Shown piece after piece: positions 1-58,885 of a stretch of DNA of 58,885 nucleotides (position 1 is the stretch's first letter; each line of letters begins with the position of its first letter). Location: contig JAHBWF010000032.1 in NCBI GenBank assembly GCA_019637105.1, positions 1 through 58,885 on the forward strand. The letters are read 5' to 3'. The position numbers and the translations under genes are program-made. Source of the stretch: Labilithrix sp. Its GTDB lineage: Bacteria > Myxococcota_A > Polyangia > Polyangiales > Polyangiaceae. The notes under the pieces are model-generated. The model was not told the origin of the DNA and ran no database searches. It saw only the letters and a list, made by a program, of their open reading frames with translations.

Positions 1-839
1 AGGGCCGCCTGGATCGCGCTCCGCGCGCGGCGGTCTCTCATCTCGACGGTCGAGTACGCGATGGCGCCCACGAGCTCGCTCGTCCCGGCGCGGAAGATCG
101 CGCCCGCGTCCCCTGCGTAGAGGAGGACGTCGAAGAGCGGCGCGTTCGTGCCGCCGACCTCCGCGAGGACGCGGTGCTCGAGGGTCCCCGCGAACGATCC
201 GTCGACCTCGTCGTCGAGGCGCTCCTCCGCGGCGAGATCGCGGCCGTCCCACGTCTGCCCGGCGCGCCGGACCTGCTCCTCCGCGACGTCCCCGAGGTCG
301 AAGATGTCGGCGTCCTTCACGATCGCGGCCGTCCGGAGGCGGAGGGCGCGCGCCGGCAGACCGTGCGCGCGGCGGGTCGCGTCGTCGAGCCGCTCGGGAT
401 CCGGAGCGGGCCCCGTCGACGGCGCGAGCGCGTCGCGAACGACGTCCGGAGGCAGAGCGTCGAGCTCCTCGAACGCCTCGAAGACCTCTTCGCTCGACAG
501 CCCCTCGAGCGAGGCGACGATCGCCTGCGCGAGGTCCACGTCGCCGCCCGCCCCGCCGGATGCGCCACCGCCTGCCCCGCCGGACGCGCCACCGCCTGCC
601 CCGCCGGACGCGCCGCCGCTCGCGCTGCTCCTACCCCCGTTCGCGCCACCGCTCGCCCCGCCGGATGCGCCTCCGCCCGCCCCGCCGGACGCGCCACCGC
701 TCGGCCCGCCGTTCGCGCCTCCGCCCGCAACGCCGCCGATCGCTGCGGCCCGGCCGTCGCCGGCGGAGAGCGCGAGCTCGAGTTGACGTGGATCGACCGC
801 CGCGGCGCCGTTTCGCGCCGACTCGGCCTTCTCGTTCAT
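1..839 (-). CDS. Partial Gly/Ala/Ser-rich N-terminus protein of unknown function (runs off the left edge)
   Basis: An open frame runs from an ATG at 839 down to base 1 with no stop, so the C-terminus lies outside the window (at least 279 codons). After a short start (MNEKAESARNGAAAVDP) and about 30 residues comes a roughly 60-residue tract of GGASGGAG-type repeats (about 550-730), encoded by near-identical 24-bp units. An acidic region (DVDLAQAIVASLEGLSSEEV) and a longer folded-looking part follow, reaching ...YSTVEMRDRRARSAIQAA at the edge. The repeat looks like a flexible linker. I recognise no family and assign no function. The frame is preferred because the opposite-strand and other-frame readings are Arg/Pro-rich shadows. 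There is no neighbour on the same strand within 150 nt, so it is probably the first gene of its transcript. Confidence 0.6.
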   Translation of the reverse strand, partial: MNEKAESARNGAAAVDPRQLELALSAGDGRAAAIGGVAGGGANGGPSGGASGGAGGGASGGASGGANGGRSSASGGASGGAGGGASGGAGGGASGGAGGDVDLAQAIVASLEGLSSEEVFEAFEELDALPPDVVRDALAPSTGPAPDPERLDDATRRAHGLPARALRLRTAAIVKDADIFDLGDVAEEQVRRAGQTWDGRDLAAEERLDDEVDGSFAGTLEHRVLAEVGGTNAPLFDVLLYAGDAGAIFRAGTSELVGAIAYSTVEMRDRRARSAIQAA

Positions 840-989
840 GCTTCGCCTGGGCACGCGTTCCTCTGGAGCGCCGCGTGGGGCATCTTCTCTGCCACCGCGG
901 ACGCGTCGAGCGCGCACGCTAGCAGGAACTGCGCGCGTTGCGTGGGGCTTCGATCACACGACGTGATTCCCCGCGGATCGCGGGCGGGC

Positions 990-2798
990 TCAGAGTCGCG
1001 GCGAGAGCTTCGCCATCACGCAGCCCCACTCGTCACCGAGCGCGCACGCCTTGCCGAGGAGCTGTCGCCCCTCCTCCTTTTTCCCGACACTCACGGCGAG
1101 GATGCCGATGCCGGTGCAGTCGCGCGAGATGCCGTTTTCGCACGTCGCCCGCCAGACGTTCATCTCACCGGTCGCGCGCTCCACGTCGAACTGCTGCCTG
1201 GGGTCGATGTACCCGCGGATCAAGGCGCAGCCCACGGTGTCGCCCTTCGCGCAGGCGCTCTTGTAGAGCGCGACGGCCTTGCCCTCGTCGCGAGGGATCC
1301 CCTTGCCCACGTGGAACATCGCGCCGAGCTGGGTGCAGCTCGTCTCGTCGAGCTTGCAGGCCTTCAGGTACGCTTGGAGGCTCGCCTGGACGTTCTTCGG
1401 CGTCCCCGCGCCGAACTCGTACATGTAGCCGAGGTTCGAGCACCCCGTCCCGTTGTCGCCGTCGCAGGCGCGCTTGAAGAGGCCCGCCGCGGTCGGCAGG
1501 TCCTTGTCGAAGCCCTGCCCGCCGAGGGCGAGGAGCCCGAGGTCGCTGCAGGCGCCGTGCGCGCCGCCCTTGCAGCCCTTCGAGAGCGCTTGCGCCGCGA
1601 GCTTCGTGTCTCGCGGGACGCCTATCCCGGTGAGGAGCATCGTGCCGACCCACTGGCACCCCTCCGCGTCGCCCTCGTCGCAGCCCTTCGCGTACGCCTC
1701 GGCGGCGTCCTTGAGGTTCTTCTGCGTGCCGACGCCGTGCTGGAGGTAGCTGCCCAAGAGCGTGCAGCCCGCGGCGTCCCCCCGCTTGCACGCCATCACG
1801 GCGAGCGGCGGCCCTTGCTCGACGGCCTGCGGGGCGCCCTCGCCCTTGACCACCATGAGGGACAGCTTGGCGCAGCTCTTGGCGTTGCCGGCCTTGCATC
1901 GATCGAGGCACTCTCGTCCGTTGCCGTAGGTGCACTCGACGTCCTTCGGCGGGAGGCTCGCGTGCAGGCGGGTGCACTTGCCTTCGACCATGACCATGCC
2001 GGACGGACAGACGTCGGCGAGCTCGGGATCGCGCGCCGCGAGCGACGCCTTGACGTCCTTCGTCGCCGCGATCGGGAGGAGCTCGACGCGGATGAGCGCG
2101 CCGCACTGCTTCGGCGCGCTCGGGCTGTCGGGCGCGGCGCTCGAGCAGTCGGCGAGCTGACCGTCGACGACGCGGATCATCGAGCTCGACGCCGCGCCGC
2201 CGCCCGCGCCGACGCCGAAGATCTCCGCGACCGCCCGCACCCGACTGCGGTCGCCCTTGTCGACGGCGAACGCGCCGACGGTCGCTCCGCGGACCACGTG
2301 CGTGGCGCCGGCGCACTGGCCGACGAGGTCCTCGCTCGCGACGTTCCGCCACGTCGACCGCAGCTTGCCGATCATCACCATCGCGATGTCGACGGTCGCG
2401 CCCTTCTCGAGCTCACCGCCGAGCTTCGCGGCGAGGCCGATGCCGCCGAGCGGCAGGTTCGCGCGGACGTCGTCGGCCGACTCGAGGCGCACGACGCGCT
2501 CGCGCCGGGTCATCCCCATGAAGCCGTAGGTGCCGTCGACGTGGCAGTCCCGGAGGAGACGGAAGCCTCGCTCGTCGTAGCCCACGACGACGAGGCCGTC
2601 GCGCATCGAGACCTCGAGGTCCCCGCGCTGCTCCGGCTGCCAGTCGACGATCATCGGCTCGAGGTTGCCGGTGACGAACTCGGGCGACGACGGCATCGGC
2701 GCCGGCCCCGGAGGCGGCGGGGCCGGACGGCAGGACGCGGTCGCGACGAGAAGCCCGAGAACCATCGCGGCGTGCGCCGCGCGCGTCGTCATCTTCAT
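990..2798 (-). CDS. Sel1-repeat lipoprotein
   Basis: This 602-aa protein starts at the ATG at 2798, chosen because GGGGTGA lies 5 nt upstream and the signal peptide begins there (MKMTTRAAHAAMVLGLLV). A lipobox-like ATASC places the lipid cysteine at residue 23. The first half has no family I recognise. The second half is a run of Sel1-like (TPR-type) repeats of about 36-40 residues, each with paired Cys residues, for example AAGCTLLGSYLQHGVG, GCQWVGTMLLTGIGVPRD and GCSNLGYMYEFGAGTPKN. Sel1 repeats form an alpha-solenoid used for protein-protein contacts. The regular Cys pairs fit disulfide-stabilised repeats in the periplasm or at the surface. A longer start upstream lacks a signal peptide. 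The binding partner is unknown. Confidence 0.85.
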   Translation of the reverse strand: MKMTTRAAHAAMVLGLLVATASCRPAPPPPGPAPMPSSPEFVTGNLEPMIVDWQPEQRGDLEVSMRDGLVVVGYDERGFRLLRDCHVDGTYGFMGMTRRERVVRLESADDVRANLPLGGIGLAAKLGGELEKGATVDIAMVMIGKLRSTWRNVASEDLVGQCAGATHVVRGATVGAFAVDKGDRSRVRAVAEIFGVGAGGGAASSSMIRVVDGQLADCSSAAPDSPSAPKQCGALIRVELLPIAATKDVKASLAARDPELADVCPSGMVMVEGKCTRLHASLPPKDVECTYGNGRECLDRCKAGNAKSCAKLSLMVVKGEGAPQAVEQGPPLAVMACKRGDAAGCTLLGSYLQHGVGTQKNLKDAAEAYAKGCDEGDAEGCQWVGTMLLTGIGVPRDTKLAAQALSKGCKGGAHGACSDLGLLALGGQGFDKDLPTAAGLFKRACDGDNGTGCSNLGYMYEFGAGTPKNVQASLQAYLKACKLDETSCTQLGAMFHVGKGIPRDEGKAVALYKSACAKGDTVGCALIRGYIDPRQQFDVERATGEMNVWRATCENGISRDCTGIGILAVSVGKKEEGRQLLGKACALGDEWGCVMAKLSPRL

Positions 2799-2918
2799 GA
2801 GCTCACCCCTGCGAGTCGATGCAGGAGGCCGCTCTACGCGCGTCGAGCTCCGCATCGACCGTTCACGATGCCGCACGGGCGCGGCGCCGGACAAGGGTGA
2901 ACGACGGCTACCGCACGT

Positions 2919-4418
2919 TCATGCGATCGCGATCCCGAGCTGCTTCCGGAGCTTCGAGTAGCGGTCCGAGACGACGAAGCTCATGAGGTCGTCCATCTTC
3001 TCGTCGAGCTGCGCCGGGTGGTCGCCCCCGGCCTCGACGGCGAGCACGTTGTGCGCGGCGCGGAGGTCGTTCGCGAGCAAGAGCCCGGCGCGCGCGAGCG
3101 TGCGGTCGGTCGCGACGGCCCAGCGCTGCAGGTTCGTGCGCCCGCCCTCCTCGACGAACCGCAGGAAGTGCCCGCGGAGCCGATCGACCGCGGCGGGCTC
3201 GAGGATGGGCTCGATCGCCTTCGCGATCGGGACGACGAGCTGCTTGACCTGCGCGCTCAGCGGCAGGCCGGGGTTCCCGATGGACAGCGCGGCGAGGAAG
3301 ATGTCCTCGAGCCCCCGCGCCGACGGGACGAGCATCTTCACGAAGTGCTCCTCGCGGTAGTTGGCGAGGTGACGCCCCGCGATGAACGCGAGCTCCGCGG
3401 CCGAGCGCCCCGACAGCGCCTGCGCGCCGATGCGCGACGCCGGGGGGACGCCGGGGACCATCTCGACGAAGCCCGGGTAGTCCGGATCGGCGAAGAGCGC
3501 CGGCGAGTGCATCCCGAGGATCGCCGAGGCCCAGTGGAAGCAGCGCACCGCCTGCACCGTCGTCGTCGCGGGGTCCTGCTTGCGCGCGGGATCGAGCTTG
3601 ACGAGCTGCTTGTCCCGGCGCATCGCGGAGAGGCGCCCGATGAGCACCGCCGAGACGACGACGGCGAAGATCTCGCCGACGAGCAGCTCCTCCTCCGGGT
3701 GGAACAGGAGGCGCTTCCACGCCTCCTGGGTGATCGAAGCCGTCGGTCGGATGAGCGCGGCCTCGCGGCGGGCGTTCCAGCACTCCTGCTCCTCCGCGTC
3801 CGCGCCGCCGAGGTACGCCAGCACGTGGGCCACGCACCACTGCCGATCCGCCTCTCCCGCCTTCTTGTAGAGGCGGAAGAGCGCGTGGAGCGAGTCGACG
3901 TCGCGCGGATCGTGACGGACGCGGCGCGCGAGGTCCGCGGGATCGTCGTCGGGCAGCGCCGCCCTCGGCGCCGCGACGTCGGAGAGGTCGACCTCGACGC
4001 TCACGTGAGCGCGCGCGTCCTCGAGCTCGCGCTCGAGCGTCGCGATCCGGTCCTCGAGGAACCGGATCCTGCGCTCCAGGGCGAGCGTCCGCTGATCGGT
4101 CGCGACCTCGAGGGGCGCGATCGTCGCGGGAGGCGGCTCGTCGACGAACGACAGGTCCTTGATGACGATGCGATGCCGCGCCTCGTAGGCGGCCTGGAGC
4201 GCCTGCTCGAGCTTGCGGAGCCGCGCCCGATCCAGCCCGAGGCTGTCGGCCATCTTGTCCAGGCGGCTCCGCTCCTCCTGCGTGATGACGCCATCCTCGA
4301 TCACCTCGGCGAACAGCTCTTCGTACATCGCCTCGAGCTTGCCGTGGCGCATGTTGCCGCCGATTTCGCCGACCTCGAACGATGCCTGGTGCGTGAACGT
4401 GGCTTCTGTCTCGCTCAT
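2919..4418 (-). CDS. TerB-like N-terminal helical protein of unknown function
   Basis: A 499-aa cytoplasmic-looking protein. I start it at MSETEATF (4418) because the sequence before that is Arg/Ser-rich and unlike coding sequence here. Residues about 25-85 (YEELFAEVIEDGVITQEER, then MADSLGLDRARLRKLEQAL) resemble a TerB/EF-hand-like acidic helical domain. Residues about 95-130 (LERRIRFLEDRIATLERELE) look like a short coiled coil. The remainder is mostly helical and contains HALFRLYKKAGEADRQW, reminiscent of TPR units, and a C-terminal region NLQRWAVATDRTLARAGLL. There is no signal peptide or clear membrane segment. It is transcribed towards the Sel1 lipoprotein, 120 nt away, and divergently from the TPR gene at 4609. 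Function unknown. Confidence 0.75.
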   Translation of the reverse strand: MSETEATFTHQASFEVGEIGGNMRHGKLEAMYEELFAEVIEDGVITQEERSRLDKMADSLGLDRARLRKLEQALQAAYEARHRIVIKDLSFVDEPPPATIAPLEVATDQRTLALERRIRFLEDRIATLERELEDARAHVSVEVDLSDVAAPRAALPDDDPADLARRVRHDPRDVDSLHALFRLYKKAGEADRQWCVAHVLAYLGGADAEEQECWNARREAALIRPTASITQEAWKRLLFHPEEELLVGEIFAVVVSAVLIGRLSAMRRDKQLVKLDPARKQDPATTTVQAVRCFHWASAILGMHSPALFADPDYPGFVEMVPGVPPASRIGAQALSGRSAAELAFIAGRHLANYREEHFVKMLVPSARGLEDIFLAALSIGNPGLPLSAQVKQLVVPIAKAIEPILEPAAVDRLRGHFLRFVEEGGRTNLQRWAVATDRTLARAGLLLANDLRAAHNVLAVEAGGDHPAQLDEKMDDLMSFVVSDRYSKLRKQLGIAIA

Positions 4419-4608
4419 CCCGACCTGCCCCTTTTGGCTCACACCCCGACCACCGCCGGGATCGCGCGTCCCATAGTCCCCCGCATCCCGCCCGCAAACA
4501 ACGGCGGACATGCGATCCGGGTGGTTGGACGCCCCGAAAGTTCGATACGCTCGTGCTGCTGGCACGGTCGGTACGCTCCGTTCGCTTCGCCCATCTTCGC
4601 GCTCGTCC

Positions 4609-5139
4609 ATGAGTCCCGAATCGATCGACGATCTGTACGCGCGTTGGCAGTCGAACCCCGACGCCACGGAGACCGTGGCGCTCTGCGAGGCGCTGCGTGA
4701 CGGCCGCCGGCCCGATCTCGTCGAGATCGTCGGCAGCCACGCGTCGCGTCAGCTCGACGTGCGCGCCCTGCTCGCGGCGGCGCGGATGTACAGCGGCTCG
4801 GGCCGGCTCGACGACGCGCAGAGCGTCCTGCTCGCCGCCGGACGGCTCGCGCCTCGCGACGGCGACGTCTACCGCTGGCTCGGCGAGGTGCTGCTCCGGC
4901 GCGGCGACGCCGAGCGCGCCGAGAAGGTCCTCGAGAAGGCGCTCCAGTTCGGGGCCGAGAACGGGACGCGGCCGCTGCTCGAGCGGGCGCGCGCGCTCGT
5001 CCCGACCCAGCGCGCGTCGGGCCCCTCCGCGGTCGCCGAGGCGGTCGCGCGCGGGGCCACCACGCCTCGCGAGCCGCCGCGGAGCCCGCCCCTACGCGAC
5101 GTGAAGGGAATCCCGGCCCCTCCAGGCACGGGCCGGCAG
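4609..5139 (+). CDS. N-terminal part of a large membrane-anchored TPR protein (frame broken near 5.1 kb)
   Basis: The ATG at 4609 opens a frame encoding MSPESIDDLYARWQSNPDA followed by two or three TPR-like units (DVRALLAAARMYSGSGRLDD; GDVYRWLGEVLLRRGDAERA) up to about residue 130, then a Pro/Arg linker ending near DVKGIPAPPGTG. Past about 5140 this frame turns into Arg-rich nonsense. The next frame simultaneously becomes protein-like (LVPAESDEDVETQIRKNDD). The 3' frame has a TGA at 5102-5104, so the switch must fall after 5104. I read this as the detached 5' end of the gene that continues to 7588; the 4609-7588 span is 3n+1 nt. It may be an assembly indel, a true mutation or two genes. Confidence 0.6.
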
Positions 5140-7588
5140 GAGCACGCGCCTCGTCCCCGCGGAGTCCGACGAGGACGTCGAGACCCAGATCCGCAAGAAC
5201 GACGACGTCCGCGCGGCGATCGAGGCGGCGCTCGCGCCCGCCGCGCCGATCCCCGCCGCGGGGCGCCCTCCGCCGTCGGTGCGGCCGCCTCCGATGGCGC
5301 TCCCGCCGCCGTCCGTCCCGCCGCCTCCGATGGGCGCGCCCGCGAAGAACCTGCCGCCGCCGGCCCACGACGATCTCGTCTTCACGACGCCGACGCGCGG
5401 GCTCGGCTTCGACGTGCCGCGGCAGCCGCCGCCGCTCGACGGGGCGCCGGACGGCGCGTTCGGCGGCGGCGCCCCGATGGCGAGCGCGTCGACTGCCGCG
5501 TTCGGCGGCGCGTCCGGCCCCGACTCGTCGCTGCCGCTCGCGGCCGCGAACCCGTTCGCGGGCCCCGGGAGGCCCGCCCCGCCGCCGATCAACCCGCTGC
5601 TGCTCGAGGCGCTGGCGCGCCCTTCCCCGCAGGTGGGCGGCGCGGCGATCCCCGAGGCGCGCGACGTGCTCGACGCCCTCCAGATCGCGGGCGTCTACGA
5701 GCCCGACGGCGCGGTCGCCCCGCAGGCGTTCACGTGGGCGAAGCCCGAGCGGGCCCGCCGCCTCTTCAGCGCGTTGACGTTGATCGCGCTCGCGGTCGTC
5801 CTCGTGGGCGGCGGCGTCGGGACGTACTTCTACGTCACCGACAAGCGCGCGAAGCAGCACGTCGAGGCCGAGGCCTTGCTCGCGCAGGTCGACAAGGATC
5901 TCTCGACGAGCGACGCCAAGCTCCTCGAGCCGGCGGAGCGGTCGATCTCCAAGGCGTTCGAGCTCGACTCCCGCTCGCCGCACGCCGCGCTGACCTGGCT
6001 CAGGGAGCGCGCGCTCGTCGGTCTGCTCAAAGGCGGAGCGGACCTCGCGTTCGAGGACGGCTCGCAACGCGCGAAGGTCGTCGGGGTCGAAGAGAAGCGC
6101 ATCGCCTTCGCCTACGTCGCGTCCTTCCTGTTCCAGGGCGACACCGCCGGCGCCGCCGCGACGGTCGCGAAATGGGACAAGGCCGCGGAGGACGACGCGT
6201 GGTTCCAGCTCCTCGCGGGCGCGACGTTCGAGCGCGCCGGCGACCCGCGCGCGCTCGAGCGCTACGGCGCCGCGGTCAAGCTCGATCCCGAGCTCATCGT
6301 CGCGCAGGTCCTCGTCACGCGCGCGATGGCGGTCGACGGCGATCCGCGGCGCGCCGGAGAGCTCGCGAAGGAGTTCCGGCTGCGCTACCCCGCGCGCGCC
6401 GAGGGCTCCGCGCTCGTGGCGCTCGCCTGGACGCGCGATCCGCTCCGCGGCGACGAGCCGCCGGAGATCAAGGAGGTCACCGAGAAGGGCGATCTGCTCC
6501 CCGTCTCGCTCCGCGCCGTCCCGTACGCCGCGCGCGCGGTCCTCGCGCTCCGCGCGGCGTCGCAGGATCCCCGCGCCGTCGACGAGGCGAAGCCCGCGCT
6601 CCAGAAGGGCCTCGACGTCGCCGACACGCCGGGCATCGCGGCCTGGCTCGGGAGCATCGCGCTCGTGACGGGCGACGAGAACCTCGCGCGGAAGGCCGCG
6701 CTCGCCGCGGTGTCGTTCTCCGCGGTCTACCCGCCGGCGCGCGTGCTCGCGGCGCGCGTCGCGCTCCTCGGCGCGCGCCTCGACGAGGCGCTCAAGGCGA
6801 CCGAGGACCTCCCGCCGAGCTCGGCCGACGTCGCGATCGTCACCGCCGCGGTCGCGTACGAGAAGCTCGACGTCGAGGGCATGACGCGCGCGTTCGACGC
6901 CGTCCCCGACGAGTCGAAGAAGCTGCCGTTCGCCGCGCCGTTGACGCGCGGTCGGACGCTGCTCGCCGGCGACCTCGGCGCGCTCACGGGCGACAAGGCG
7001 ACGGCGATGGGCGGCGACGACTCGCCCTGGGCCGCGCTCGTCGCGATGGACTGGGCGCTCGACGCCGGCGACCTCGAGCTCGCGAAGAAGCTCGCCGAGC
7101 AGTGGCGCGGTGAGCCGCGCTCGATGCACGCCGTGCGGCTGGCGCGCCTCGCGCGCTACGAGGGACGGCTCGAGGACGCCGACAAGCTGAGCCTCGTCGC
7201 GCTCGAGACCGGCACGGTGACGATGCGCGTCCTCGCGGAGCGCGTCTTCACGCTCGTCGCGCTCAAGCGCGACGCCGACGCCCTGGCGCTCTTCAAGGCG
7301 TACCCGAACGTCGGCGGGCCGCTCGCCAAGTGGTTGCGCGCGTACGCGACCGCCGCGCACGGCAAGGTCGACGAGGCGCGGGCGATCGTCTCGCAGGAAG
7401 ATCCGCCGCCGGCGGCCGCCGCGATGCCCGCGCGGATCATCGCGGCGTCGGCGTACGCCATGATGCGCGACGCGCGCCACGGCAACGAGTACGTCAGGCC
7501 GATCGCGCAGGCCGGCTTCGCGAACCCGGACGTCGCCTTCGCCGCCGAGAAGCTCGGCGCCGGCAGGCTCGTCCGCCGCGCGAAGTAG
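5105..7588 (+). CDS. Large TPR protein with one membrane segment (main part, downstream of the frame break)
   Basis: This frame is open from 5105 to the TAG at 7588. If treated as a separate gene, the first ATG is at 5279. It reads LVPAESDEDVETQIRKNDD, then a Pro-rich linker (VPPPPMGAPAKNLPPP), then KPERARR and a single hydrophobic helix (LFSALTLIALAVVLVGGGVG, about 5764-5822). The C-terminal half, about 580 aa, is an alpha-helical TPR-like solenoid (AAVKLDPELIVAQVLVTRAM; LAEQWRGEPRSMHAVRLARL). The layout suggests a cytoplasmic N-terminal TPR domain joined through a linker and one membrane helix to a periplasmic TPR domain. Proteins of this kind act as scaffolds, but no partner is visible. 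The gene converges on pilT. Confidence 0.75.
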   Translation, partial: RESRPLQARAGRSTRLVPAESDEDVETQIRKNDDVRAAIEAALAPAAPIPAAGRPPPSVRPPPMALPPPSVPPPPMGAPAKNLPPPAHDDLVFTTPTRGLGFDVPRQPPPLDGAPDGAFGGGAPMASASTAAFGGASGPDSSLPLAAANPFAGPGRPAPPPINPLLLEALARPSPQVGGAAIPEARDVLDALQIAGVYEPDGAVAPQAFTWAKPERARRLFSALTLIALAVVLVGGGVGTYFYVTDKRAKQHVEAEALLAQVDKDLSTSDAKLLEPAERSISKAFELDSRSPHAALTWLRERALVGLLKGGADLAFEDGSQRAKVVGVEEKRIAFAYVASFLFQGDTAGAAATVAKWDKAAEDDAWFQLLAGATFERAGDPRALERYGAAVKLDPELIVAQVLVTRAMAVDGDPRRAGELAKEFRLRYPARAEGSALVALAWTRDPLRGDEPPEIKEVTEKGDLLPVSLRAVPYAARAVLALRAASQDPRAVDEAKPALQKGLDVADTPGIAAWLGSIALVTGDENLARKAALAAVSFSAVYPPARVLAARVALLGARLDEALKATEDLPPSSADVAIVTAAVAYEKLDVEGMTRAFDAVPDESKKLPFAAPLTRGRTLLAGDLGALTGDKATAMGGDDSPWAALVAMDWALDAGDLELAKKLAEQWRGEPRSMHAVRLARLARYEGRLEDADKLSLVALETGTVTMRVLAERVFTLVALKRDADALALFKAYPNVGGPLAKWLRAYATAAHGKVDEARAIVSQEDPPPAAAAMPARIIAASAYAMMRDARHGNEYVRPIAQAGFANPDVAFAAEKLGAGRLVRRAK

Positions 7589-7665
7589 CGCGCGACCGCG
7601 AGCCTCGCGCCGGAGGGAGCGCGCGCGGCGCCGCGGAAGCGAGGCGCGCGGCCGCCGGGGCGCGC

Positions 7666-8802
7666 TCAGCGGTAAGGCAGGTGCGGGCGGCTCGGCGCGG
7701 CGTGGGCGGCCTTGGCGTTCGCCTGCTCGATCATGTTCTTCAGCTCCTCCGCCTCGGTCGACTGATTGAGCGCCTGCTCGAGCGTGATGAAGCGGCGGAG
7801 GTACAGGTTCAGGAGGGACTGGTTGAGCGTCATCATCCCGTATTTCTCCTGACCGACCTGCATCGAGCCGTAGATCTGGTGGATCTTGTTCTCGCGGATC
7901 AGGTTACGGATCGCCACGTTCGGGACCATGATTTCCATCGCCAGGCAGCGCCCCGGCGCGCCCGCGCGCGGGAGGAGCTGCTGCGTGACGACCCCCTGGA
8001 GCACGAACGACAGCTTGTTGCGGATCTGATCCTGCTGGTGCGGCGGGAAGACGTCGATGATGCGGTTGATCGTCGACACCGCCGTGTTCGTGTGGAGCGT
8101 CGCGAAGACGAGGTGACCGGTCTCGGCGATCGTCAGCGCGGCCTCGATGGTCTCGAGGTCGCGCATCTCGCCGACGAGCACGACGTCGGGATCCTGGCGG
8201 AGCACGTAGCGGAGCGCGCCCTTGAACGACTGCGTGTCCTGGCCGATCTCCCGCTGGTTGACGACGGCCATCTTGTGCGGGTGGAGGTACTCGATCGGGT
8301 CCTCGACCGTGAGGATGTGGACGCGCTGCTCGGAGTTGATCTTGTCGATGATCGAGGCGAGCGTCGTCGACTTGCCCGAGCCGGTGGGTCCGGTGACGAG
8401 GACGAGGCCGCTCGGCTTGTTCGAGATGTCCGCGATGACCGCCGGCAGCCCGAGCTCCTCGAACGACAGGATCTTGAACGGGATCGTTCGGATCGCCCCG
8501 GCGACCGCGCCGCGCTGGAGGAACACGTTGGCGCGGAAACGCGAGAGGTTCTTCACGCCGAACGAGAGGTCGAGCTCGCTCTCCTTCTCGAAGTGGATCT
8601 TCTGCTCCTCGGTCATGATCGAGTAGCAGAGCTCCTTCGTGTCGACCGGCGTGAGCGGCGGGAGCTTGAGCGGGATGACCTCGCCGTCGATGCGGAGCAG
8701 CGGGGGCGCGCCCGCGGTGATGTGCATGTCGCTCGCGCCCTTCTCCACCATCGCCTTGAGGAGCTGGTGGAGGTTCACCCGAACGTCGCCGCCTTGCATC
8801 AT
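7666..8802 (-). CDS. pilT: Type IV pilus retraction ATPase PilT
   Basis: This 378-aa protein is a full-length PilT-family hexameric ATPase that powers pilus retraction (twitching, S-motility) at the inner membrane. Visible motifs are the N-terminal PAS-like segment (KGASDMHITAGAPPLLRIDG), Walker A (GPTGSGKSTT), the Asp box (ILTVEDPIEY), Walker B (DPDVVLVGEMRDLET), the His box (TGHLVFATLHTNTA) and the PilT C-terminal signature GVVTQQLLPR. A start at the second Met is equally possible. Upstream on the same strand lie a small STAS-like gene and pilB, so both pilus motors are within 3.5 kb, but no pilC, pilin or PilSR gene is present here. Confidence 0.97.
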   Translation of the reverse strand: MMQGGDVRVNLHQLLKAMVEKGASDMHITAGAPPLLRIDGEVIPLKLPPLTPVDTKELCYSIMTEEQKIHFEKESELDLSFGVKNLSRFRANVFLQRGAVAGAIRTIPFKILSFEELGLPAVIADISNKPSGLVLVTGPTGSGKSTTLASIIDKINSEQRVHILTVEDPIEYLHPHKMAVVNQREIGQDTQSFKGALRYVLRQDPDVVLVGEMRDLETIEAALTIAETGHLVFATLHTNTAVSTINRIIDVFPPHQQDQIRNKLSFVLQGVVTQQLLPRAGAPGRCLAMEIMVPNVAIRNLIRENKIHQIYGSMQVGQEKYGMMTLNQSLLNLYLRRFITLEQALNQSTEAEELKNMIEQANAKAAHAAPSRPHLPYR

Positions 8803-8922
8803 CGCGATTCCCTTCCTGCCCTCCCTCCGAGCGGAGGAGGCGAGAGATGAGCCTGCAGCCTCAGAGGCTAACAGGCAAACGTGCCGCAGCGCGAGGAATG
8901 GGGGAAACCGTCGACCGCCCGC

Positions 8923-9324
8923 TCACGATCCGGCGGCGATCCACGCGCGCGCGGCGGACGGCTCGGCGAAGATCCGCGCGCGCGTGGGCCCGCTCCCGGA
9001 CAGCGCCTCCTCGAGGGTCGCGCGCTGGACGCCCGGGCTCAAGAGGACGCCGACCGGGCAGCTCGCCGCCTCGCACGCGCGCACGATCTCGCCGAGCGTG
9101 GCGCGCGTCTGCTTGCCCGTCAGCGTCGGGGCGTCACGCAGGTCCATGATGAAGCCACGCGCCTCGGACGCGTCCGAGCCGACGAGGCCGACGACGTGAT
9201 CGCGGATCGTCAGCGCGAGGCGCGCGCCTTCTTCGAAGGAGAGGTCGGGGCGCTTCCACACGCGGAGCGTGGCGACGCCCTCGTCGAGATCGATCGTGAA
9301 GTTCGCGCCCTCGGCCAGCCTCAT
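8923..9324 (-). CDS. Small STAS/SpoIIAA-like protein between pilB and pilT
   Basis: A 133-aa protein of alternating beta and alpha character: FTIDLDEGVATLRVWKRPDL, then ARLALTIRDHVVGLVGSD, then ARGFIMDLRDAPTLTGKQTR and a C-terminal CPVGVLLSPGVQRATLEEAL. The pattern of a central strand ending in MDLRDAP followed by a helix resembles SpoIIAA-like/STAS folds, but no phosphorylatable Ser is obvious, so the assignment is tentative. It sits 76 nt after pilB and 120 nt before pilT on the same strand. Co-transcription would suggest a regulatory role in pilus motor use, but this is inference from position only. Confidence 0.8.
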   Translation of the reverse strand: MRLAEGANFTIDLDEGVATLRVWKRPDLSFEEGARLALTIRDHVVGLVGSDASEARGFIMDLRDAPTLTGKQTRATLGEIVRACEAASCPVGVLLSPGVQRATLEEALSGSGPTRARIFAEPSAARAWIAAGS

Positions 9325-9400
9325 CGCCCCCGGAGATCGTAGCGCATTCCTGCGAGGTCACGCCGCGACAAGGTGCCACCGGCCGAGGCGGCGAGGTCTC

Positions 9401-11107
<1,707 letters not shown>

Positions 11108-11343
11108 CGAACCCCAAGCGTCGGTGATGCAAAAAAATTCGTCAACGACTCCCTGAGCGCCTCGCCGCGCGCGACCGCGCGTGCGCACATTCACCGACCC
11201 GCCGCGGACGATCGCGCCGCTCCCGGCGCGGACGATTCGCGCCGGCCGCCGCGCGCGCCCGGCGCCCCACGGGCTCCGTCCAACGCCGTTCGAGCTGGAG
11301 TAGAGTGGTCCGCGACCGCGCGGGCGCGCGCGGCGCGGTGACG

Positions 11344-12531
11344 ATGGCCTTCTACGACCGGTGGTTCGGCAAGGGACGGGTGGCCGCGCAGGCCCGGGCC
11401 GCCGAGCTGCGCGGCGACCTGCTCAAGGCCGCCGAGCTGTTCGGCCAGGCGGGCGACGTCGCCGCGGCCGCGCGCGTCATGCTCCTCCGAGGCGAGGGCG
11501 AGCCCGACGCGCGCGCGCGCCTCCAGCTCTTGACCCAGGCCGCGAAGCTCGCGCCCGAGGGCACCGAGACCCACACCACCGCGCGCCTGAAGCGGGCGGA
11601 GCTCCTCCTCGCCCTCGCCGGCGACACCGCCGTGAGCGCGGTCGCGCGGCACGAGGTGTCCGAGGCCGCGCGGGACCTCGAGGCGATCGGCGAGCCGCTC
11701 AAGGCCGCCGAGGCCTACGCCCGCGCCGGCGACAAGGAGGGCGAGGCGCGCGCGCTGCAGGCGGCGGGCGACGTCGAGCGGCTCGAGTTCCTCCTCTCGA
11801 CCGAGCAGCACAAGGCGCGCGTCTCGCGCTCGCGCGACGAACGCACCAAGGACGTCGACGTGATGATCGAGAGCGGCAGGCGCCGCGAGGCCCTGCAGTC
11901 GCTCGACGAGCTGCTCGCCGCGGCGCCCGACGACGCCCCGCTCCGCGAGCGCGCGAACGGTCTCCGCGCCCGCCGCGTCCTCGCGCCGATCGTCGCCGTC
12001 GAGGCCGGCGTCGCGGGCGGCGAGCTCGAGCGGTACGTCCTCGTCACGGGCGACGAGGTCGTCGTCGGCCGCACCGACGGCGCGATCACCGTGCCGTCGA
12101 ACGCGGTGAGCCGGCAGCACCTCCGGATCTCGCGCGACGGCGACGCGGTCGTCGTCCGCGACCTCGAGAGCCGCAACGGCACCCAGCTCCGCGGGATCAA
12201 CCTCGCCGGGGCCCTGCCCGTGGGCGAGGGGCTCGAGCTCCGGCTCGGCAAGGAGGTCCCGCTGCGGATCGCGCCGAGCAAGCGGCTCGACGGGGCCGTC
12301 GAGATCGACGTGGCGGGGGAGAAATACTACGCGTGCCTCGGCCGCGCGCGCACGCCCGTCCCCGGGCTCGAGCTCGTCGCCGGCCCGGACGGCTGGCTCG
12401 AGCTCGCGGCGAGCGGCGTCCGCGCCTTCATGCGCGACGTCGAGCTCGTCCCTCGCGCGACGCTCCTCGTCGGCGACGCGATCTCGACGACGCGCGGGGG
12501 CGAGCCGCTCCTCCGCGTCATCAGCACCTGA
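11344..12531 (+). CDS. FHA-domain signalling protein with helical repeats
   Basis: A 395-aa protein starting at the ATG at 11344 (MAFYDRWFGKGR). Residues about 10-210 are Ala-rich helical repeats of TPR type (AELRGDLLKAAELFGQAGDV; EPLKAAEAYARAGDKEGEAR). Residues about 235-295 form a forkhead-associated domain: VVVGRTDGAI, then NAVSRQHLRISRDGD, then DLESRNGTQLRG, with the GR, SxxH and NG residues needed to bind phosphothreonine. A further roughly 100-residue beta-rich tail follows. The stop is 2 nt before the kinase gene, so the two are almost certainly co-expressed. The FHA domain is likely to read phosphorylation by that kinase, which is inference from adjacency. Confidence 0.9.
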   Translation: MAFYDRWFGKGRVAAQARAAELRGDLLKAAELFGQAGDVAAAARVMLLRGEGEPDARARLQLLTQAAKLAPEGTETHTTARLKRAELLLALAGDTAVSAVARHEVSEAARDLEAIGEPLKAAEAYARAGDKEGEARALQAAGDVERLEFLLSTEQHKARVSRSRDERTKDVDVMIESGRRREALQSLDELLAAAPDDAPLRERANGLRARRVLAPIVAVEAGVAGGELERYVLVTGDEVVVGRTDGAITVPSNAVSRQHLRISRDGDAVVVRDLESRNGTQLRGINLAGALPVGEGLELRLGKEVPLRIAPSKRLDGAVEIDVAGEKYYACLGRARTPVPGLELVAGPDGWLELAASGVRAFMRDVELVPRATLLVGDAISTTRGGEPLLRVIST

Positions 12532-12533
12532 TC

Positions 12534-13769
12534 ATGAGCTTCTGGGACCGCTTCAGGAAGAAGGCGCCGCCCGCCCCCTCCCCCTCGGAGGACGCGGCGG
12601 CGCGCGGCGTCGCCCTCGCGGCTCCGCCAGCGCCGATGCCGAAGGAGCTCGAGCGGCTGCTCCGGGTCGGTCTCCCCGGCGGCCCGACGGACGACGAAGC
12701 GGTCGCGGCGTTCGGCGCGCTCCGCGCCACGCCGGACGAGGGTCGCGCGGTGGAGGAGCTGGCGCGCTCGGCGCAGATGAGGAAGCTCCCCGACGCGCTC
12801 TTGCTGGCGCTCGGCGCGACGCTGCTCGACCGCGGCGAGCCCGAGGGCGCGACGCGCGTGCTCTCGGCGGCGACCTGCTCGCCGGCGCTCGTCTTGCTGG
12901 CCGACCTCGCCGAGCGCCGCGGCGAGCTCCCCGTCGCGCTCTCGTTCGTCGAGCGCGTCCTCTTGCGCGATCTCGATCACCCGGGCGCCCGCGAGCGCCA
13001 CCGGCGATGGCGCGCGGAGCTCGGCTTCGATCTCCAGCACAAGCCGATCGTGACCGGCGCCACGGTCGTGGCGCGCGAGCCGGACGCGCCCTTCGATCTG
13101 CTCCGGGAGGTCGGGCGCGGCGGCGCGGCCGCCGTCTACCAGGCGCTCGACCGCGACCTCGGACGGCACGTGGCGCTGAAGGTCTATCACCAGCCCGAGC
13201 GCGATCGGAGCCAGCTTTTGCACGAGGCGCGCGTCGCCGTCACGCTCGAGGGGCCCGGGATCGTCCGCGTGCTCGATCTGGATCCGGACCACGGTTGGAT
13301 CGCGCTCGAGTGGGCGCCGGGCGGCGCGCTCCGCGAGCAGATCCGCGGCCGCGAGCTCGGACGCCTCTTGCCGCTCGAGCGCTGGGCGCTGCCGCTCGCC
13401 GGCGCCCTCGCGCGCGTCCACGCCGCCGGCTGGGTCCACCACGACGTGAAGCCCGCCAACGTGATCCTGTCGCGGACGAACGCCGCCATCCTCACCGACT
13501 TCGGCACCGCGCGCCGCGCCGGAGAGCCGAGCCCGCCGGGCAGCCTCGGCTACGTCTCGCCCGAGCGGATGAAGGGGCGCGCGAGCGATCCCCGCGACGA
13601 CGTCTACGGCTTCGGACGCGTCCTCGAGGACGTCCTCGCGGCCGTCGGCGACGAGCAGGCGGTCGCGCGCTACCGGCCGTTCGCCGCGGCGTGCGCCGGC
13701 CCGGACGAGGGACGCCCCGCCGACGGCCGCGCGCTCGTCACGAGGATGCGCGTCGAGCTCGGCGCCTGA
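12534..13769 (+). CDS. Hanks-type serine/threonine protein kinase
   Basis: A 411-aa protein. The N-terminal 170 residues are helical (AEELARSAQMRKLPDALLLA-like repeats). A kinase domain occupies about residues 180-410. Visible motifs are the Gly loop (VGRGGAAAVYQ), the ATP-anchoring Lys (HVALKVY), the catalytic loop HHDVKPANV with HHD in place of HRD, the DFG motif (LTDFGTARR) and the activation/P+1 segment (GSLGYVSPERMKG), so it should be active. There is no transmembrane segment. Its first residues (MSFWDRFRKK) closely resemble those of the upstream FHA protein (MAFYDRWFGKG), suggesting a shared membrane- or partner-targeting helix. The start is 2 nt after the FHA stop. Confidence 0.93.
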   Translation: MSFWDRFRKKAPPAPSPSEDAAARGVALAAPPAPMPKELERLLRVGLPGGPTDDEAVAAFGALRATPDEGRAVEELARSAQMRKLPDALLLALGATLLDRGEPEGATRVLSAATCSPALVLLADLAERRGELPVALSFVERVLLRDLDHPGARERHRRWRAELGFDLQHKPIVTGATVVAREPDAPFDLLREVGRGGAAAVYQALDRDLGRHVALKVYHQPERDRSQLLHEARVAVTLEGPGIVRVLDLDPDHGWIALEWAPGGALREQIRGRELGRLLPLERWALPLAGALARVHAAGWVHHDVKPANVILSRTNAAILTDFGTARRAGEPSPPGSLGYVSPERMKGRASDPRDDVYGFGRVLEDVLAAVGDEQAVARYRPFAAACAGPDEGRPADGRALVTRMRVELGA

Positions 13770-13865
13770 CGCGCCCGCCCGGCTCCCGCGAGCCCGACCC
13801 CGCGGCCGGCGCGCGCGCGGCCGCACCGCCGGACGCCCCTCCGGCATCGAACGGATCGCCTCGGC

Positions 13866-13897
13866 TCGACCGCGCGCCGAGGATCCGTTATAACGGA
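13866..13897 (+). promoter_or_regulatory. Sigma70-type promoter with overlapping palindrome upstream of moeB
   Basis: TCGACC (13866-13871, 4/6 to TTGACA) lies exactly 17 nt before TATAAC (13889-13894, 5/6 to TATAAT). The -10 element sits in the middle of a perfect 14-bp palindrome, TCCGTTATAACGGA (13884-13897). AT-rich hexamers are rare in this DNA, so the match is notable. Transcription would start near 13901 and reach the moeB ATG at 13960. The palindrome could be a repressor operator; no cognate regulator is visible. Confidence 0.55.
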
Positions 13898-13959
13898 CGA
13901 GCCGTTCCGGGCGCTTCGCCCACCGGGCGATCGCCCGAGAAAACGCGGAAATTCGACCG

Positions 13960-15153
13960 ATGCCGACGACCTACACCGACCTCATCGCCAGCGTTCGACG
14001 CGAGACCAAGGAGGTGTCGCTCGACGAGCTGAAGCGGCGCCTCGACACGAAGGAGCCGTACACCCTCATCGACGTCCGCGAGAAGGAAGAGTTCCGCGCC
14101 GGGTTCATCCCGGGCGCGATCTCGATCCCGCGCGGCTTCCTCGAGATCCAGGTCGAAGGTCGCGTCCCCGACAAGAGCACGAAGATCGTCGCGTACTGCG
14201 CCGGCGGGACGCGCTCGGCGCTCGCGGCCAAGACGCTCGCGGAGCTCGGCTACACGAACGTCGAGACGGCGAACCCGGGCTTCGTCCGCTGGAAGGACCT
14301 CGGCTACCCGACGGATACGCCGCCGCAGCTCAGCGAGCCCCAGCGCGATCGCTACTCGCGGCACCTGCTCTTGCCCGAGGTCGGGGAGGCCGGGCAGGCG
14401 AGGCTCTTGAAGAGCAAGGTCCTCCTGATCGGGGCCGGCGGCCTCGGCTCCCCCGCCGGGCTCTACCTCGCGGCGGCGGGCGTGGGCACGCTCGGCCTCG
14501 TCGACGCGGACGTCGTCGACGCGTCGAACCTCCAGCGGCAGGTCCTCCACGCGACGAGCCGCGTCGGTCAACCGAAGGTCGAGAGCGCCGAGAGGGTCCT
14601 CGCGGACCTGAACCCCGACGTGAAGGTCGTCGGCTACCGCGAGCGCCTCGACAGCTCGAACGTGGAGCGGCTCTTCGCGGACTACGACGTCATCGTCGAC
14701 GGCACCGACAACTTCCCGACGCGCTACCTGGTCAACGACGCGAGCGTCTGGCTGGGCAAGCCCGTCGTCCACGGCTCGATCTTCCGCTTCGACGGCCAGC
14801 TCACCACGTTCGTCCCGGACAAGGCGGCGTCGAAGCTCGGCATCGACGCCGGCCCCTGCTACCGCTGCCTCTACCCCGAGCCTCCGCCGCCGCACCTGGC
14901 CCCGAGCTGCCAGGAGGCGGGCGTCCTCGGGATCCTCCCGGGCGTCATCGGCGTCCTCCAGGCGACCGAGGCGGTCAAGCTGCTCCTGAACCGCGGCGAC
15001 GCGCTCGTCGGCCGGCTGCTCACCTACGACAGCCTGAAGATGAAGTTCCGCGAGCTGCGCCTGCGGCGCGATCCGGGCTGCCCGGTCTGCGGGCCGAAGC
15101 CGTCGATCACGAGCTACGTCGACTACGAAGGCTTCTGCGCGCTGCCGAGCTGA
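13960..15153 (+). CDS. moeB: Rhodanese-MoeB fusion: sulfur-carrier adenylyltransferase
   Basis: A 397-aa protein with a rhodanese domain at about residues 15-125 (LIDVREKEEFRAGFIPGA; active-site loop CAGGTRS) followed by a ThiF/MoeB E1-like domain from about 135. The latter has the ATP loop (GAGGLGSPAGLYLAAAG), the adenylation Arg region (ASNLQRQVLHATSRVGQPK), DGTDNFPTRYL, and two zinc-binding pairs (CYRCLYPE and CPVCGP). MoeB-type enzymes adenylate the C-terminus of MoaD/ThiS-like sulfur carriers, and the rhodanese supplies sulfur. The substrate could therefore be molybdopterin, thiamin or cysteine biosynthesis. The domain order is rhodanese first, opposite to the usual eukaryotic MOCS3 order. 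A molybdopterin oxidoreductase lies at 35 kb. Confidence 0.93.
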   Translation: MPTTYTDLIASVRRETKEVSLDELKRRLDTKEPYTLIDVREKEEFRAGFIPGAISIPRGFLEIQVEGRVPDKSTKIVAYCAGGTRSALAAKTLAELGYTNVETANPGFVRWKDLGYPTDTPPQLSEPQRDRYSRHLLLPEVGEAGQARLLKSKVLLIGAGGLGSPAGLYLAAAGVGTLGLVDADVVDASNLQRQVLHATSRVGQPKVESAERVLADLNPDVKVVGYRERLDSSNVERLFADYDVIVDGTDNFPTRYLVNDASVWLGKPVVHGSIFRFDGQLTTFVPDKAASKLGIDAGPCYRCLYPEPPPPHLAPSCQEAGVLGILPGVIGVLQATEAVKLLLNRGDALVGRLLTYDSLKMKFRELRLRRDPGCPVCGPKPSITSYVDYEGFCALPS

Positions 15154-15180
15154 CGGCGGGCGCGGCGCGCGAACGGCGCG

Positions 15181-15287
15181 GCGACGCGGGCGCTCCGCCG
15201 CGCGACGGCGTGACCGCGGGCGACGCGGGGCTCCGCCGCGCGACGGCGTGACCGCGGACGACGCGGGGCTCCGCCGCGCGCCGGCGG
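15181..15287. repeat. Tandem repeat of about 38 bp, nearly three copies, in a convergent intergenic gap
   Basis: Copies start at 15181 (39 bp), 15220 (38 bp) and 15258 (partial, about 30 bp). The shared core reads GCGACGCGGGGCTCCGCCGC, followed by GCGACGGCGTGACCGCGG. Copies differ by single substitutions or a 1-bp indel. The array fills nearly all of the space between the stop of moeB (15153) and the stop of the convergent VWA gene (15292). It could fold into GC hairpins and serve as a bidirectional terminator, or may simply be replication slippage. Confidence 0.75.
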
Positions 15288-15291
15288 TCGA

Positions 15292-16382
15292 TCAGTAGAT
15301 CGAGACGTCGCCGCGGTCCTTCGTCGTGCACCGGCCGTCCTTCGGGGCGCCGACGGTGCGGATGATCTCCTCCGCGGTCGGCGCCACGTGCGAGCCCGAC
15401 ATCTCGCTCTCGACCATCCGGACCAGCGCGCCGTCGAACTTCGTCACGTGGTAGCAGGGGATGTGCGGCTCCGCGTGGGCGTTGCCGATGCCGGAGTCGT
15501 CCGTGAGGAAGATGTAGCGGCCTCCGGTGATCTGCGCGGCGGTGCGCATCGTGAACTCGGTCCGATCGTCCGCGCCGCTCGCCGCGACCGGGTAGATGTG
15601 GACGTCCTTCGCGGCGGCGGCGTCGATCGACGCCTTCACCGAGGCCTCGTCGCCGATGTGGTGCGGCGCGTCCGCCACCCAGAACGTCATGCGCGAGACG
15701 GCGCCCGTGCGCCACGACAGCTTCATGACCTGCTCGAGCCCCGCGGCGACCGCCTCCGGGTAGTCGCCGCCGCCGCCGACCGTCTGCGCCGCGAGGTTCG
15801 AGCGGAACTCGTCGAGCCCCTTGAAGTCGAACCAGCGCGTCAGGTACGCGTCCGCCTGGTCCTTGTAGAGCACGAGGCCGTAGCGCGGCGTCGTCTGCGG
15901 GAACTTCGTCTTGATCGTCTGCGCGATGCCGTCGATCTCGTTCTGGAGATACGACAGCTCGTCGCCCATGCTGCCCGTCGTGTCGATCAGGAACGTGACG
16001 TCGAGCTCCGTCGAGCCGGCGCGCTGCGCCCACTTCTGGTTCGCCGCGGCGCGCTCCTCCGCGGAGAACGACGGCAGGCCGATCGACGAACCGCTGATCG
16101 CGACGTACTTCGTGAAGAAGTCGAAGTTCAGGTTGTCGTCCCAGACGCCCGCGGTGAGCAGGCCCGTCTGCGGCTGCGCGCCGGGCGTCCCCTCTCCCGC
16201 GGCGCCGCCGGCGCCGTCGCCGAGGCCCCGCCCGGCGCGCTTCGCGCCGGCCCCGGCGCCGGAGCCGCGTCGCCCCCGCGGCCGGCCTCGGCGCCGGAGA
16301 AGCTCGAGGTCTCGTCCGCGCTGCTGCAGCCGCCGAGCGCCATCACCGAGAACACCACCGAGGCCATCCAGATCCGCTTCAT
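15292..16382 (-). CDS. VWA-domain lipoprotein (reading frame interrupted near 16.27 kb)
   Basis: The ATG at 16382 begins a lipoprotein signal (MKRIWMASVVFSVMALGGCSS, lipobox LGGC, Cys19) and continues as a Ser/Ala/Gly linker (SSFSGAEAGRGGDAAPAPG). Beyond about 16290 that frame becomes Arg/Pro nonsense. Another frame then reads GAGGAAGEGTPGAQPQTGLL, then WDDNLNFDFFTKYVAISGSS and a von Willebrand A domain with the MIDAS motif FLIDTTGSMGDE, ending DRGDVSIY. The span is 3n+2 nt, and a run of five C (16273-16277) lies in the switch region. VWA domains bind metal and protein ligands, so this is likely an exported surface or periplasmic adhesion/scaffold protein. The first in-frame ATG of the downstream part (15969) would cut off the MIDAS strand. 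Confidence 0.75.
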
Positions 16383-16637
16383 CGCATCTCCTCCGAACAG
16401 GGACGGGACGCGGTTTTTAAACGTCGTGCCGCTGTCGCTCGGCCTCGAAAACCGCGCGCGAACGCTCCGGCGAGGCGAGGCGCGCGCCGGCGAGGCTGAT
16501 CCTCGTGTCGCTCGGGGGCGCGACCGCGACGTGAAGATCAGGCGGACGCCCGCCCGCCCGCGCGCCCGCGCGTGTGCCAGACCTGACGCGCCGATCATGG
16601 CGCGCGGCGCGCGGGTCGGGCGCCGGGCCCGGGCGGT

Positions 16638-17586
16638 TTGCTGGTACGTTCGTCCGCGTTGCCGGCACGTCGTGGGCTCTCGTTCGCGCTCTCTCTCGCG
16701 CTCGTCCTCGGGGCGTCGACGGCGTCGACGGCGCCTCGCCGCGGCGCGCGCCTGGTCTGGGCGCGCGTCGACGGCGCCGACACGTGCGTCGGAGTCGCGG
16801 CCTCACCGAGGGACGTGAAGGCCCGGCTCGGCTGGGACCCGTTTTCGCTCCCGCCCGAGATCGAGATCGAGGGCGCGGCGCAGCAGACCCCGCGGGGCTT
16901 CCGCGCGGACCTCTCCTTCCGCGCGGCGGACGGAAAGAGCCTCGGCAAGCGCGCGCTCGAGAGCCGCCACAAGGACTGTCGATCGCTCGGAGAGGCGGTC
17001 GCCGTCGCGATCACGGTGACCATCGATCCGGACGCGTCGGGCGACGCGCCGCCGCTCGCCGAGCCCGACCCGACGGCGTCGCCTCCTCCCTCCGGCGTCG
17101 ACGCCGCGGCCCCGCCTCCGCCGGTCGCGCCGCGTGAGGGCGAGCCCCGGGTCCGCGTGACGGCGGGCGGCGGCGGCGCCGTCGGCCTCGTCCCCGACCT
17201 CGGCGCGTCGGCGAGCCTCCGCGCGGGGTTCATGGTGAGCGCGCACGTCGAGGTCGGGATCGGCGCGACGCACCTGCCCGGAGTCGAGGGCGGGCGACTT
17301 CGGGTTCGGTCTGGTCGCCGGAGAGGCGCGAGGGTGCCTCCTCCCGTGGCGGGCGGGCGGGCTCCTGCGGCTCTGCGGAGCCGCGATCGTCGGCGCCTTC
17401 GAGGTCTTCGCCCACTCCGCCGAGCTCGTCCCGGTCGACGTCGGGCCCTTCCCGTGGCTCGGGGCCGAGGCCGGCCCGGTGGTGTCCGTGCCGCTCCGCG
17501 GCCCCTTCCGGATCGAGCTCGGCGCGAGCGCGATCGTGCCGATCGTCCGCCGTCAGGGCTTCATCCCGGGGCGCCGGAGGCCGTAG
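16638..17586 (+). CDS. Secreted protein of the ECF sigma locus, OMP-like C-terminus (frame broken near 17.29 kb)
   Basis: A signal peptide (LSFALSLALVLGASTAS) is followed by a Cys-containing domain (LVWARVDGADTCVGVAASPR; DPFSLPPEIEIEG; DCRSLGEAVAVAITVTIDP), a Pro-rich linker (about 17040-17140) and a beta-rich part (VRVTAGGGGAVGLVPDLGAS). At about 17283-17296, inside a G-rich run (AGGGCGGG), the frame changes. The continuation reads DFGFGLVAGEARGCLLPWRA and ends IVPIVRRQGFIPGRRRP with a TAG at 17584. The span is 3n+1 nt. The start is uncertain: TTG at 16638 or TTG at 16659. This architecture accompanies ECF sigma genes in related bacteria as far as I recall. The C-terminal half resembles an outer-membrane beta-barrel. 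Function unknown. Confidence 0.65.
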
Positions 17587-17643
17587 GAGCAGAGCGCCGT
17601 GGCCGCGCGCGGAGATGGCGCCGCGGCGCTTTTTGAGGGCCCC

Positions 17644-17669
17644 CGAAATGGCCTGACCGGGACGCGACA
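17644..17669 (+). promoter_or_regulatory. Putative ECF-type promoter of the sigma-factor gene (copy 1 of a repeated motif)
   Basis: CGAAATGGC (17644-17652), 11 nt, then GCGACA (17664-17669), followed by ...CACGGGAGG. The identical arrangement, with the same 11-nt spacing, recurs at 19284-19309 upstream of the eight-cysteine lipoprotein. The two spacers themselves differ, which argues for selection on the two boxes rather than simple duplication. The element lies 17 nt before the sigma gene start, so autoregulation is the natural reading. No experimental consensus is available to me for this sigma factor. Confidence 0.5.
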
Positions 17670-17686
17670 TCACGGGAGGCGACGAC

Positions 17687-18220
17687 GTGTCGATGAGCCC
17701 GTCTTCCGCCCCCGATGTCCGCCAGATCTTCGAAGCCCATGGAGATTCCGTCTGGCGTGCCCTCGCGCGCTCCGGCGTCCGTGACGCCGATCTGCGCGAC
17801 GCGACCCAGGAGGTGTTCCTCGTCGTCTCCCGCAAGCTCGCCGAGCGCGAAGGGACGTCGAGCCTCACCACGTGGCTCTACGGCATCGCGATCAAGGTGG
17901 CGGCCAACTACCGGCGGAAGGCCCACCGCAAGCACGAGGAGCTCACCGACGAGGTCCCCGACCCCGTCGAGCTCGAGGCCGGAGACGATCCCGAGCGAGC
18001 GCTGGCGAACGAGCAGGCGCGCGCCCGGCTCGCGCAGATCCTCGAAGAGCTGCCGCTCGATCAGCGGGTGGTCTTCATGATGTTCGAGCTCGACGAGATG
18101 ACCTGTCCCGCCATCGCCGAGGCGCTCGGCATCCCGCTGGGGACCGTCTACACGCGGCTGCGCGCCGGACGCTCCAGGTTCGAGGAGAAGGCCGGGAGAG
18201 CCGCGCAGGAGGGCTCATGA
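17687..18220 (+). CDS. ECF-family RNA polymerase sigma factor
   Basis: A 177-aa protein with region 2 at about residues 12-80 (IFEAHGDSVWRALARSGVRD; DATQEVFLVVSRKLAE; TTWLYGIAIKVAANYRRK) and region 4 at about 115-170 (LEELPLDQRVVFMMFELDEM; CPAIAEALGIPLGTVYTRL). It lacks regions 1 and 3, as expected of extracytoplasmic-function sigma factors. The GTG at 17687 is preferred because GGGAGG sits 7 nt upstream; the ATG at 17693 is the alternative. The next gene overlaps its stop by 4 nt (ATGA), so its product is the likely membrane regulator. The promoter-like element immediately upstream suggests autoregulation. Confidence 0.95.
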   Translation: MSMSPSSAPDVRQIFEAHGDSVWRALARSGVRDADLRDATQEVFLVVSRKLAEREGTSSLTTWLYGIAIKVAANYRRKAHRKHEELTDEVPDPVELEAGDDPERALANEQARARLAQILEELPLDQRVVFMMFELDEMTCPAIAEALGIPLGTVYTRLRAGRSRFEEKAGRAAQEGS

Positions 18221-19027
18221 CGGACGATCCGCCGCGCCTCAAGGACACCGACGGGCCGGGGCGCGCGCTCCTCCGTCGCGCCGGACGCGTGCGACCATGG
18301 ACCGTGCCGACCGCGCCGCGATCCGGCGCTGGGCGCCGCGTCCGGCGGCGGCGGCGACGGCGACGCGTGGGTGGCGGCCCGGAGGGCGGCGGATCGAGCG
18401 CCGGCGGCGGTCGGGCGCGCCGGCAGCGCCGCGAGTTTCCGGGTGGTCGCGGCGTTGAAGACGCTGCTCGCGCCTCGCTGGCCGGCGCCGTCGTCGCGGG
18501 GGCCGCGGTCGCGGTGGTCGCGATGCGCGCCGCGTCCGCGCCGCCGCCGGCGGATGCCGCCGCCGCTCTGTTCCTCGCGGCGCCGCCGACGAGCGCGCCG
18601 TCCCGCGCCTCCGGCGCCCAGGCCGGCGGAAGAGCCCGCGCCCTCGGAGGAGGAGCCCGGGGCGGCTCGCGACCTGCCCGAGGCGCCGCCCGCGGCGCCG
18701 GCCGTCCTCAAGCGCGCGCGCGGCGCGGCGAGCGCGAGCCCGGCGGCGGAGGACACGCTCGCGGCCGAGAGCGCGCTCGTCGGGCGCGCTCGGGCGACGC
18801 TCGACGCGAGCCCCGGTGAAGCGCTCGCCCTCCTCGAGGACCACGCGCGCCGCTTTCCCCGCGGGGAGCTCGCCGCCGAGCGCGATTTCTTGAAGATCAA
18901 GGCGCTCCGCCGGCTGGGTCGCGCGGACGAGGCGCGGCAGCACGCCCGGACGTACGCGACGAAGCACCCGTCGAGCCCCTACGCTCCGGCGGCGCGGACG
19001 ATCCTCGGGGAGCTCGGCGGCCCATGA
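18217..19027 (+). CDS. Putative membrane/TPR partner of the sigma factor (multiply frameshifted)
   Basis: The ATG at 18217 overlaps the sigma stop as ATGA and opens MTDDPPRLKDTDGPGRALL. After about 18290 this frame becomes Arg/Gly-rich, while the next frame reads GDGDAWVAARRAADRAPAAV. At about 18480-18545 the first frame again looks real, with a membrane helix (LAGAVVAGAAVAVVAMRAAS). From about 18610 to the TGA at 19027 the second frame encodes PAEEPAPSEEEPGAARDLPE and a TPR-like end (ALALLEDHARRFPRGELA; ARQHARTYATKHPSSPYAPA). The span is 3n+1 nt. A cytoplasmic N-terminus, one membrane helix and a periplasmic helical domain would suit an anti-sigma-like regulator, but no zinc HxxxCxxC motif is seen. 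Either a pseudogene or base errors. Confidence 0.6.
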
Positions 19028-19260
19028 CGGCGTCGCGGCGATCGGCCGCCTTCCTCCTCCTCGCCGCGGGCTGCACGGCGCCGCTCGTCCTCGCCGAGGC
19101 CCCACCGGAGGAAGGAGTGGTCCCGTTCCTCCCCGAGTCGCCGAGCGACGCCTCGCAGGGCGCCGCCGACGCGGCGTCGAGCGACAGCGGCCAGGACGAC
19201 GACGGAGGCTTCGACGGCATCAGCAACGTCGAGGACGCCAGCCAGGACGCCAAGCGTTGA
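19024..19260 (+). CDS. Small acidic lipoprotein of the ECF locus
   Basis: A 78-aa protein starting at the ATG at 19024, which overlaps the preceding TGA as ATGA. It has a short lipoprotein signal with a good lipobox (AFLLLAAGC, Cys17). The mature part is strongly acidic and low in complexity (DAASSDSGQDDDGGFDG). Such Asp/Ser/Gly tails are common in myxobacterial lipoproteins and look unstructured. It shows no recognisable domain. Coupled translation with the upstream gene suggests membership of the sigma operon. Confidence 0.8.
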   Translation: MTASRRSAAFLLLAAGCTAPLVLAEAPPEEGVVPFLPESPSDASQGAADAASSDSGQDDDGGFDGISNVEDASQDAKR

Positions 19261-19283
19261 CGACGCGCGAAATCGGACCGCCT

Positions 19284-19309
19284 CGAAATGGCTCCGCGCG
19301 CGCGCGACA
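19284..19309 (+). promoter_or_regulatory. Putative ECF-type promoter (copy 2) upstream of the eight-cysteine lipoprotein
   Basis: CGAAATGGC (19284-19292), 11 nt, then GCGACA (19304-19309), followed by ...CCAACGGGAGG. It matches the element at 17644 in both boxes and in spacing. Transcription starting a few bases downstream would give a leader of roughly 40 nt before the ATG at 19355. The motif suggests that the lipoprotein is a target of the sigma factor encoded 1.6 kb upstream. Confidence 0.5.
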
Positions 19310-19354
19310 CCAACGGGAGGACGGTCCACGCCAGGGCCCAAAAGAAAGGCACCC

Positions 19355-19825
19355 ATGAACCGCTTCTCCTGTCTTCTCGTCCTCGTCGCCATTCCGTCCG
19401 TCGCCTTCGCCTGCACCGGAGGTCACGACGACAAGAGCGCCACGGGGACCAACCCGATCGTCGCCGAGGACTCCGTCGAGGACGGCGAGGCCTGCGGCGC
19501 CGTCACCTGCGGCGCGGGTCAGGTCTGCTGCAACGCCTCGTGCGGCATCTGCACCGGGCCGGACGAGAGCTGCATCATGCTCGCCTGCGACGGCGAGCCG
19601 GAGCCGAAGCCGAAGCCCGAGCCGAAACCGGAGCCGTGCATCAAGACGGGGTGCAGCGGTCACGTCTGCGCCGACCAGGACATCGCCACGACGTGCGAGT
19701 GGCAGCCGCACTACGCGTGCTACCAGAACGCGATCTGCGAACGTCAGGCGGACGGAGAATGCGGCTTCCGCGCGACGAAGGAGCTCGAGGAGTGCCTCGC
19801 GGAGAACGCGAGCAGCAGCAAGTAG
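19355..19825 (+). CDS. Eight-cysteine-cluster secreted protein or lipoprotein
   Basis: A 156-aa protein with an N-terminal signal (MNRFSCLLVLVAIPSVAFAC; possible lipid Cys20). The mature part begins with a Cys-dense module (CGAVTCGAGQVCCNASCGIC), continues through a Lys-Pro-Glu linker (EPEPKPKPEPKPEP) and ends in a domain with exactly eight Cys (CIKTGCSGHVC; TTCEWQPHYACYQNAICE; GECGFRATKELEECLA). That C-terminal pattern matches what I know as the eight-cysteine-cluster domain of Myxococcota secreted proteins; its function is unknown. Disulfides imply an exported location. GAAAGG lies 7 nt before the ATG. The upstream element at 19284 links it to the ECF sigma factor. Confidence 0.85.
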   Translation: MNRFSCLLVLVAIPSVAFACTGGHDDKSATGTNPIVAEDSVEDGEACGAVTCGAGQVCCNASCGICTGPDESCIMLACDGEPEPKPKPEPKPEPCIKTGCSGHVCADQDIATTCEWQPHYACYQNAICERQADGECGFRATKELEECLAENASSSK

Positions 19826-19924
19826 GCGCCCGAGCTCCCCGGCAGGTGGGCGCGGCGGACGACGCCGCGCCCGCGCGGGGGCCAGCCCGCGGCGTGGGCC
19901 GAGCTCATCGACGGCCGACGCCGC

Positions 19925-21322
19925 TCACCTCTCGCTCTCGGCGTCCTCCGCGGCGTCGGCGTCGCCGTCGTTCCATCGTCCCGGGCCCTCGTTGGGCCGA
20001 CGCGCGCGGAGGAGGCTCGCGCCCTCCTCGGCGAGGTCTTCGAGCGACCGCTCCGACGAGCGCTCCGTCGTGGCGCTCGCGCGGTGGAGGTGGCGCTCGG
20101 TCGAGGTCGGCGGCGGGGGCGGCGGCCAGACCGGGACGTAGCGCGGCGTCTCGCCGGGCCCGCTCGCGTCGATCCAGCTCACGTGCCCCGCGCCTGGGTC
20201 GCGCACGTCGATGTGGACGAAGGAGCTGTTCGGGTAGAAGCCGCAGCCCGTGTCGACCAGCGTCTTGCAGAAGGCGACGACGTCCTCGTTGCGCGCGCCC
20301 TCGACGCGGAAGTCGATCGCGCGCCCCGACGCGTGCATGCTCCCGACCGACGCGGGCCGGTAGCCCGAGATGACCGCGAGCTTGGCGGGCGAGCCGGGCT
20401 TGCCGAAGTGATCGACGACGGCCTGGATCCGCCCGACGAGGCGCGGATCCACGCGGCGGACGCCGTGCGCGAGCTCCGCCCCCGGCTTCTTCGCGAGCTC
20501 CGCGAGCGGCGCCGTCGGGCGCGCGGCCCCGCCGGGCCGGATGAGGATCGAGAGGCGCTCGGCCGCGAGGGGCGCGGGCGTGCCGTCGCAGTTCGTCAGC
20601 GAGAAGCGCTCGATCTCGGGACCGCGGACGATCTCGACGGGCTCCTTGGTGCACGGAGGCGGCTTCGCGGCGTGCGGGGTGCTCTTGGCCGCCTTCGCGT
20701 CGCGCGCGTCGGCGGCGCGCGCCTCCTGGTCGTCCGGCGAGGCGGTGCGTCGGCCGCGAATACGCGCGACGAGATCGGCGATCTCCTCGTCGCGCGCGCG
20801 TTCGCCGTCGTCGCCGGGCTCGGCCTTCTTCGGGGCGGCCTTGTGCGCGGCGCCCTTCTCGGAGCCGCCCTTGCTCGACTTCGCGGCGTTCGGGCTCGGC
20901 AGGCGCGGCATGTCCTCCACGTCGCTCGCGACGCTGCTCCCCTTCGCCGGCGGGGCCTTCGCCGGCGCCTTGCCGTGCGAGGCGGGCGTCTTCATCGACG
21001 CGGCGACCAGCACGCCGCTCTCGACCTTCGGCTCGCGGTGCCCCGCGCCGGCGAGGTCGACGTCGTGGGCGTGGTGGACCACCTTCTTCAGCGCCAGGGG
21101 CTTGATCCCGGCGCCGTCCTTCTTGCCCGCCTTCACGCGGACGATCGGCGCCTTGTCGATCTTGTCCGCCTTCGCGGCCTTGATCGACTTGGTCCCCTTC
21201 GCGGCCTTGTGCTTGACGACCTTCGCGTGCGACGTCTTCCCGGAGTGCGCCGGCTTGGCCATGACGCCGAGCGGGGCCATCGCGATCGCGAGTGCAACGA
21301 GCGAAGAAACGACGGGCTTCAT
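19925..21322 (-). CDS. Secreted DUF882 / peptidase M15-like protein with a Lys/Ala-rich linker
   Basis: A 465-aa protein starting at the ATG at 21322. It has a Sec signal (SSLVALAIAMAPLGVMAKPA), then about 200 residues of Lys/Ala/Pro-rich low complexity (KPAHSGKTSHAKVVKHKAAK) that could bind anionic envelope polymers. The domain from about 270 to 400 has the zinc-site residues of YcbK/M15-type murein endopeptidases: GYRPASVGSMHASGRAIDFR (His and Asp ligands) and GFYPNSSFVHIDVRD (final His). A His/Ser/Glu-rich tail follows. It probably trims or binds peptidoglycan; activity is inferred. It is divergent from the Cys-rich gene at 21474. Confidence 0.88.
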   Translation of the reverse strand: MKPVVSSLVALAIAMAPLGVMAKPAHSGKTSHAKVVKHKAAKGTKSIKAAKADKIDKAPIVRVKAGKKDGAGIKPLALKKVVHHAHDVDLAGAGHREPKVESGVLVAASMKTPASHGKAPAKAPPAKGSSVASDVEDMPRLPSPNAAKSSKGGSEKGAAHKAAPKKAEPGDDGERARDEEIADLVARIRGRRTASPDDQEARAADARDAKAAKSTPHAAKPPPCTKEPVEIVRGPEIERFSLTNCDGTPAPLAAERLSILIRPGGAARPTAPLAELAKKPGAELAHGVRRVDPRLVGRIQAVVDHFGKPGSPAKLAVISGYRPASVGSMHASGRAIDFRVEGARNEDVVAFCKTLVDTGCGFYPNSSFVHIDVRDPGAGHVSWIDASGPGETPRYVPVWPPPPPPTSTERHLHRASATTERSSERSLEDLAEEGASLLRARRPNEGPGRWNDGDADAAEDAESER

Positions 21323-21390
21323 GGGAATCCTCCTCGGGTCAGGTCCGCTCGGGAGCTGCCCGCGCCGGCGCTGGCGCCGCGTGAAGGGTA

Positions 21391-21411
21391 ATGTCGTACA
21401 CCCTGCGACAT
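21391..21411. promoter_or_regulatory. Inverted repeat in the divergent DUF882 / Cys-rich gene promoter region
   Basis: ATGTCG (21391-21396) and CGACAT (21406-21411) form a perfect 6-bp inverted repeat separated by 9 nt. It lies 70-90 nt upstream of the DUF882 start. On the minus strand it overlaps a weak promoter arrangement (TTGGCC, 17 nt, GACATT). An operator for a dimeric regulator is plausible; chance cannot be excluded. Confidence 0.3.
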
Positions 21412-21473
21412 CGGCCAAACAAACGACGAATCTTTTCTCGGCGGGCGAACGGAGCGCGTAGAGGTCGGAGGCG

Positions 21474-21887
21474 ATGACGCCGAGCGAGTTCGAAGAGCGC
21501 CTGCGCGACCTCGTCGCGCGGCACGCGAGGACGACCGCGAACACCGGCTGCCTGGCGTGCGAGCGCTGCGAGCGCTGCTCGGACTCCACCTTCCTCAAGG
21601 ACTGCCGGAACGTGGCGCGCTCGCACTACTGCACGAGCTCGACCGACTGCTCCGAGTGCACGCAGTCGACCGAGCTCGTGGGCTGCGTCTCGTGCTCGCA
21701 CTGCGAGCGTTGCGAGCGCTGCGTCGGGTGCGCCTACCTCGTCCGCTGCGCCGACTGCAGCGGCTGCACCTACTGCTTCGGCTGCGTGGGCCTCTCGAAG
21801 AAGGACTTCCACATCCTCAACGAGCCCTACGAGCGTCAGGCGTACTTCGCGAAGGTGAGCGAGCTCCGGCGCGCGCTCCGGATCTGA
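21474..21887 (+). CDS. CxxC-array cysteine-rich protein (19 Cys in 137 aa)
   Basis: A 137-aa protein with no signal peptide and 19 cysteines, all between residues 26 and 104. Most follow a strict three-residue period: Cys26/29/32/35, 59/62, 71/74/77/80/83/86 and 92/95/98/101/104. The flanks are helical (FEERLRDLVARHA; ERQAYFAKVSELRRAL), and KKDFHILNEPYERQAYF resembles the conserved tail of small Cys-repeat proteins that databases sometimes mislabel as CaiB/BaiF. Zinc or iron-sulfur binding, or a stacked-solenoid fold, are possible; none is proven. GGAGG lies just upstream of the ATG, and dtd starts 4 nt after the stop. Confidence 0.85.
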   Translation: MTPSEFEERLRDLVARHARTTANTGCLACERCERCSDSTFLKDCRNVARSHYCTSSTDCSECTQSTELVGCVSCSHCERCERCVGCAYLVRCADCSGCTYCFGCVGLSKKDFHILNEPYERQAYFAKVSELRRALRI

Positions 21888-21890
21888 GCC

Positions 21891-22361
21891 ATGCGGGCGG
21901 TCGTTCAGCGGGTCTCGTGGGCGAAGGTCGAGGTGGACGGCGAGGTCACCGGCGCCATCGAGCGCGGGCTGCTCGTCTACCTCGGCGCGGGCAAGGGCGA
22001 CGGCGACGCCGAGCGCGCCTGGCTCCTCTCGAAGGTGCTCGGCCTCCGGATCTTCGAGGGCGGCGAGCCGCTCGAGGCCGGCGCGAAGCCGAAGATGGAC
22101 CGGAGCGTCGTCGACGTCGGCGGCGCGCTGCTCGTCGTCAGCCAGTTCACGCTCTACGGCGACGTGTCCAAGGGCCGGAGGCCGAGCTTCGAGGGCGCGA
22201 TGCCGCCCGAGGACGCCGAGCGCGCCTACGAGGCCTTCGTCCGCGACGCGCGCGCCGCGGGCGTCCGCGTCGAGACGGGCCGCTTCCGCGCGGACATGAA
22301 GGTGACGAGCTTGAACGACGGGCCCGTGACGATCTGGATCGACAGCGCGAGATCCAGGTAA
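21891..22361 (+). CDS. dtd: D-aminoacyl-tRNA deacylase
   Basis: A 156-aa protein of normal DTD length. Its characteristic motifs are the start MRAVVQRVSWAKVEVDGEV, the catalytic SQFTLYGD segment and the Gly-cisPro-type loop in NDGPVTIWID. DTD hydrolyses D-amino acids (and glycine mischarged on tRNA-Ala) from tRNA in the cytoplasm. The start is 4 nt after the stop of the CxxC-array gene, so the two are very likely translated from one transcript. The tail-anchored gene follows 9 nt later. Confidence 0.97.
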   Translation: MRAVVQRVSWAKVEVDGEVTGAIERGLLVYLGAGKGDGDAERAWLLSKVLGLRIFEGGEPLEAGAKPKMDRSVVDVGGALLVVSQFTLYGDVSKGRRPSFEGAMPPEDAERAYEAFVRDARAAGVRVETGRFRADMKVTSLNDGPVTIWIDSARSR

Positions 22362-22370
22362 GACCTAGTC

Positions 22371-22954
22371 GTGGCCGAGGACGATCCGGAGAACGACCCG
22401 CCGACCGCCGAGCCGCCGCCGAGCGACGCGCCCGCCGCCGGCGACGCGCCCGCCGACGACGCGCTTGCCGACGTGGCGGCGCCCCGGCGACGACCGCGGA
22501 CGCGGCGACGAGCCGCCGACGGCGACCTTGCCGACGCCGCGCTCCGACGCGGCGCCCGCCAACCGACGCGCCTGCCGAGGCGCCTCGCGCGGAGGAGGAG
22601 GAGGACCTCGCCGCCGTCGGGGATCGCGACGCCGTCTTCGAGGCGCTGTGGAAGCGCGTCCTCGAAGCCTGGGACGACGACAAACCGCACGCGGCGCTGC
22701 TCGAGCACGCGATCAAGAGCGAGAAGCTGCCGGACCTCGCGGGCCGCTACCGCGCGCTGCAGGACGATCCGGACAAGGGAGAGCGCGCGAAGAAGAAGAT
22801 CGACGGCATCGTCGTCGCGGCGACGCACATGCTGATGGCGACGAAGACGCCTCCGCGCACGAAGACGCCGTGGCAGTGGTCCGCCGCCGCGGCGCTGATC
22901 TTCGCGATCGTGTGCACGTGGCTCTTCTACCAGCTGTTCGTCCCGCACCGCTGA
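22371..22954 (+). CDS. Acidic, C-terminally membrane-anchored protein (frame broken twice)
   Basis: The GTG at 22371 begins MAEDDPENDPPTAEPPPSDA in one frame. Near the CCCC run at 22482-22485 the sense moves to the next frame (GDDRGRGDEPPTATLPTPRS). Near 22555-22566 it moves again to a third, which reads PTDAPAEAPRAEEEEDLAAV, then a helical domain (VFEALWKRVLEAWDDDKPHA; KLPDLAGRYRALQDDPDKGE) and a terminal membrane helix (SAAAALIFAIVCTWLFYQLF). The span is 3n+2 nt. The reassembled protein would be about 195 aa: acidic Pro/Ala linker, helical domain, tail anchor. It follows dtd by 9 nt. Function unknown. The smooth fit of all three frames favours base errors over decay. Confidence 0.65.
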
Positions 22955-22994
22955 CGGCGCCCCGCGACGCGGGCTCCGACCGAACGCGGCGCGC

Positions 22995-24086
22995 TCAGGC
23001 CGGCGCGCGCGCGAGGATCTGGGCGAGCGAGAGCGCCTCGCTCATCCCGCGGGGGTCCGCGGTCCCCTTCCCCGCCCGGTCGTACGCCGTCCCGTGGTCG
23101 ACGCTCGTCCGGATGATCGGCAAGCCGAGCGACACGTTCACGGCCTCGCCGAAGCCGAGCAGCTTCATCGGGATGGTCGCCTGGTCGTGGTACATGGCCA
23201 CCACGCCCACGTAGCTCCCCTTCGCGGCCAGGCGGAACGCCGTCTCCGCGGGCACCGGGCCCTCGACGGGCAAGGACACCCCGGCGCGCGCGAGCCGCTT
23301 CGTCGCCTGCGCGATGCCCGGCTCGATCGCGCGACGCTCGTCGTTCCCGATGAGCCCGCCCTCCCCCGCGTGCGGGTTCAGCGCGGCGACCGCGAGGCGG
23401 CCCTTGGCGCCGAGCGCGTCGACGAAGCGCGCGGTCCAGTACACGGCGCGCGCGACCTCGGCCGGCGTGATCGCCTGCGGGACGTCGGCGATCGCGAGGT
23501 GGGTCGTGACGAGGGAGGTCGTCAGGCGGTCGGTCCAGAACGCCATCGTCACCTCCGGCGCGCCGAGGCGCGCGGCGAGGTGCTCGGTGTGCCCGCGGAA
23601 CGCGCGCGCTCGCTCGGCGCCCGAGCGCGCGATCACGTCCTTCGAGACGGGCCCCGTGACGAGCGCGTCGGCGCCCCCGTCCTTCACGAGGTCGGCGGCC
23701 GCGTCGATCCAGGCGAGCTGCGCGGCGCCGCCGGCGCGGCTCGGCCGTCCCGGGGCGCGGTCGGCGACGCCGAGCGGCGAGGTCGGCTCGTAGACCGGGA
23801 TCGCGTCGGCGCGCTCGCCCGCGAACGCCTCGGCCGGATCGTCGACGCGCACGAGGCGCTTCGGATCGATCCGCCGCAACCGGGCCGCGGCGCGGAGCGC
23901 GCCGAGGTCCCCGACCAAGAGGACGCGCGCGCGCGACTCGGCGGCGGCCGCCACGGCGACCTCCGGCCCGACGCCGCTCGGACAGCCGATGCTCACCGCC
24001 AGCCGCGGCGGCTTGGGTGTCTCGGCTCGCCTCTTCGCTTCGGCCGCGTTGAACGCGGCTCTACGCTGGTTCTTCAGCCATTTCAT
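22995..24086 (-). CDS. pdxA: 4-hydroxythreonine-4-phosphate dehydrogenase
   Basis: A 363-aa PdxA-family protein, which oxidises 4-hydroxy-L-threonine phosphate in the DXP-dependent pyridoxal phosphate pathway. Motifs seen are GCPSGVGPE (residues 34-42), ALVTGPVSKDVI, FRGHTEHLA, LNPHAGEGGLIGNDE (metal and substrate site), MYHDQATIPMKLLGFG and TSVDHGTAYDRAG. In the first motif the usual acidic residue (GDP/GEP) is Cys. The N-terminal extension MKWLKNQRRAAFNAAEAKRR is basic and not typical. Its ATG overlaps the upstream regulator stop as ATGA, implying translational coupling in a tldD-regulator-pdxA operon. Confidence 0.95.
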   Translation of the reverse strand: MKWLKNQRRAAFNAAEAKRRAETPKPPRLAVSIGCPSGVGPEVAVAAAAESRARVLLVGDLGALRAAARLRRIDPKRLVRVDDPAEAFAGERADAIPVYEPTSPLGVADRAPGRPSRAGGAAQLAWIDAAADLVKDGGADALVTGPVSKDVIARSGAERARAFRGHTEHLAARLGAPEVTMAFWTDRLTTSLVTTHLAIADVPQAITPAEVARAVYWTARFVDALGAKGRLAVAALNPHAGEGGLIGNDERRAIEPGIAQATKRLARAGVSLPVEGPVPAETAFRLAAKGSYVGVVAMYHDQATIPMKLLGFGEAVNVSLGLPIIRTSVDHGTAYDRAGKGTADPRGMSEALSLAQILARAPA

Positions 24087-24775
24087 CTTTCCCCCGGTGT
24101 CCGCAGCTTGTAGCCGGCGCCCCGGAGCGTCTCGAGCGGAAGCGCCTCGGCGAGCTTCATCCGCAAGCGACGCACGTGGATGTCGACCGTGCGCGGACCC
24201 CCTTCATAACGTGCGCCCCAGACTCGCGCCAGGAGCGTCTCACGCGAGAACACGCGCCCGCGGTTCTGGGCGAGGAACGAGAGCAGCGCGAACTCCTTGG
24301 CCGTGAGCACCACCGTGCGACCGTCGACCAGCACCTCGTGCGCCGCGCGATCGATGACGAGCTTCCCGACCTTGACGCGCTCCTCGGTCGAGAACTCGCT
24401 CCTCTGCCACTCGAGCCGGCGGATCCGCGCGTAGAGCTCGACGGGCGAGCACGGCGTGACGATGAAGTCGTCGAAGCCGCTCGCCGGGTCGACGCGGGCG
24501 ATCTGGCGCGGCGGCACCGCGACGATCGCCGGGGTGCTCGTGAGCTCGTCGGTCTTGCGGACGGCCCGGAGCGCCGCGACCGCGAGATCGGGCCGCTCGC
24601 CCGCCTCGATCACGATGGCGCGCGCGCGGGCTCCCTCTTCGGCGAAGAGCCCGGCGCCCTCTTCCCAGAGATCGAGCGTGCGGACGTCCGCCCCGAGCGT
24701 GCGGAGGAGCGTGGCCGCACCCTCCTCTGCCTCGAGGTCCGGGCCGTGACCGATCACGACGACGAAGGCGGGCAC
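24083..24775 (-). CDS. OmpR/PhoB-type response regulator with a degenerate receiver
   Basis: A 230-aa protein starting at the GTG at 24775, chosen because GGAGG lies 4 nt upstream. The C-terminal winged helix is canonical (VVLTAKEFALLSFLAQNRGR; VFSRETLLARVWG; RTVDIHVRRLRMKLAEALP). The receiver keeps its fold (residues 1-120) but not its chemistry. The acceptor position reads AIVIEAGERP, with Glu57 in place of Asp. The conserved switch Lys is Thr107 (DFIVTPCSP). The acidic pair after strand 1 is missing (VVVIGHGPD). It therefore probably acts without phosphorylation or is locked active. No histidine kinase is nearby. It lies 41 nt after tldD and overlaps pdxA by 4 nt. Confidence 0.92.
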   Translation of the reverse strand: MPAFVVVIGHGPDLEAEEGAATLLRTLGADVRTLDLWEEGAGLFAEEGARARAIVIEAGERPDLAVAALRAVRKTDELTSTPAIVAVPPRQIARVDPASGFDDFIVTPCSPVELYARIRRLEWQRSEFSTEERVKVGKLVIDRAAHEVLVDGRTVVLTAKEFALLSFLAQNRGRVFSRETLLARVWGARYEGGPRTVDIHVRRLRMKLAEALPLETLRGAGYKLRTPGER

Positions 24776-24816
24776 GAGCCTCCGATTATCATGAACCGGC
24801 GTCGCGCCGCAGCCGA

Positions 24817-26262
<1,446 letters not shown>

Positions 26263-26852
26263 CGCGCCAACGTAGCCGTGAACGCAGCGCTCTTCCAGCG
26301 GGGCCGCACCCCAGCCGCGGCCGCGAGCGCGAGCACGGCGACGCGTGACGGCGCGGGCGGGCGCGAGCACGTCCGCGCGCGACGGCGCGGGCGGGGCGCG
26401 CGCGGCCGTGCGGCGAGGCGACCGGCGGGCGGAGCCGCGATCAAGACAGCCGCCGCGCCGCGGTCCGCGAGCTCGACCGTTGCGCGAGGACAACGACAAA
26501 CTCATCCACTGATTCAACCAATACAGGTCGCGGGGCCCCGCAACCGAGTGGGTTTGTGGTCACGTCGCCCACCGCGTAACGGAGTTCTCACCGCGCGCCT
26601 CGAGACCGAGAGCGGCGCTCGGGGCCGCGCCGGGTCGTCCGTCCGCACACCGGACCGGGCGCGCCGTTCACGCGCAAGTAGTCAACCTGTCGGAAGTAAC
26701 GCTATTCTCAGTCACCCCCGGGATGCGTCGCGCACCGTCGACGCTCCTTCTGCGTGCGCCCTTGACTCTCCGAACCCCTCTTTTGGATTGCAGACTGCAA
26801 CACCCGGAGGCCCGACACGCGCGGGCCGTCCGTGCGAGGAGCCCTCGTCGAC
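26263..26852. other. 590-nt intergenic region between divergent tldD and the large TPR gene
   Basis: No gene is supported here. The tldD-proximal half is extremely GC-rich with degenerate GCGCGGGCGGG-type tracts. The half nearer the TPR gene is less GC-rich and contains promoter-like pieces, such as GCTATTCTCA (26701-26710), TTGACT (26762-26767) and a 13-bp palindrome (26788-26800). The size and change of composition suggest a regulatory region or an unannotated RNA, but no tRNA-like or conserved RNA structure was recognised. Confidence 0.5.
26788..26800. promoter_or_regulatory. Perfect 13-bp palindrome upstream of the large TPR gene
   Basis: TTGCAG-A-CTGCAA is a perfect 6-bp inverted repeat around one base, 52 nt before the GTG start. 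It lies about 20 nt after TTGACT (26762-26767), where a -10 element would be expected, although no good -10 hexamer is present. An operator is the simplest reading. Confidence 0.35.
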
Positions 26853-29800
26853 GTGGCGATTAATCGCGACAAGGTGCTCGAGGCCGCCCAGAAGTACGTC
26901 GAGAAGAAGAAATACGACAAGGCGGTCGCGGAGCTCAGGAAGCTGGTCGAGGCCGATCCGAACGACGCTCGGACGCTGCTCAAGATCGGCGACCTGCAAG
27001 CCAAGCAGGGGATCTACGCCGACGCGATCAACACCTACGAGTCGGTAGGGAAGCTCTATTCACACCAGGGCTTCGCCCTCAAGGCGATCGCCGTCTACAA
27101 GCAGATCCGCGAGATCATCGCGAAGCACGTCCCGCAGCTCGAGGAGCGCTACGGGCACATCGCGCCGAAGCTCGCCGAGCTCTATCAGCAGCTCGGTCTG
27201 ACGAGCGACGCGCTCGCCGCCCTCGACGAGGTCGCGACGCGCCTCCAGCGTCAGCAGAAGGACCAGGAGGCGATCGAGGTCTTCCGGAAGATCGTCGAGC
27301 TCGATCCGACGAACCCGCTGCCGCACCTGCGCCTCGCCGAGGCGCTCTCGCGCGTGAAGGACGTCGAGGGCGCGGTCTACGAGTTCAAGACGGCCGCCTC
27401 GCAGCTCGCCGGCATCGGCCGCCGCGACGACGCGCTGAAAGTGCTCGAGCGCCTCCTCCACCACAAGGCCGATCCCGAGCAGGCGAAGCTCTGCGCCGAG
27501 CTGTACCTCGCGCGGAGTCAGCCGCAGGACGGCATGCAGGCGCTGGCGAAGCTGCAGATCTGCTTCCAGGCGAACCCGCGCGACTTCGACACGCTCTCGC
27601 TCCTCGCGCGCGCGTTCAACGCGATCGGCCAGGGCGCGAAGGCGATCGAGGTCCAGAAGGAGATGGCGCGCGTCGCGCGCGACACCGGCAAGACGGATCT
27701 GTTCCGCGAGATCCTCGAGCGCCTCATGCGCGTCGCCCCGCACGACGAGGGCGTCCGCCGGCTCGCGCAGCAGACGGGCTCCGTCCAGGCGGCGCCGCCT
27801 CCGTACGGCGCCGCGGCGATGGCGGATGCCCCTCCGCCCGCGCCGGCCCACGAGGAGCCGAACCATGGCTACCCGCAGCAGCCGCCGCCGGTCTGGGGCC
27901 AGCAGCCCGCCCCGCCGGCGCCGCCTTACGGCGCGCGGCCCAACACGCAGCCGCTGCAGCGCCCGCGCACCGACGCGTTCCAGCAGCCGCCGCCGATCCC
28001 GCAGCCGGCGCACGTCGAAGAGGTCGACGACGACTCGTACGCGTCGTACGACGACGAGGTCGAAGAGCTCGTCGAGGACGCCGACGTCGTCGAGGAGACC
28101 GAGGACGCCGACGCGTACGCCGAGGTCAGCTACACCGAGGACGGCGAAGCCTACGCCACGACCGAGGGCGACGAGTACGCCGAGGGCGGCGGCGAAGCCT
28201 ACGCCGAGCCGCAGCAGGGCTACGCCGACGCCTACGCGGCCGGCGGCTACGCCGAGCCGCAGCAGGGCTACGGGGAGGGCGACGACTACGGCGTCGCCGA
28301 CGCCGGCGACGGCCTCGAAGAGGCCCCGCCCGCGTCGGAGGACGCCGCCGAGCTCGTCGCCAAGACGCTCGCGGACGCGAACTCCTTCCGCCGCGTGCGC
28401 CTCTACGCCAAGGCGCTCGAGACGCTCCGCGCGGGCCTCGAGATCGACCCGCGCTCGATGGACCTCCACGAGGTCCACCGCGACGTGCTCATCGAGTCGG
28501 GCCAGACCGAAGAGGCCGTGGAGGCGATGCTCGGCATCGCCAGCCTCTACGTCGACGCGCTCGACGGAGAGTCCGCGGCGCGCGCGCTGCAGGACGTCCT
28601 CGCCTTCGATCCGACGAACGCTCGGGCGATCGACATGCTCCAGGAGCTCGGCTACGAGATCGTCGACGAGAACGAGGAGGGCGCCGAGGCCCAGGAGCTG
28701 GAGGCGGACGGCGCGTACGGCGAGGCCGGCGAGCACGACGCCCGTCTCCCCTCCTACGACCTCGAGGAGATGGGCCCGGCGGACGTCTCGCCGCAGTACG
28801 CCGACGAGCGCCAGATCCACATCGGCCGCGGCGCCTCGCCGGGCACCGCCGGCTACGGCGAAGGCGACGCGCTCGGCGGCGACGCGCTCCCGAGCTTCCC
28901 GCTCGACGAGCCCGACGCGTACGCCGAGGCGGCGTACGCCGAGGCGGGCGAGCACGTCCCCACCGTGACGCCGGCGCGCCATGGGGACGCCGCCGAGGAC
29001 GACCTCGCGCCGCCCCCGGCGTTCGGCCGCGCGCCCTCGGGCACGCCCGCGCGGCCTTCGATCGGCGCCGCGTCGAGCCGCGAGCTCGAGGACGCGCTCG
29101 ACGAGGCCGAGTTCTTCTGCTCGCGCGGCCTCTTCGACGACGCCCGCGCGATCATCACCGAGCAGCTCGGCAAGCACCCGAACCACCCGCTCTTGCGCGA
29201 GCGGCTCGTCGAGGTCGACGCCCAGGAGGCGCAGCGCGGCAGCGGCGCGCGCGAGAAGCCCCGCCAGGAGGACGACGCATTCGACCTCGGCTCGTCGCTC
29301 GACGCGCTCGAGAGCCTCGACTACGCGAACATGCAGCCCGCCGAGGGCCACGCGAACGGCGACGAGCAGATCGACGTCGAGGAGGTCTTCGCGAAGTTCA
29401 AGGAGGGCGTCGCGAAGCAGATCAGCGTCGAGGACTCCGACTCGCACTACAACCTCGGCATCGCCTACAAGGAGATGCTCCTGCTCGACGACGCGATCCG
29501 CGAGTTCGACGTCGCGGCGCGCGACCCGAAGCACGAGTGCGTGTGCCGCTCGATGATCGGCATGATCCAGATCGAGCGCGGGAACGTGAACGAGGCGATC
29601 GAGGCGTTCCTCCAGGGCCTCAACGCGTCGATCAAGGATCCGTCGCAGGAGACCGTGCTCTGCTTCGAGATCGGCGCCGCCTACGAGGCGAAGAAGATGA
29701 CGAAGGACGCGCTCTCCTACTACCAGAAGGCGATGCGTCGCGATCCGAACTACCGGGACGTCCAGGAGCGCGTCCGCCGCCTCTCGAAGGCCGAGCCGAA

Positions 29801-29879
29801 GCAGAACCTGCGGCAAGCCGCGGTCGGCGCGGACGACGAGTTCGACCGCGCGTTCGACGACCTCTTGAGCAAGGCCTGA
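26853..29879 (+). CDS. Large TPR protein with an acidic Tyr/Ala/Glu-rich centre
   Basis: A 1,008-aa protein. The GTG at 26853 (MAINRDKVLEAAQKYVEKKK) is preferred over the GTG at 26832 because the TPR fold starts there. Residues 1-310 are a TPR solenoid (ARTLLKIGDLQAKQGIYADA; IEVFRKIVELDPTNPLPHLR). Residues about 315-500 are Pro/Gln-rich, then strongly acidic with recurring YAE and EPQQGYA units. Further TPRs lie at about 505-620 and 860-1000 (EVFAKFKEGVAKQISVEDS; DALSYYQKAMRRDPNYRDVQ). There is no signal peptide. Similar long TPR proteins are common in Myxococcota, and pilus/gliding scaffolds are one class, but this one is unassigned. A 39-nt gap separates it from the DUF924 gene. Confidence 0.88.
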   Translation: MAINRDKVLEAAQKYVEKKKYDKAVAELRKLVEADPNDARTLLKIGDLQAKQGIYADAINTYESVGKLYSHQGFALKAIAVYKQIREIIAKHVPQLEERYGHIAPKLAELYQQLGLTSDALAALDEVATRLQRQQKDQEAIEVFRKIVELDPTNPLPHLRLAEALSRVKDVEGAVYEFKTAASQLAGIGRRDDALKVLERLLHHKADPEQAKLCAELYLARSQPQDGMQALAKLQICFQANPRDFDTLSLLARAFNAIGQGAKAIEVQKEMARVARDTGKTDLFREILERLMRVAPHDEGVRRLAQQTGSVQAAPPPYGAAAMADAPPPAPAHEEPNHGYPQQPPPVWGQQPAPPAPPYGARPNTQPLQRPRTDAFQQPPPIPQPAHVEEVDDDSYASYDDEVEELVEDADVVEETEDADAYAEVSYTEDGEAYATTEGDEYAEGGGEAYAEPQQGYADAYAAGGYAEPQQGYGEGDDYGVADAGDGLEEAPPASEDAAELVAKTLADANSFRRVRLYAKALETLRAGLEIDPRSMDLHEVHRDVLIESGQTEEAVEAMLGIASLYVDALDGESAARALQDVLAFDPTNARAIDMLQELGYEIVDENEEGAEAQELEADGAYGEAGEHDARLPSYDLEEMGPADVSPQYADERQIHIGRGASPGTAGYGEGDALGGDALPSFPLDEPDAYAEAAYAEAGEHVPTVTPARHGDAAEDDLAPPPAFGRAPSGTPARPSIGAASSRELEDALDEAEFFCSRGLFDDARAIITEQLGKHPNHPLLRERLVEVDAQEAQRGSGAREKPRQEDDAFDLGSSLDALESLDYANMQPAEGHANGDEQIDVEEVFAKFKEGVAKQISVEDSDSHYNLGIAYKEMLLLDDAIREFDVAARDPKHECVCRSMIGMIQIERGNVNEAIEAFLQGLNASIKDPSQETVLCFEIGAAYEAKKMTKDALSYYQKAMRRDPNYRDVQERVRRLSKAEPKQNLRQAAVGADDEFDRAFDDLLSKA

Positions 29880-29917
29880 GCTCGCCGGCGCGCCGTCGAG
29901 CGGATCGGGAGACACGG

Positions 29918-30547
29918 ATGGAAGGCGATCGCGAGAGCCGTCACGACGCCGCGGGCGAGGTCGGCCCTGCCGACGTCCTCCGCTTCTGGTTCGGCCCGGA
30001 GGGCTCGCCGCCGCTCGCCAACGCCACCAAGTGGTACATGAAAGACGACGCCTTCGATCGCGAGATCGAGGCGCGCTTCGGCGCCGCGCTCGAGCTCGCC
30101 GCGCGCGGCGCGCTCGACGGATGGAAGACGACGCCGCGCGGGCGGCTCGCGCTCGTCATCGTGCTCGACCAGTTCTCGCGCAACGTCTTCCGCGGCACGC
30201 CGCGCGCGTTCGCGGAGGACGCGCGCGCGTGCGCGCTCGCGCGCGAGGCGATCGCCGCCGGAGACGAGGCCGCCCTCACGACCGTCGAGCGCTCGTTCCT
30301 CTACATGCCGCTGATGCACGCCGAGGACGTCGCGCTGCAGCGCGACTGCGTGGCGGCGTTCGAGCGTCTCCTCGCGGACGCCCCGTCGGACCTCGCGAAG
30401 TCCGTCGCCAACAACCTCGACTTCGCGAAGCGCCACGCCGAGATCGTCGAGCGCTTCGCGCGCTTCCCGCACCGCAACGCCATCCTCGGCCGCTCGTCGA
30501 CCCCCGAGGAGCTCGAGTTCCTGAAGCAGCCCGGCTCGTCGTTCTGA
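29918..30547 (+). CDS. DUF924 family protein
   Basis: A 209-aa protein from the ATG at 29918. It has the DUF924 landmarks DVLRFWFGPEGSPP, KWYMKDDAFDREIEARFGAA, ALVIVLDQFSRNVFRGTPRA, ERSFLYMPLMHAEDVALQRD and RFPHRNAILGRSSTPEELEF. This family is a helical TPR-related fold of unknown biochemical role found across proteobacteria and eukaryotes. It is cytoplasmic, of normal length and intact. It follows the TPR gene by 38 nt and converges on ssb. Confidence 0.92.
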   Translation: MEGDRESRHDAAGEVGPADVLRFWFGPEGSPPLANATKWYMKDDAFDREIEARFGAALELAARGALDGWKTTPRGRLALVIVLDQFSRNVFRGTPRAFAEDARACALAREAIAAGDEAALTTVERSFLYMPLMHAEDVALQRDCVAAFERLLADAPSDLAKSVANNLDFAKRHAEIVERFARFPHRNAILGRSSTPEELEFLKQPGSSF

Positions 30548-30601
30548 GCGCCCTCCCCACGCGCGACCTCGCGATCGCGCGCGGGGAGCGCGGTCTCCGG
30601 C

Positions 30602-31003
30602 TCAGAACGGGATGCCGGCCGCGGCGAGCGGCGCCTCGCGCGGCGCGGGGGTGAACGCGCCGTTCGCGGGCGACCGGCCGCTGCCGAAGCAGAGCTCGTC
30701 GACGATCACCTCCGTGCGGTGATGCGTCTGTCCTTCCTTCTCGTAGCTGCTCGTCCGGAGGTGCCCCGTGACCATCACGCGCGATCCCTTGTGGAGGTGC
30801 TTCGCGAGCGCCTCCGCGCGAGGCCCGAACATCGTCAGCGAGTGCCACTCCGTCCGCTTCTCTCGTTCGTTGCTCTCCTTGTTCCTCCACGAGTAGTCGG
30901 TGGCCAGGCGCATCTTCAGCACCGGACCCGCCGCGCTCGTCTTCAGCTCCGGCTCGGCGCCGAGGTTCCCGAACAACGTGACCAGATTCAGACCATCCGA
31001 CAT
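30602..31003 (-). CDS. ssb: Single-stranded DNA-binding protein
   Basis: A 133-aa protein with an OB-fold over residues 1-110 (LNLVTLFGNLGAEPELK; VLKMRLATDYSWRNKES; TEWHSLTMFGPRAEALAKHL; KGSRVMVTGHLRTSSYEKEG). The C-terminal tail is short (about 22 aa) and ends GIPF. The hydrophobic tip is kept but the acidic residues that normally precede it (DDDIPF) are replaced by Ala-rich sequence, which could weaken recruitment of repair partners. It may be a second, specialised SSB rather than the housekeeping one; this cannot be decided here. Confidence 0.93.
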   Translation of the reverse strand: MSDGLNLVTLFGNLGAEPELKTSAAGPVLKMRLATDYSWRNKESNEREKRTEWHSLTMFGPRAEALAKHLHKGSRVMVTGHLRTSSYEKEGQTHHRTEVIVDELCFGSGRSPANGAFTPAPREAPLAAAGIPF

Positions 31004-31369
31004 GCGTGCCTCCTCGATGACGTCGACGAGAGACTCTCCAGATCGAGCCCGTCGCGCGTGCCCCTGCCCTCAGCACGCGACGCGCCAGCGACGGCCTCGT
31101 GCGATCTCGCGGGGATCGAAGCGCTCGGCGGGTGGCCCGGGCCAGATCGGGTCGGCCGGAGGCCGGCCGGCGCGGCGCCGGGGATCGCGCGGCCGCGTCC
31201 TCGCGCGCGGCGGTCGCGCACAGGTCCGACGCTCGGCGTCCGCGTAGGTCCGGCTGCGAAGGGCTCTCACAGGAATGAGCGCGCGTCGCGCAACGGCCGC
31301 GAGACGCCACGCGATTTCGTGTACGAGTGAAGGTGGACGGTATTTTTGCCCCGTTACTGGAGGCCCACG
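31004..31369. other. 366-nt divergent intergenic region between ssb and the fibro-slime gene
   Basis: No gene is supported. It contains a GC palindromic cluster (GGCCGGAGGCCGGCC, near 31152-31166) and, nearer the fibro-slime gene, an AT-richer stretch (GGTATTTTTGCCCC, 31339-31352) immediately before the Shine-Dalgarno sequence of that gene. It presumably carries divergent promoters, but no convincing pair of hexamers was found. Confidence 0.4.
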
Positions 31370-33055
31370 TTGCGTTTCACTCGCTCGGTTCCCCTCGCTC
31401 TCCTGGCGCTCGGCGCCGTCGTCACGTTCGCGTGCGGCGGCAACGACGGTCCCTCGCAGTTCGGCGCCTCGGAAGAAGAGACGCAGAGCGGGAACGGCCA
31501 CGACTTCGGGCCGGTCAGCCCCACCGAGACCGACGACGGCGGCGGGGGCGGCGCCTCGCCGGGGTGCGGGAACAGCGTCGTCGAGGCCGGCGAGACCTGC
31601 GACGACGGCAACACCGAGAGCGGCGACGGCTGCTCGAAGACCTGCCAGCTCGAGCCCGGCTACACCTGCGCCGCCCCCGGCACGGCCTGCGCGGCCGCAG
31701 CGTGCGGCGACGGGATCGTCGCCGGCGACGAGGACTGCGACGACGGCAACACCGCGGACGACGACGGCTGCTCGGCGATCTGCCGCCTCGAGGATGGGTT
31801 CGCTTGCCCGAACGCCGGCAAGGCCTGCGTGGCGACCGTCTGCGGCGACAACAAGAAGGAGGGCACCGAGCAATGCGACGACGGCAACACCCGCGCGTTC
31901 GACGGCTGCTCTCCGACCTGCCAGCTCGAGCCGACGTGCTCGGGCGGCACGTGCACGGCGGTCTGCGGCGACGGCCTCAAGTTCCCCGGTGAGGAGTGCG
32001 ACGACGGGAACACGCGCGACGGCGACGGCTGCTCGAAGACGTGCAAGCTCGAGCCCGGCTTCGACTGCAGCGTCGTTGTCTCCGAGCCCCCGGACGCGCT
32101 CACGCTCCCCATCGTCTACCGCGACTTCCTCCCCAACGGCTACTCCGGGACGATCCCGGCGGGCTACGGCGCGCACCCGGACTTCCAGCAGTACAACCCC
32201 GGCCTCTGCAAGGGGCTCGTCCAGAGCACGCTCGACGCCGAGAACAAGCCGGTGCTGAAGAACGGCAAGGCCTGCGACGCGGACAAGACGTGGATCACGA
32301 GCAGCGATTCGTACCGGCAGTGGTACCGCGACGGGCTCAAGAACGGGAGCAACCTCCTCGTCAACCAGCGCGTCGACGACACGCTGACGCTCGCCAAGCG
32401 GGCCGACGGCTCGTACGTCTTCGACAGCGACGAGGCTCCTTACTCCGTGGGCAAGTTCTTCCCGATCGACGCGAAGGGCTTCGGGGTCGAGAGCGGCATG
32501 CGCGACTCGTCGAACGCGGAGCGGAACTTCCACTTCACGAGCGAGTTCAAGTACTGGTTCACGTTCAAGGCCGGGAGCGCCCCGACGCTCGAGTTCCGCG
32601 GCGACGACGACGTCTGGGTGTTCATCAACAACAAGCTCGCCGTCGACATCGGCGGCGTCCACGGCGTGGTCACGGACTCCGTGACGCTTAACGCCGCGAA
32701 GGCGACCGAGCTCGGCCTCGCCGACGGCGGGATGTACGAGATCACGGTCTTCCAGGCGGAGCGCCACACGAGCGCGTCGAACTACAAGCTCTCCCTCCGC
32801 GGCTTCGAGCGCGCGCGCACCGAGTGCGTCAGCGTCTGCGGCGACGGGATCAAGACGCGCACCGAGGCGTGCGACGACGGCGCGGCGAAGAACACCGGCG
32901 GCTACGGCAAGTGCAACGCCGACTGCACGCTCGGCCCGCGCTGCGGCGACGGCGTCGTCCAGGCCCAGGAGGGCGAGGAGTGCGACGACGGCAACCTCGT
33001 CGACGGCGACTCGTGCTCGTCGAAGTGCAAGAAGCCCGCGGGCGGCCCGAAGTGA
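31370..33055 (+). CDS. Fibro-slime / DUF4215 cysteine-rich surface lipoprotein
   Basis: A 561-aa protein. The start is the TTG at 31370 (MRFTRSVPLALLALGAVVTF), chosen because CTGGAGG lies 6-7 nt upstream and the signal begins there; a lipobox-like FAC follows. After an acidic linker come four DUF4215 Myxococcus-type Cys repeats (GNSVVEAGETCDDGNTESGD; GDGIVAGDEDCDDGNT), each with CDDGN and CSKTC/CSAIC. A fibro-slime/PA14-like beta domain spans about residues 240-480, with the signature FRGDDDVWVFINNKLAVDIG. Two more DUF4215 units close the protein (CGDGVVQAQEGEECDDGN). Such proteins are surface adhesins or matrix proteins; calcium or carbohydrate binding is possible. Confidence 0.9.
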   Translation: MRFTRSVPLALLALGAVVTFACGGNDGPSQFGASEEETQSGNGHDFGPVSPTETDDGGGGGASPGCGNSVVEAGETCDDGNTESGDGCSKTCQLEPGYTCAAPGTACAAAACGDGIVAGDEDCDDGNTADDDGCSAICRLEDGFACPNAGKACVATVCGDNKKEGTEQCDDGNTRAFDGCSPTCQLEPTCSGGTCTAVCGDGLKFPGEECDDGNTRDGDGCSKTCKLEPGFDCSVVVSEPPDALTLPIVYRDFLPNGYSGTIPAGYGAHPDFQQYNPGLCKGLVQSTLDAENKPVLKNGKACDADKTWITSSDSYRQWYRDGLKNGSNLLVNQRVDDTLTLAKRADGSYVFDSDEAPYSVGKFFPIDAKGFGVESGMRDSSNAERNFHFTSEFKYWFTFKAGSAPTLEFRGDDDVWVFINNKLAVDIGGVHGVVTDSVTLNAAKATELGLADGGMYEITVFQAERHTSASNYKLSLRGFERARTECVSVCGDGIKTRTEACDDGAAKNTGGYGKCNADCTLGPRCGDGVVQAQEGEECDDGNLVDGDSCSSKCKKPAGGPK

Positions 33056-33104
33056 CCCACGAGCCCGGCGCGGACACGTCGGAGCGACGGCGTCGTCCGG
33101 GCCG

Positions 33105-33125
33105 GCCGGACGGCGCGCGTCCGGC
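33105..33125. terminator. GC hairpin between convergent genes
   Basis: GCCGGACG (33105-33112) pairs perfectly with CGTCCGGC (33118-33125) around a 5-nt loop. It lies between the fibro-slime stop (33055) and the stop of the convergent lipoprotein (33132). No U-tract follows on either strand, so efficiency is uncertain. Confidence 0.4.
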
Positions 33126-33131
33126 GCGCGC

Positions 33132-34616
33132 TCACATCGGCGTGCACTGCATCTCGTCGGTGCCCGTTCGCCCGCGCGGCAGCGCGCAGCGGGTGCCGTC
33201 GGGGCAGCCGGACGAGTCGGCGCACGCGATCCCGCAGACGCGCCGCGTGCTGGAGACCTGAACGCAGCGGCTGTCCGCGGCGCCGCAGTCCGCGTCGACC
33301 GCGCAGCTCGCGCCGACGCGCGACACGTCGGCGAGCGGGCTCGATCGCGGGTTGTCGTCGAGGCCGTGCACGCCGTAGACGTGGACCCACGAGCGCTCGC
33401 CGGCCGCGTTCATCTTCTCGAGGACGCTGTCCCAGGAGCGCGGGATCCACTGCCCCTCGCGCTCGTCGATGAAGGCGTGGATGAACGCGATGACCTGGTT
33501 GGCCTGCCGCTGGATGGCCGAGTAGTTGACCGTGGTGATGACGTCGGTGTTCTCGGTCGTCCGCTCCGGGTTCTCGTAGAGCTTGTCGGCGTACCCCGTG
33601 TACGTCTCGCAGCCGTTGAACAGGTAGACCTGCTGCTTGCCGGTCGTCTCGATGTTCGGGAACTCGCTCGCCGCGAGCGCGACGCGCGCTGGCTTGTAGG
33701 CGAAGACGACGCCGGAGTAGTCGAGCCGCCGACCGGCGTGGCCGTCGTAGATGACGACGTCGTCCTCCTTCATGCTCCGGCGATAGGCCTCGACGAGCGG
33801 CTGGCGAGCGTCGGGCGTGGTCATGTCGACGTGGTACATGCGCACGCGCACGTCGACCTCCTGCCCGCGCACGCGGATCTTGCCGGTGAACGGGGGCGAG
33901 TCGATCGCCAGGTCCTCGAAGCGCGCCACCGGCGAGCGGAAGCCGGACGCCACGAGGTCGGCGTAGATCGAGCGGGCGTGGCTGATGTCCATCGGCGGAT
34001 CGTGGTGGTCGCCGCCGACGTGGACGCCGATGTCGAGGCCGTCCTCGAACAGCTCGAGGTACTTCGGGTAGGCGTTGCGGCTCCGCTCGACCGGCGTGAG
34101 GAACACCTGGAGCGGCTCGCTCCCCGCGCCGAGATCGGCGGAGACCGGGAGGTACGCGCGTCCGTCCTCCGTGCTCGCGAGCGGCAGCTTGCGCTCGAGT
34201 CCCTCGACCGCGCCGAACTCGCCGCTCACGGTCATCGTGAACCGATCGCCGGCGGGCTGGAGATCGCTGTAGCTCGCGCTGGCCTGGCGGAACTGGATCG
34301 CCACGCCGGCGCGCGACAGGCGCTCGGCCTGCGGCCAGATGCGATCGAGCTCGGCGCTGATGGCCGCGGTGACGGAGTTGCGGAGCGCCGCGGCGCGATC
34401 GAGGACGGCGCGCTCTCGCTCCTCGCCCTCGAGGCCCTCGGCGCTCCGCGGCGCGTCGAAGGTCACCGTGGTCGAGAGGACGAACTCCTGGCCGGCGGTG
34501 CTCCGGTAGTTGATCTCGGAGTCGGCGTTGTCGGTCGCCTCGTCGTCGACCGCGCAGGCGGTCAGGAGGGCGGCGGGGAGCGCGAGGGCGAGCGAGAGGC
34601 GGCGCCAGGAGGACAT
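33132..34616 (-). CDS. Lipoprotein with a putative clan CD (gingipain/caspase-like) His-Cys arrangement
   Basis: A 494-aa lipoprotein (lipobox LLTAC, Cys21). The N-terminal 170 residues are uncharacterised. The segment from about 175 to 385 looks like a Rossmann-type caspase-like fold. A hydrophobic strand ends in DGHAG (DDVVIYDGHAGRR, His293). About 40 residues later a second strand ends in NGC (VYLFNGCETYTGYAD, Cys336). The helix QVIAFIHAFIDE comes after that. Clan CD peptidases place their catalytic His and Cys in this order and spacing. The C-terminal 60 residues hold eight Cys (from about 438 to 491) in a knot-like pattern. No family was recognised directly, so the peptidase call is inference. 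Confidence 0.72.
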   Translation of the reverse strand: MSSWRRLSLALALPAALLTACAVDDEATDNADSEINYRSTAGQEFVLSTTVTFDAPRSAEGLEGEERERAVLDRAAALRNSVTAAISAELDRIWPQAERLSRAGVAIQFRQASASYSDLQPAGDRFTMTVSGEFGAVEGLERKLPLASTEDGRAYLPVSADLGAGSEPLQVFLTPVERSRNAYPKYLELFEDGLDIGVHVGGDHHDPPMDISHARSIYADLVASGFRSPVARFEDLAIDSPPFTGKIRVRGQEVDVRVRMYHVDMTTPDARQPLVEAYRRSMKEDDVVIYDGHAGRRLDYSGVVFAYKPARVALAASEFPNIETTGKQQVYLFNGCETYTGYADKLYENPERTTENTDVITTVNYSAIQRQANQVIAFIHAFIDEREGQWIPRSWDSVLEKMNAAGERSWVHVYGVHGLDDNPRSSPLADVSRVGASCAVDADCGAADSRCVQVSSTRRVCGIACADSSGCPDGTRCALPRGRTGTDEMQCTPM

Positions 34617-34830
34617 GCCGGCCGTCGTGCAGGATGCGTACCGACATTGTGGTCGTACGTAGGCCCTTATTTCGCGCGAGATCCGAGCGACCGGGCGCGC
34701 GCGCGATGGATCGACGACGGCCCTGGATCGCCGCCGGCGCGGGCCGGCCCGCCCTCGCCTTGCCCGATGAGCGCAACGCGGGCCGCGGGGGGAGCGCGCC
34801 CCCGTCGCGCGAGCCTCGCGCCCGCGCGGA

Positions 34831-35139
34831 TCACTCGAACGGCTCGGGCTCCACGTCGGAGGACAGCCAGTCCTCGTCGACCTCGATGAGCTCGAGCACG
34901 TCGATCGCGCGCGCGGACGCGCGCTCCCTGCGCGGAGGCGGATCGTGCGCGGCGTCGGGGTCGAGCTCGCCGCGCGCGATCGCGATGAGCCGCGCGTCGA
35001 TCTTCTCCATGCGCCGCGTCCGGCGCGTCGTGTACGCCGAGCGCGCGAGCGGCGCCCGCGCCGGTCGCTCGGACGTCTCCTCCTCGTCCAGCTCCCAGGC
35101 GAGGTCCGCTACCGAGATTGCCTTCTTCGCCGTTCGCAT
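34831..35139 (-). CDS. Small conserved-looking acidic protein, unknown
   Basis: A 102-aa protein from the ATG at 35139 (MRTAKKAISVADLAWELDEE). It has a basic first part (TTRRTRRMEKIDARLIAIAR) and an acidic end (IDVLELIEVDEDWLSSDVEP). There is no signal, membrane segment or known domain. The longer upstream reading is Arg-rich and has no better start. Its codon use matches its neighbours, so it is probably real, but the call rests on composition only. Confidence 0.5.
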   Translation of the reverse strand: MRTAKKAISVADLAWELDEEETSERPARAPLARSAYTTRRTRRMEKIDARLIAIARGELDPDAAHDPPPRRERASARAIDVLELIEVDEDWLSSDVEPEPFE

Positions 35140-35269
35140 CGCCGTTCGTGTCCTCCTGTCCTCCTCAACGGCGCCGCGCTCCACGACTTGAGCCGCTCCC
35201 GCGCGGCGCGCTCCCGGGCTCCGCGCTCCGCGCTTCGAGCGGCTCGGGCGAGTGGTACGCTCGTGGGCG

Positions 35270-37567
35270 ATGGACCGCGCCGCCACGGGAGCTCAGCCGC
35301 CGCTCGAACCCCAGCCGCCGGAGGTCCACGAGCCGGCCACGGTGGCCGGGGGCGTGGGCGCCGTGTACCAGACCACGCGCCAGGTGAAGCACCACCTCGG
35401 CGTGGTGCGCGGCGCGCGGACGCTCCTCCTCACGAACCAGATCGAGGGGTTCGACTGTCCCGGCTGCGCCTGGCCGGAGCCCCAGGACCACCGCTCGTCG
35501 TTCGAGTTCTGCGAGAACGGCGCCAAGGCGGTGGCCTCGGAGGCCACGACCCGGCGCGTGACGCCGGCGTTCTTCGCCGAGCGCGGCGTGGAGGAGCTGG
35601 CGCGGCAGTCGGACTTCTGGCTCAACGAGCAGGGCCGGTTGACCCACCCGATGGTGCTCCGCCCCGGCGCCGCGCGCTACGAGCCGATCGCGTGGGACGA
35701 CGCGTTCGCGCTGATCGCCGGCGAGCTCCGCGCGCTCGGGTCGGCCGACGAGGCCGCGTTCTACACGTCCGGGCGCACGAGCAACGAGGCCGCGTTCCTC
35801 TACCAGCTCTTCGTTCGCCGCTTCGGCACGAACAACCTGCCCGACTGCTCGAACATGTGCCACGAGTCGAGCGGCTCCGGCATGGACGCGTCCCTCGGCG
35901 TCGGCAAGGGCACGGTCACGCTCGAGGACTTCGAGCTCGCGGACGCGATCTTCATCGTCGGCCAGAACCCGGGGACGAACCACCCGCGCATGCTGTCGAC
36001 GCTGCGCGACGCGCGCCGGCGCGGCTGCGCGATCGTCGTGGTCAACCCGCTGGCCGAGGCCGGCTCCACCCGCTTCGCCCACCCGCAGGATCCGGTCGAC
36101 GTCCTCGGCGGCTCGACCGAGATCGGCAGCCTCCTCCTCCAGGTGAGGATCAACGGCGACGCGGCGGTCTTCAAGGGCATCATGAAGGCGATGCTCGCGC
36201 GCGAGGCCGCCGCGCCGGGCACGGTGCTCGATCGCGCGTTCATCGAGGAGCACACCGACGGCTTCGAGGCGTTCGCGCGCTCGCTCGACGACGTGAGCTG
36301 GGAGGAGATCGTCCGCGAGAGCGGCGTCCCGCGCGAGGCGATCGAGCGCGCCGCGCGGGTCGCGTGGGAGGCGGAGCGCACGATCGTGTGCTGGGCGATG
36401 GGGATCACCCAACACAAGAACGGCGTGGCCAACGTCCAGGAGATCGTCAACTTCCTGCTCCTCCGCGGCAACGTCGGCAAGCCCGGCGCCGGCGCGTGCC
36501 CCGTCCGCGGCCACAGCAACGTCCAGGGGGACCGCACGATGGGCGTCTGGGAGAAGGTGCCCGACGCGTTCCTCGATCGCCTCGGCGCGGAGTTCGGCTT
36601 CGAGCCGCCGCGCGCGCACGGGCGCGACACCGTCGACACGATCCGCGGGATGCTCTCCGGTGAGGTGAAGGTCTTCTTCGGGCTCGGCGGGAACTTCCTC
36701 TCCGCCACCCCGGACACCGAGCGCACCGCCGACGCGCTCCGCCGCTGCCGCCTGACGGTGAACGTCTCGACGAAGCTGAACCGCGGTCACCTCGTCACCG
36801 GCCGCACCTCGCTCATCCTGCCGTGCCTCGCGCGCTCGGAGGTCGACGTGCAGCCCGGCGGCGAGCAGTTCGTCACGGTCGAGAACTCGATGAGCGTCGT
36901 CAGCATGTCGCGCGGGCGGCTCCCGCCGGCCTCGGACGAGCTCCGGAGCGAGGTCGCGATCGTCGCGGGCGTCGCTCGAGCGACCCTCGGCGACGCGTCG
37001 GGCATCGACTGGACCGGCCTCGCGTCGAGCTACGACGCGATCCGCGACGCGGTCGCGCGGGTCGTCCCCGGCTTCACGGACTACAACGCCCGCGTCCGCG
37101 AGCCGGGCGGCTTCTACCTCGGCAACCCCGTCCGGCAGCGCGTCTTCCGGACGGCGACCGGGAAGGCGCGCTTCGCCGTGCACCCGCTGCCGAAGCACGA
37201 TCTCGCGCCGGGGCGGCTCCTCCTGATGACGATGCGCAGCCACGACCAGTACAACACGACGGTCTACGGGCTCGACGATCGCTACCGCGGCATCAAGAAC
37301 GGACGCCGCGTCGTGTTCATGAACGCCGACGATCTCGCGGCGCGCGGCCTCGCGAAGGGCGACCTCGTCGACATCACGAGCCACGCGCCCGACGGCGAGC
37401 GCGTCGCGCCGCGCTTCATGGTCGTGCCGTACGCGATCCCGCGCGGCTGCGCGGGGGCCTACTTCCCGGAGGCCAACGTCCTGGTCCCGCTCGACAGCGT
37501 CGCCGACGTCAGCAACACGCCCACGTCGAAGTCGATCGTCGTCAGCGTCGCCCGCTCGACCTCGTGA
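35270..37567 (+). CDS. FdhF/YdeP-type molybdopterin oxidoreductase
   Basis: A 765-aa molybdopterin-dependent oxidoreductase of the YdeP/FdhF-like group. I start it at the ATG at 35270. The N-terminal iron-sulfur/cofactor segment reads GFDCPGCAWPEP with a further Cys in FEFCENGAKAVA. Then come AAFYTSGRTSNEAAFLYQLF, NLPDCSNMCHESSGSGM (residues at the Mo site), FIVGQNPGTNHPRML, GACPVRGHSNVQGDRTMG and a C-terminal MGD-binding domain (HDQYNTTVYGLDDRYRG; KGDLVDITSH). Members include acid-resistance and formate-dehydrogenase-like proteins, and the substrate is not established. It has no Tat signal, so it is cytoplasmic. No fdhD or electron-transfer subunit is adjacent. Confidence 0.93.
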   Translation: MDRAATGAQPPLEPQPPEVHEPATVAGGVGAVYQTTRQVKHHLGVVRGARTLLLTNQIEGFDCPGCAWPEPQDHRSSFEFCENGAKAVASEATTRRVTPAFFAERGVEELARQSDFWLNEQGRLTHPMVLRPGAARYEPIAWDDAFALIAGELRALGSADEAAFYTSGRTSNEAAFLYQLFVRRFGTNNLPDCSNMCHESSGSGMDASLGVGKGTVTLEDFELADAIFIVGQNPGTNHPRMLSTLRDARRRGCAIVVVNPLAEAGSTRFAHPQDPVDVLGGSTEIGSLLLQVRINGDAAVFKGIMKAMLAREAAAPGTVLDRAFIEEHTDGFEAFARSLDDVSWEEIVRESGVPREAIERAARVAWEAERTIVCWAMGITQHKNGVANVQEIVNFLLLRGNVGKPGAGACPVRGHSNVQGDRTMGVWEKVPDAFLDRLGAEFGFEPPRAHGRDTVDTIRGMLSGEVKVFFGLGGNFLSATPDTERTADALRRCRLTVNVSTKLNRGHLVTGRTSLILPCLARSEVDVQPGGEQFVTVENSMSVVSMSRGRLPPASDELRSEVAIVAGVARATLGDASGIDWTGLASSYDAIRDAVARVVPGFTDYNARVREPGGFYLGNPVRQRVFRTATGKARFAVHPLPKHDLAPGRLLLMTMRSHDQYNTTVYGLDDRYRGIKNGRRVVFMNADDLAARGLAKGDLVDITSHAPDGERVAPRFMVVPYAIPRGCAGAYFPEANVLVPLDSVADVSNTPTSKSIVVSVARSTS

Positions 37568-37568
37568 G

Positions 37569-37598
37569 CGCCGCCGCGGCGAGGCGGGCGCGGCGGCG
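37569..37598. terminator. Perfect 10-bp GC hairpin between convergent genes
   Basis: CGCCGCCGCG (37569-37578) and CGCGGCGGCG (37589-37598) pair perfectly around a 10-nt loop. The hairpin fills the 31-nt gap between the oxidoreductase stop (37567) and the ABC transporter stop (37599), so it could terminate both transcripts. A U-tract is absent. Confidence 0.5.
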
Positions 37599-39491
<1,893 letters not shown>

Positions 39492-39578
39492 GTGAGGAGG
39501 GCGAAAGACGGCGGAGCGGCTCGATCCGACGTGACTGGATGAGATGTCCTATAGGCCGTCGCGGTGGCGGCCTCGACC

Positions 39579-41045
39579 TCAGCCTTCGCCGCAGCGGAGG
39601 AGGCCCTCGGGCCCGAAGACGTCGGCCTTCATGACGGATCGGCCGAGCAGCATGCGCGCGCACTCCTGGACGCCCTCCGGGATCGCCGGGTGCGGGTGCA
39701 CGCACTCCTCGATGTCCCGGAGCGTCGCCCCCATGTGGATGAGGAACGCGATGCCCTGGATGGTGCTCGACGCCTGCGGTCCGACGACGCGCAGGCCGAG
39801 GAGCTTGTCGGAGTCCTTCGCGGCGAGGAGCTTCACGAAGCCGCGCGTCGAGCGCATCGCGACGTTGCGGCTCACGAGGCGGTTGCCGACGACGCCGACG
39901 CGGTAGCCGATCCCGAGCTCGCGCGCGCGCGTCTCGTTGATGCCGACGCTCGCGACCTCCGGGCGGAGGAACATGATCGCGCTGAGCGCCTCGTACTGGA
40001 TCGGGTGCGGCGAGAGGCCGAACATCTTCTCGACCGCGTAGCGCCCCTCGAGCTCCGCCACGTTGACGAGCGCGATGTCCATCGTGACGTCGCCGGCCGC
40101 CCAGATGTGCGGCGCGCTCGTCTGCGTCTCCTTCGCGACGACGCTCCCTCGCTCGACCTTCACGCCCGCCGCTTCGAGGCCGACGTCGTGGACGTTCGGC
40201 ACGCGCCCGACGGAGACGAGCGCCTTCTCGACGCGGATCGTCTCGCGGTGTCCGTCGGCGTTGGTGATGACGTACTCGACGCGCCCGTTCACCACCTCGA
40301 GGCTCTCGAGCCGCGACGAGCGGTGGATCGTGACGCCGGAGGCCTCGAAGCTCGCCGCGACCTGATCGGCGACGTCCTCGTCCTCGAACGGGAGGATCCG
40401 CGGCTGCCGATCGATGATGTGGATCTTCGTCCGCCCGAAGTTGGCGAACATCGTCGCGTATTCGCAGCCGATGACGCCGGCGCCGACGATCACCATGCTC
40501 TCCGGGAAGCTCGACCACGACTCGATGTGATCGCTCGTGACCACCGCGTCGCCGTCGACCACGATCCCGTCGGGGATCCGCGGGCGCGAGCCGGTGGCGA
40601 CGAGGAAGCTCTTCGCCTCGACCCTCTCGCGCGTCCCGTCGCCCTTCGTCACCTCGACGGCGCTCGGCGACACGAAGCGGGCCTCGCCCCGCGACAACGT
40701 CACCACCCCGCCGCGCGGCGAGGGCCTCGAGAGCGCCTCGAGCTGGCGGTCGAGGATCGACCGCCGCTCCGCGACCGCCGTCCGGACCGACTCGATCACC
40801 GAGGCGTAGCTCACCTCGACGCCGCCCGGCGCGCGGTAACCGCGATCGGTGAGCCGGGCGATCGAGTAGTCGTTCGACAGGTGCCACATCGTCTTCGAGG
40901 AGAGCGCGCCCGCGTGGATCCCGGCGCCCCCCGTCCGGTCGCGCTCGACGAGCAGGACCCGCTTTCCGAGATCGTGCGCGCGCATCGCGGCCGCATACCC
41001 GGCCGGCCCGGCCCCGAGCACGCACAGGTCCCAGGCGCTCGTCAT
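39579..41045 (-). CDS. Lpd/SthA-like FAD oxidoreductase lacking the redox disulfide
   Basis: A 488-aa flavoprotein of the class I pyridine-nucleotide disulfide oxidoreductase fold. It has the FAD GxGxxG (LCVLGAGPAGYAAAMRAHDL), the NAD(P) site (VIVGAGVIGCEYATMFANFG), the second FAD motif (IWAAGDVT) and the interface His region HPHPAIPEG. At the redox site, residues 39-51 read GGAGIHAGALSSK, where Lpd has GGTCLNVGCIPSK, so both cysteines are gone. It cannot act as a dithiol reductase. Direct hydride transfer, as in soluble transhydrogenase (SthA) or quinone reductase, is the likely chemistry. It lies 88 nt upstream of the ABC gene on the same strand. Confidence 0.92.
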   Translation of the reverse strand: MTSAWDLCVLGAGPAGYAAAMRAHDLGKRVLLVERDRTGGAGIHAGALSSKTMWHLSNDYSIARLTDRGYRAPGGVEVSYASVIESVRTAVAERRSILDRQLEALSRPSPRGGVVTLSRGEARFVSPSAVEVTKGDGTRERVEAKSFLVATGSRPRIPDGIVVDGDAVVTSDHIESWSSFPESMVIVGAGVIGCEYATMFANFGRTKIHIIDRQPRILPFEDEDVADQVAASFEASGVTIHRSSRLESLEVVNGRVEYVITNADGHRETIRVEKALVSVGRVPNVHDVGLEAAGVKVERGSVVAKETQTSAPHIWAAGDVTMDIALVNVAELEGRYAVEKMFGLSPHPIQYEALSAIMFLRPEVASVGINETRARELGIGYRVGVVGNRLVSRNVAMRSTRGFVKLLAAKDSDKLLGLRVVGPQASSTIQGIAFLIHMGATLRDIEECVHPHPAIPEGVQECARMLLGRSVMKADVFGPEGLLRCGEG

Positions 41046-41131
41046 CGTTTCCGCTCCTCCTGCAATGGCAAACTCCGTGACGACGGACCGCGACAGGATA
41101 GACGCGGCCTCGGCTGCTAGGATAGCTCGCC

Positions 41132-41788
41132 GTGTCCCTCGCCTCCTCAGAGTCCGCTCCGGCCATCGATCCGGCGTTCGCCGGCGATCCGTCGTGGCGC
41201 GTGACGCGCGAGCTCCGCGACGGGACGCACGTCGTCCTTCGCCCGGTCACGCCGGACGACCGCGAGGAGCTTCGACGCGGCTTCCTCGCGCTGTCGCCGG
41301 AGTCGCGCTACTTCCGCTTCCTCCACGTCGGGGCGATCCCCACCGAAGAGCTCCTCTCGTACCTCACGTCGGTCGATCAGCGCGACCACGTCGCGATCGG
41401 CGCGACGATCGAGTCGCCGGACCTCAAGACCGAGCGCGGCGTCGGGATCGCGCGCTTCGTCCGCCTCGAGGGCTCGGCGCACACCGCCGAGGCCGCGATC
41501 ACCGTCGCCGACGACATGCACCGTCGCGGGGTCGCCACCGTCCTGCTCCGCGAGCTGCTCCGCGCCGCGAGGGTCCGAGGCATCCGCACGCTGCGCGCGG
41601 AGGTCCTCGCCGACAACGACACGATGCGCGCGATCCTCGAGCGCGCGGGCGCCGTGAAGGTGCTCGCCGAGTCCGGCGAGGGCACGATCGCCTACGACCT
41701 CGCGATCGGGGACGAGCGCGAGAAGCCGTCGCTGTTCGACGTCCTCCGCGGCGCCGCCGAGACGATGGCGCTCCGCTTCCGCCGCTGA
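41132..41788 (+). CDS. GNAT-family N-acetyltransferase
   Basis: A 218-aa protein starting at a GTG (41132). The GNAT fold is seen as THVVLRPVTPDDREELRRGF, SPESRYFRFLHVGAIPTEEL, VGIARFVRLEGSAHTAEAAI and the acetyl-CoA pyrophosphate loop DDMHRRGVATVLLRELLRAA, then LRAEVLADNDTMRAILERAG. It resembles the GNAT domain of Pat-type protein acetyltransferases without their CoA-synthetase domain. The substrate is unknown. AGGATAG occurs twice in the 50 nt upstream (41085 and 41117). It is divergent from the flavoprotein gene. Confidence 0.9.
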   Translation: MSLASSESAPAIDPAFAGDPSWRVTRELRDGTHVVLRPVTPDDREELRRGFLALSPESRYFRFLHVGAIPTEELLSYLTSVDQRDHVAIGATIESPDLKTERGVGIARFVRLEGSAHTAEAAITVADDMHRRGVATVLLRELLRAARVRGIRTLRAEVLADNDTMRAILERAGAVKVLAESGEGTIAYDLAIGDEREKPSLFDVLRGAAETMALRFRR

Positions 41789-41829
41789 GGGCTCCTCCGC
41801 CGCCGAACGCTCCGCGCCGCCGCGGGCGG

Positions 41830-43056
41830 TCAGCGCCGCTTGCGCCGGAGGCTCGCGAGCGCGAGCAGGCCGAGCACGACGGAGGCGCCGCCGAGGCGCC
41901 CGCCGCCCGGCGCGGACGCGCAGCCGCCGGCGCTCGGGGGCGGCTCCACCTTGGGCGCGCGACAGACCATCGCGTCCCCTTCGGCGGTGCAGACCTCGCC
42001 CTCGACGCTGCACGTCTCGGTGGCCGAGCAGTCCTCGGCGCACGTCGCCGCGCCGTCCGCGTCCGGATCGGCGAGGCAGAGCGCCGATCGGCACTCGTCG
42101 GCGCTCTCGCACGCGGCCTTCGGCTTGAGCTTACGCGGATCGGGGCCGCCCTCGATCCAGGGCTCGGCCTCGGCGAGCTCGTACCCCTTCAGGAGCATGT
42201 CCTTGAACGGCGCGATCTTCGTGTAGAGGTTCCTGCCGTCGATGCACGCGGCCGCGGGGTCGCGGTTGTCCTGACCGACCTGCGCGTTGCCGCCGCGCGA
42301 GACGACGCCGACGACGGCGTTCGTCTCCTGCGCGAACGCCGGGCCGCCGCTGTCGCCGGAGCAGATCGACTCGCCGACCTCGAACTCGTTCGGCGGCACG
42401 TTGCCCCGCCCGTCGTCGGGCCCGACCTTGGTGATCGCGACGTTCTTTCGTTGCTGCCGCCGGTCCGGCTGGGGGGTCTTCTCGGTGACGCCCCAGCCGA
42501 CCGCGGTGATCAGCTCGCCGACCTCGACGTCGGCGTCGAGGCGGACGGGCGCGATCTGCGCGTCCTCGACGTCCTTCTCGAGGACGACGAGCGCGATGTC
42601 CTGGTTGCAGAGGTTCTTCCCGCCGGCGTCGAGGATCCGCTTGCCCCGCCCCGCCGGCGTGACCTGGCCCCGGCCGAAGTCCGGGCGCTCCCTGCCCGTG
42701 AACACGTACATCGTGTTCGCCTTGTGGTTCTTCCGGATCGCCCCCGCCACGATGGGCTCGCCGTCCGAGGTGCACGCCGCGTAGGCGTCGGTGTCGCCGA
42801 CGCAATGACGCGCGGTGAGCACGAGCCGCGGAGCGAGGAGGGTGCCCGTGCACTGGCCGAACCCGCCGCTCGTCGGATCGTAGTGGATGAGGAGGACGAC
42901 CGCGTCCTGCGAGGCGTCCGACGCCTTGCCCTTGATGACCGCGCTCGACGCCGTGCTCACGCGCTCGTCGAGCTCCCCCGAGCTCGACGACGAGCAAGCG
43001 ACGACGCAGGAGAGGAGCGACAACGTGAGGGCGGGAAGCGCGCGGTTCGCGATCAT
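41830..43056 (-). CDS. Secreted trypsin-like serine protease with MYXO-CTERM-type tail
   Basis: A 408-aa protein from the ATG at 43056, with a lipoprotein-like signal (LSLLSCVVACSSSSSG). The S1 domain has the full triad: His84 (LTARHC), Asp153 (NQDIALVVLE) and Ser236 (SGDSGGPAF). A Cys-rich segment follows (CESADECRSALCLADPD; CSVEGEVCTAEGD). The C-terminus GGCASAPGGG, then a hydrophobic helix (GASVVLGLLALASL) and RRKRR, matches the MYXO-CTERM sorting signal, in which a Cys before the helix is processed for surface anchoring. Target proteins are unknown. Confidence 0.93.
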   Translation of the reverse strand: MIANRALPALTLSLLSCVVACSSSSSGELDERVSTASSAVIKGKASDASQDAVVLLIHYDPTSGGFGQCTGTLLAPRLVLTARHCVGDTDAYAACTSDGEPIVAGAIRKNHKANTMYVFTGRERPDFGRGQVTPAGRGKRILDAGGKNLCNQDIALVVLEKDVEDAQIAPVRLDADVEVGELITAVGWGVTEKTPQPDRRQQRKNVAITKVGPDDGRGNVPPNEFEVGESICSGDSGGPAFAQETNAVVGVVSRGGNAQVGQDNRDPAAACIDGRNLYTKIAPFKDMLLKGYELAEAEPWIEGGPDPRKLKPKAACESADECRSALCLADPDADGAATCAEDCSATETCSVEGEVCTAEGDAMVCRAPKVEPPPSAGGCASAPGGGRLGGASVVLGLLALASLRRKRR

Positions 43057-43326
43057 GCGGTCCTTCGGGATGGGGGGAGAGGAGCGGGCTCCGGGGCGGA
43101 GGGAGCGGCGAACCAAACCGCTAGTTCGCGCCGGCGGCAAGGGCGATTGCCGGCCGAGACGGAACGCGGACGCCTCGGCCGAGGCCGGGCGCCCTCGAGC
43201 CCGGGACGACGCGGTCTCCGCGGCGCTTCCTCCGGGCCGCATCGCCTGCGCAGCGCCTCGCCACGCCGGTGGAAAGATCCGTCCCCGGCGTTCGACGCGC
43301 CGCCGTGAGCAAGACGCACGAACGAC

Positions 43327-43360
43327 GACGCGGCGGCGCGTCCCTCCGCGCCGCCGCGTC
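43327..43360 (-). terminator. Perfect 14-bp GC hairpin downstream of the NlpC/P60 gene
   Basis: GACGCGGCGGCGCG (43327-43340) and CGCGCCGCCGCGTC (43347-43360) form a perfect 14-bp stem with a 6-nt loop, starting about 40 nt after the stop of the minus-strand NlpC/P60 gene. No U-tract follows (CGTCGTTCG). It is the strongest simple hairpin seen in the window. Confidence 0.6.
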
Positions 43361-43362
43361 AC

Positions 43363-43383
43363 CTCCACGCCCGAGGCGTGGAG
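43363..43383 (-). terminator. Second hairpin after the NlpC/P60 stop
   Basis: CTCCACGCC (43363-43371) and GGCGTGGAG (43375-43383) form a perfect 9-bp stem with a 3-nt loop, 15 nt after the NlpC/P60 stop codon and 2 nt before the larger hairpin in transcript order. The pair looks like a tandem terminator or an mRNA 3' end protector. Confidence 0.5.
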
Positions 43384-43398
43384 CGCCGGTCGTCGGGC

Positions 43399-44367
43399 TC
43401 AGAAGCCCGAGCGCCGGATGGCCTTGTAGCCGGAGAACGTACGTGCGTTGTACACGCATCCGTAGGCGCAGCCGCGGCACTCGTAGACGGTGGGGGCGCC
43501 CCAGGCGTCGCCCTTCTCGTAGATCACGACGTGACCCGAGCCCCCGCTGCGGTAGACGAGCGCGTCGCCGGTGCGGAGCGAGCCGCGGGAGATGACCGAC
43601 CAGAGGCCCGCGCGGCTGACGTTGAAGTCGGCGGTGCTGTACGGGTGCGAGTTGACCGAGAGCGTCTTGTTGCCGTACTGCCACGCCTTCGCGACGAGGC
43701 CGGAGCAGTCCGCGCCGTAGCTGCCCGTGTGCGTGCAGGACGGGCAGCTCCCGCGGCACGTCCCCTTCGTGCTCGCCGTCGGCCCCGACGCGAGCCAGGC
43801 GCCGCCGCCCCAGTAGTACGAGAAGCCGACCGCCGCCTTGGCGCGCGCGATGGTGTTCGCGGGCGACGCGGGACCGTCGACGCTCACCGCGCCGGTCGTG
43901 CCGCCGCTGCCCGTGTCCGACACGGGCTTGAGGTAGTTCGAGTGGGCGTAGCCGGTGATGCCGTTGTAGCTGACGTTGTAGAAGCTGTTCGTCAGCGTCC
44001 CCGAGACGAGCGACACCGTCGTCCCCGACGGGATGACCGCGAGGATGGCGGAGCTCGTGGTCGCGCTCTTGCGCAGGTTCACGTTCGCGCTCGTGCGGGC
44101 CTTGGTGTACCCGGCCATCATCGTCGAGGCGTCGGGGAGCGCCGGGAGCGAGTCGTCCGCGCCGACGAGCGGAGCGTCGTCGAGCCCGATGTCTCCGATG
44201 TCCCCGACGTCTCCTACATCCCCCTCGAGGTCCTCACCCGGATCGAGCTCGGCGCCCATCGTCTCCCCCGTGCTGCCGCCTTCTGCGATGGGGTCCGACG
44301 TCGGCCCACAGCCTGCAGCAACGGCGACGGCGAGACCTGCGATGATGGCAACGAGGAGCGAACGCAT
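43399..44367 (-). CDS. SH3b-NlpC/P60 cell-wall hydrolase lipoprotein
   Basis: A 322-aa lipoprotein (MRSLLVAIIAGLAVAVAAGC, lipid Cys20). A very acidic Gly-Asp tract follows (GDVGDVGDIGDIG, residues about 49-61). An SH3b domain lies at about 86-148 (ANVNLRKSATTSSAILAVIP; GITGYAHSNYLKP). The NlpC/P60 domain lies at about 170-310, with catalytic Cys221 (GADCSGLV) and His279 (SGHVVIYE). An inserted Cys cluster (CRGSCPSCTHTG) and another near the end (CRGCAYGC) suggest disulfides. These enzymes cut peptide cross-links in peptidoglycan. In a predator it may act on prey or on its own wall. Confidence 0.93.
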   Translation of the reverse strand: MRSLLVAIIAGLAVAVAAGCGPTSDPIAEGGSTGETMGAELDPGEDLEGDVGDVGDIGDIGLDDAPLVGADDSLPALPDASTMMAGYTKARTSANVNLRKSATTSSAILAVIPSGTTVSLVSGTLTNSFYNVSYNGITGYAHSNYLKPVSDTGSGGTTGAVSVDGPASPANTIARAKAAVGFSYYWGGGAWLASGPTASTKGTCRGSCPSCTHTGSYGADCSGLVAKAWQYGNKTLSVNSHPYSTADFNVSRAGLWSVISRGSLRTGDALVYRSGGSGHVVIYEKGDAWGAPTVYECRGCAYGCVYNARTFSGYKAIRRSGF

Positions 44368-44559
44368 GGACGGCTGCACGAGCAAGGGACGAACCAAAAC
44401 GCCACGACTTCTCCCCGCGTCGCGAGCGCGCACGCTGGGTGAAACTTTGCTCTCGTCGGCGCTGTTTCTTCCTCCCTCGTCCCACAACCTGCGAAGTCCG
44501 GGTCGCGTCGTGTCACGATCCGCCTCGCGCGTCTTCGCGCTAGGCTCGCGAGGACCGAC

Positions 44560-45630
44560 GTGGTGAAGACGCGTACCAGGCAGCTCGCGATCATGGTGGC
44601 CATTGCTGCGCTGGCGGCGGTGGCGTGGGTAGCGATCTCGCGCGATTCCTCACCTGTCCCTCCAACGCCGAGAGCGAACGAGGACGTCGCCGACGACACG
44701 CCTCCCGCCGACACCAGCGCGACCGCACCTGCATCGGCGCTTATCGAAGACCCGCCGCCCGCCGCCGCGGGCGACGACGAAGACGCGGGCGTCCTCGTCG
44801 CGGCGCGGTGGGGATCGCGGCGCGGCGAGCTCGGTCGGCTCCGCCCGCAGGAGGGCAACCCGGAGGGCCCGATGAGCTTCGCGCGCGCCGGAGACGATCT
44901 GCTCGTCCTCGATCAGGTCAACGCGCGCGTCGCGCGCTACGACGCGAAGGGGAACCTGCGCGGCACCTTCGACGCGACGGAGACGACGCAAGACATCGCC
45001 GTCGCGAAGGACGGGACCGTGGCGCTGCTCGATCGACTCGTCGACAAGACGGTGCGGCTCGTCGACAAGGACGGGCGCGCGATCGGGACGCTCCCGCTCC
45101 CGGAGGACCGCGTCGGCGATCCGGGGCTCGTGACGGGCGTGTTCGTCGACGGCAAGGACGTCTACGTCGAGAAGGAGCACGGCGCACTCGCGCGCATCGG
45201 ATCGGTCGACGGCAGCCCCGCGGAGCCGGCGCTCCTCACCGGGCGGCCGAGCAAGGACGGCGCGCTCCTGCTCATGGCCACGCTCTCGCCGCCCGAGGCC
45301 GTCGTGACGCTCAACGCGTTCGATCGCAAGCTCGGCTCGCTGCGCTTCGCGCGGGCGATCCAGTTCCCGCGCCCGGCGCGGCAGGTGACGCTCCTCGACA
45401 CGGACATGCGCGGCACGATCTACCTCGGCGTCCTCGGGGGCAGCCCGCAGATGGTCCAGATCGCGTGCCTCGATCCGGGCGACGGCCACGCGATCGGGCG
45501 CGTCGCGGTGCCCACGAGCGACACCCCGGAGGAGTCGTTCCGCGATTTCTCGGTCGGCGACGACGGGACGATCGTCCTCGCGCTCCGGACGGAGGACGGC
45601 GTCGAGTACCGCAGCGCCCGCTGCCCGTGA
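44560..45630 (+). CDS. Membrane-anchored beta-propeller-like protein
   Basis: A 356-aa protein from a GTG (44560) with an N-terminal membrane anchor (QLAIMVAIAALAAVAWVAIS), then an Asp/Pro/Ala linker and about 270 residues of repeating short strands: DDLLVLDQVNARVARYDAKG, QDIAVAKDGTVALLDRLVDK, KDVYVEKEHGALARIGSVDG, DFSVGDDGTIVLALRTEDG. This is the pattern of NHL/WD-type beta propellers. There is no catalytic motif. It is likely a periplasmic scaffold or sensor; the function is unassigned. Confidence 0.85.
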   Translation: MVKTRTRQLAIMVAIAALAAVAWVAISRDSSPVPPTPRANEDVADDTPPADTSATAPASALIEDPPPAAAGDDEDAGVLVAARWGSRRGELGRLRPQEGNPEGPMSFARAGDDLLVLDQVNARVARYDAKGNLRGTFDATETTQDIAVAKDGTVALLDRLVDKTVRLVDKDGRAIGTLPLPEDRVGDPGLVTGVFVDGKDVYVEKEHGALARIGSVDGSPAEPALLTGRPSKDGALLLMATLSPPEAVVTLNAFDRKLGSLRFARAIQFPRPARQVTLLDTDMRGTIYLGVLGGSPQMVQIACLDPGDGHAIGRVAVPTSDTPEESFRDFSVGDDGTIVLALRTEDGVEYRSARCP

Positions 45631-45652
45631 GCGCGGCCCCGCGCGAGGGCCC

Positions 45653-46654
45653 TCAGCGCGGTCGTCCGAGCGCCCACGTCGCGGCGCGCGCGACCGCCCG
45701 CGCCACCTGCACGCGCTTGCTCGCCGGGCCCACGGCCGCCTCGCCTCCGGCCGCGAAGGCGTCGAGCCACGCCTCCGCCGGCTCGCGCGCGAGCACGCCG
45801 CCGAGGTCGAACAGCGTGAGCCGGTCGCACCCCGCGGCGCGCGCGATCGCGGCGTCCTCCGCGAGCTCCCTCGGATGGCGGTAGGTCGGCTCGTCCTCGA
45901 GCGCTCCGGTCCCGACGCAGCCGAGCGAGATCCCGGCGGCGGATCCCCAGCGACGGACCGCGCGGGCCGTCGCGGCGGCGAGCAGGGCCGTGACGTCGCG
46001 GCGACGGAGCGTGCGCCGCGACCAGCCCTCGAGGAGCGACGTGTACATCATCACGCTGACGTGCCCCGCTCCGAGCGCGTCGACCGGCGTGCCGAGGAGC
46101 GACTGCCACTCCCGTCCGCCAGGGCGGTCGAGCGCGACGAGCGGCCACACGGCCGTCGACGTCGCGATCCCGCGCGCGTGGATCTCGGCGACGGCGCGGC
46201 CCAGCGCGCGCGACGCCGCGTCGAACGCCGGCGTCGCCGAGCGGACGAGGCCCGACGCGAGCCCGGCGAGGCCCGCGGGCGCGGGCGGCTCGCGGCTCCC
46301 CATCGACGCGAGCGCGCGGGCGTGCGCGAACGGCGGCTCGAGGTCGAAGAGGACGTCGCGCGGCGGCGTCCCCGCCGCCTCGAGCGCGTCGCACACCGAG
46401 AGCGCCAGGCGGCAGAACTGCGGCGCGTTGTGGACGCTCGCCCAGCGCCCGTCGTCGTCGGAGAGCATCGGCCACACCGAGAGCGGCACGCCGCCGTCGC
46501 GGAGGGCGCGCGCGACGCGCGGCAGCTCGGGCTCGTCCCACGGCCGCACCGCGAGCACCAGCTCGAGGCGATAGCGCGCGAGCAGCGCGATCGTCCGCGG
46601 GCGGACGAGGTCGGCGTAGGGGAGCGTCTCGCTGTAGACGCGGCGAGTCTCCAT
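45653..46654 (-). CDS. Uncharacterised protein, possible TIM-barrel hydrolase-like
   Basis: A 333-aa cytoplasmic protein starting at the ATG at 46654. It alternates strands and helices (IALLARYRLELVLAVRPWDE; VPLSVWPMLSDDDGRWASVH; DVLFDLEPPFAHARAL; GIATSTAVWPLVALDR; HVSVMMYTSLLEGWSRR; CDRLTLFDLGGVLARE), which suggests a TIM barrel with acidic residues at strand ends (FDLEPP, FDLGG) as in glycoside hydrolases. I cannot place it in a family. It is divergent from a glycosyltransferase 89 nt away, so a joint role in glycan metabolism is possible. Confidence 0.8.
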   Translation of the reverse strand: METRRVYSETLPYADLVRPRTIALLARYRLELVLAVRPWDEPELPRVARALRDGGVPLSVWPMLSDDDGRWASVHNAPQFCRLALSVCDALEAAGTPPRDVLFDLEPPFAHARALASMGSREPPAPAGLAGLASGLVRSATPAFDAASRALGRAVAEIHARGIATSTAVWPLVALDRPGGREWQSLLGTPVDALGAGHVSVMMYTSLLEGWSRRTLRRRDVTALLAAATARAVRRWGSAAGISLGCVGTGALEDEPTYRHPRELAEDAAIARAAGCDRLTLFDLGGVLAREPAEAWLDAFAAGGEAAVGPASKRVQVARAVARAATWALGRPR

Positions 46655-46743
46655 CGACGTACGTCTACATGATAGCGCCGGCGGGGCGTATGCTCGGCCC
46701 CCGGGACGTCGGTGGGGCGTCGAACGTCGAAGGGAGCTCGACT

Positions 46744-47820
<1,077 letters not shown>

Positions 47821-47884
47821 GCCGCCCCGCGGGGACGGCGAGATCTCTGGCCGAACTTCGGGCGACCGGCACTAATCTCCCGGC

Positions 47885-49606
47885 ATGACCTTCGCCGCGC
47901 CGCCGGGACCGATGCCCCCCACCTCGCTCGCCGACGTCGACGCGGCGATCGACGCGCTCCACGAGAAGAGGCGCGCGTGGCGCTCGGTCTCGCTCGAGGA
48001 GCGCGCGGCGCTGCTCGACCGCTGCGTCGCCGCCACGGCCGCGGTCGCCGAGAAGTGGGCCGACGTCGGCGCGCGCATCAAGGGGATCGAGCCGACCGAC
48101 GTCCTCGCGGGCGAGGAGTGGCTCGCCGGCGTGATGCCGACCGTCCGGAACGCGCGCCTCCTCGCCCAGGCCCTCCGCAGCCAGGGCCGGCCGCGGCCCG
48201 CGGCCACGCGGACGGGGCCCGGCGGGCGCACGATCGCGCGCGTGTTCCCGTCGACGCTCATGGAGCGCCTGATGTTCGCCGGGATCCACGCCGACGTGTG
48301 GATCGAGAAGGGCAAGCCGGCGTCGCAGGGGGCGATCTACCGTGACAGGGCCGGGTCCGGGCCCCCCGAGCCTCGCGTCTGCCTCGTGCTCGGCGGCGGC
48401 AACGTCTCGTCGATCCCGGCGATGGATGCGTTCTACAAGCTTTTCGTCGAGGACGAGCTGGTGCTCCTGAAGATGAACCCGGTCAACGAGGCGATCGGCC
48501 CCGTGCTCGCCGCCGCGCTCGCGCCGCTCGTCGACGCCGGCTGGCTCGCGATCGTCTACGGAGGCGCGGAGGTCGGCGCGCACGCCGCGGCGCACCCGAA
48601 GATCGGCTCGCTCCACGTCACCGGCTCCGACCGCACCTACGACGCGATCGTCTGGGGCGGCGCGTCGCCCGACGAGCGCGCGGCGCGGAAGGCCCGCCGC
48701 GAGCGCGCGAACGACAAGCCGTTCAGCGCGGAGCTCGGGTGCGTCACGCCCGTCCTGGTCGTGCCCGGGCCTTGGTCGCACGCGGACCTCCGCTTCCAGG
48801 CGCGCCACGTGGCGTCGATGGTGACGCAGAACGCGAGCTTCAACTGCAACGCCGGCAAGGTCGTGGTCGTGGCGAAGCAGTGGCTGCAGAAGGACGCGTT
48901 CCTCGCCGCGCTGCGCGAGGAGCTCGCCCGGACGCCGCCGCGCAAGGCCTACTACCCGGGCGCGCGCGAGCGCTACGCGGCCTTCCTCGAGCGCTACCCG
49001 CGCGCGGAGGTCGTCGGACGGACGTCGGACGCCGCCGACGACGTCGTCCCGTGGACGGTGATCCCCGACGTGTCCGCCGACGACTACGCGCTCCGCAACG
49101 AGGCGTTCTGCGGGATCGTCGCCGTGCACGAGCTCGGCGCCGCCGACGCCGCCGGCGCCTCGCCCGCCCGCTTCCTCGAGGAGGCGGTGAAGCTCGCCAA
49201 CGAGTCGTGCTGGGGCACGCTCTCGTGCTGCCTGCTCGTACACCCCGCGACCGAGGAGGCGCACGAGCGCGAGCTCGCCGAGGCGATCGACGCGCTCCGC
49301 TACGGGGCGATCGGCGTCAACGTGTGGCCGGGCGTGATCTACGGGCTCGTGTCGCCGACCTGGGGCGCGTACCCGGGTCACACGCCCGAGGACATCCAGT
49401 CGGGCACGGGCGTCGTGCACAACACCTGGCTCTTCGATCACCCGGAGAAGTCGGTCGTCAGCGCGCCGTTCCGCATCCGACCGACGCCGGCGTGGTTCGG
49501 CGACCACGAGAACCTGCTCGAGCTCGGCCGGCGCCTCGTCGACTTCGAGGCGGCGCCGTCGTGGGGCCGCTTCGCGAAGGTCGCGCTCGCGGCGCTGAAG
49601 GGGTAG
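47885..49606 (+). CDS. Aldehyde dehydrogenase family protein
   Basis: A 573-aa protein with the ALDH fold. The NAD(P)-binding part includes VCLVLGGGNVSSIPAMDAFY and LVLLKMNPVNEAIGPVLAAA. The general base lies in FSAELGCVTPVLV (Glu283) and the catalytic Cys in NASFNCNAGKVVVV (Cys321). The C-terminus has INVWPGVIYGLVSPTWGAYP. It is longer than usual ALDHs because of a 100-residue N-terminal extension and an insertion near 255-285. The surroundings of the Cys differ from common GQxC motifs, so it belongs to a divergent clade. The substrate is unknown. It is 64 nt after the glycosyltransferase. Confidence 0.9.
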   Translation: MTFAAPPGPMPPTSLADVDAAIDALHEKRRAWRSVSLEERAALLDRCVAATAAVAEKWADVGARIKGIEPTDVLAGEEWLAGVMPTVRNARLLAQALRSQGRPRPAATRTGPGGRTIARVFPSTLMERLMFAGIHADVWIEKGKPASQGAIYRDRAGSGPPEPRVCLVLGGGNVSSIPAMDAFYKLFVEDELVLLKMNPVNEAIGPVLAAALAPLVDAGWLAIVYGGAEVGAHAAAHPKIGSLHVTGSDRTYDAIVWGGASPDERAARKARRERANDKPFSAELGCVTPVLVVPGPWSHADLRFQARHVASMVTQNASFNCNAGKVVVVAKQWLQKDAFLAALREELARTPPRKAYYPGARERYAAFLERYPRAEVVGRTSDAADDVVPWTVIPDVSADDYALRNEAFCGIVAVHELGAADAAGASPARFLEEAVKLANESCWGTLSCCLLVHPATEEAHERELAEAIDALRYGAIGVNVWPGVIYGLVSPTWGAYPGHTPEDIQSGTGVVHNTWLFDHPEKSVVSAPFRIRPTPAWFGDHENLLELGRRLVDFEAAPSWGRFAKVALAALKG

Positions 49607-49607
49607 C

Positions 49608-49629
49608 GCGGGGCGCCGCGACGCCCCGC
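49608..49629. terminator. Hairpin between convergent ALDH and PEBP genes
   Basis: GCGGGGCG (49608-49615) and CGCCCCGC (49622-49629) form a perfect 8-bp stem around a 6-nt loop. It sits directly after the ALDH stop codon and 14 nt before the PEBP stop, so it could serve both. No U-tract. Confidence 0.5.
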
Positions 49630-49643
49630 CCCCGCCGCTCACT

Positions 49644-50366
49644 TCACTGCTTGGTGTAGCTGCCCTTCAGGCTCCCGCTGTCGCTCGCCTCGGCCGAGAT
49701 CCGAGCGTGGATCGCGTTCGGCCCCGTCGCTCCGGCGAGCGCGAGCGTGGCCGCGGGGATGGCGTAGACCACGAGCTCGTACTCGTGCGTCGGCGGCCCG
49801 GCGATCGGACACATGTGCCCGTAGCCGATCTCGCCGCCGAAGCTCCAGTTCGTCTGCTTGGCGCCTCCGCCCGGCGGATCCGGGCTGGCGACCTTCGGGA
49901 CGCCGGCGGCGAGCGACGTCGTCGCCGCGGGGATGTCCCAGATCACCCAGTGGTAGTTGTTGCCGCCGTTCGTGTTCGTCAGATCGCGCATCACGACGGC
50001 GTAGCTCTGCGTCCCGGCCGGCGCGCCGCTCCACGCGACGGGGATCGACGTCCCGGCGCCGTCGCACGAGTGCGCCGCCGGGATGACTCCGCCGGCGGCG
50101 AACGCCGAGCTCGTCAGCGTCATCGCCCCCGTCGCCGCGTCCTCGTCCGTCGCGGCGTCGCCGCCGCCGGCGGCGTCGTCTCCGCCGCCGCTGTCGCGGC
50201 CGGGCGGGGTGCCGGCGTCACCGCCGCCGTCGGTGCTCGGGTTCGACCCCGCGTCGCCGCCGGGGGCGACGGGCGCCGCGTCGTCGTCCGAATCGCAGGC
50301 CGCGCTCGCGACGATCAGCGTCGCCGCGACGAGCGCCACGATGCCACGTGCTCCGGATCTCGTCAT
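49644..50366 (-). CDS. PEBP-family (YbhB/YbcL-like) lipoprotein
   Basis: A 240-aa protein. The ATG at 50366 is chosen because GGAGGTGA precedes it by 5-6 nt; a GTG at 50375 overlaps that Shine-Dalgarno sequence. The lipoprotein signal (VALVAATLIVASAAC) is followed by a 60-residue Gly/Asp linker. The PEBP/Raf-kinase-inhibitor-like domain shows MTLTSSAFAAGGVIPAAHSC, SQSYAVVMRDL-type ligand residues (SYAVVMRDLTN), NNYHWVIWDIPA and the pocket region THEYELVVYAIPA. PEBPs bind small anionic ligands. The role here is unknown. Confidence 0.92.
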   Translation of the reverse strand: MTRSGARGIVALVAATLIVASAACDSDDDAAPVAPGGDAGSNPSTDGGGDAGTPPGRDSGGGDDAAGGGDAATDEDAATGAMTLTSSAFAAGGVIPAAHSCDGAGTSIPVAWSGAPAGTQSYAVVMRDLTNTNGGNNYHWVIWDIPAATTSLAAGVPKVASPDPPGGGAKQTNWSFGGEIGYGHMCPIAGPPTHEYELVVYAIPAATLALAGATGPNAIHARISAEASDSGSLKGSYTKQ

Positions 50367-50545
50367 CGCTGTCACCTCCGGGTCGAAGCTTTACTTCGAA
50401 ACGCGACTCCGTCATCGGTCTTGTGCTCCGCGCGACGGTCGGTCGCTCTTGTCGGCGAATCCCGACGCGCCGCACCCGGACGACGCGCGCCGGGATTCGT
50501 CGTCGGAAATTTTGCCGCGCGAGGAGCGCCGAGTCAGAGTGAATC

Positions 50546-51742
50546 ATGATCGTAGCCCGAGCAGTCGGCGGGCGCGCAGCGTTGATCCTCCTCACGCTGC
50601 TTGCTTGCAACGTCAAATCCACCGAGCCCCCCGCGCTCGCCACCGCCGAGAGGCTCGACGCGCCGCGCGCGGACGTCGCGCCGGCGCCCGCCTCACCCGC
50701 GCCGAGCGCCGCGGAGGCGAGCCCGGCCCCGCCGCCCGGCGTCGAGCGCGTCGTCTTGATCACGCTCGACGGCCTCCGGTGGCAGGAGGTCTTCGCGGGC
50801 AGCGGCGTCGAGGGCGCGGCCGGAGGGCCGCCGCTGATGCCGAACCTCCACCGCCTCGTCGCCGAGAGCGGCACGATCCTCGGCGGGCCCGGGTGCGAGC
50901 ACGACGTCCGCGCGAGCGGCCCGAACTACGTCTCGCTGCCCGGGTACATGGAGCTGTTCGGCGGCCGCCCTCCGGCGGCGTGCAGGAACAACAAGTGCGG
51001 GCAGACCAAGGCCACGACGGTCCTCGACGAGGTCCGCGCGACGAGCAGCGCCGAAGACGTCGCCGTCTTCTCTTCGTGGAGCAAGTACGCCCGCGCCGTC
51101 ACGCGGATCCCCCACTCGTTCGTGGTCTCCTCCGGCGCGAGGACGGCGAACGTCCGGCACCTCGGCGACGACGCCGTGCTCCGCGCGCACCTCGACGAGG
51201 GCGCCGCGCATGCCGGGTTCCCCGGGTGGGGAGACTACCGCCCCGACGAGCACACCGGGCGCGCCGCGCTCCGCTACCTCGAGACCGTCCGCCCGCGGCT
51301 GCTCGTCGTCGGGCTCGGCGACGCCGACGACTACGGGCACCGAGGCGATCCGAAGGGCTACCGCCGCGCGATCGGCGAGGCCGACGCGTTCATCGCGGAC
51401 GTCGACCGCGCGGTCTCCGCGATCGACGCCGGCGGCGAGCGGCGCACGGCGATCGTCGTGACGACGGATCACGGCCGCGAGCGGTCGCTGCGCCACCACG
51501 GCGCCGGCTTCCCCGACTCGGCGCGCGTCTTCGTCGCGGCCTTCGGCGCCGGGATCGCCCGCCGAGGGCCGACCTGCGCCACGTCTCCGCTCCGGCTCGG
51601 CGACGTGGCGGGCGTCGTCCGCGCGCTCCTCCGCGTGGGGACCGACGCGCCCGAGGGCTCGCTCGTCGCCGAGGTCGTGGCGCCTCCGACGAACGACGCC
51701 GCCGGATCGAACGCGCGCATGCTCGCCGGCCCGAGCTTGTGA
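50546..51742 (+). CDS. Alkaline-phosphatase-superfamily lipoprotein
   Basis: A 398-aa protein with a lipoprotein signal (ALILLTLLAC). The fold is alkaline phosphatase/sulfatase-like: VERVVLITLDGLRWQEVFAG (metal Asp), SGPNYVSLPGYMELFGG (probable Ser/Thr nucleophile loop), LVVGLGDADDYGHRGDPKGY (metal Asp and His) and AIVVTTDHGRERSLRHHGAG (metal Asp and His). These four blocks match phosphodiesterase/phosphopentomutase-like enzymes. Being exported, it may release phosphate from nucleotides or phospholipids outside the cell. It is divergent from the PEBP gene. Confidence 0.85.
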   Translation: MIVARAVGGRAALILLTLLACNVKSTEPPALATAERLDAPRADVAPAPASPAPSAAEASPAPPPGVERVVLITLDGLRWQEVFAGSGVEGAAGGPPLMPNLHRLVAESGTILGGPGCEHDVRASGPNYVSLPGYMELFGGRPPAACRNNKCGQTKATTVLDEVRATSSAEDVAVFSSWSKYARAVTRIPHSFVVSSGARTANVRHLGDDAVLRAHLDEGAAHAGFPGWGDYRPDEHTGRAALRYLETVRPRLLVVGLGDADDYGHRGDPKGYRRAIGEADAFIADVDRAVSAIDAGGERRTAIVVTTDHGRERSLRHHGAGFPDSARVFVAAFGAGIARRGPTCATSPLRLGDVAGVVRALLRVGTDAPEGSLVAEVVAPPTNDAAGSNARMLAGPSL

Positions 51743-51749
51743 GCGCGGC

Positions 51750-52511
51750 TCAGGCGGAGACCACGAGGACGCTCTCGGTCACGGGGCGCCCGAGCGCGCG
51801 CCGCGTCGCCTCGCGCGCGGCGCGGTACGCCCGGCGGCCCTCGTGCAGGCGGAACGGACCGGACCGCGGGAGGCCGTCGATCGCGAGGGTGAGCATGCCC
51901 GGGCGCGACGGCAGCTCGTTCTTGGCGCGCCACGGCGATTTCGACGCGATGTGATGGAACAGGACGCGCGGCTCGCTCTCGGGCATCCCCGCGAGGCCGG
52001 GCCGGTCGAGGATCCCGCCGTCGAGGTAGGCGCGACCGCCGATGCGCACGGGGTGGAAGAGCACGGGCACCGCGCACGACGCGCAGATCGCGGGCGCCAC
52101 CTCGCCCGCGTCGAGCACGCGGGTCCTCCGCGTGAGGACGTCGAACACGGAGACGGCGGCGGGCACCCGGCAGGCGTCGAAGGTCTGCGCCGTGAGGAGG
52201 CCGCCGACGCGCTCACGGAAGAGCCGGCCGCGGAGGAGGCCGGCGCCGAGGCCGGGGTCCCAGAAGTCGCGGCGCTCGAGCCGCTCGAGCTCGTCGGCCA
52301 AGCGCGGCGCTTCCACGCCGGCGGCCCACGCCGCGCCGACGAGCGCGCCCGCGCTCGAGCCCGAGACGCGCGCCGGGAGGAAGCCCGCGTCCTCGAGCGC
52401 GGTCAAGAACCCGGTGTGCGCGTAGAACGAGAAGAAGCCGGAGGACATCGTGAGCGCGAAGGGCGCGCGCGCGAGCCAGTCGGCGAGGGTCGTCGTCTCC
52501 TCGAGGGTCAT
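51750..52511 (-). CDS. Patatin-like phospholipase
   Basis: A 253-aa protein from the ATG at 52511. Patatin features are the oxyanion-type Gly region (MSSGFFSFYAHTGFLTALED, with SSGFF in place of the usual GGGxxG), the nucleophile GxSxG (GSSAGALVG, Ser53), and the DGG motif (YLDGGILDRPG, Asp164) completing the Ser-Asp dyad. SCAVPVLFHPVRIGG is typical of the family. It is cytoplasmic as no signal is seen. Substrates may be phospholipids or lipid-like stores. It converges closely on the phosphatase gene. Confidence 0.92.
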   Translation of the reverse strand: MTLEETTTLADWLARAPFALTMSSGFFSFYAHTGFLTALEDAGFLPARVSGSSAGALVGAAWAAGVEAPRLADELERLERRDFWDPGLGAGLLRGRLFRERVGGLLTAQTFDACRVPAAVSVFDVLTRRTRVLDAGEVAPAICASCAVPVLFHPVRIGGRAYLDGGILDRPGLAGMPESEPRVLFHHIASKSPWRAKNELPSRPGMLTLAIDGLPRSGPFRLHEGRRAYRAAREATRRALGRPVTESVLVVSA

Positions 52512-52655
52512 GCGGGGCCATCCTAGCGCGGACGAGCTCGGCCCGCGGGCGCGACGGCGCGCCGTCTCGACGAGGTCGAGCGCGTCCACCCGCGCCGAGG
52601 ACGGCCGCGTGATGCCGCTTTCGGCGCCGAGTACCGGCGGGTATCCTCGGTCCCC

Positions 52656-53405
52656 ATGGCGAACCGCACCTTCGCGGTCGGGGACATCCACGGCGACCTC
52701 GCGGCCTTCGAGAAGACGCTCGCGCGGCTCCCCGAGCTCGACGCCGAGGACACGATGGTCCTCATGGGCGACTACGTCGATCGCGGCGGCGACAGCGCCA
52801 AGGTCGTCGAGTTCGTCCGCCGCGAGCTGCCGCGCCGCGTGCCCGGGAAGCTCGTCTGCCTCCGCGGCAACCACGAGGACGGCTGGCTCCGCGTCGCCTC
52901 CGGCGGATGGCCGGAGTTCGTCATCCCGCTGGCGAACGGCTGCCTCGCCACGCTCCGCTCGTTCCGCGACCAGCCGATCAAGGACAACGAGCTCCCCACG
53001 CGCGAGGAGCTGCTCACGATGCAGCGAGGCGATTTCCTGCCGGCCGACGTCGTCGACTGGATGAACACCCTCCCCCACTTCTACGAGGACGAGCACGCGA
53101 TCTACGTGCACGCGGGCCTCGTGGAGAGGGACGGCCGCTGGCTGCACCCGTCCGAGACCGACAACCCGACGCAGCTCCTCTGGGTGCGCACGATGCGCTT
53201 CTTCCAGGGCTACCGCGGCAAGCGCGTCGTCTGCGGGCACACCGCGACCGAGAACCTCCCGCCCGAGCTGTCGCGCTTCACGCCGGAGGATCCGCTCGAC
53301 ATGTGGGTCGGCGAGGACGTCGTCGTCATCGACACGGGCTGCGGGAAGGGCGGCTTCTTGACGATCCTCGAGCTGCCCGCGCTCAAGACCTACGAGTCGC
53401 GCTGA
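52656..53405 (+). CDS. Serine/threonine-type metallophosphatase
   Basis: A 249-aa calcineurin-like phosphoesterase with all core motifs: FAVGDIHGDLAAFEKTL, MVLMGDYVDRGGDSAKV, CLRGNHEDGWL, IYVHAGLVE and VVCGHTATENLPP. The GDxHG-GDxVDRG-GNHE set builds a two-metal site. It belongs to the PPP-like bacterial group (PrpA/ApaH type), so protein phosphatase or dinucleoside-polyphosphate hydrolase activity is possible. It is an attractive opponent for the kinase at 12.5 kb, but there is no direct evidence. The transporter gene follows 29 nt later. Confidence 0.93.
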   Translation: MANRTFAVGDIHGDLAAFEKTLARLPELDAEDTMVLMGDYVDRGGDSAKVVEFVRRELPRRVPGKLVCLRGNHEDGWLRVASGGWPEFVIPLANGCLATLRSFRDQPIKDNELPTREELLTMQRGDFLPADVVDWMNTLPHFYEDEHAIYVHAGLVERDGRWLHPSETDNPTQLLWVRTMRFFQGYRGKRVVCGHTATENLPPELSRFTPEDPLDMWVGEDVVVIDTGCGKGGFLTILELPALKTYESR

Positions 53406-53434
53406 GCGATCTCCGGCGAGGCCCTCCGACACCG

Positions 53435-54754
53435 ATGAGCGACGACACGACCAACCCGAAGGCCGGCTACCGCGACAACGCGAGGCCTCCGCCGCTCGAG
53501 AAGTTTCCGCCGACCTTCTACTACGCCAACGCGATCGAGCTGTTCGAGCGCATGGCGCACTACGGCTTCTACATCGGCCTCGCGCTCTACCTGAGCACGG
53601 TCGTCGGGATGAGCGACATCGAGGTGGGGATGACGCTCGGCAACTTCCGCTTCGTCGGCTCGCTCGCGCCGATCCCCTGCGGCGCGATCGCCGACCGGAT
53701 CTCGTTCAAGCGCTCGCTGATCATCGCCTTCTCCGGCTACGCGGCGGCCTACGCGACGATCCTCTTTTTGCCCCACAAGGGCTTCGTCGTCGCCGCGCTG
53801 ATGGTCGCCGCCGTCTCCGGCGGCTTCATGAAGCCGGTCATCACGGGCACCGTCGTCCGGACGAGCCCGCCGGGGCGCCAGACCGAGGGCTTCGCCGTGT
53901 TCTACCGGATGGTGAACGGCGGCAGCGTCGTCGGCAAGACGATCGCCTACTTCGTCCGCTGGCTGGTCGGCATCCGCTTCGTCGCGACGACGTCCGTGAT
54001 CGCGAGCCTCGCCTCGCTCGGCATCGCCGCCTTCCTCTACGACGAGCCGGCCGACACGGCGGCGAAGGCGGACGCCGGCGCCAAGAAAGACGCCGGCGCC
54101 AAGAAGGACGAGGGCCCGGCCTTCGGCGACGTGCTCCGCGGCTACTGGGACGCGCTGAAGAACCCGAGGTTCACCGCGTTCCTGCTCATCTTCGCGGGCT
54201 ACTACTTCATGATCGAGCAGTTTTACATGACGTTCCCGCAGTACATGACGCGGCACATCGACAAGGACGCGCCGCTCGAGATCATCACGCTGATCAACCC
54301 GGCGACGATCGCGCTCGGGCAGGGCGTCGTCACCGGGATCATGAAGCGCTTCTCGCCCGTCACCACGATGATCCTCGGCGTCCTCATCGGCTCGCTCTCG
54401 ATGCTCACGATGGGCCTCTGGCCGACGATCGCGGGCGCGTGCCTCTCTGGCGCGATCTTCGCCGTCGCCGAGATGACCTTCAGCCCGCGCTTCTACGACT
54501 TCATCGGGAGCTTCGCGCCGAAGGGGAAGGCCGGCATGTACATGGGCCTCGCGTTCGTCCCGAGCGCGATCGGCGCGTGGATCGGCGGGCAGGTCTCCGG
54601 CCCGCTCATCAAGGAGTACCTCCCGAAGGAGGGCCCGCGGAACCCGCTGCTCATCTGGTCCATCTACGCCGGCCTCGGCCTCGTCTGCGCGGCCGGGATG
54701 CTCGTCTACCGGCAAGTCACGCTGCGCCCCGCCGCGACGACGCCGAAGGACTGA
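53435..54754 (+). CDS. POT/MFS-like peptide transporter
   Basis: A 439-aa membrane protein from the ATG at 53435, with about 12 helices. After a cytoplasmic start comes YYANAIELFERMAHYGFYIG, which matches the proton-dependent oligopeptide transporter motif ExxERxxYYG. Other MFS features are DRISFKRSLIIAFSGYAAAY and GFMKPVITGTVVRTSPPGRQ. A short Lys/Ala/Asp loop (AKADAGAKKDAGAKKDEG) joins the halves. Co-transcription with the phosphatase is likely (29-nt gap). Di- or tripeptide uptake would suit a bacterium that digests prey proteins; this is inference. Confidence 0.9.
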   Translation: MSDDTTNPKAGYRDNARPPPLEKFPPTFYYANAIELFERMAHYGFYIGLALYLSTVVGMSDIEVGMTLGNFRFVGSLAPIPCGAIADRISFKRSLIIAFSGYAAAYATILFLPHKGFVVAALMVAAVSGGFMKPVITGTVVRTSPPGRQTEGFAVFYRMVNGGSVVGKTIAYFVRWLVGIRFVATTSVIASLASLGIAAFLYDEPADTAAKADAGAKKDAGAKKDEGPAFGDVLRGYWDALKNPRFTAFLLIFAGYYFMIEQFYMTFPQYMTRHIDKDAPLEIITLINPATIALGQGVVTGIMKRFSPVTTMILGVLIGSLSMLTMGLWPTIAGACLSGAIFAVAEMTFSPRFYDFIGSFAPKGKAGMYMGLAFVPSAIGAWIGGQVSGPLIKEYLPKEGPRNPLLIWSIYAGLGLVCAAGMLVYRQVTLRPAATTPKD

Positions 54755-54890
54755 ACCCGACGCGGAGGAGCGCGCCCGAACGCGCGGCGCGGCGCGCGGC
54801 TCTCCCCGCGGGCCGCGCCACAAAACGCGCGCGCCGCGCTCACCCCGGAGGAGCGAAGCGCGGCGCGGAGGAGCGCTCGGAGCGAGCGGC

Positions 54891-56279
54891 TTACTTCGGC
54901 GGCTGCGGCTCGACCTTGTCGTCGGAGACGCACGCCGAGAGGTCGAAGAAGAGGAACTCGACCGCCTTCTGCTGGGCGTTGAGGCCGCCCGAGCCGATGG
55001 CGCAACGGTTGATGGACGTCGGCGCGGCGTCGGTCGGGTCGACGACGTGGAGCCCGGTGACGACCGCGCGGCCGCACTGCTCCTCGGGCTCGGTGGCGTT
55101 GCCGTCGTCGCGCAGGATGGGCGTGTTGACGGTGAAGTAGACGGGGTTGCCGTTCGGCGCCGTGATCCACGCGACCGCGGGCTCGTTCACGCCGGTGGCG
55201 CGGATCGCCTCGTCCTCGAGGTTGATCTTGCCGAGGGTCGACGAGGCGCCGATCTCGTGGAGCCACTCGGCGAGCTTCTCGCCCTTCGGGAAGCTCTGGT
55301 TCACGTCGTAGCTGGAGCCGCCCGCCGCCGACGACGCCCACGTCGCGAGCTGCGTGAACTCGGGCGCGGGGGAGTTCTTGAACCACACGTCGTGGTAGTG
55401 GGTCGCGAAGACCTTGCCGCCGGCGTTCAGGTACTCGTACATCGACGCGCGCGCGCCGGGCGTGCTCCCGCCCTTGTTCTCGAGGTGCTCGCTGGCCTCG
55501 CACGAGAGGAGGACCATGTCGTACCGGCGGAGCTGCTCGCTGTCGTTCCAGAAGTCCTGCGCGGGCGTGCCCATGCCGCCGCCGGAGCCCTTGAAGACGT
55601 GGACGTGGCCGCCGTCGTCGTGGCCCATCACGAACTCCTTGTCGTCGATGCCGATGCCGCGGAGGAGGCACTCGAGCGCGTCGTAGCTGCCGCTGGTCAC
55701 GGCGATCTGGGGCATGTTCCCCTCCTCGCCGTTCTTCGGGAGCTTGAGCGTCTTGTCGGCGACCTTGTTCTCCTCGCACTGCTTCGTGACGTCGACGTGC
55801 AGGAGGCGGCGCCACTTGCCGACCTGGATGACGATCGGGACGTCCTTGTCGACCGGCACGTCCTCGAGGACGAACTCGCCCTTGCCGTCGGTGAGCGCGC
55901 TGCGGAGCGGGTTGACGATGACGCTCGCGCACGTCTCGCAGGCGATGCCGTCCGGCTCGACGGTCGAGTCCTTCATCGGCGGGAGGTCCTCGGGGTCGTT
56001 GCCGCCCGGGATGTAGACCATCACGTTGTAGAGGGGGTTCGAGCCGGCCGGGTCGTAGACCTTCCCGCGGAGGGTCGTCGTCTCCCCGCCCCCGCAGTCG
56101 ACGATCTTGCACTCGAGACCCTCGCAGGGCGTCTGGTCGGGCGTGAAGCCCTGGCTGCCCTCGAAGCCGGCGTCGTTCCCACCGGTCGGATCGAACGCGC
56201 TACGCCGCTCCGCGCCACACGCAGCGACGATGGCGGCGGTGATGGCAATCGGAGCGACGACGAGGACTCCCTTACGCAT
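54891..56279 (-). CDS. Large lipoprotein with a carboxypeptidase-regulatory-like and a ThuA/GATase-like region
   Basis: A 462-aa lipoprotein (PIAITAAIVAACGAE; Cys21). Residues about 65-170 resemble a carboxypeptidase-regulatory-like beta sandwich (TTTLRGKVYDPAGSNPLYNV; GKGEFVLEDVPVDKDVPIVI). Residues about 190-400 look like a ThuA/type-1 amidotransferase-like alpha/beta fold: QLRRYDMVLLSCEASEHLEN with a Cys at the end of a strand, ASMYEYLNAGGKVFATHYHD, and AVVTGLHVVDPTDAAP. Catalysis is unproven. It shares its family pattern with many Polyangia surface lipoproteins and is of unknown function. Confidence 0.85.
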   Translation of the reverse strand: MRKGVLVVAPIAITAAIVAACGAERRSAFDPTGGNDAGFEGSQGFTPDQTPCEGLECKIVDCGGGETTTLRGKVYDPAGSNPLYNVMVYIPGGNDPEDLPPMKDSTVEPDGIACETCASVIVNPLRSALTDGKGEFVLEDVPVDKDVPIVIQVGKWRRLLHVDVTKQCEENKVADKTLKLPKNGEEGNMPQIAVTSGSYDALECLLRGIGIDDKEFVMGHDDGGHVHVFKGSGGGMGTPAQDFWNDSEQLRRYDMVLLSCEASEHLENKGGSTPGARASMYEYLNAGGKVFATHYHDVWFKNSPAPEFTQLATWASSAAGGSSYDVNQSFPKGEKLAEWLHEIGASSTLGKINLEDEAIRATGVNEPAVAWITAPNGNPVYFTVNTPILRDDGNATEPEEQCGRAVVTGLHVVDPTDAAPTSINRCAIGSGGLNAQQKAVEFLFFDLSACVSDDKVEPQPPK

Positions 56280-56635
56280 GTGCCTGTCTCCTTACAGAGC
56301 TCGAGAGAGAAAGAAAGTCGCCGGGACGCACCTACCTACATGGCCCGACGAAGGCCCTCGTATTGATGCCTCCATGACCCACGTGCAACATTTTTCTACG
56401 TCTCTTCGACCGGTTCACGGGACGGGCGGGACGTCGGCGCGCGCCGACGACGCGGCCGCGACGGTCCGCCCGGAGCGCGCGGGCGCACCGCCTGCGACGG
56501 GACGCCGTTCGGACCGCCTCGACCGCGAGGGGAGCGCGCGGCAGAGACCGGAGCTTTGTCGCGCAAAGCCGCCGGCTTGGCCATCGGCCGCGGCACTCTT
56601 CCGGCGATCGCGCCCGCCCGTTGTAAGGTCTTTCG
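56280..56635. other. 356-nt divergent intergenic region
   Basis: No gene is supported. Near 56320-56400 the sequence is less GC-rich and probably carries promoters for the lipoprotein (minus). A perfect 18-bp palindrome, CGTCGGCGCGCGCCGACG (56432-56449), sits in the middle and could be an operator or hairpin. CTTTGTCGCGCAAAG (56553-56567) is a second inverted repeat nearer the esterase gene. Confidence 0.45.
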
Positions 56636-57556
56636 ATGGGTCACGGCGACGAGCACGACCGCGGGAGCCGGCGCCGGTTCCTCCTCGGCCTGGCGGCCGG
56701 GCTCGCCGGCGCGTCGGCTCGCCCGCGCGCCGCCAGGGCCGACGGCCCGCCGACGAACGCGTTCGATCCCGAGGCCGACCTCCGCAACCTGAAGCTCGTC
56801 GACGCGACCGAGGCCGGACGGCGGTTCGTCCTCCTCACGCCCCGCTGGCAGAACCCCGACAGCCCGGTCCCGCTGGTCGTCTTCCTCCACGGCCTCGGCG
56901 AGACCGGCGATCCGCGGCTCGGGGCCTACGCGTGGCTCGAGCGGTACGGTCTCGGCAGCGCGTGGCAGCGGCTCAAGCGGGCGCCGATCGAGCGCACGAG
57001 CCGGCGCGGCGAGTGGACCGACGCGCGGCTCGACGAGGTGAACGCCGAGCTCGCCGCGCGCCCGTTCCGCGGCTTCGCGATGGCCTGCCCGCACATGCCG
57101 AAGCCGCGCGGCGCCGCCGACCACGACGCCTACGCCACCTGGATCGAGCGCTCGCTCCTGCCGCGGTGCCGCGCGGAGGCGCACGTCTTCGCCGATCCGG
57201 CGCGCACGTACCTGTGCGGGGTGTCGCTCGGCGGGTACGTCTCGCTCGAGGTGCTCGTCCGCCTGCCGCACGTGTTCGGCGCGTGGGCGGGCCTCCAGAC
57301 GGCGATCGGCACGTGGGCCGCGCCGCGCTACGCGGAGAAGATCGCGCGCTCTCCGGGCAAGCCGATGCTCGTCCTCACGAGCACGCTCGACCACTGGAAG
57401 TCGTCGAGCGAGGCGCTCGTCGCTGCGCTGGACGACAAGAAGGTCGCGAACACCTTCCGCGTCGTGCCCGGGCCTCACGATCAGCCGTGGCTGCGCGAGG
57501 CGGGGACGATCGAGGCGCTCCACTGGCTCGATCGGCGGACCCCCGCGGCGCCCTGA
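56636..57556 (+). CDS. Tat-exported alpha/beta-hydrolase (esterase)
   Basis: A 306-aa protein starting at the ATG at 56636. The N-terminus SRRRFLLGLAAGLAGASARP is a twin-arginine signal (the basic SRRRFLLG motif). The hydrolase domain shows the oxyanion strand PLVVFLHGLGETGDPRLG, the nucleophile CGVSLGGYVS (Ser197) and a terminal His region (VPGPHDQPWL). The family resembles phospholipase/carboxylesterase or PHB-depolymerase-like enzymes. The acid residue is not certain. It is folded before export, hence periplasmic or extracellular. Confidence 0.92.
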   Translation: MGHGDEHDRGSRRRFLLGLAAGLAGASARPRAARADGPPTNAFDPEADLRNLKLVDATEAGRRFVLLTPRWQNPDSPVPLVVFLHGLGETGDPRLGAYAWLERYGLGSAWQRLKRAPIERTSRRGEWTDARLDEVNAELAARPFRGFAMACPHMPKPRGAADHDAYATWIERSLLPRCRAEAHVFADPARTYLCGVSLGGYVSLEVLVRLPHVFGAWAGLQTAIGTWAAPRYAEKIARSPGKPMLVLTSTLDHWKSSSEALVAALDDKKVANTFRVVPGPHDQPWLREAGTIEALHWLDRRTPAAP

Positions 57557-57759
57557 AGCGCCGCCCGCCCGCGCCTCGTCTCGCCGGCCCGCCGGGCCAC
57601 GAAGGGCGGCTCGAGGCCGAACGTCGCCGCTCGGCCCGCGCGTCTCCCGCGCCCGAGCGACGTCCTCCGACGTATTTTTCCGCCCTGCCTCCAACGCCGC
57701 GCGGCGGGGAACTTCGGCCTCGCGGGGCGGTCGACCTCCTGCGTCGCGGAGGTGTCCTC

Positions 57760-58314
57760 ATGGCGGGTGTAAGCGTCGAAGGTGGCGAGGGCGGGCGGCG
57801 ATCGACCGACTCGGAGATCAACATGATCCCGATGATCGATCTGCTGATGGTGACGATCTCGTTCCTCCTCATCACGGCGGTCTGGGTGCAGTCCCAGCGG
57901 CTCGAGGCGGACGTGCAGGTGCCGGGCCCGCCGACCGCGCCGCCTTCCTGCGGCCTCGATTGCAAAGAGGAGGCGCGCCTCCACGTGGAGACGTCGGATC
58001 CGACCAAGTTCGTCCTCGCGTGGAAGGAAGGCCGGACGGTCCTCCGCAGCACCGAGGTCCCGCGCGAGTCGAGGCGGGCGGGCGCCTACCCCGCCCTCGC
58101 CGCCAAGGTCTCCGAGGAGTGGAGAGCGAGCGGGAGCCACCGCGACGCGAGCGACCGCCGCTTCGATCGCGCGGTCGTCCACGCCGCGAACGACATGCCC
58201 TACTCCGAGCTGATCGCGGTGATGGACGCGGTCGCGCACGCGAAGCGCGGCGTCTCGGCCGGGGGCAAGCTCGTCGAGCGGACGGCGTTCGACGTGACGT
58301 TCGCGACCGACTGA
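57760..58314 (+). CDS. ExbD/TolR-family protein (orphan)
   Basis: A 184-aa protein from the ATG at 57760, with GGAGGTG 6 nt upstream. The N-terminal cytoplasmic tail and single membrane helix (INMIPMIDLLMVTISFLLIT) keep the essential Asp27 of ExbD/TolR proton channels. The periplasmic domain carries a CGLDC pair (Cys64, Cys68) not common in ExbD, and a C-terminal ExbD-like region (PYSELIAVMDAVAHAK). ExbD works with ExbB/TolQ to energise outer-membrane machines, and neither gene is adjacent here. An extended upstream reading is rejected. Confidence 0.9.
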   Translation: MAGVSVEGGEGGRRSTDSEINMIPMIDLLMVTISFLLITAVWVQSQRLEADVQVPGPPTAPPSCGLDCKEEARLHVETSDPTKFVLAWKEGRTVLRSTEVPRESRRAGAYPALAAKVSEEWRASGSHRDASDRRFDRAVVHAANDMPYSELIAVMDAVAHAKRGVSAGGKLVERTAFDVTFATD

Positions 58315-58352
58315 GGGCGCGCCGCGAGGGGAGCGCGCGGCGCCTCAGTCGG
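58307..58352. terminator. Strong hairpin containing the stop codons of both convergent genes
   Basis: CCGACTGAGG (58307-58316) pairs perfectly with CCTCAGTCGG (58343-58352). A further 7-bp stem (58320-58326 with 58336-58342) follows after a 3-nt bulge, closing on a 9-nt loop. The TGA of the ExbD gene and that of the GNAT gene lie in opposite arms, so both proteins end ...AD or TD within the stem. It should terminate both transcripts. Confidence 0.6.
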
Positions 58353-58827
58353 CGAGCTCGCGGGTCAGCTCGAGCATCGTCGTCCGGAACCCGACCCGCG
58401 CGAACAGGCGGTGGGCGGACTCGTTCTGCGCGGCCGTGAGGAGGACGACGCGCGGCGCGCCCTTCGCCTTCGCGCGCCGGAACGTCTCTCGGAGCAGCGC
58501 CTCGCCGACGCCGCGCCGGCGCGCGCGCGCGTCGACGTAGATGTCGTGGAGCTTGGTGCACGCGTCGAGCAGCTCGTTGTAGCTGCGAGGCTCCATCCGC
58601 GCGTAGACGTACCCGACGACGCCCTCGGCGTCGGCCGCGACCAGGAGGATGGTGTCCTCCGCGCCGAGCTGCGTCGCGAACCACCGCTCGTAGCCGCGCT
58701 CCGGATCGACGGGCTCGAGGAAGCGCTGCGCGTCGTACGCGTGGTGGGCCCGCACCAGGCGCCCGGCGAGGATCCCGACGGCCGGAAGATCGGCGGGCGA
58801 CATGGCTCGAATGAGGACGTCGCTCAC
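58345..58827 (-). CDS. GNAT-family N-acetyltransferase
   Basis: A 160-aa protein starting at a GTG (58827; MSDVLIRAMSPADLPAVGIL). The domain begins right at the start, so the later ATG would trim strand 1. GNAT hallmarks: LVAADAEGVVGYVYARMEPR, KLHDIYVDARARRRGVGEAL with the acetyl-CoA loop RRRGVG, and RVVLLTAAQNESAHRLFARV. A stand-alone single-domain acetyltransferase; substrate unknown. It converges on the ExbD gene. Confidence 0.92.
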   Translation of the reverse strand: MSDVLIRAMSPADLPAVGILAGRLVRAHHAYDAQRFLEPVDPERGYERWFATQLGAEDTILLVAADAEGVVGYVYARMEPRSYNELLDACTKLHDIYVDARARRRGVGEALLRETFRRAKAKGAPRVVLLTAAQNESAHRLFARVGFRTTMLELTRELAD

Positions 58828-58885
58828 GCCGTGACCTTAGTCCCGGACCGAGGCCGTGTCTCGCCTCGCCGCGGCCGGGCTCGCG

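Follow-up and report, generated by a model that had tools for sequence, protein, structure and literature searches.

We sought to determine what kind of protein is encoded on the minus strand at 33132-34616 of a 58,885-nucleotide stretch of Labilithrix sp. DNA (hereafter the window), and whether a histidine and a cysteine in it form a catalytic pair of the type used by clan CD peptidases. An initial annotation, made from the letters of the window, had described a lipid-anchored protein with a clan-CD-like His/Cys pair, and this description is borne out by the lipobox LLTAC with Cys21, by conservation of the pair and by covariation. The open reading frame encodes 494 amino acids from its ATG and begins with a signal peptide and lipobox cysteine, the features by which a bacterial lipoprotein is recognized. 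The lipidation cysteine is kept in all 36 rows that have a residue at this position in a 40-row family alignment, and an acidic linker follows Cys21 ahead of the N-terminal region. The two strands originally read as ending in DGHAG (His293) and NGC (Cys336) were placed correctly, in residue numbers and in coordinates: His293 lies within VVIYDGHAGRR and Cys336 within VYLFNGCETYTGYAD, 43 residues further on. The features of the gene are as follows.

33132-34616, minus strand: whole open reading frame, a 494-residue lipoprotein with a clan-CD-like domain, from the sequence and its relatives.
34554-34616, minus strand: signal peptide and lipobox LLTAC (residues 17-21), with Cys21 (codon 34554-34556) as the likely lipidation site and Ala at +2, from sequence and alignment.
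34122-34553, minus strand: N-terminal region, residues 22-165, with no Pfam match.
33333-34121, minus strand: core domain, residues 166-428, from the family alignment and covariation.
34011-34037, minus strand: predicted strand 1, residues 194-202, pairing in parallel with strand 2 and, less strongly, with strand 3, from covariation.
33738-33740, minus strand: codon of His293, the proposed catalytic histidine, which ends strand 3 (GH[AS]), present in 182/182 relatives and aligned to the C25 and CHAT histidine.
33609-33611, minus strand: codon of Cys336, the proposed nucleophile, which ends strand 4 (NGC), present in 182/182 relatives and aligned to the C25 and CHAT cysteine.
33348-33365, minus strand: G418...D421-N422-P423 motif ending predicted strand 6, from conservation and a low-threshold C25 alignment.
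33135-33329, minus strand: C-terminal eight-Cys module, residues 430-494, from the cysteine count.

Library searches placed the protein in no named family. Against Pfam the whole protein had two hits, at E 0.053 and 0.24, which lie far below the cut-off and are at chance level, and NCBIfam gave none. Its N-terminal region, first described as an uncharacterised domain, indeed has no Pfam match at E up to 0.001 over its roughly 145 residues (about 165 with the signal peptide); it is possibly a linker or a pro- or regulatory domain. The C-terminal part does contain the eight cysteines first noted there, with no Pfam match at E up to 0.1, and a single-sequence query with this module found no other in the window's genome at E up to 0.01. 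Searches of PDB sequences with phmmer and a 39-row profile returned nothing significant, and direct homology to a PDB sequence was rejected, the matches being at E 0.23 or worse. A role in anti-phage defence was likewise dropped, since none of five proteins had a PADLOC match at E up to 0.1.

Relatives of the protein are numerous within its phylum. As a single query it retrieved five relatives from the same genus at 62-97% identity and further ones within the order at about 29-44%. With a 14-row profile, 89 of 145 genomes from the order gave matches, at most 10 candidates being scored in each; weak matches in this count may reflect the signal peptide or the Cys-rich tail. A profile restricted to the core found matches in 107 of 377 genomes sampled evenly across the Myxococcota (no more than six candidates were scored in each), and positive genomes had one to seven among the matches listed. 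No family match was found on plasmids, nor on viral contigs in the scans that were completed. The window's own genome holds three family matches at E up to 0.001. One paralogue (L048, G000:C99, 1168-2880, minus strand) has the same GHAG/NGC pair; the second (L047, G000:C46, 1114-2592, plus strand) has Ala before Cys (NACDTF), the usual clan CD form. Family copies lie adjacent or head to head in three genomes (G008:C330:3169-5741, L041 and G141:C820), suggesting local duplication, and both matches on G008:C330 contain an in-frame TGA. Because His and Cys are retained, in a caspase-type placement, by every relative compared, and the family has no name in the searched libraries, we consider the protein probably a membrane-anchored protease of a new family.

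Clan CD includes caspases, gingipains, separase and toxin self-cleaving domains, and MEROPS counted eight families in 2025, according to the accessible portion of PMC12445089. In the available parts of two accounts, a glycine is described as adjacent to the catalytic histidine (PMC4357240) or, more specifically, as preceding it (PMC12445089), and a C11 motif quoted in the latter has the His-Gly form, with Gly after His. If His293 and Cys336 were a catalytic pair, then they should rank among the most conserved positions of the family, as the initial annotation had proposed to check. We aligned 182 distinct cores, 62 from fetched loci and 120 from other listed matches; these are the stronger matches, which favours conservation. 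Left out were repeats of the same gene, a weak match lacking the motif (L014) and two matches at E 0.27 (L049) and E 0.64 (L050). One gene cut by the end of its stretch (L041:3235-4524), in which the His is present and the Cys region missing, was counted in the 40- and 62-row sets and not among the 182. The expectation held: Gly292, His293 and Cys336 are each invariant in 182/182 cores, with His preceding Cys throughout, and Gly418 is invariant in 181/181. The next most kept positions are Gly201 (179/182), Asp421 and Asn422 (165/181 each), Gly335 (165/182) and Asp286 (164/182). Already in the first 40 rows, Gly292 and His293 were found in 40/40 and Cys336 in 39/39 where the region was present. 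Gln329, by comparison, was kept in 39/39 rows of the first set and 62/62 of the second, and in only 131/182 of the larger one. Core identity to the window protein drops to 19% within the 62-row set, where 38 rows have His and Cys 43 residues apart and the remaining 24 have a spacing of 29-42.

The residues flanking the pair are also restricted. Gly stands directly before His in every core, and the residue after it is Ala (97) or Ser (85) and never Gly, so that the His-Gly form, which is common in clan CD and not defining, occurs in 0/182. Before Cys stands Gly in 165 cores, Ser in 13 and Ala in 4. Because both His293 and Cys336 are invariant in 182/182 distinct relatives, the dyad is more than a chance arrangement. 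The same count bears on the pseudoenzyme first offered as an alternative, and equally on a binding protein, in either of which His and Cys would have a structural role. Such proteins have a precedent in the pseudo-orthocaspases of bacteria, as reported in the accessible part of PMC6426788, but those have the His and Cys replaced, and here not one of 182 members lacks either residue. We therefore consider a pseudoenzyme very improbable. Overall, the window protein looks like one that works as a clan CD enzyme.

Membership of clan CD is decided by fold, and we examined the sheet topology of the core by covariation. A template-free mean-field coupling analysis was run on the 182 rows (Neff 115, 230 columns), and the pairings of six hydrophobic segments were scored as 15 segment pairs in two orientations, giving 30 tests. 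The strand segments follow the hydrophobic pattern but were set down after the coupling list had been seen; an all-against-all scan was independent of them. The five top-ranked of the 30 pairings were exactly those of caspases, namely strands 1-2, 3-4, 1-3 and 4-5 parallel and strands 5-6 antiparallel. The fraction of about 2,100 random segment pairs that reached the same score was 0.0005 for 1-2, 0.0014 for 3-4, 0.0043 for 5-6, 0.0124 for 1-3 and 0.028 for 4-5, and after correction for 30 tests only 1-2 and 3-4 remained below 0.05. In the all-against-all scan they again take the first two places, among 40,578 diagonals, with 3-4 second. Column shuffles gave maxima of 1.20, 1.25, 1.44 and 1.67, which are clearly exceeded by 1-2 (2.27) and 3-4 (2.21) and barely by 5-6 (1.70) and 1-3 (1.69), while 4-5 (1.49) lies below the highest of them. 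Three of four parameter sets gave the same top five; in the remaining one, 4-5 dropped to sixth place behind a parallel 3-6 pairing. When 75% of the rows were subsampled 12 times, all five pairings were retained in two subsamples and four in the other ten, with 3-4 in the top five in 11/12 and 4-5 in 6/12. The pairing of strands is thus clear for 1-2 and 3-4, and the others are indicated by rank only.

In the 3-4 pairing, position 288 pairs with 331 in parallel, an offset of 43 that equals the offset between His and Cys, and His293 and Cys336 therefore end neighbouring strands at the same level. In this arrangement, derived from covariation and not from a structure, strand 3 ends with His and the parallel strand 4 with Cys, which is where the available part of PMC4357240 places the clan CD residues; the same source describes the caspase sheet as 2-1-3-4-5-6 with a reversed strand 6, and gives the core of this order for clan CD. 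AlphaFold2 models of the window protein, alone or with its near-identical relative L002, were of low confidence (mean pLDDT 33.8 and 33.5), and both put a strand ending at His293. The 2-1-3-4-5 order is also found in flavodoxin-like folds, and the sheet alone is therefore not unique to clan CD. A flavodoxin-like alpha/beta protein outside the clan could have converged on a His and a Cys at its strand ends, and its parallel order would then be what we observe. An antiparallel sixth strand, though weakly indicated, speaks against such a fold.

We also compared the family profile with those of known families. Domains were collected from genomes of the same order for C25 (16), CHAT (12), C14 (12) and C11 (15), together with two control sets, alpha/beta hydrolases (16) and short-chain dehydrogenases (15). 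In hhalign the 62-row family profile scored 30.7 against C25 and 31.6 against CHAT, with both His and Cys in register. Scores were 20.8 against C14 and 20.9 against C11 (His aligned, Cys not), and 20.4 and 14.9 against the alpha/beta-hydrolase and short-chain-dehydrogenase controls. Column shuffles, 30 each, reached at most 18.8 for C25 and 17.9 for CHAT. The hhalign probabilities were low, however (13% for C25 and 20% for CHAT), and alpha/beta hydrolase against C11, a control pair of unrelated families, gave 29.1; values near 30 are therefore no proof of kinship. When the four G-H and G-C columns were masked, the scores fell to 13.5 for C25 and 14.9 for CHAT, which is background level. The likeness is thus confined to the two motifs, no homology over the whole domain is shown, and we rejected profile similarity as proof of homology. 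Masking the same motifs in known pairs lowered C25-C14, an accepted relationship, from 32.1 to 16.9 and left C25-CHAT at 32.9 and C14-CHAT at 24.5. This absence of wider similarity after masking is what a flavodoxin-like protein would also give. Against it stands the agreement with C25 in the two motifs, in the distance between them (42 in C25 and 43 in the window protein) and in a Gly-Asp-Pro-like ending, and we consider convergence from outside the clan improbable.

Across 39 members scanned against Pfam, a single one (L029) matched C25 (PF01364) at E up to 1, with E 0.0044 and 16.7 bits against a cut-off of 23; the match spans residues 140-194 and includes both its His (150) and its Cys (192). 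None of the 23 other family names listed at E up to 1 for these members is named as a peptidase, and PF00656 (C14), PF12770 (CHAT) and PF03415 (C11) matched 0/39 at this threshold. NCBIfam gave two matches among family members, one member each, at E 0.0097 and 0.047 and with unrelated names. On the basis of the respective Pfam models, the protein cannot be assigned to C25, C14, C11 or CHAT. As for the distribution of these known domains, C25 (gingipain-type) domains (L051-L080) occur in 24 of 115 sampled genomes of the order, three weak ones included, and the window's own genome also encodes C14, CHAT and C11 domains by Pfam (L095, L106 and L186).

The architecture of the relatives fits that of exported proteins. 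Of 62 members, 43 have a lipobox-like pattern ahead of the core; the others have unclear starts, are cut or were missed by the pattern. In 46 of the 62 the core is followed by a tail of 40 or more residues that includes six or more cysteines. Among seven long tails scanned, LTD (Lamin Tail Domain) was over the Pfam cut-off in six (L032, L033, L133, L145, L149 and L152) and below it in one; the LTD comes after the Cys-rich stretch. In L048, the paralogue from the window's own genome, the protein ends in a PPC (pre-peptidase C-terminal) domain (E 5.6e-10), which takes its name from secreted peptidases. These tails, together with the lipobox, fit a predicted exported protein acting at the surface. 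A dyad universal in 182 cores, set beside the lack of any peptidase-named model reaching cut-off in 39 members, would suit a caspase-fold protein that is not a peptidase and instead uses a thiol acyl intermediate for transpeptidation, amidation or another transfer at the cell surface, and the Gly, not Ala, before Cys in 165/182 is in keeping with this. Known clan CD enzymes with such an arrangement are peptidases, however, going by the accessible part of PMC4357240, and the PPC domain of the paralogue points in the same direction. We regard a transferase of this kind as unlikely, if less so than a flavodoxin-like protein.

We next considered the genes around the family member. In the window, a PA14/fibro-slime protein with PA14 and five DUF4215 stretches is encoded at 31346-33055 on the plus strand, between the family gene and the SSB gene, and its convergent position had prompted the suggestion that the lipoprotein processes surface proteins. 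A 17-kb stretch around the 97%-identical sister copy (L002) retains seven of eight other window genes tested, namely SSB, molybdopterin oxidoreductase, ABC transporter, dehydrogenase, DUF924, TPR and a small ORF, and lacks the fibro-slime gene. Around six orthologues at 62-71% identity, in fetched stretches of 4-18 kb, none of the eight tested window genes was present. Since the fibro-slime gene is missing at the sister locus and in the orthologue stretches, it is not a conserved partner, and the suggestion of surface-protein processing drawn from it was abandoned as a lead. A tblastn search for this gene in 16 stretches matched only in L160 and L165, and a second scan of 16 stretches, the window included, found a fibro-slime-like gene in three; in the window it adjoins the family member, and in the other two it lies at distances of about 3 and 6 kb from it. 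One other gene group recurs, with seven ORFs in five of 16 stretches, and one member has a kinase-like glycine loop by eye. A small ORF of the window at 34831-35286 (minus strand) has no Pfam match and is about 80% identical over 119 residues in L002.

Our preferred reading is that the window protein is an exported, lipid-anchored cysteine peptidase of clan CD type with a caspase/haemoglobinase-type sheet, which we consider probable from the sequence evidence. In this mechanism, Cys336, which ends strand 4, would be activated by His293, which ends strand 3, and would then attack the peptide bond that follows a specific residue. The stretch joining lipid anchor and core may serve as linker or prodomain, and the Cys-rich tail may form an outer module held together by disulfides. 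What the sequences themselves show is the conservation, the spacing of the motifs, the export signal and, clearly for 1-2 and 3-4, the pairing of strands by covariation; that the protein cleaves peptides, lies at the surface and has such specificity is what we infer. Myxococcota are known for predatory, multicellular bacteria. With somewhat less assurance, we favour the broader view that the whole family is a new clan CD family frequent in this phylum, a lipid-anchored caspase-type surface protease, always of the GH[AS] form, that would act outside the cell on prey, kin or matrix proteins. The candidate family is unnamed in Pfam, NCBIfam and PADLOC for the members scanned, is present in 107/377 sampled genomes of the phylum on exported lipoproteins, and offers a testable dyad in His293/Cys336. 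A literature search that covered mostly non-subscription papers found none pairing clan CD or caspase-like proteins with Myxococcota. One survey of caspase homologues in bacteria was built on the C14 model, by the available part of its text (PMC3501461), and that model matches 0/39 of the members scanned here. The caspase-domain conflict systems of multicellular bacteria are described as regulated multi-gene systems in the accessible parts of PMC7159879 and PMC8195603, where no description of the present lipoprotein family was found.

How does the family compare with its closest known counterparts? CHAT (PF12770) gave the highest profile score, 31.6, with both catalytic positions aligned, and its set has ACETG where the window protein has GCETYTG; CHAT domains are as a rule cytoplasmic and TPR-linked. 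C14 (caspase/metacaspase, PF00656) is alike in the sheet order that covariation indicates, and in a low-threshold alignment over strand 1-helix 1 and both catalytic positions, but its profile score of 20.8 was no better than that of the alpha/beta-hydrolase control (20.4). Separase (family C50) has a Gly before its catalytic Cys and a GHG-type histidine motif, and the family resembles it in the Gly that mostly precedes Cys and in its GH histidine motif. The gingipain family C25 (PF01364) differs in several respects: the core before the His is about 127 residues in our family and 214 in C25, the window family has a lipid anchor and a Cys-rich tail, and no member of 39 is over the PF01364 cut-off. 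The agreements with C25 lie in and around the catalytic positions. Gly precedes His in 16/16 of the C25 set as in 182/182 of the family, Cys follows His by 42 residues in C25 and 43 in the window protein, and a Gly-Asp-Pro-like motif follows Cys by 85 and 82 residues, the C25 ending YNLLGDP falling on the family's YGVHGxDDNP in an extended low-threshold alignment. After His, C25 has Gly in 13 domains, Ser in 2 and Ala in 1 (n=16), and the family has Ala or Ser in all 182. Since three of 16 C25 domains carry Ser or Ala at this position, the GH[AS] form of the family also occurs within C25.
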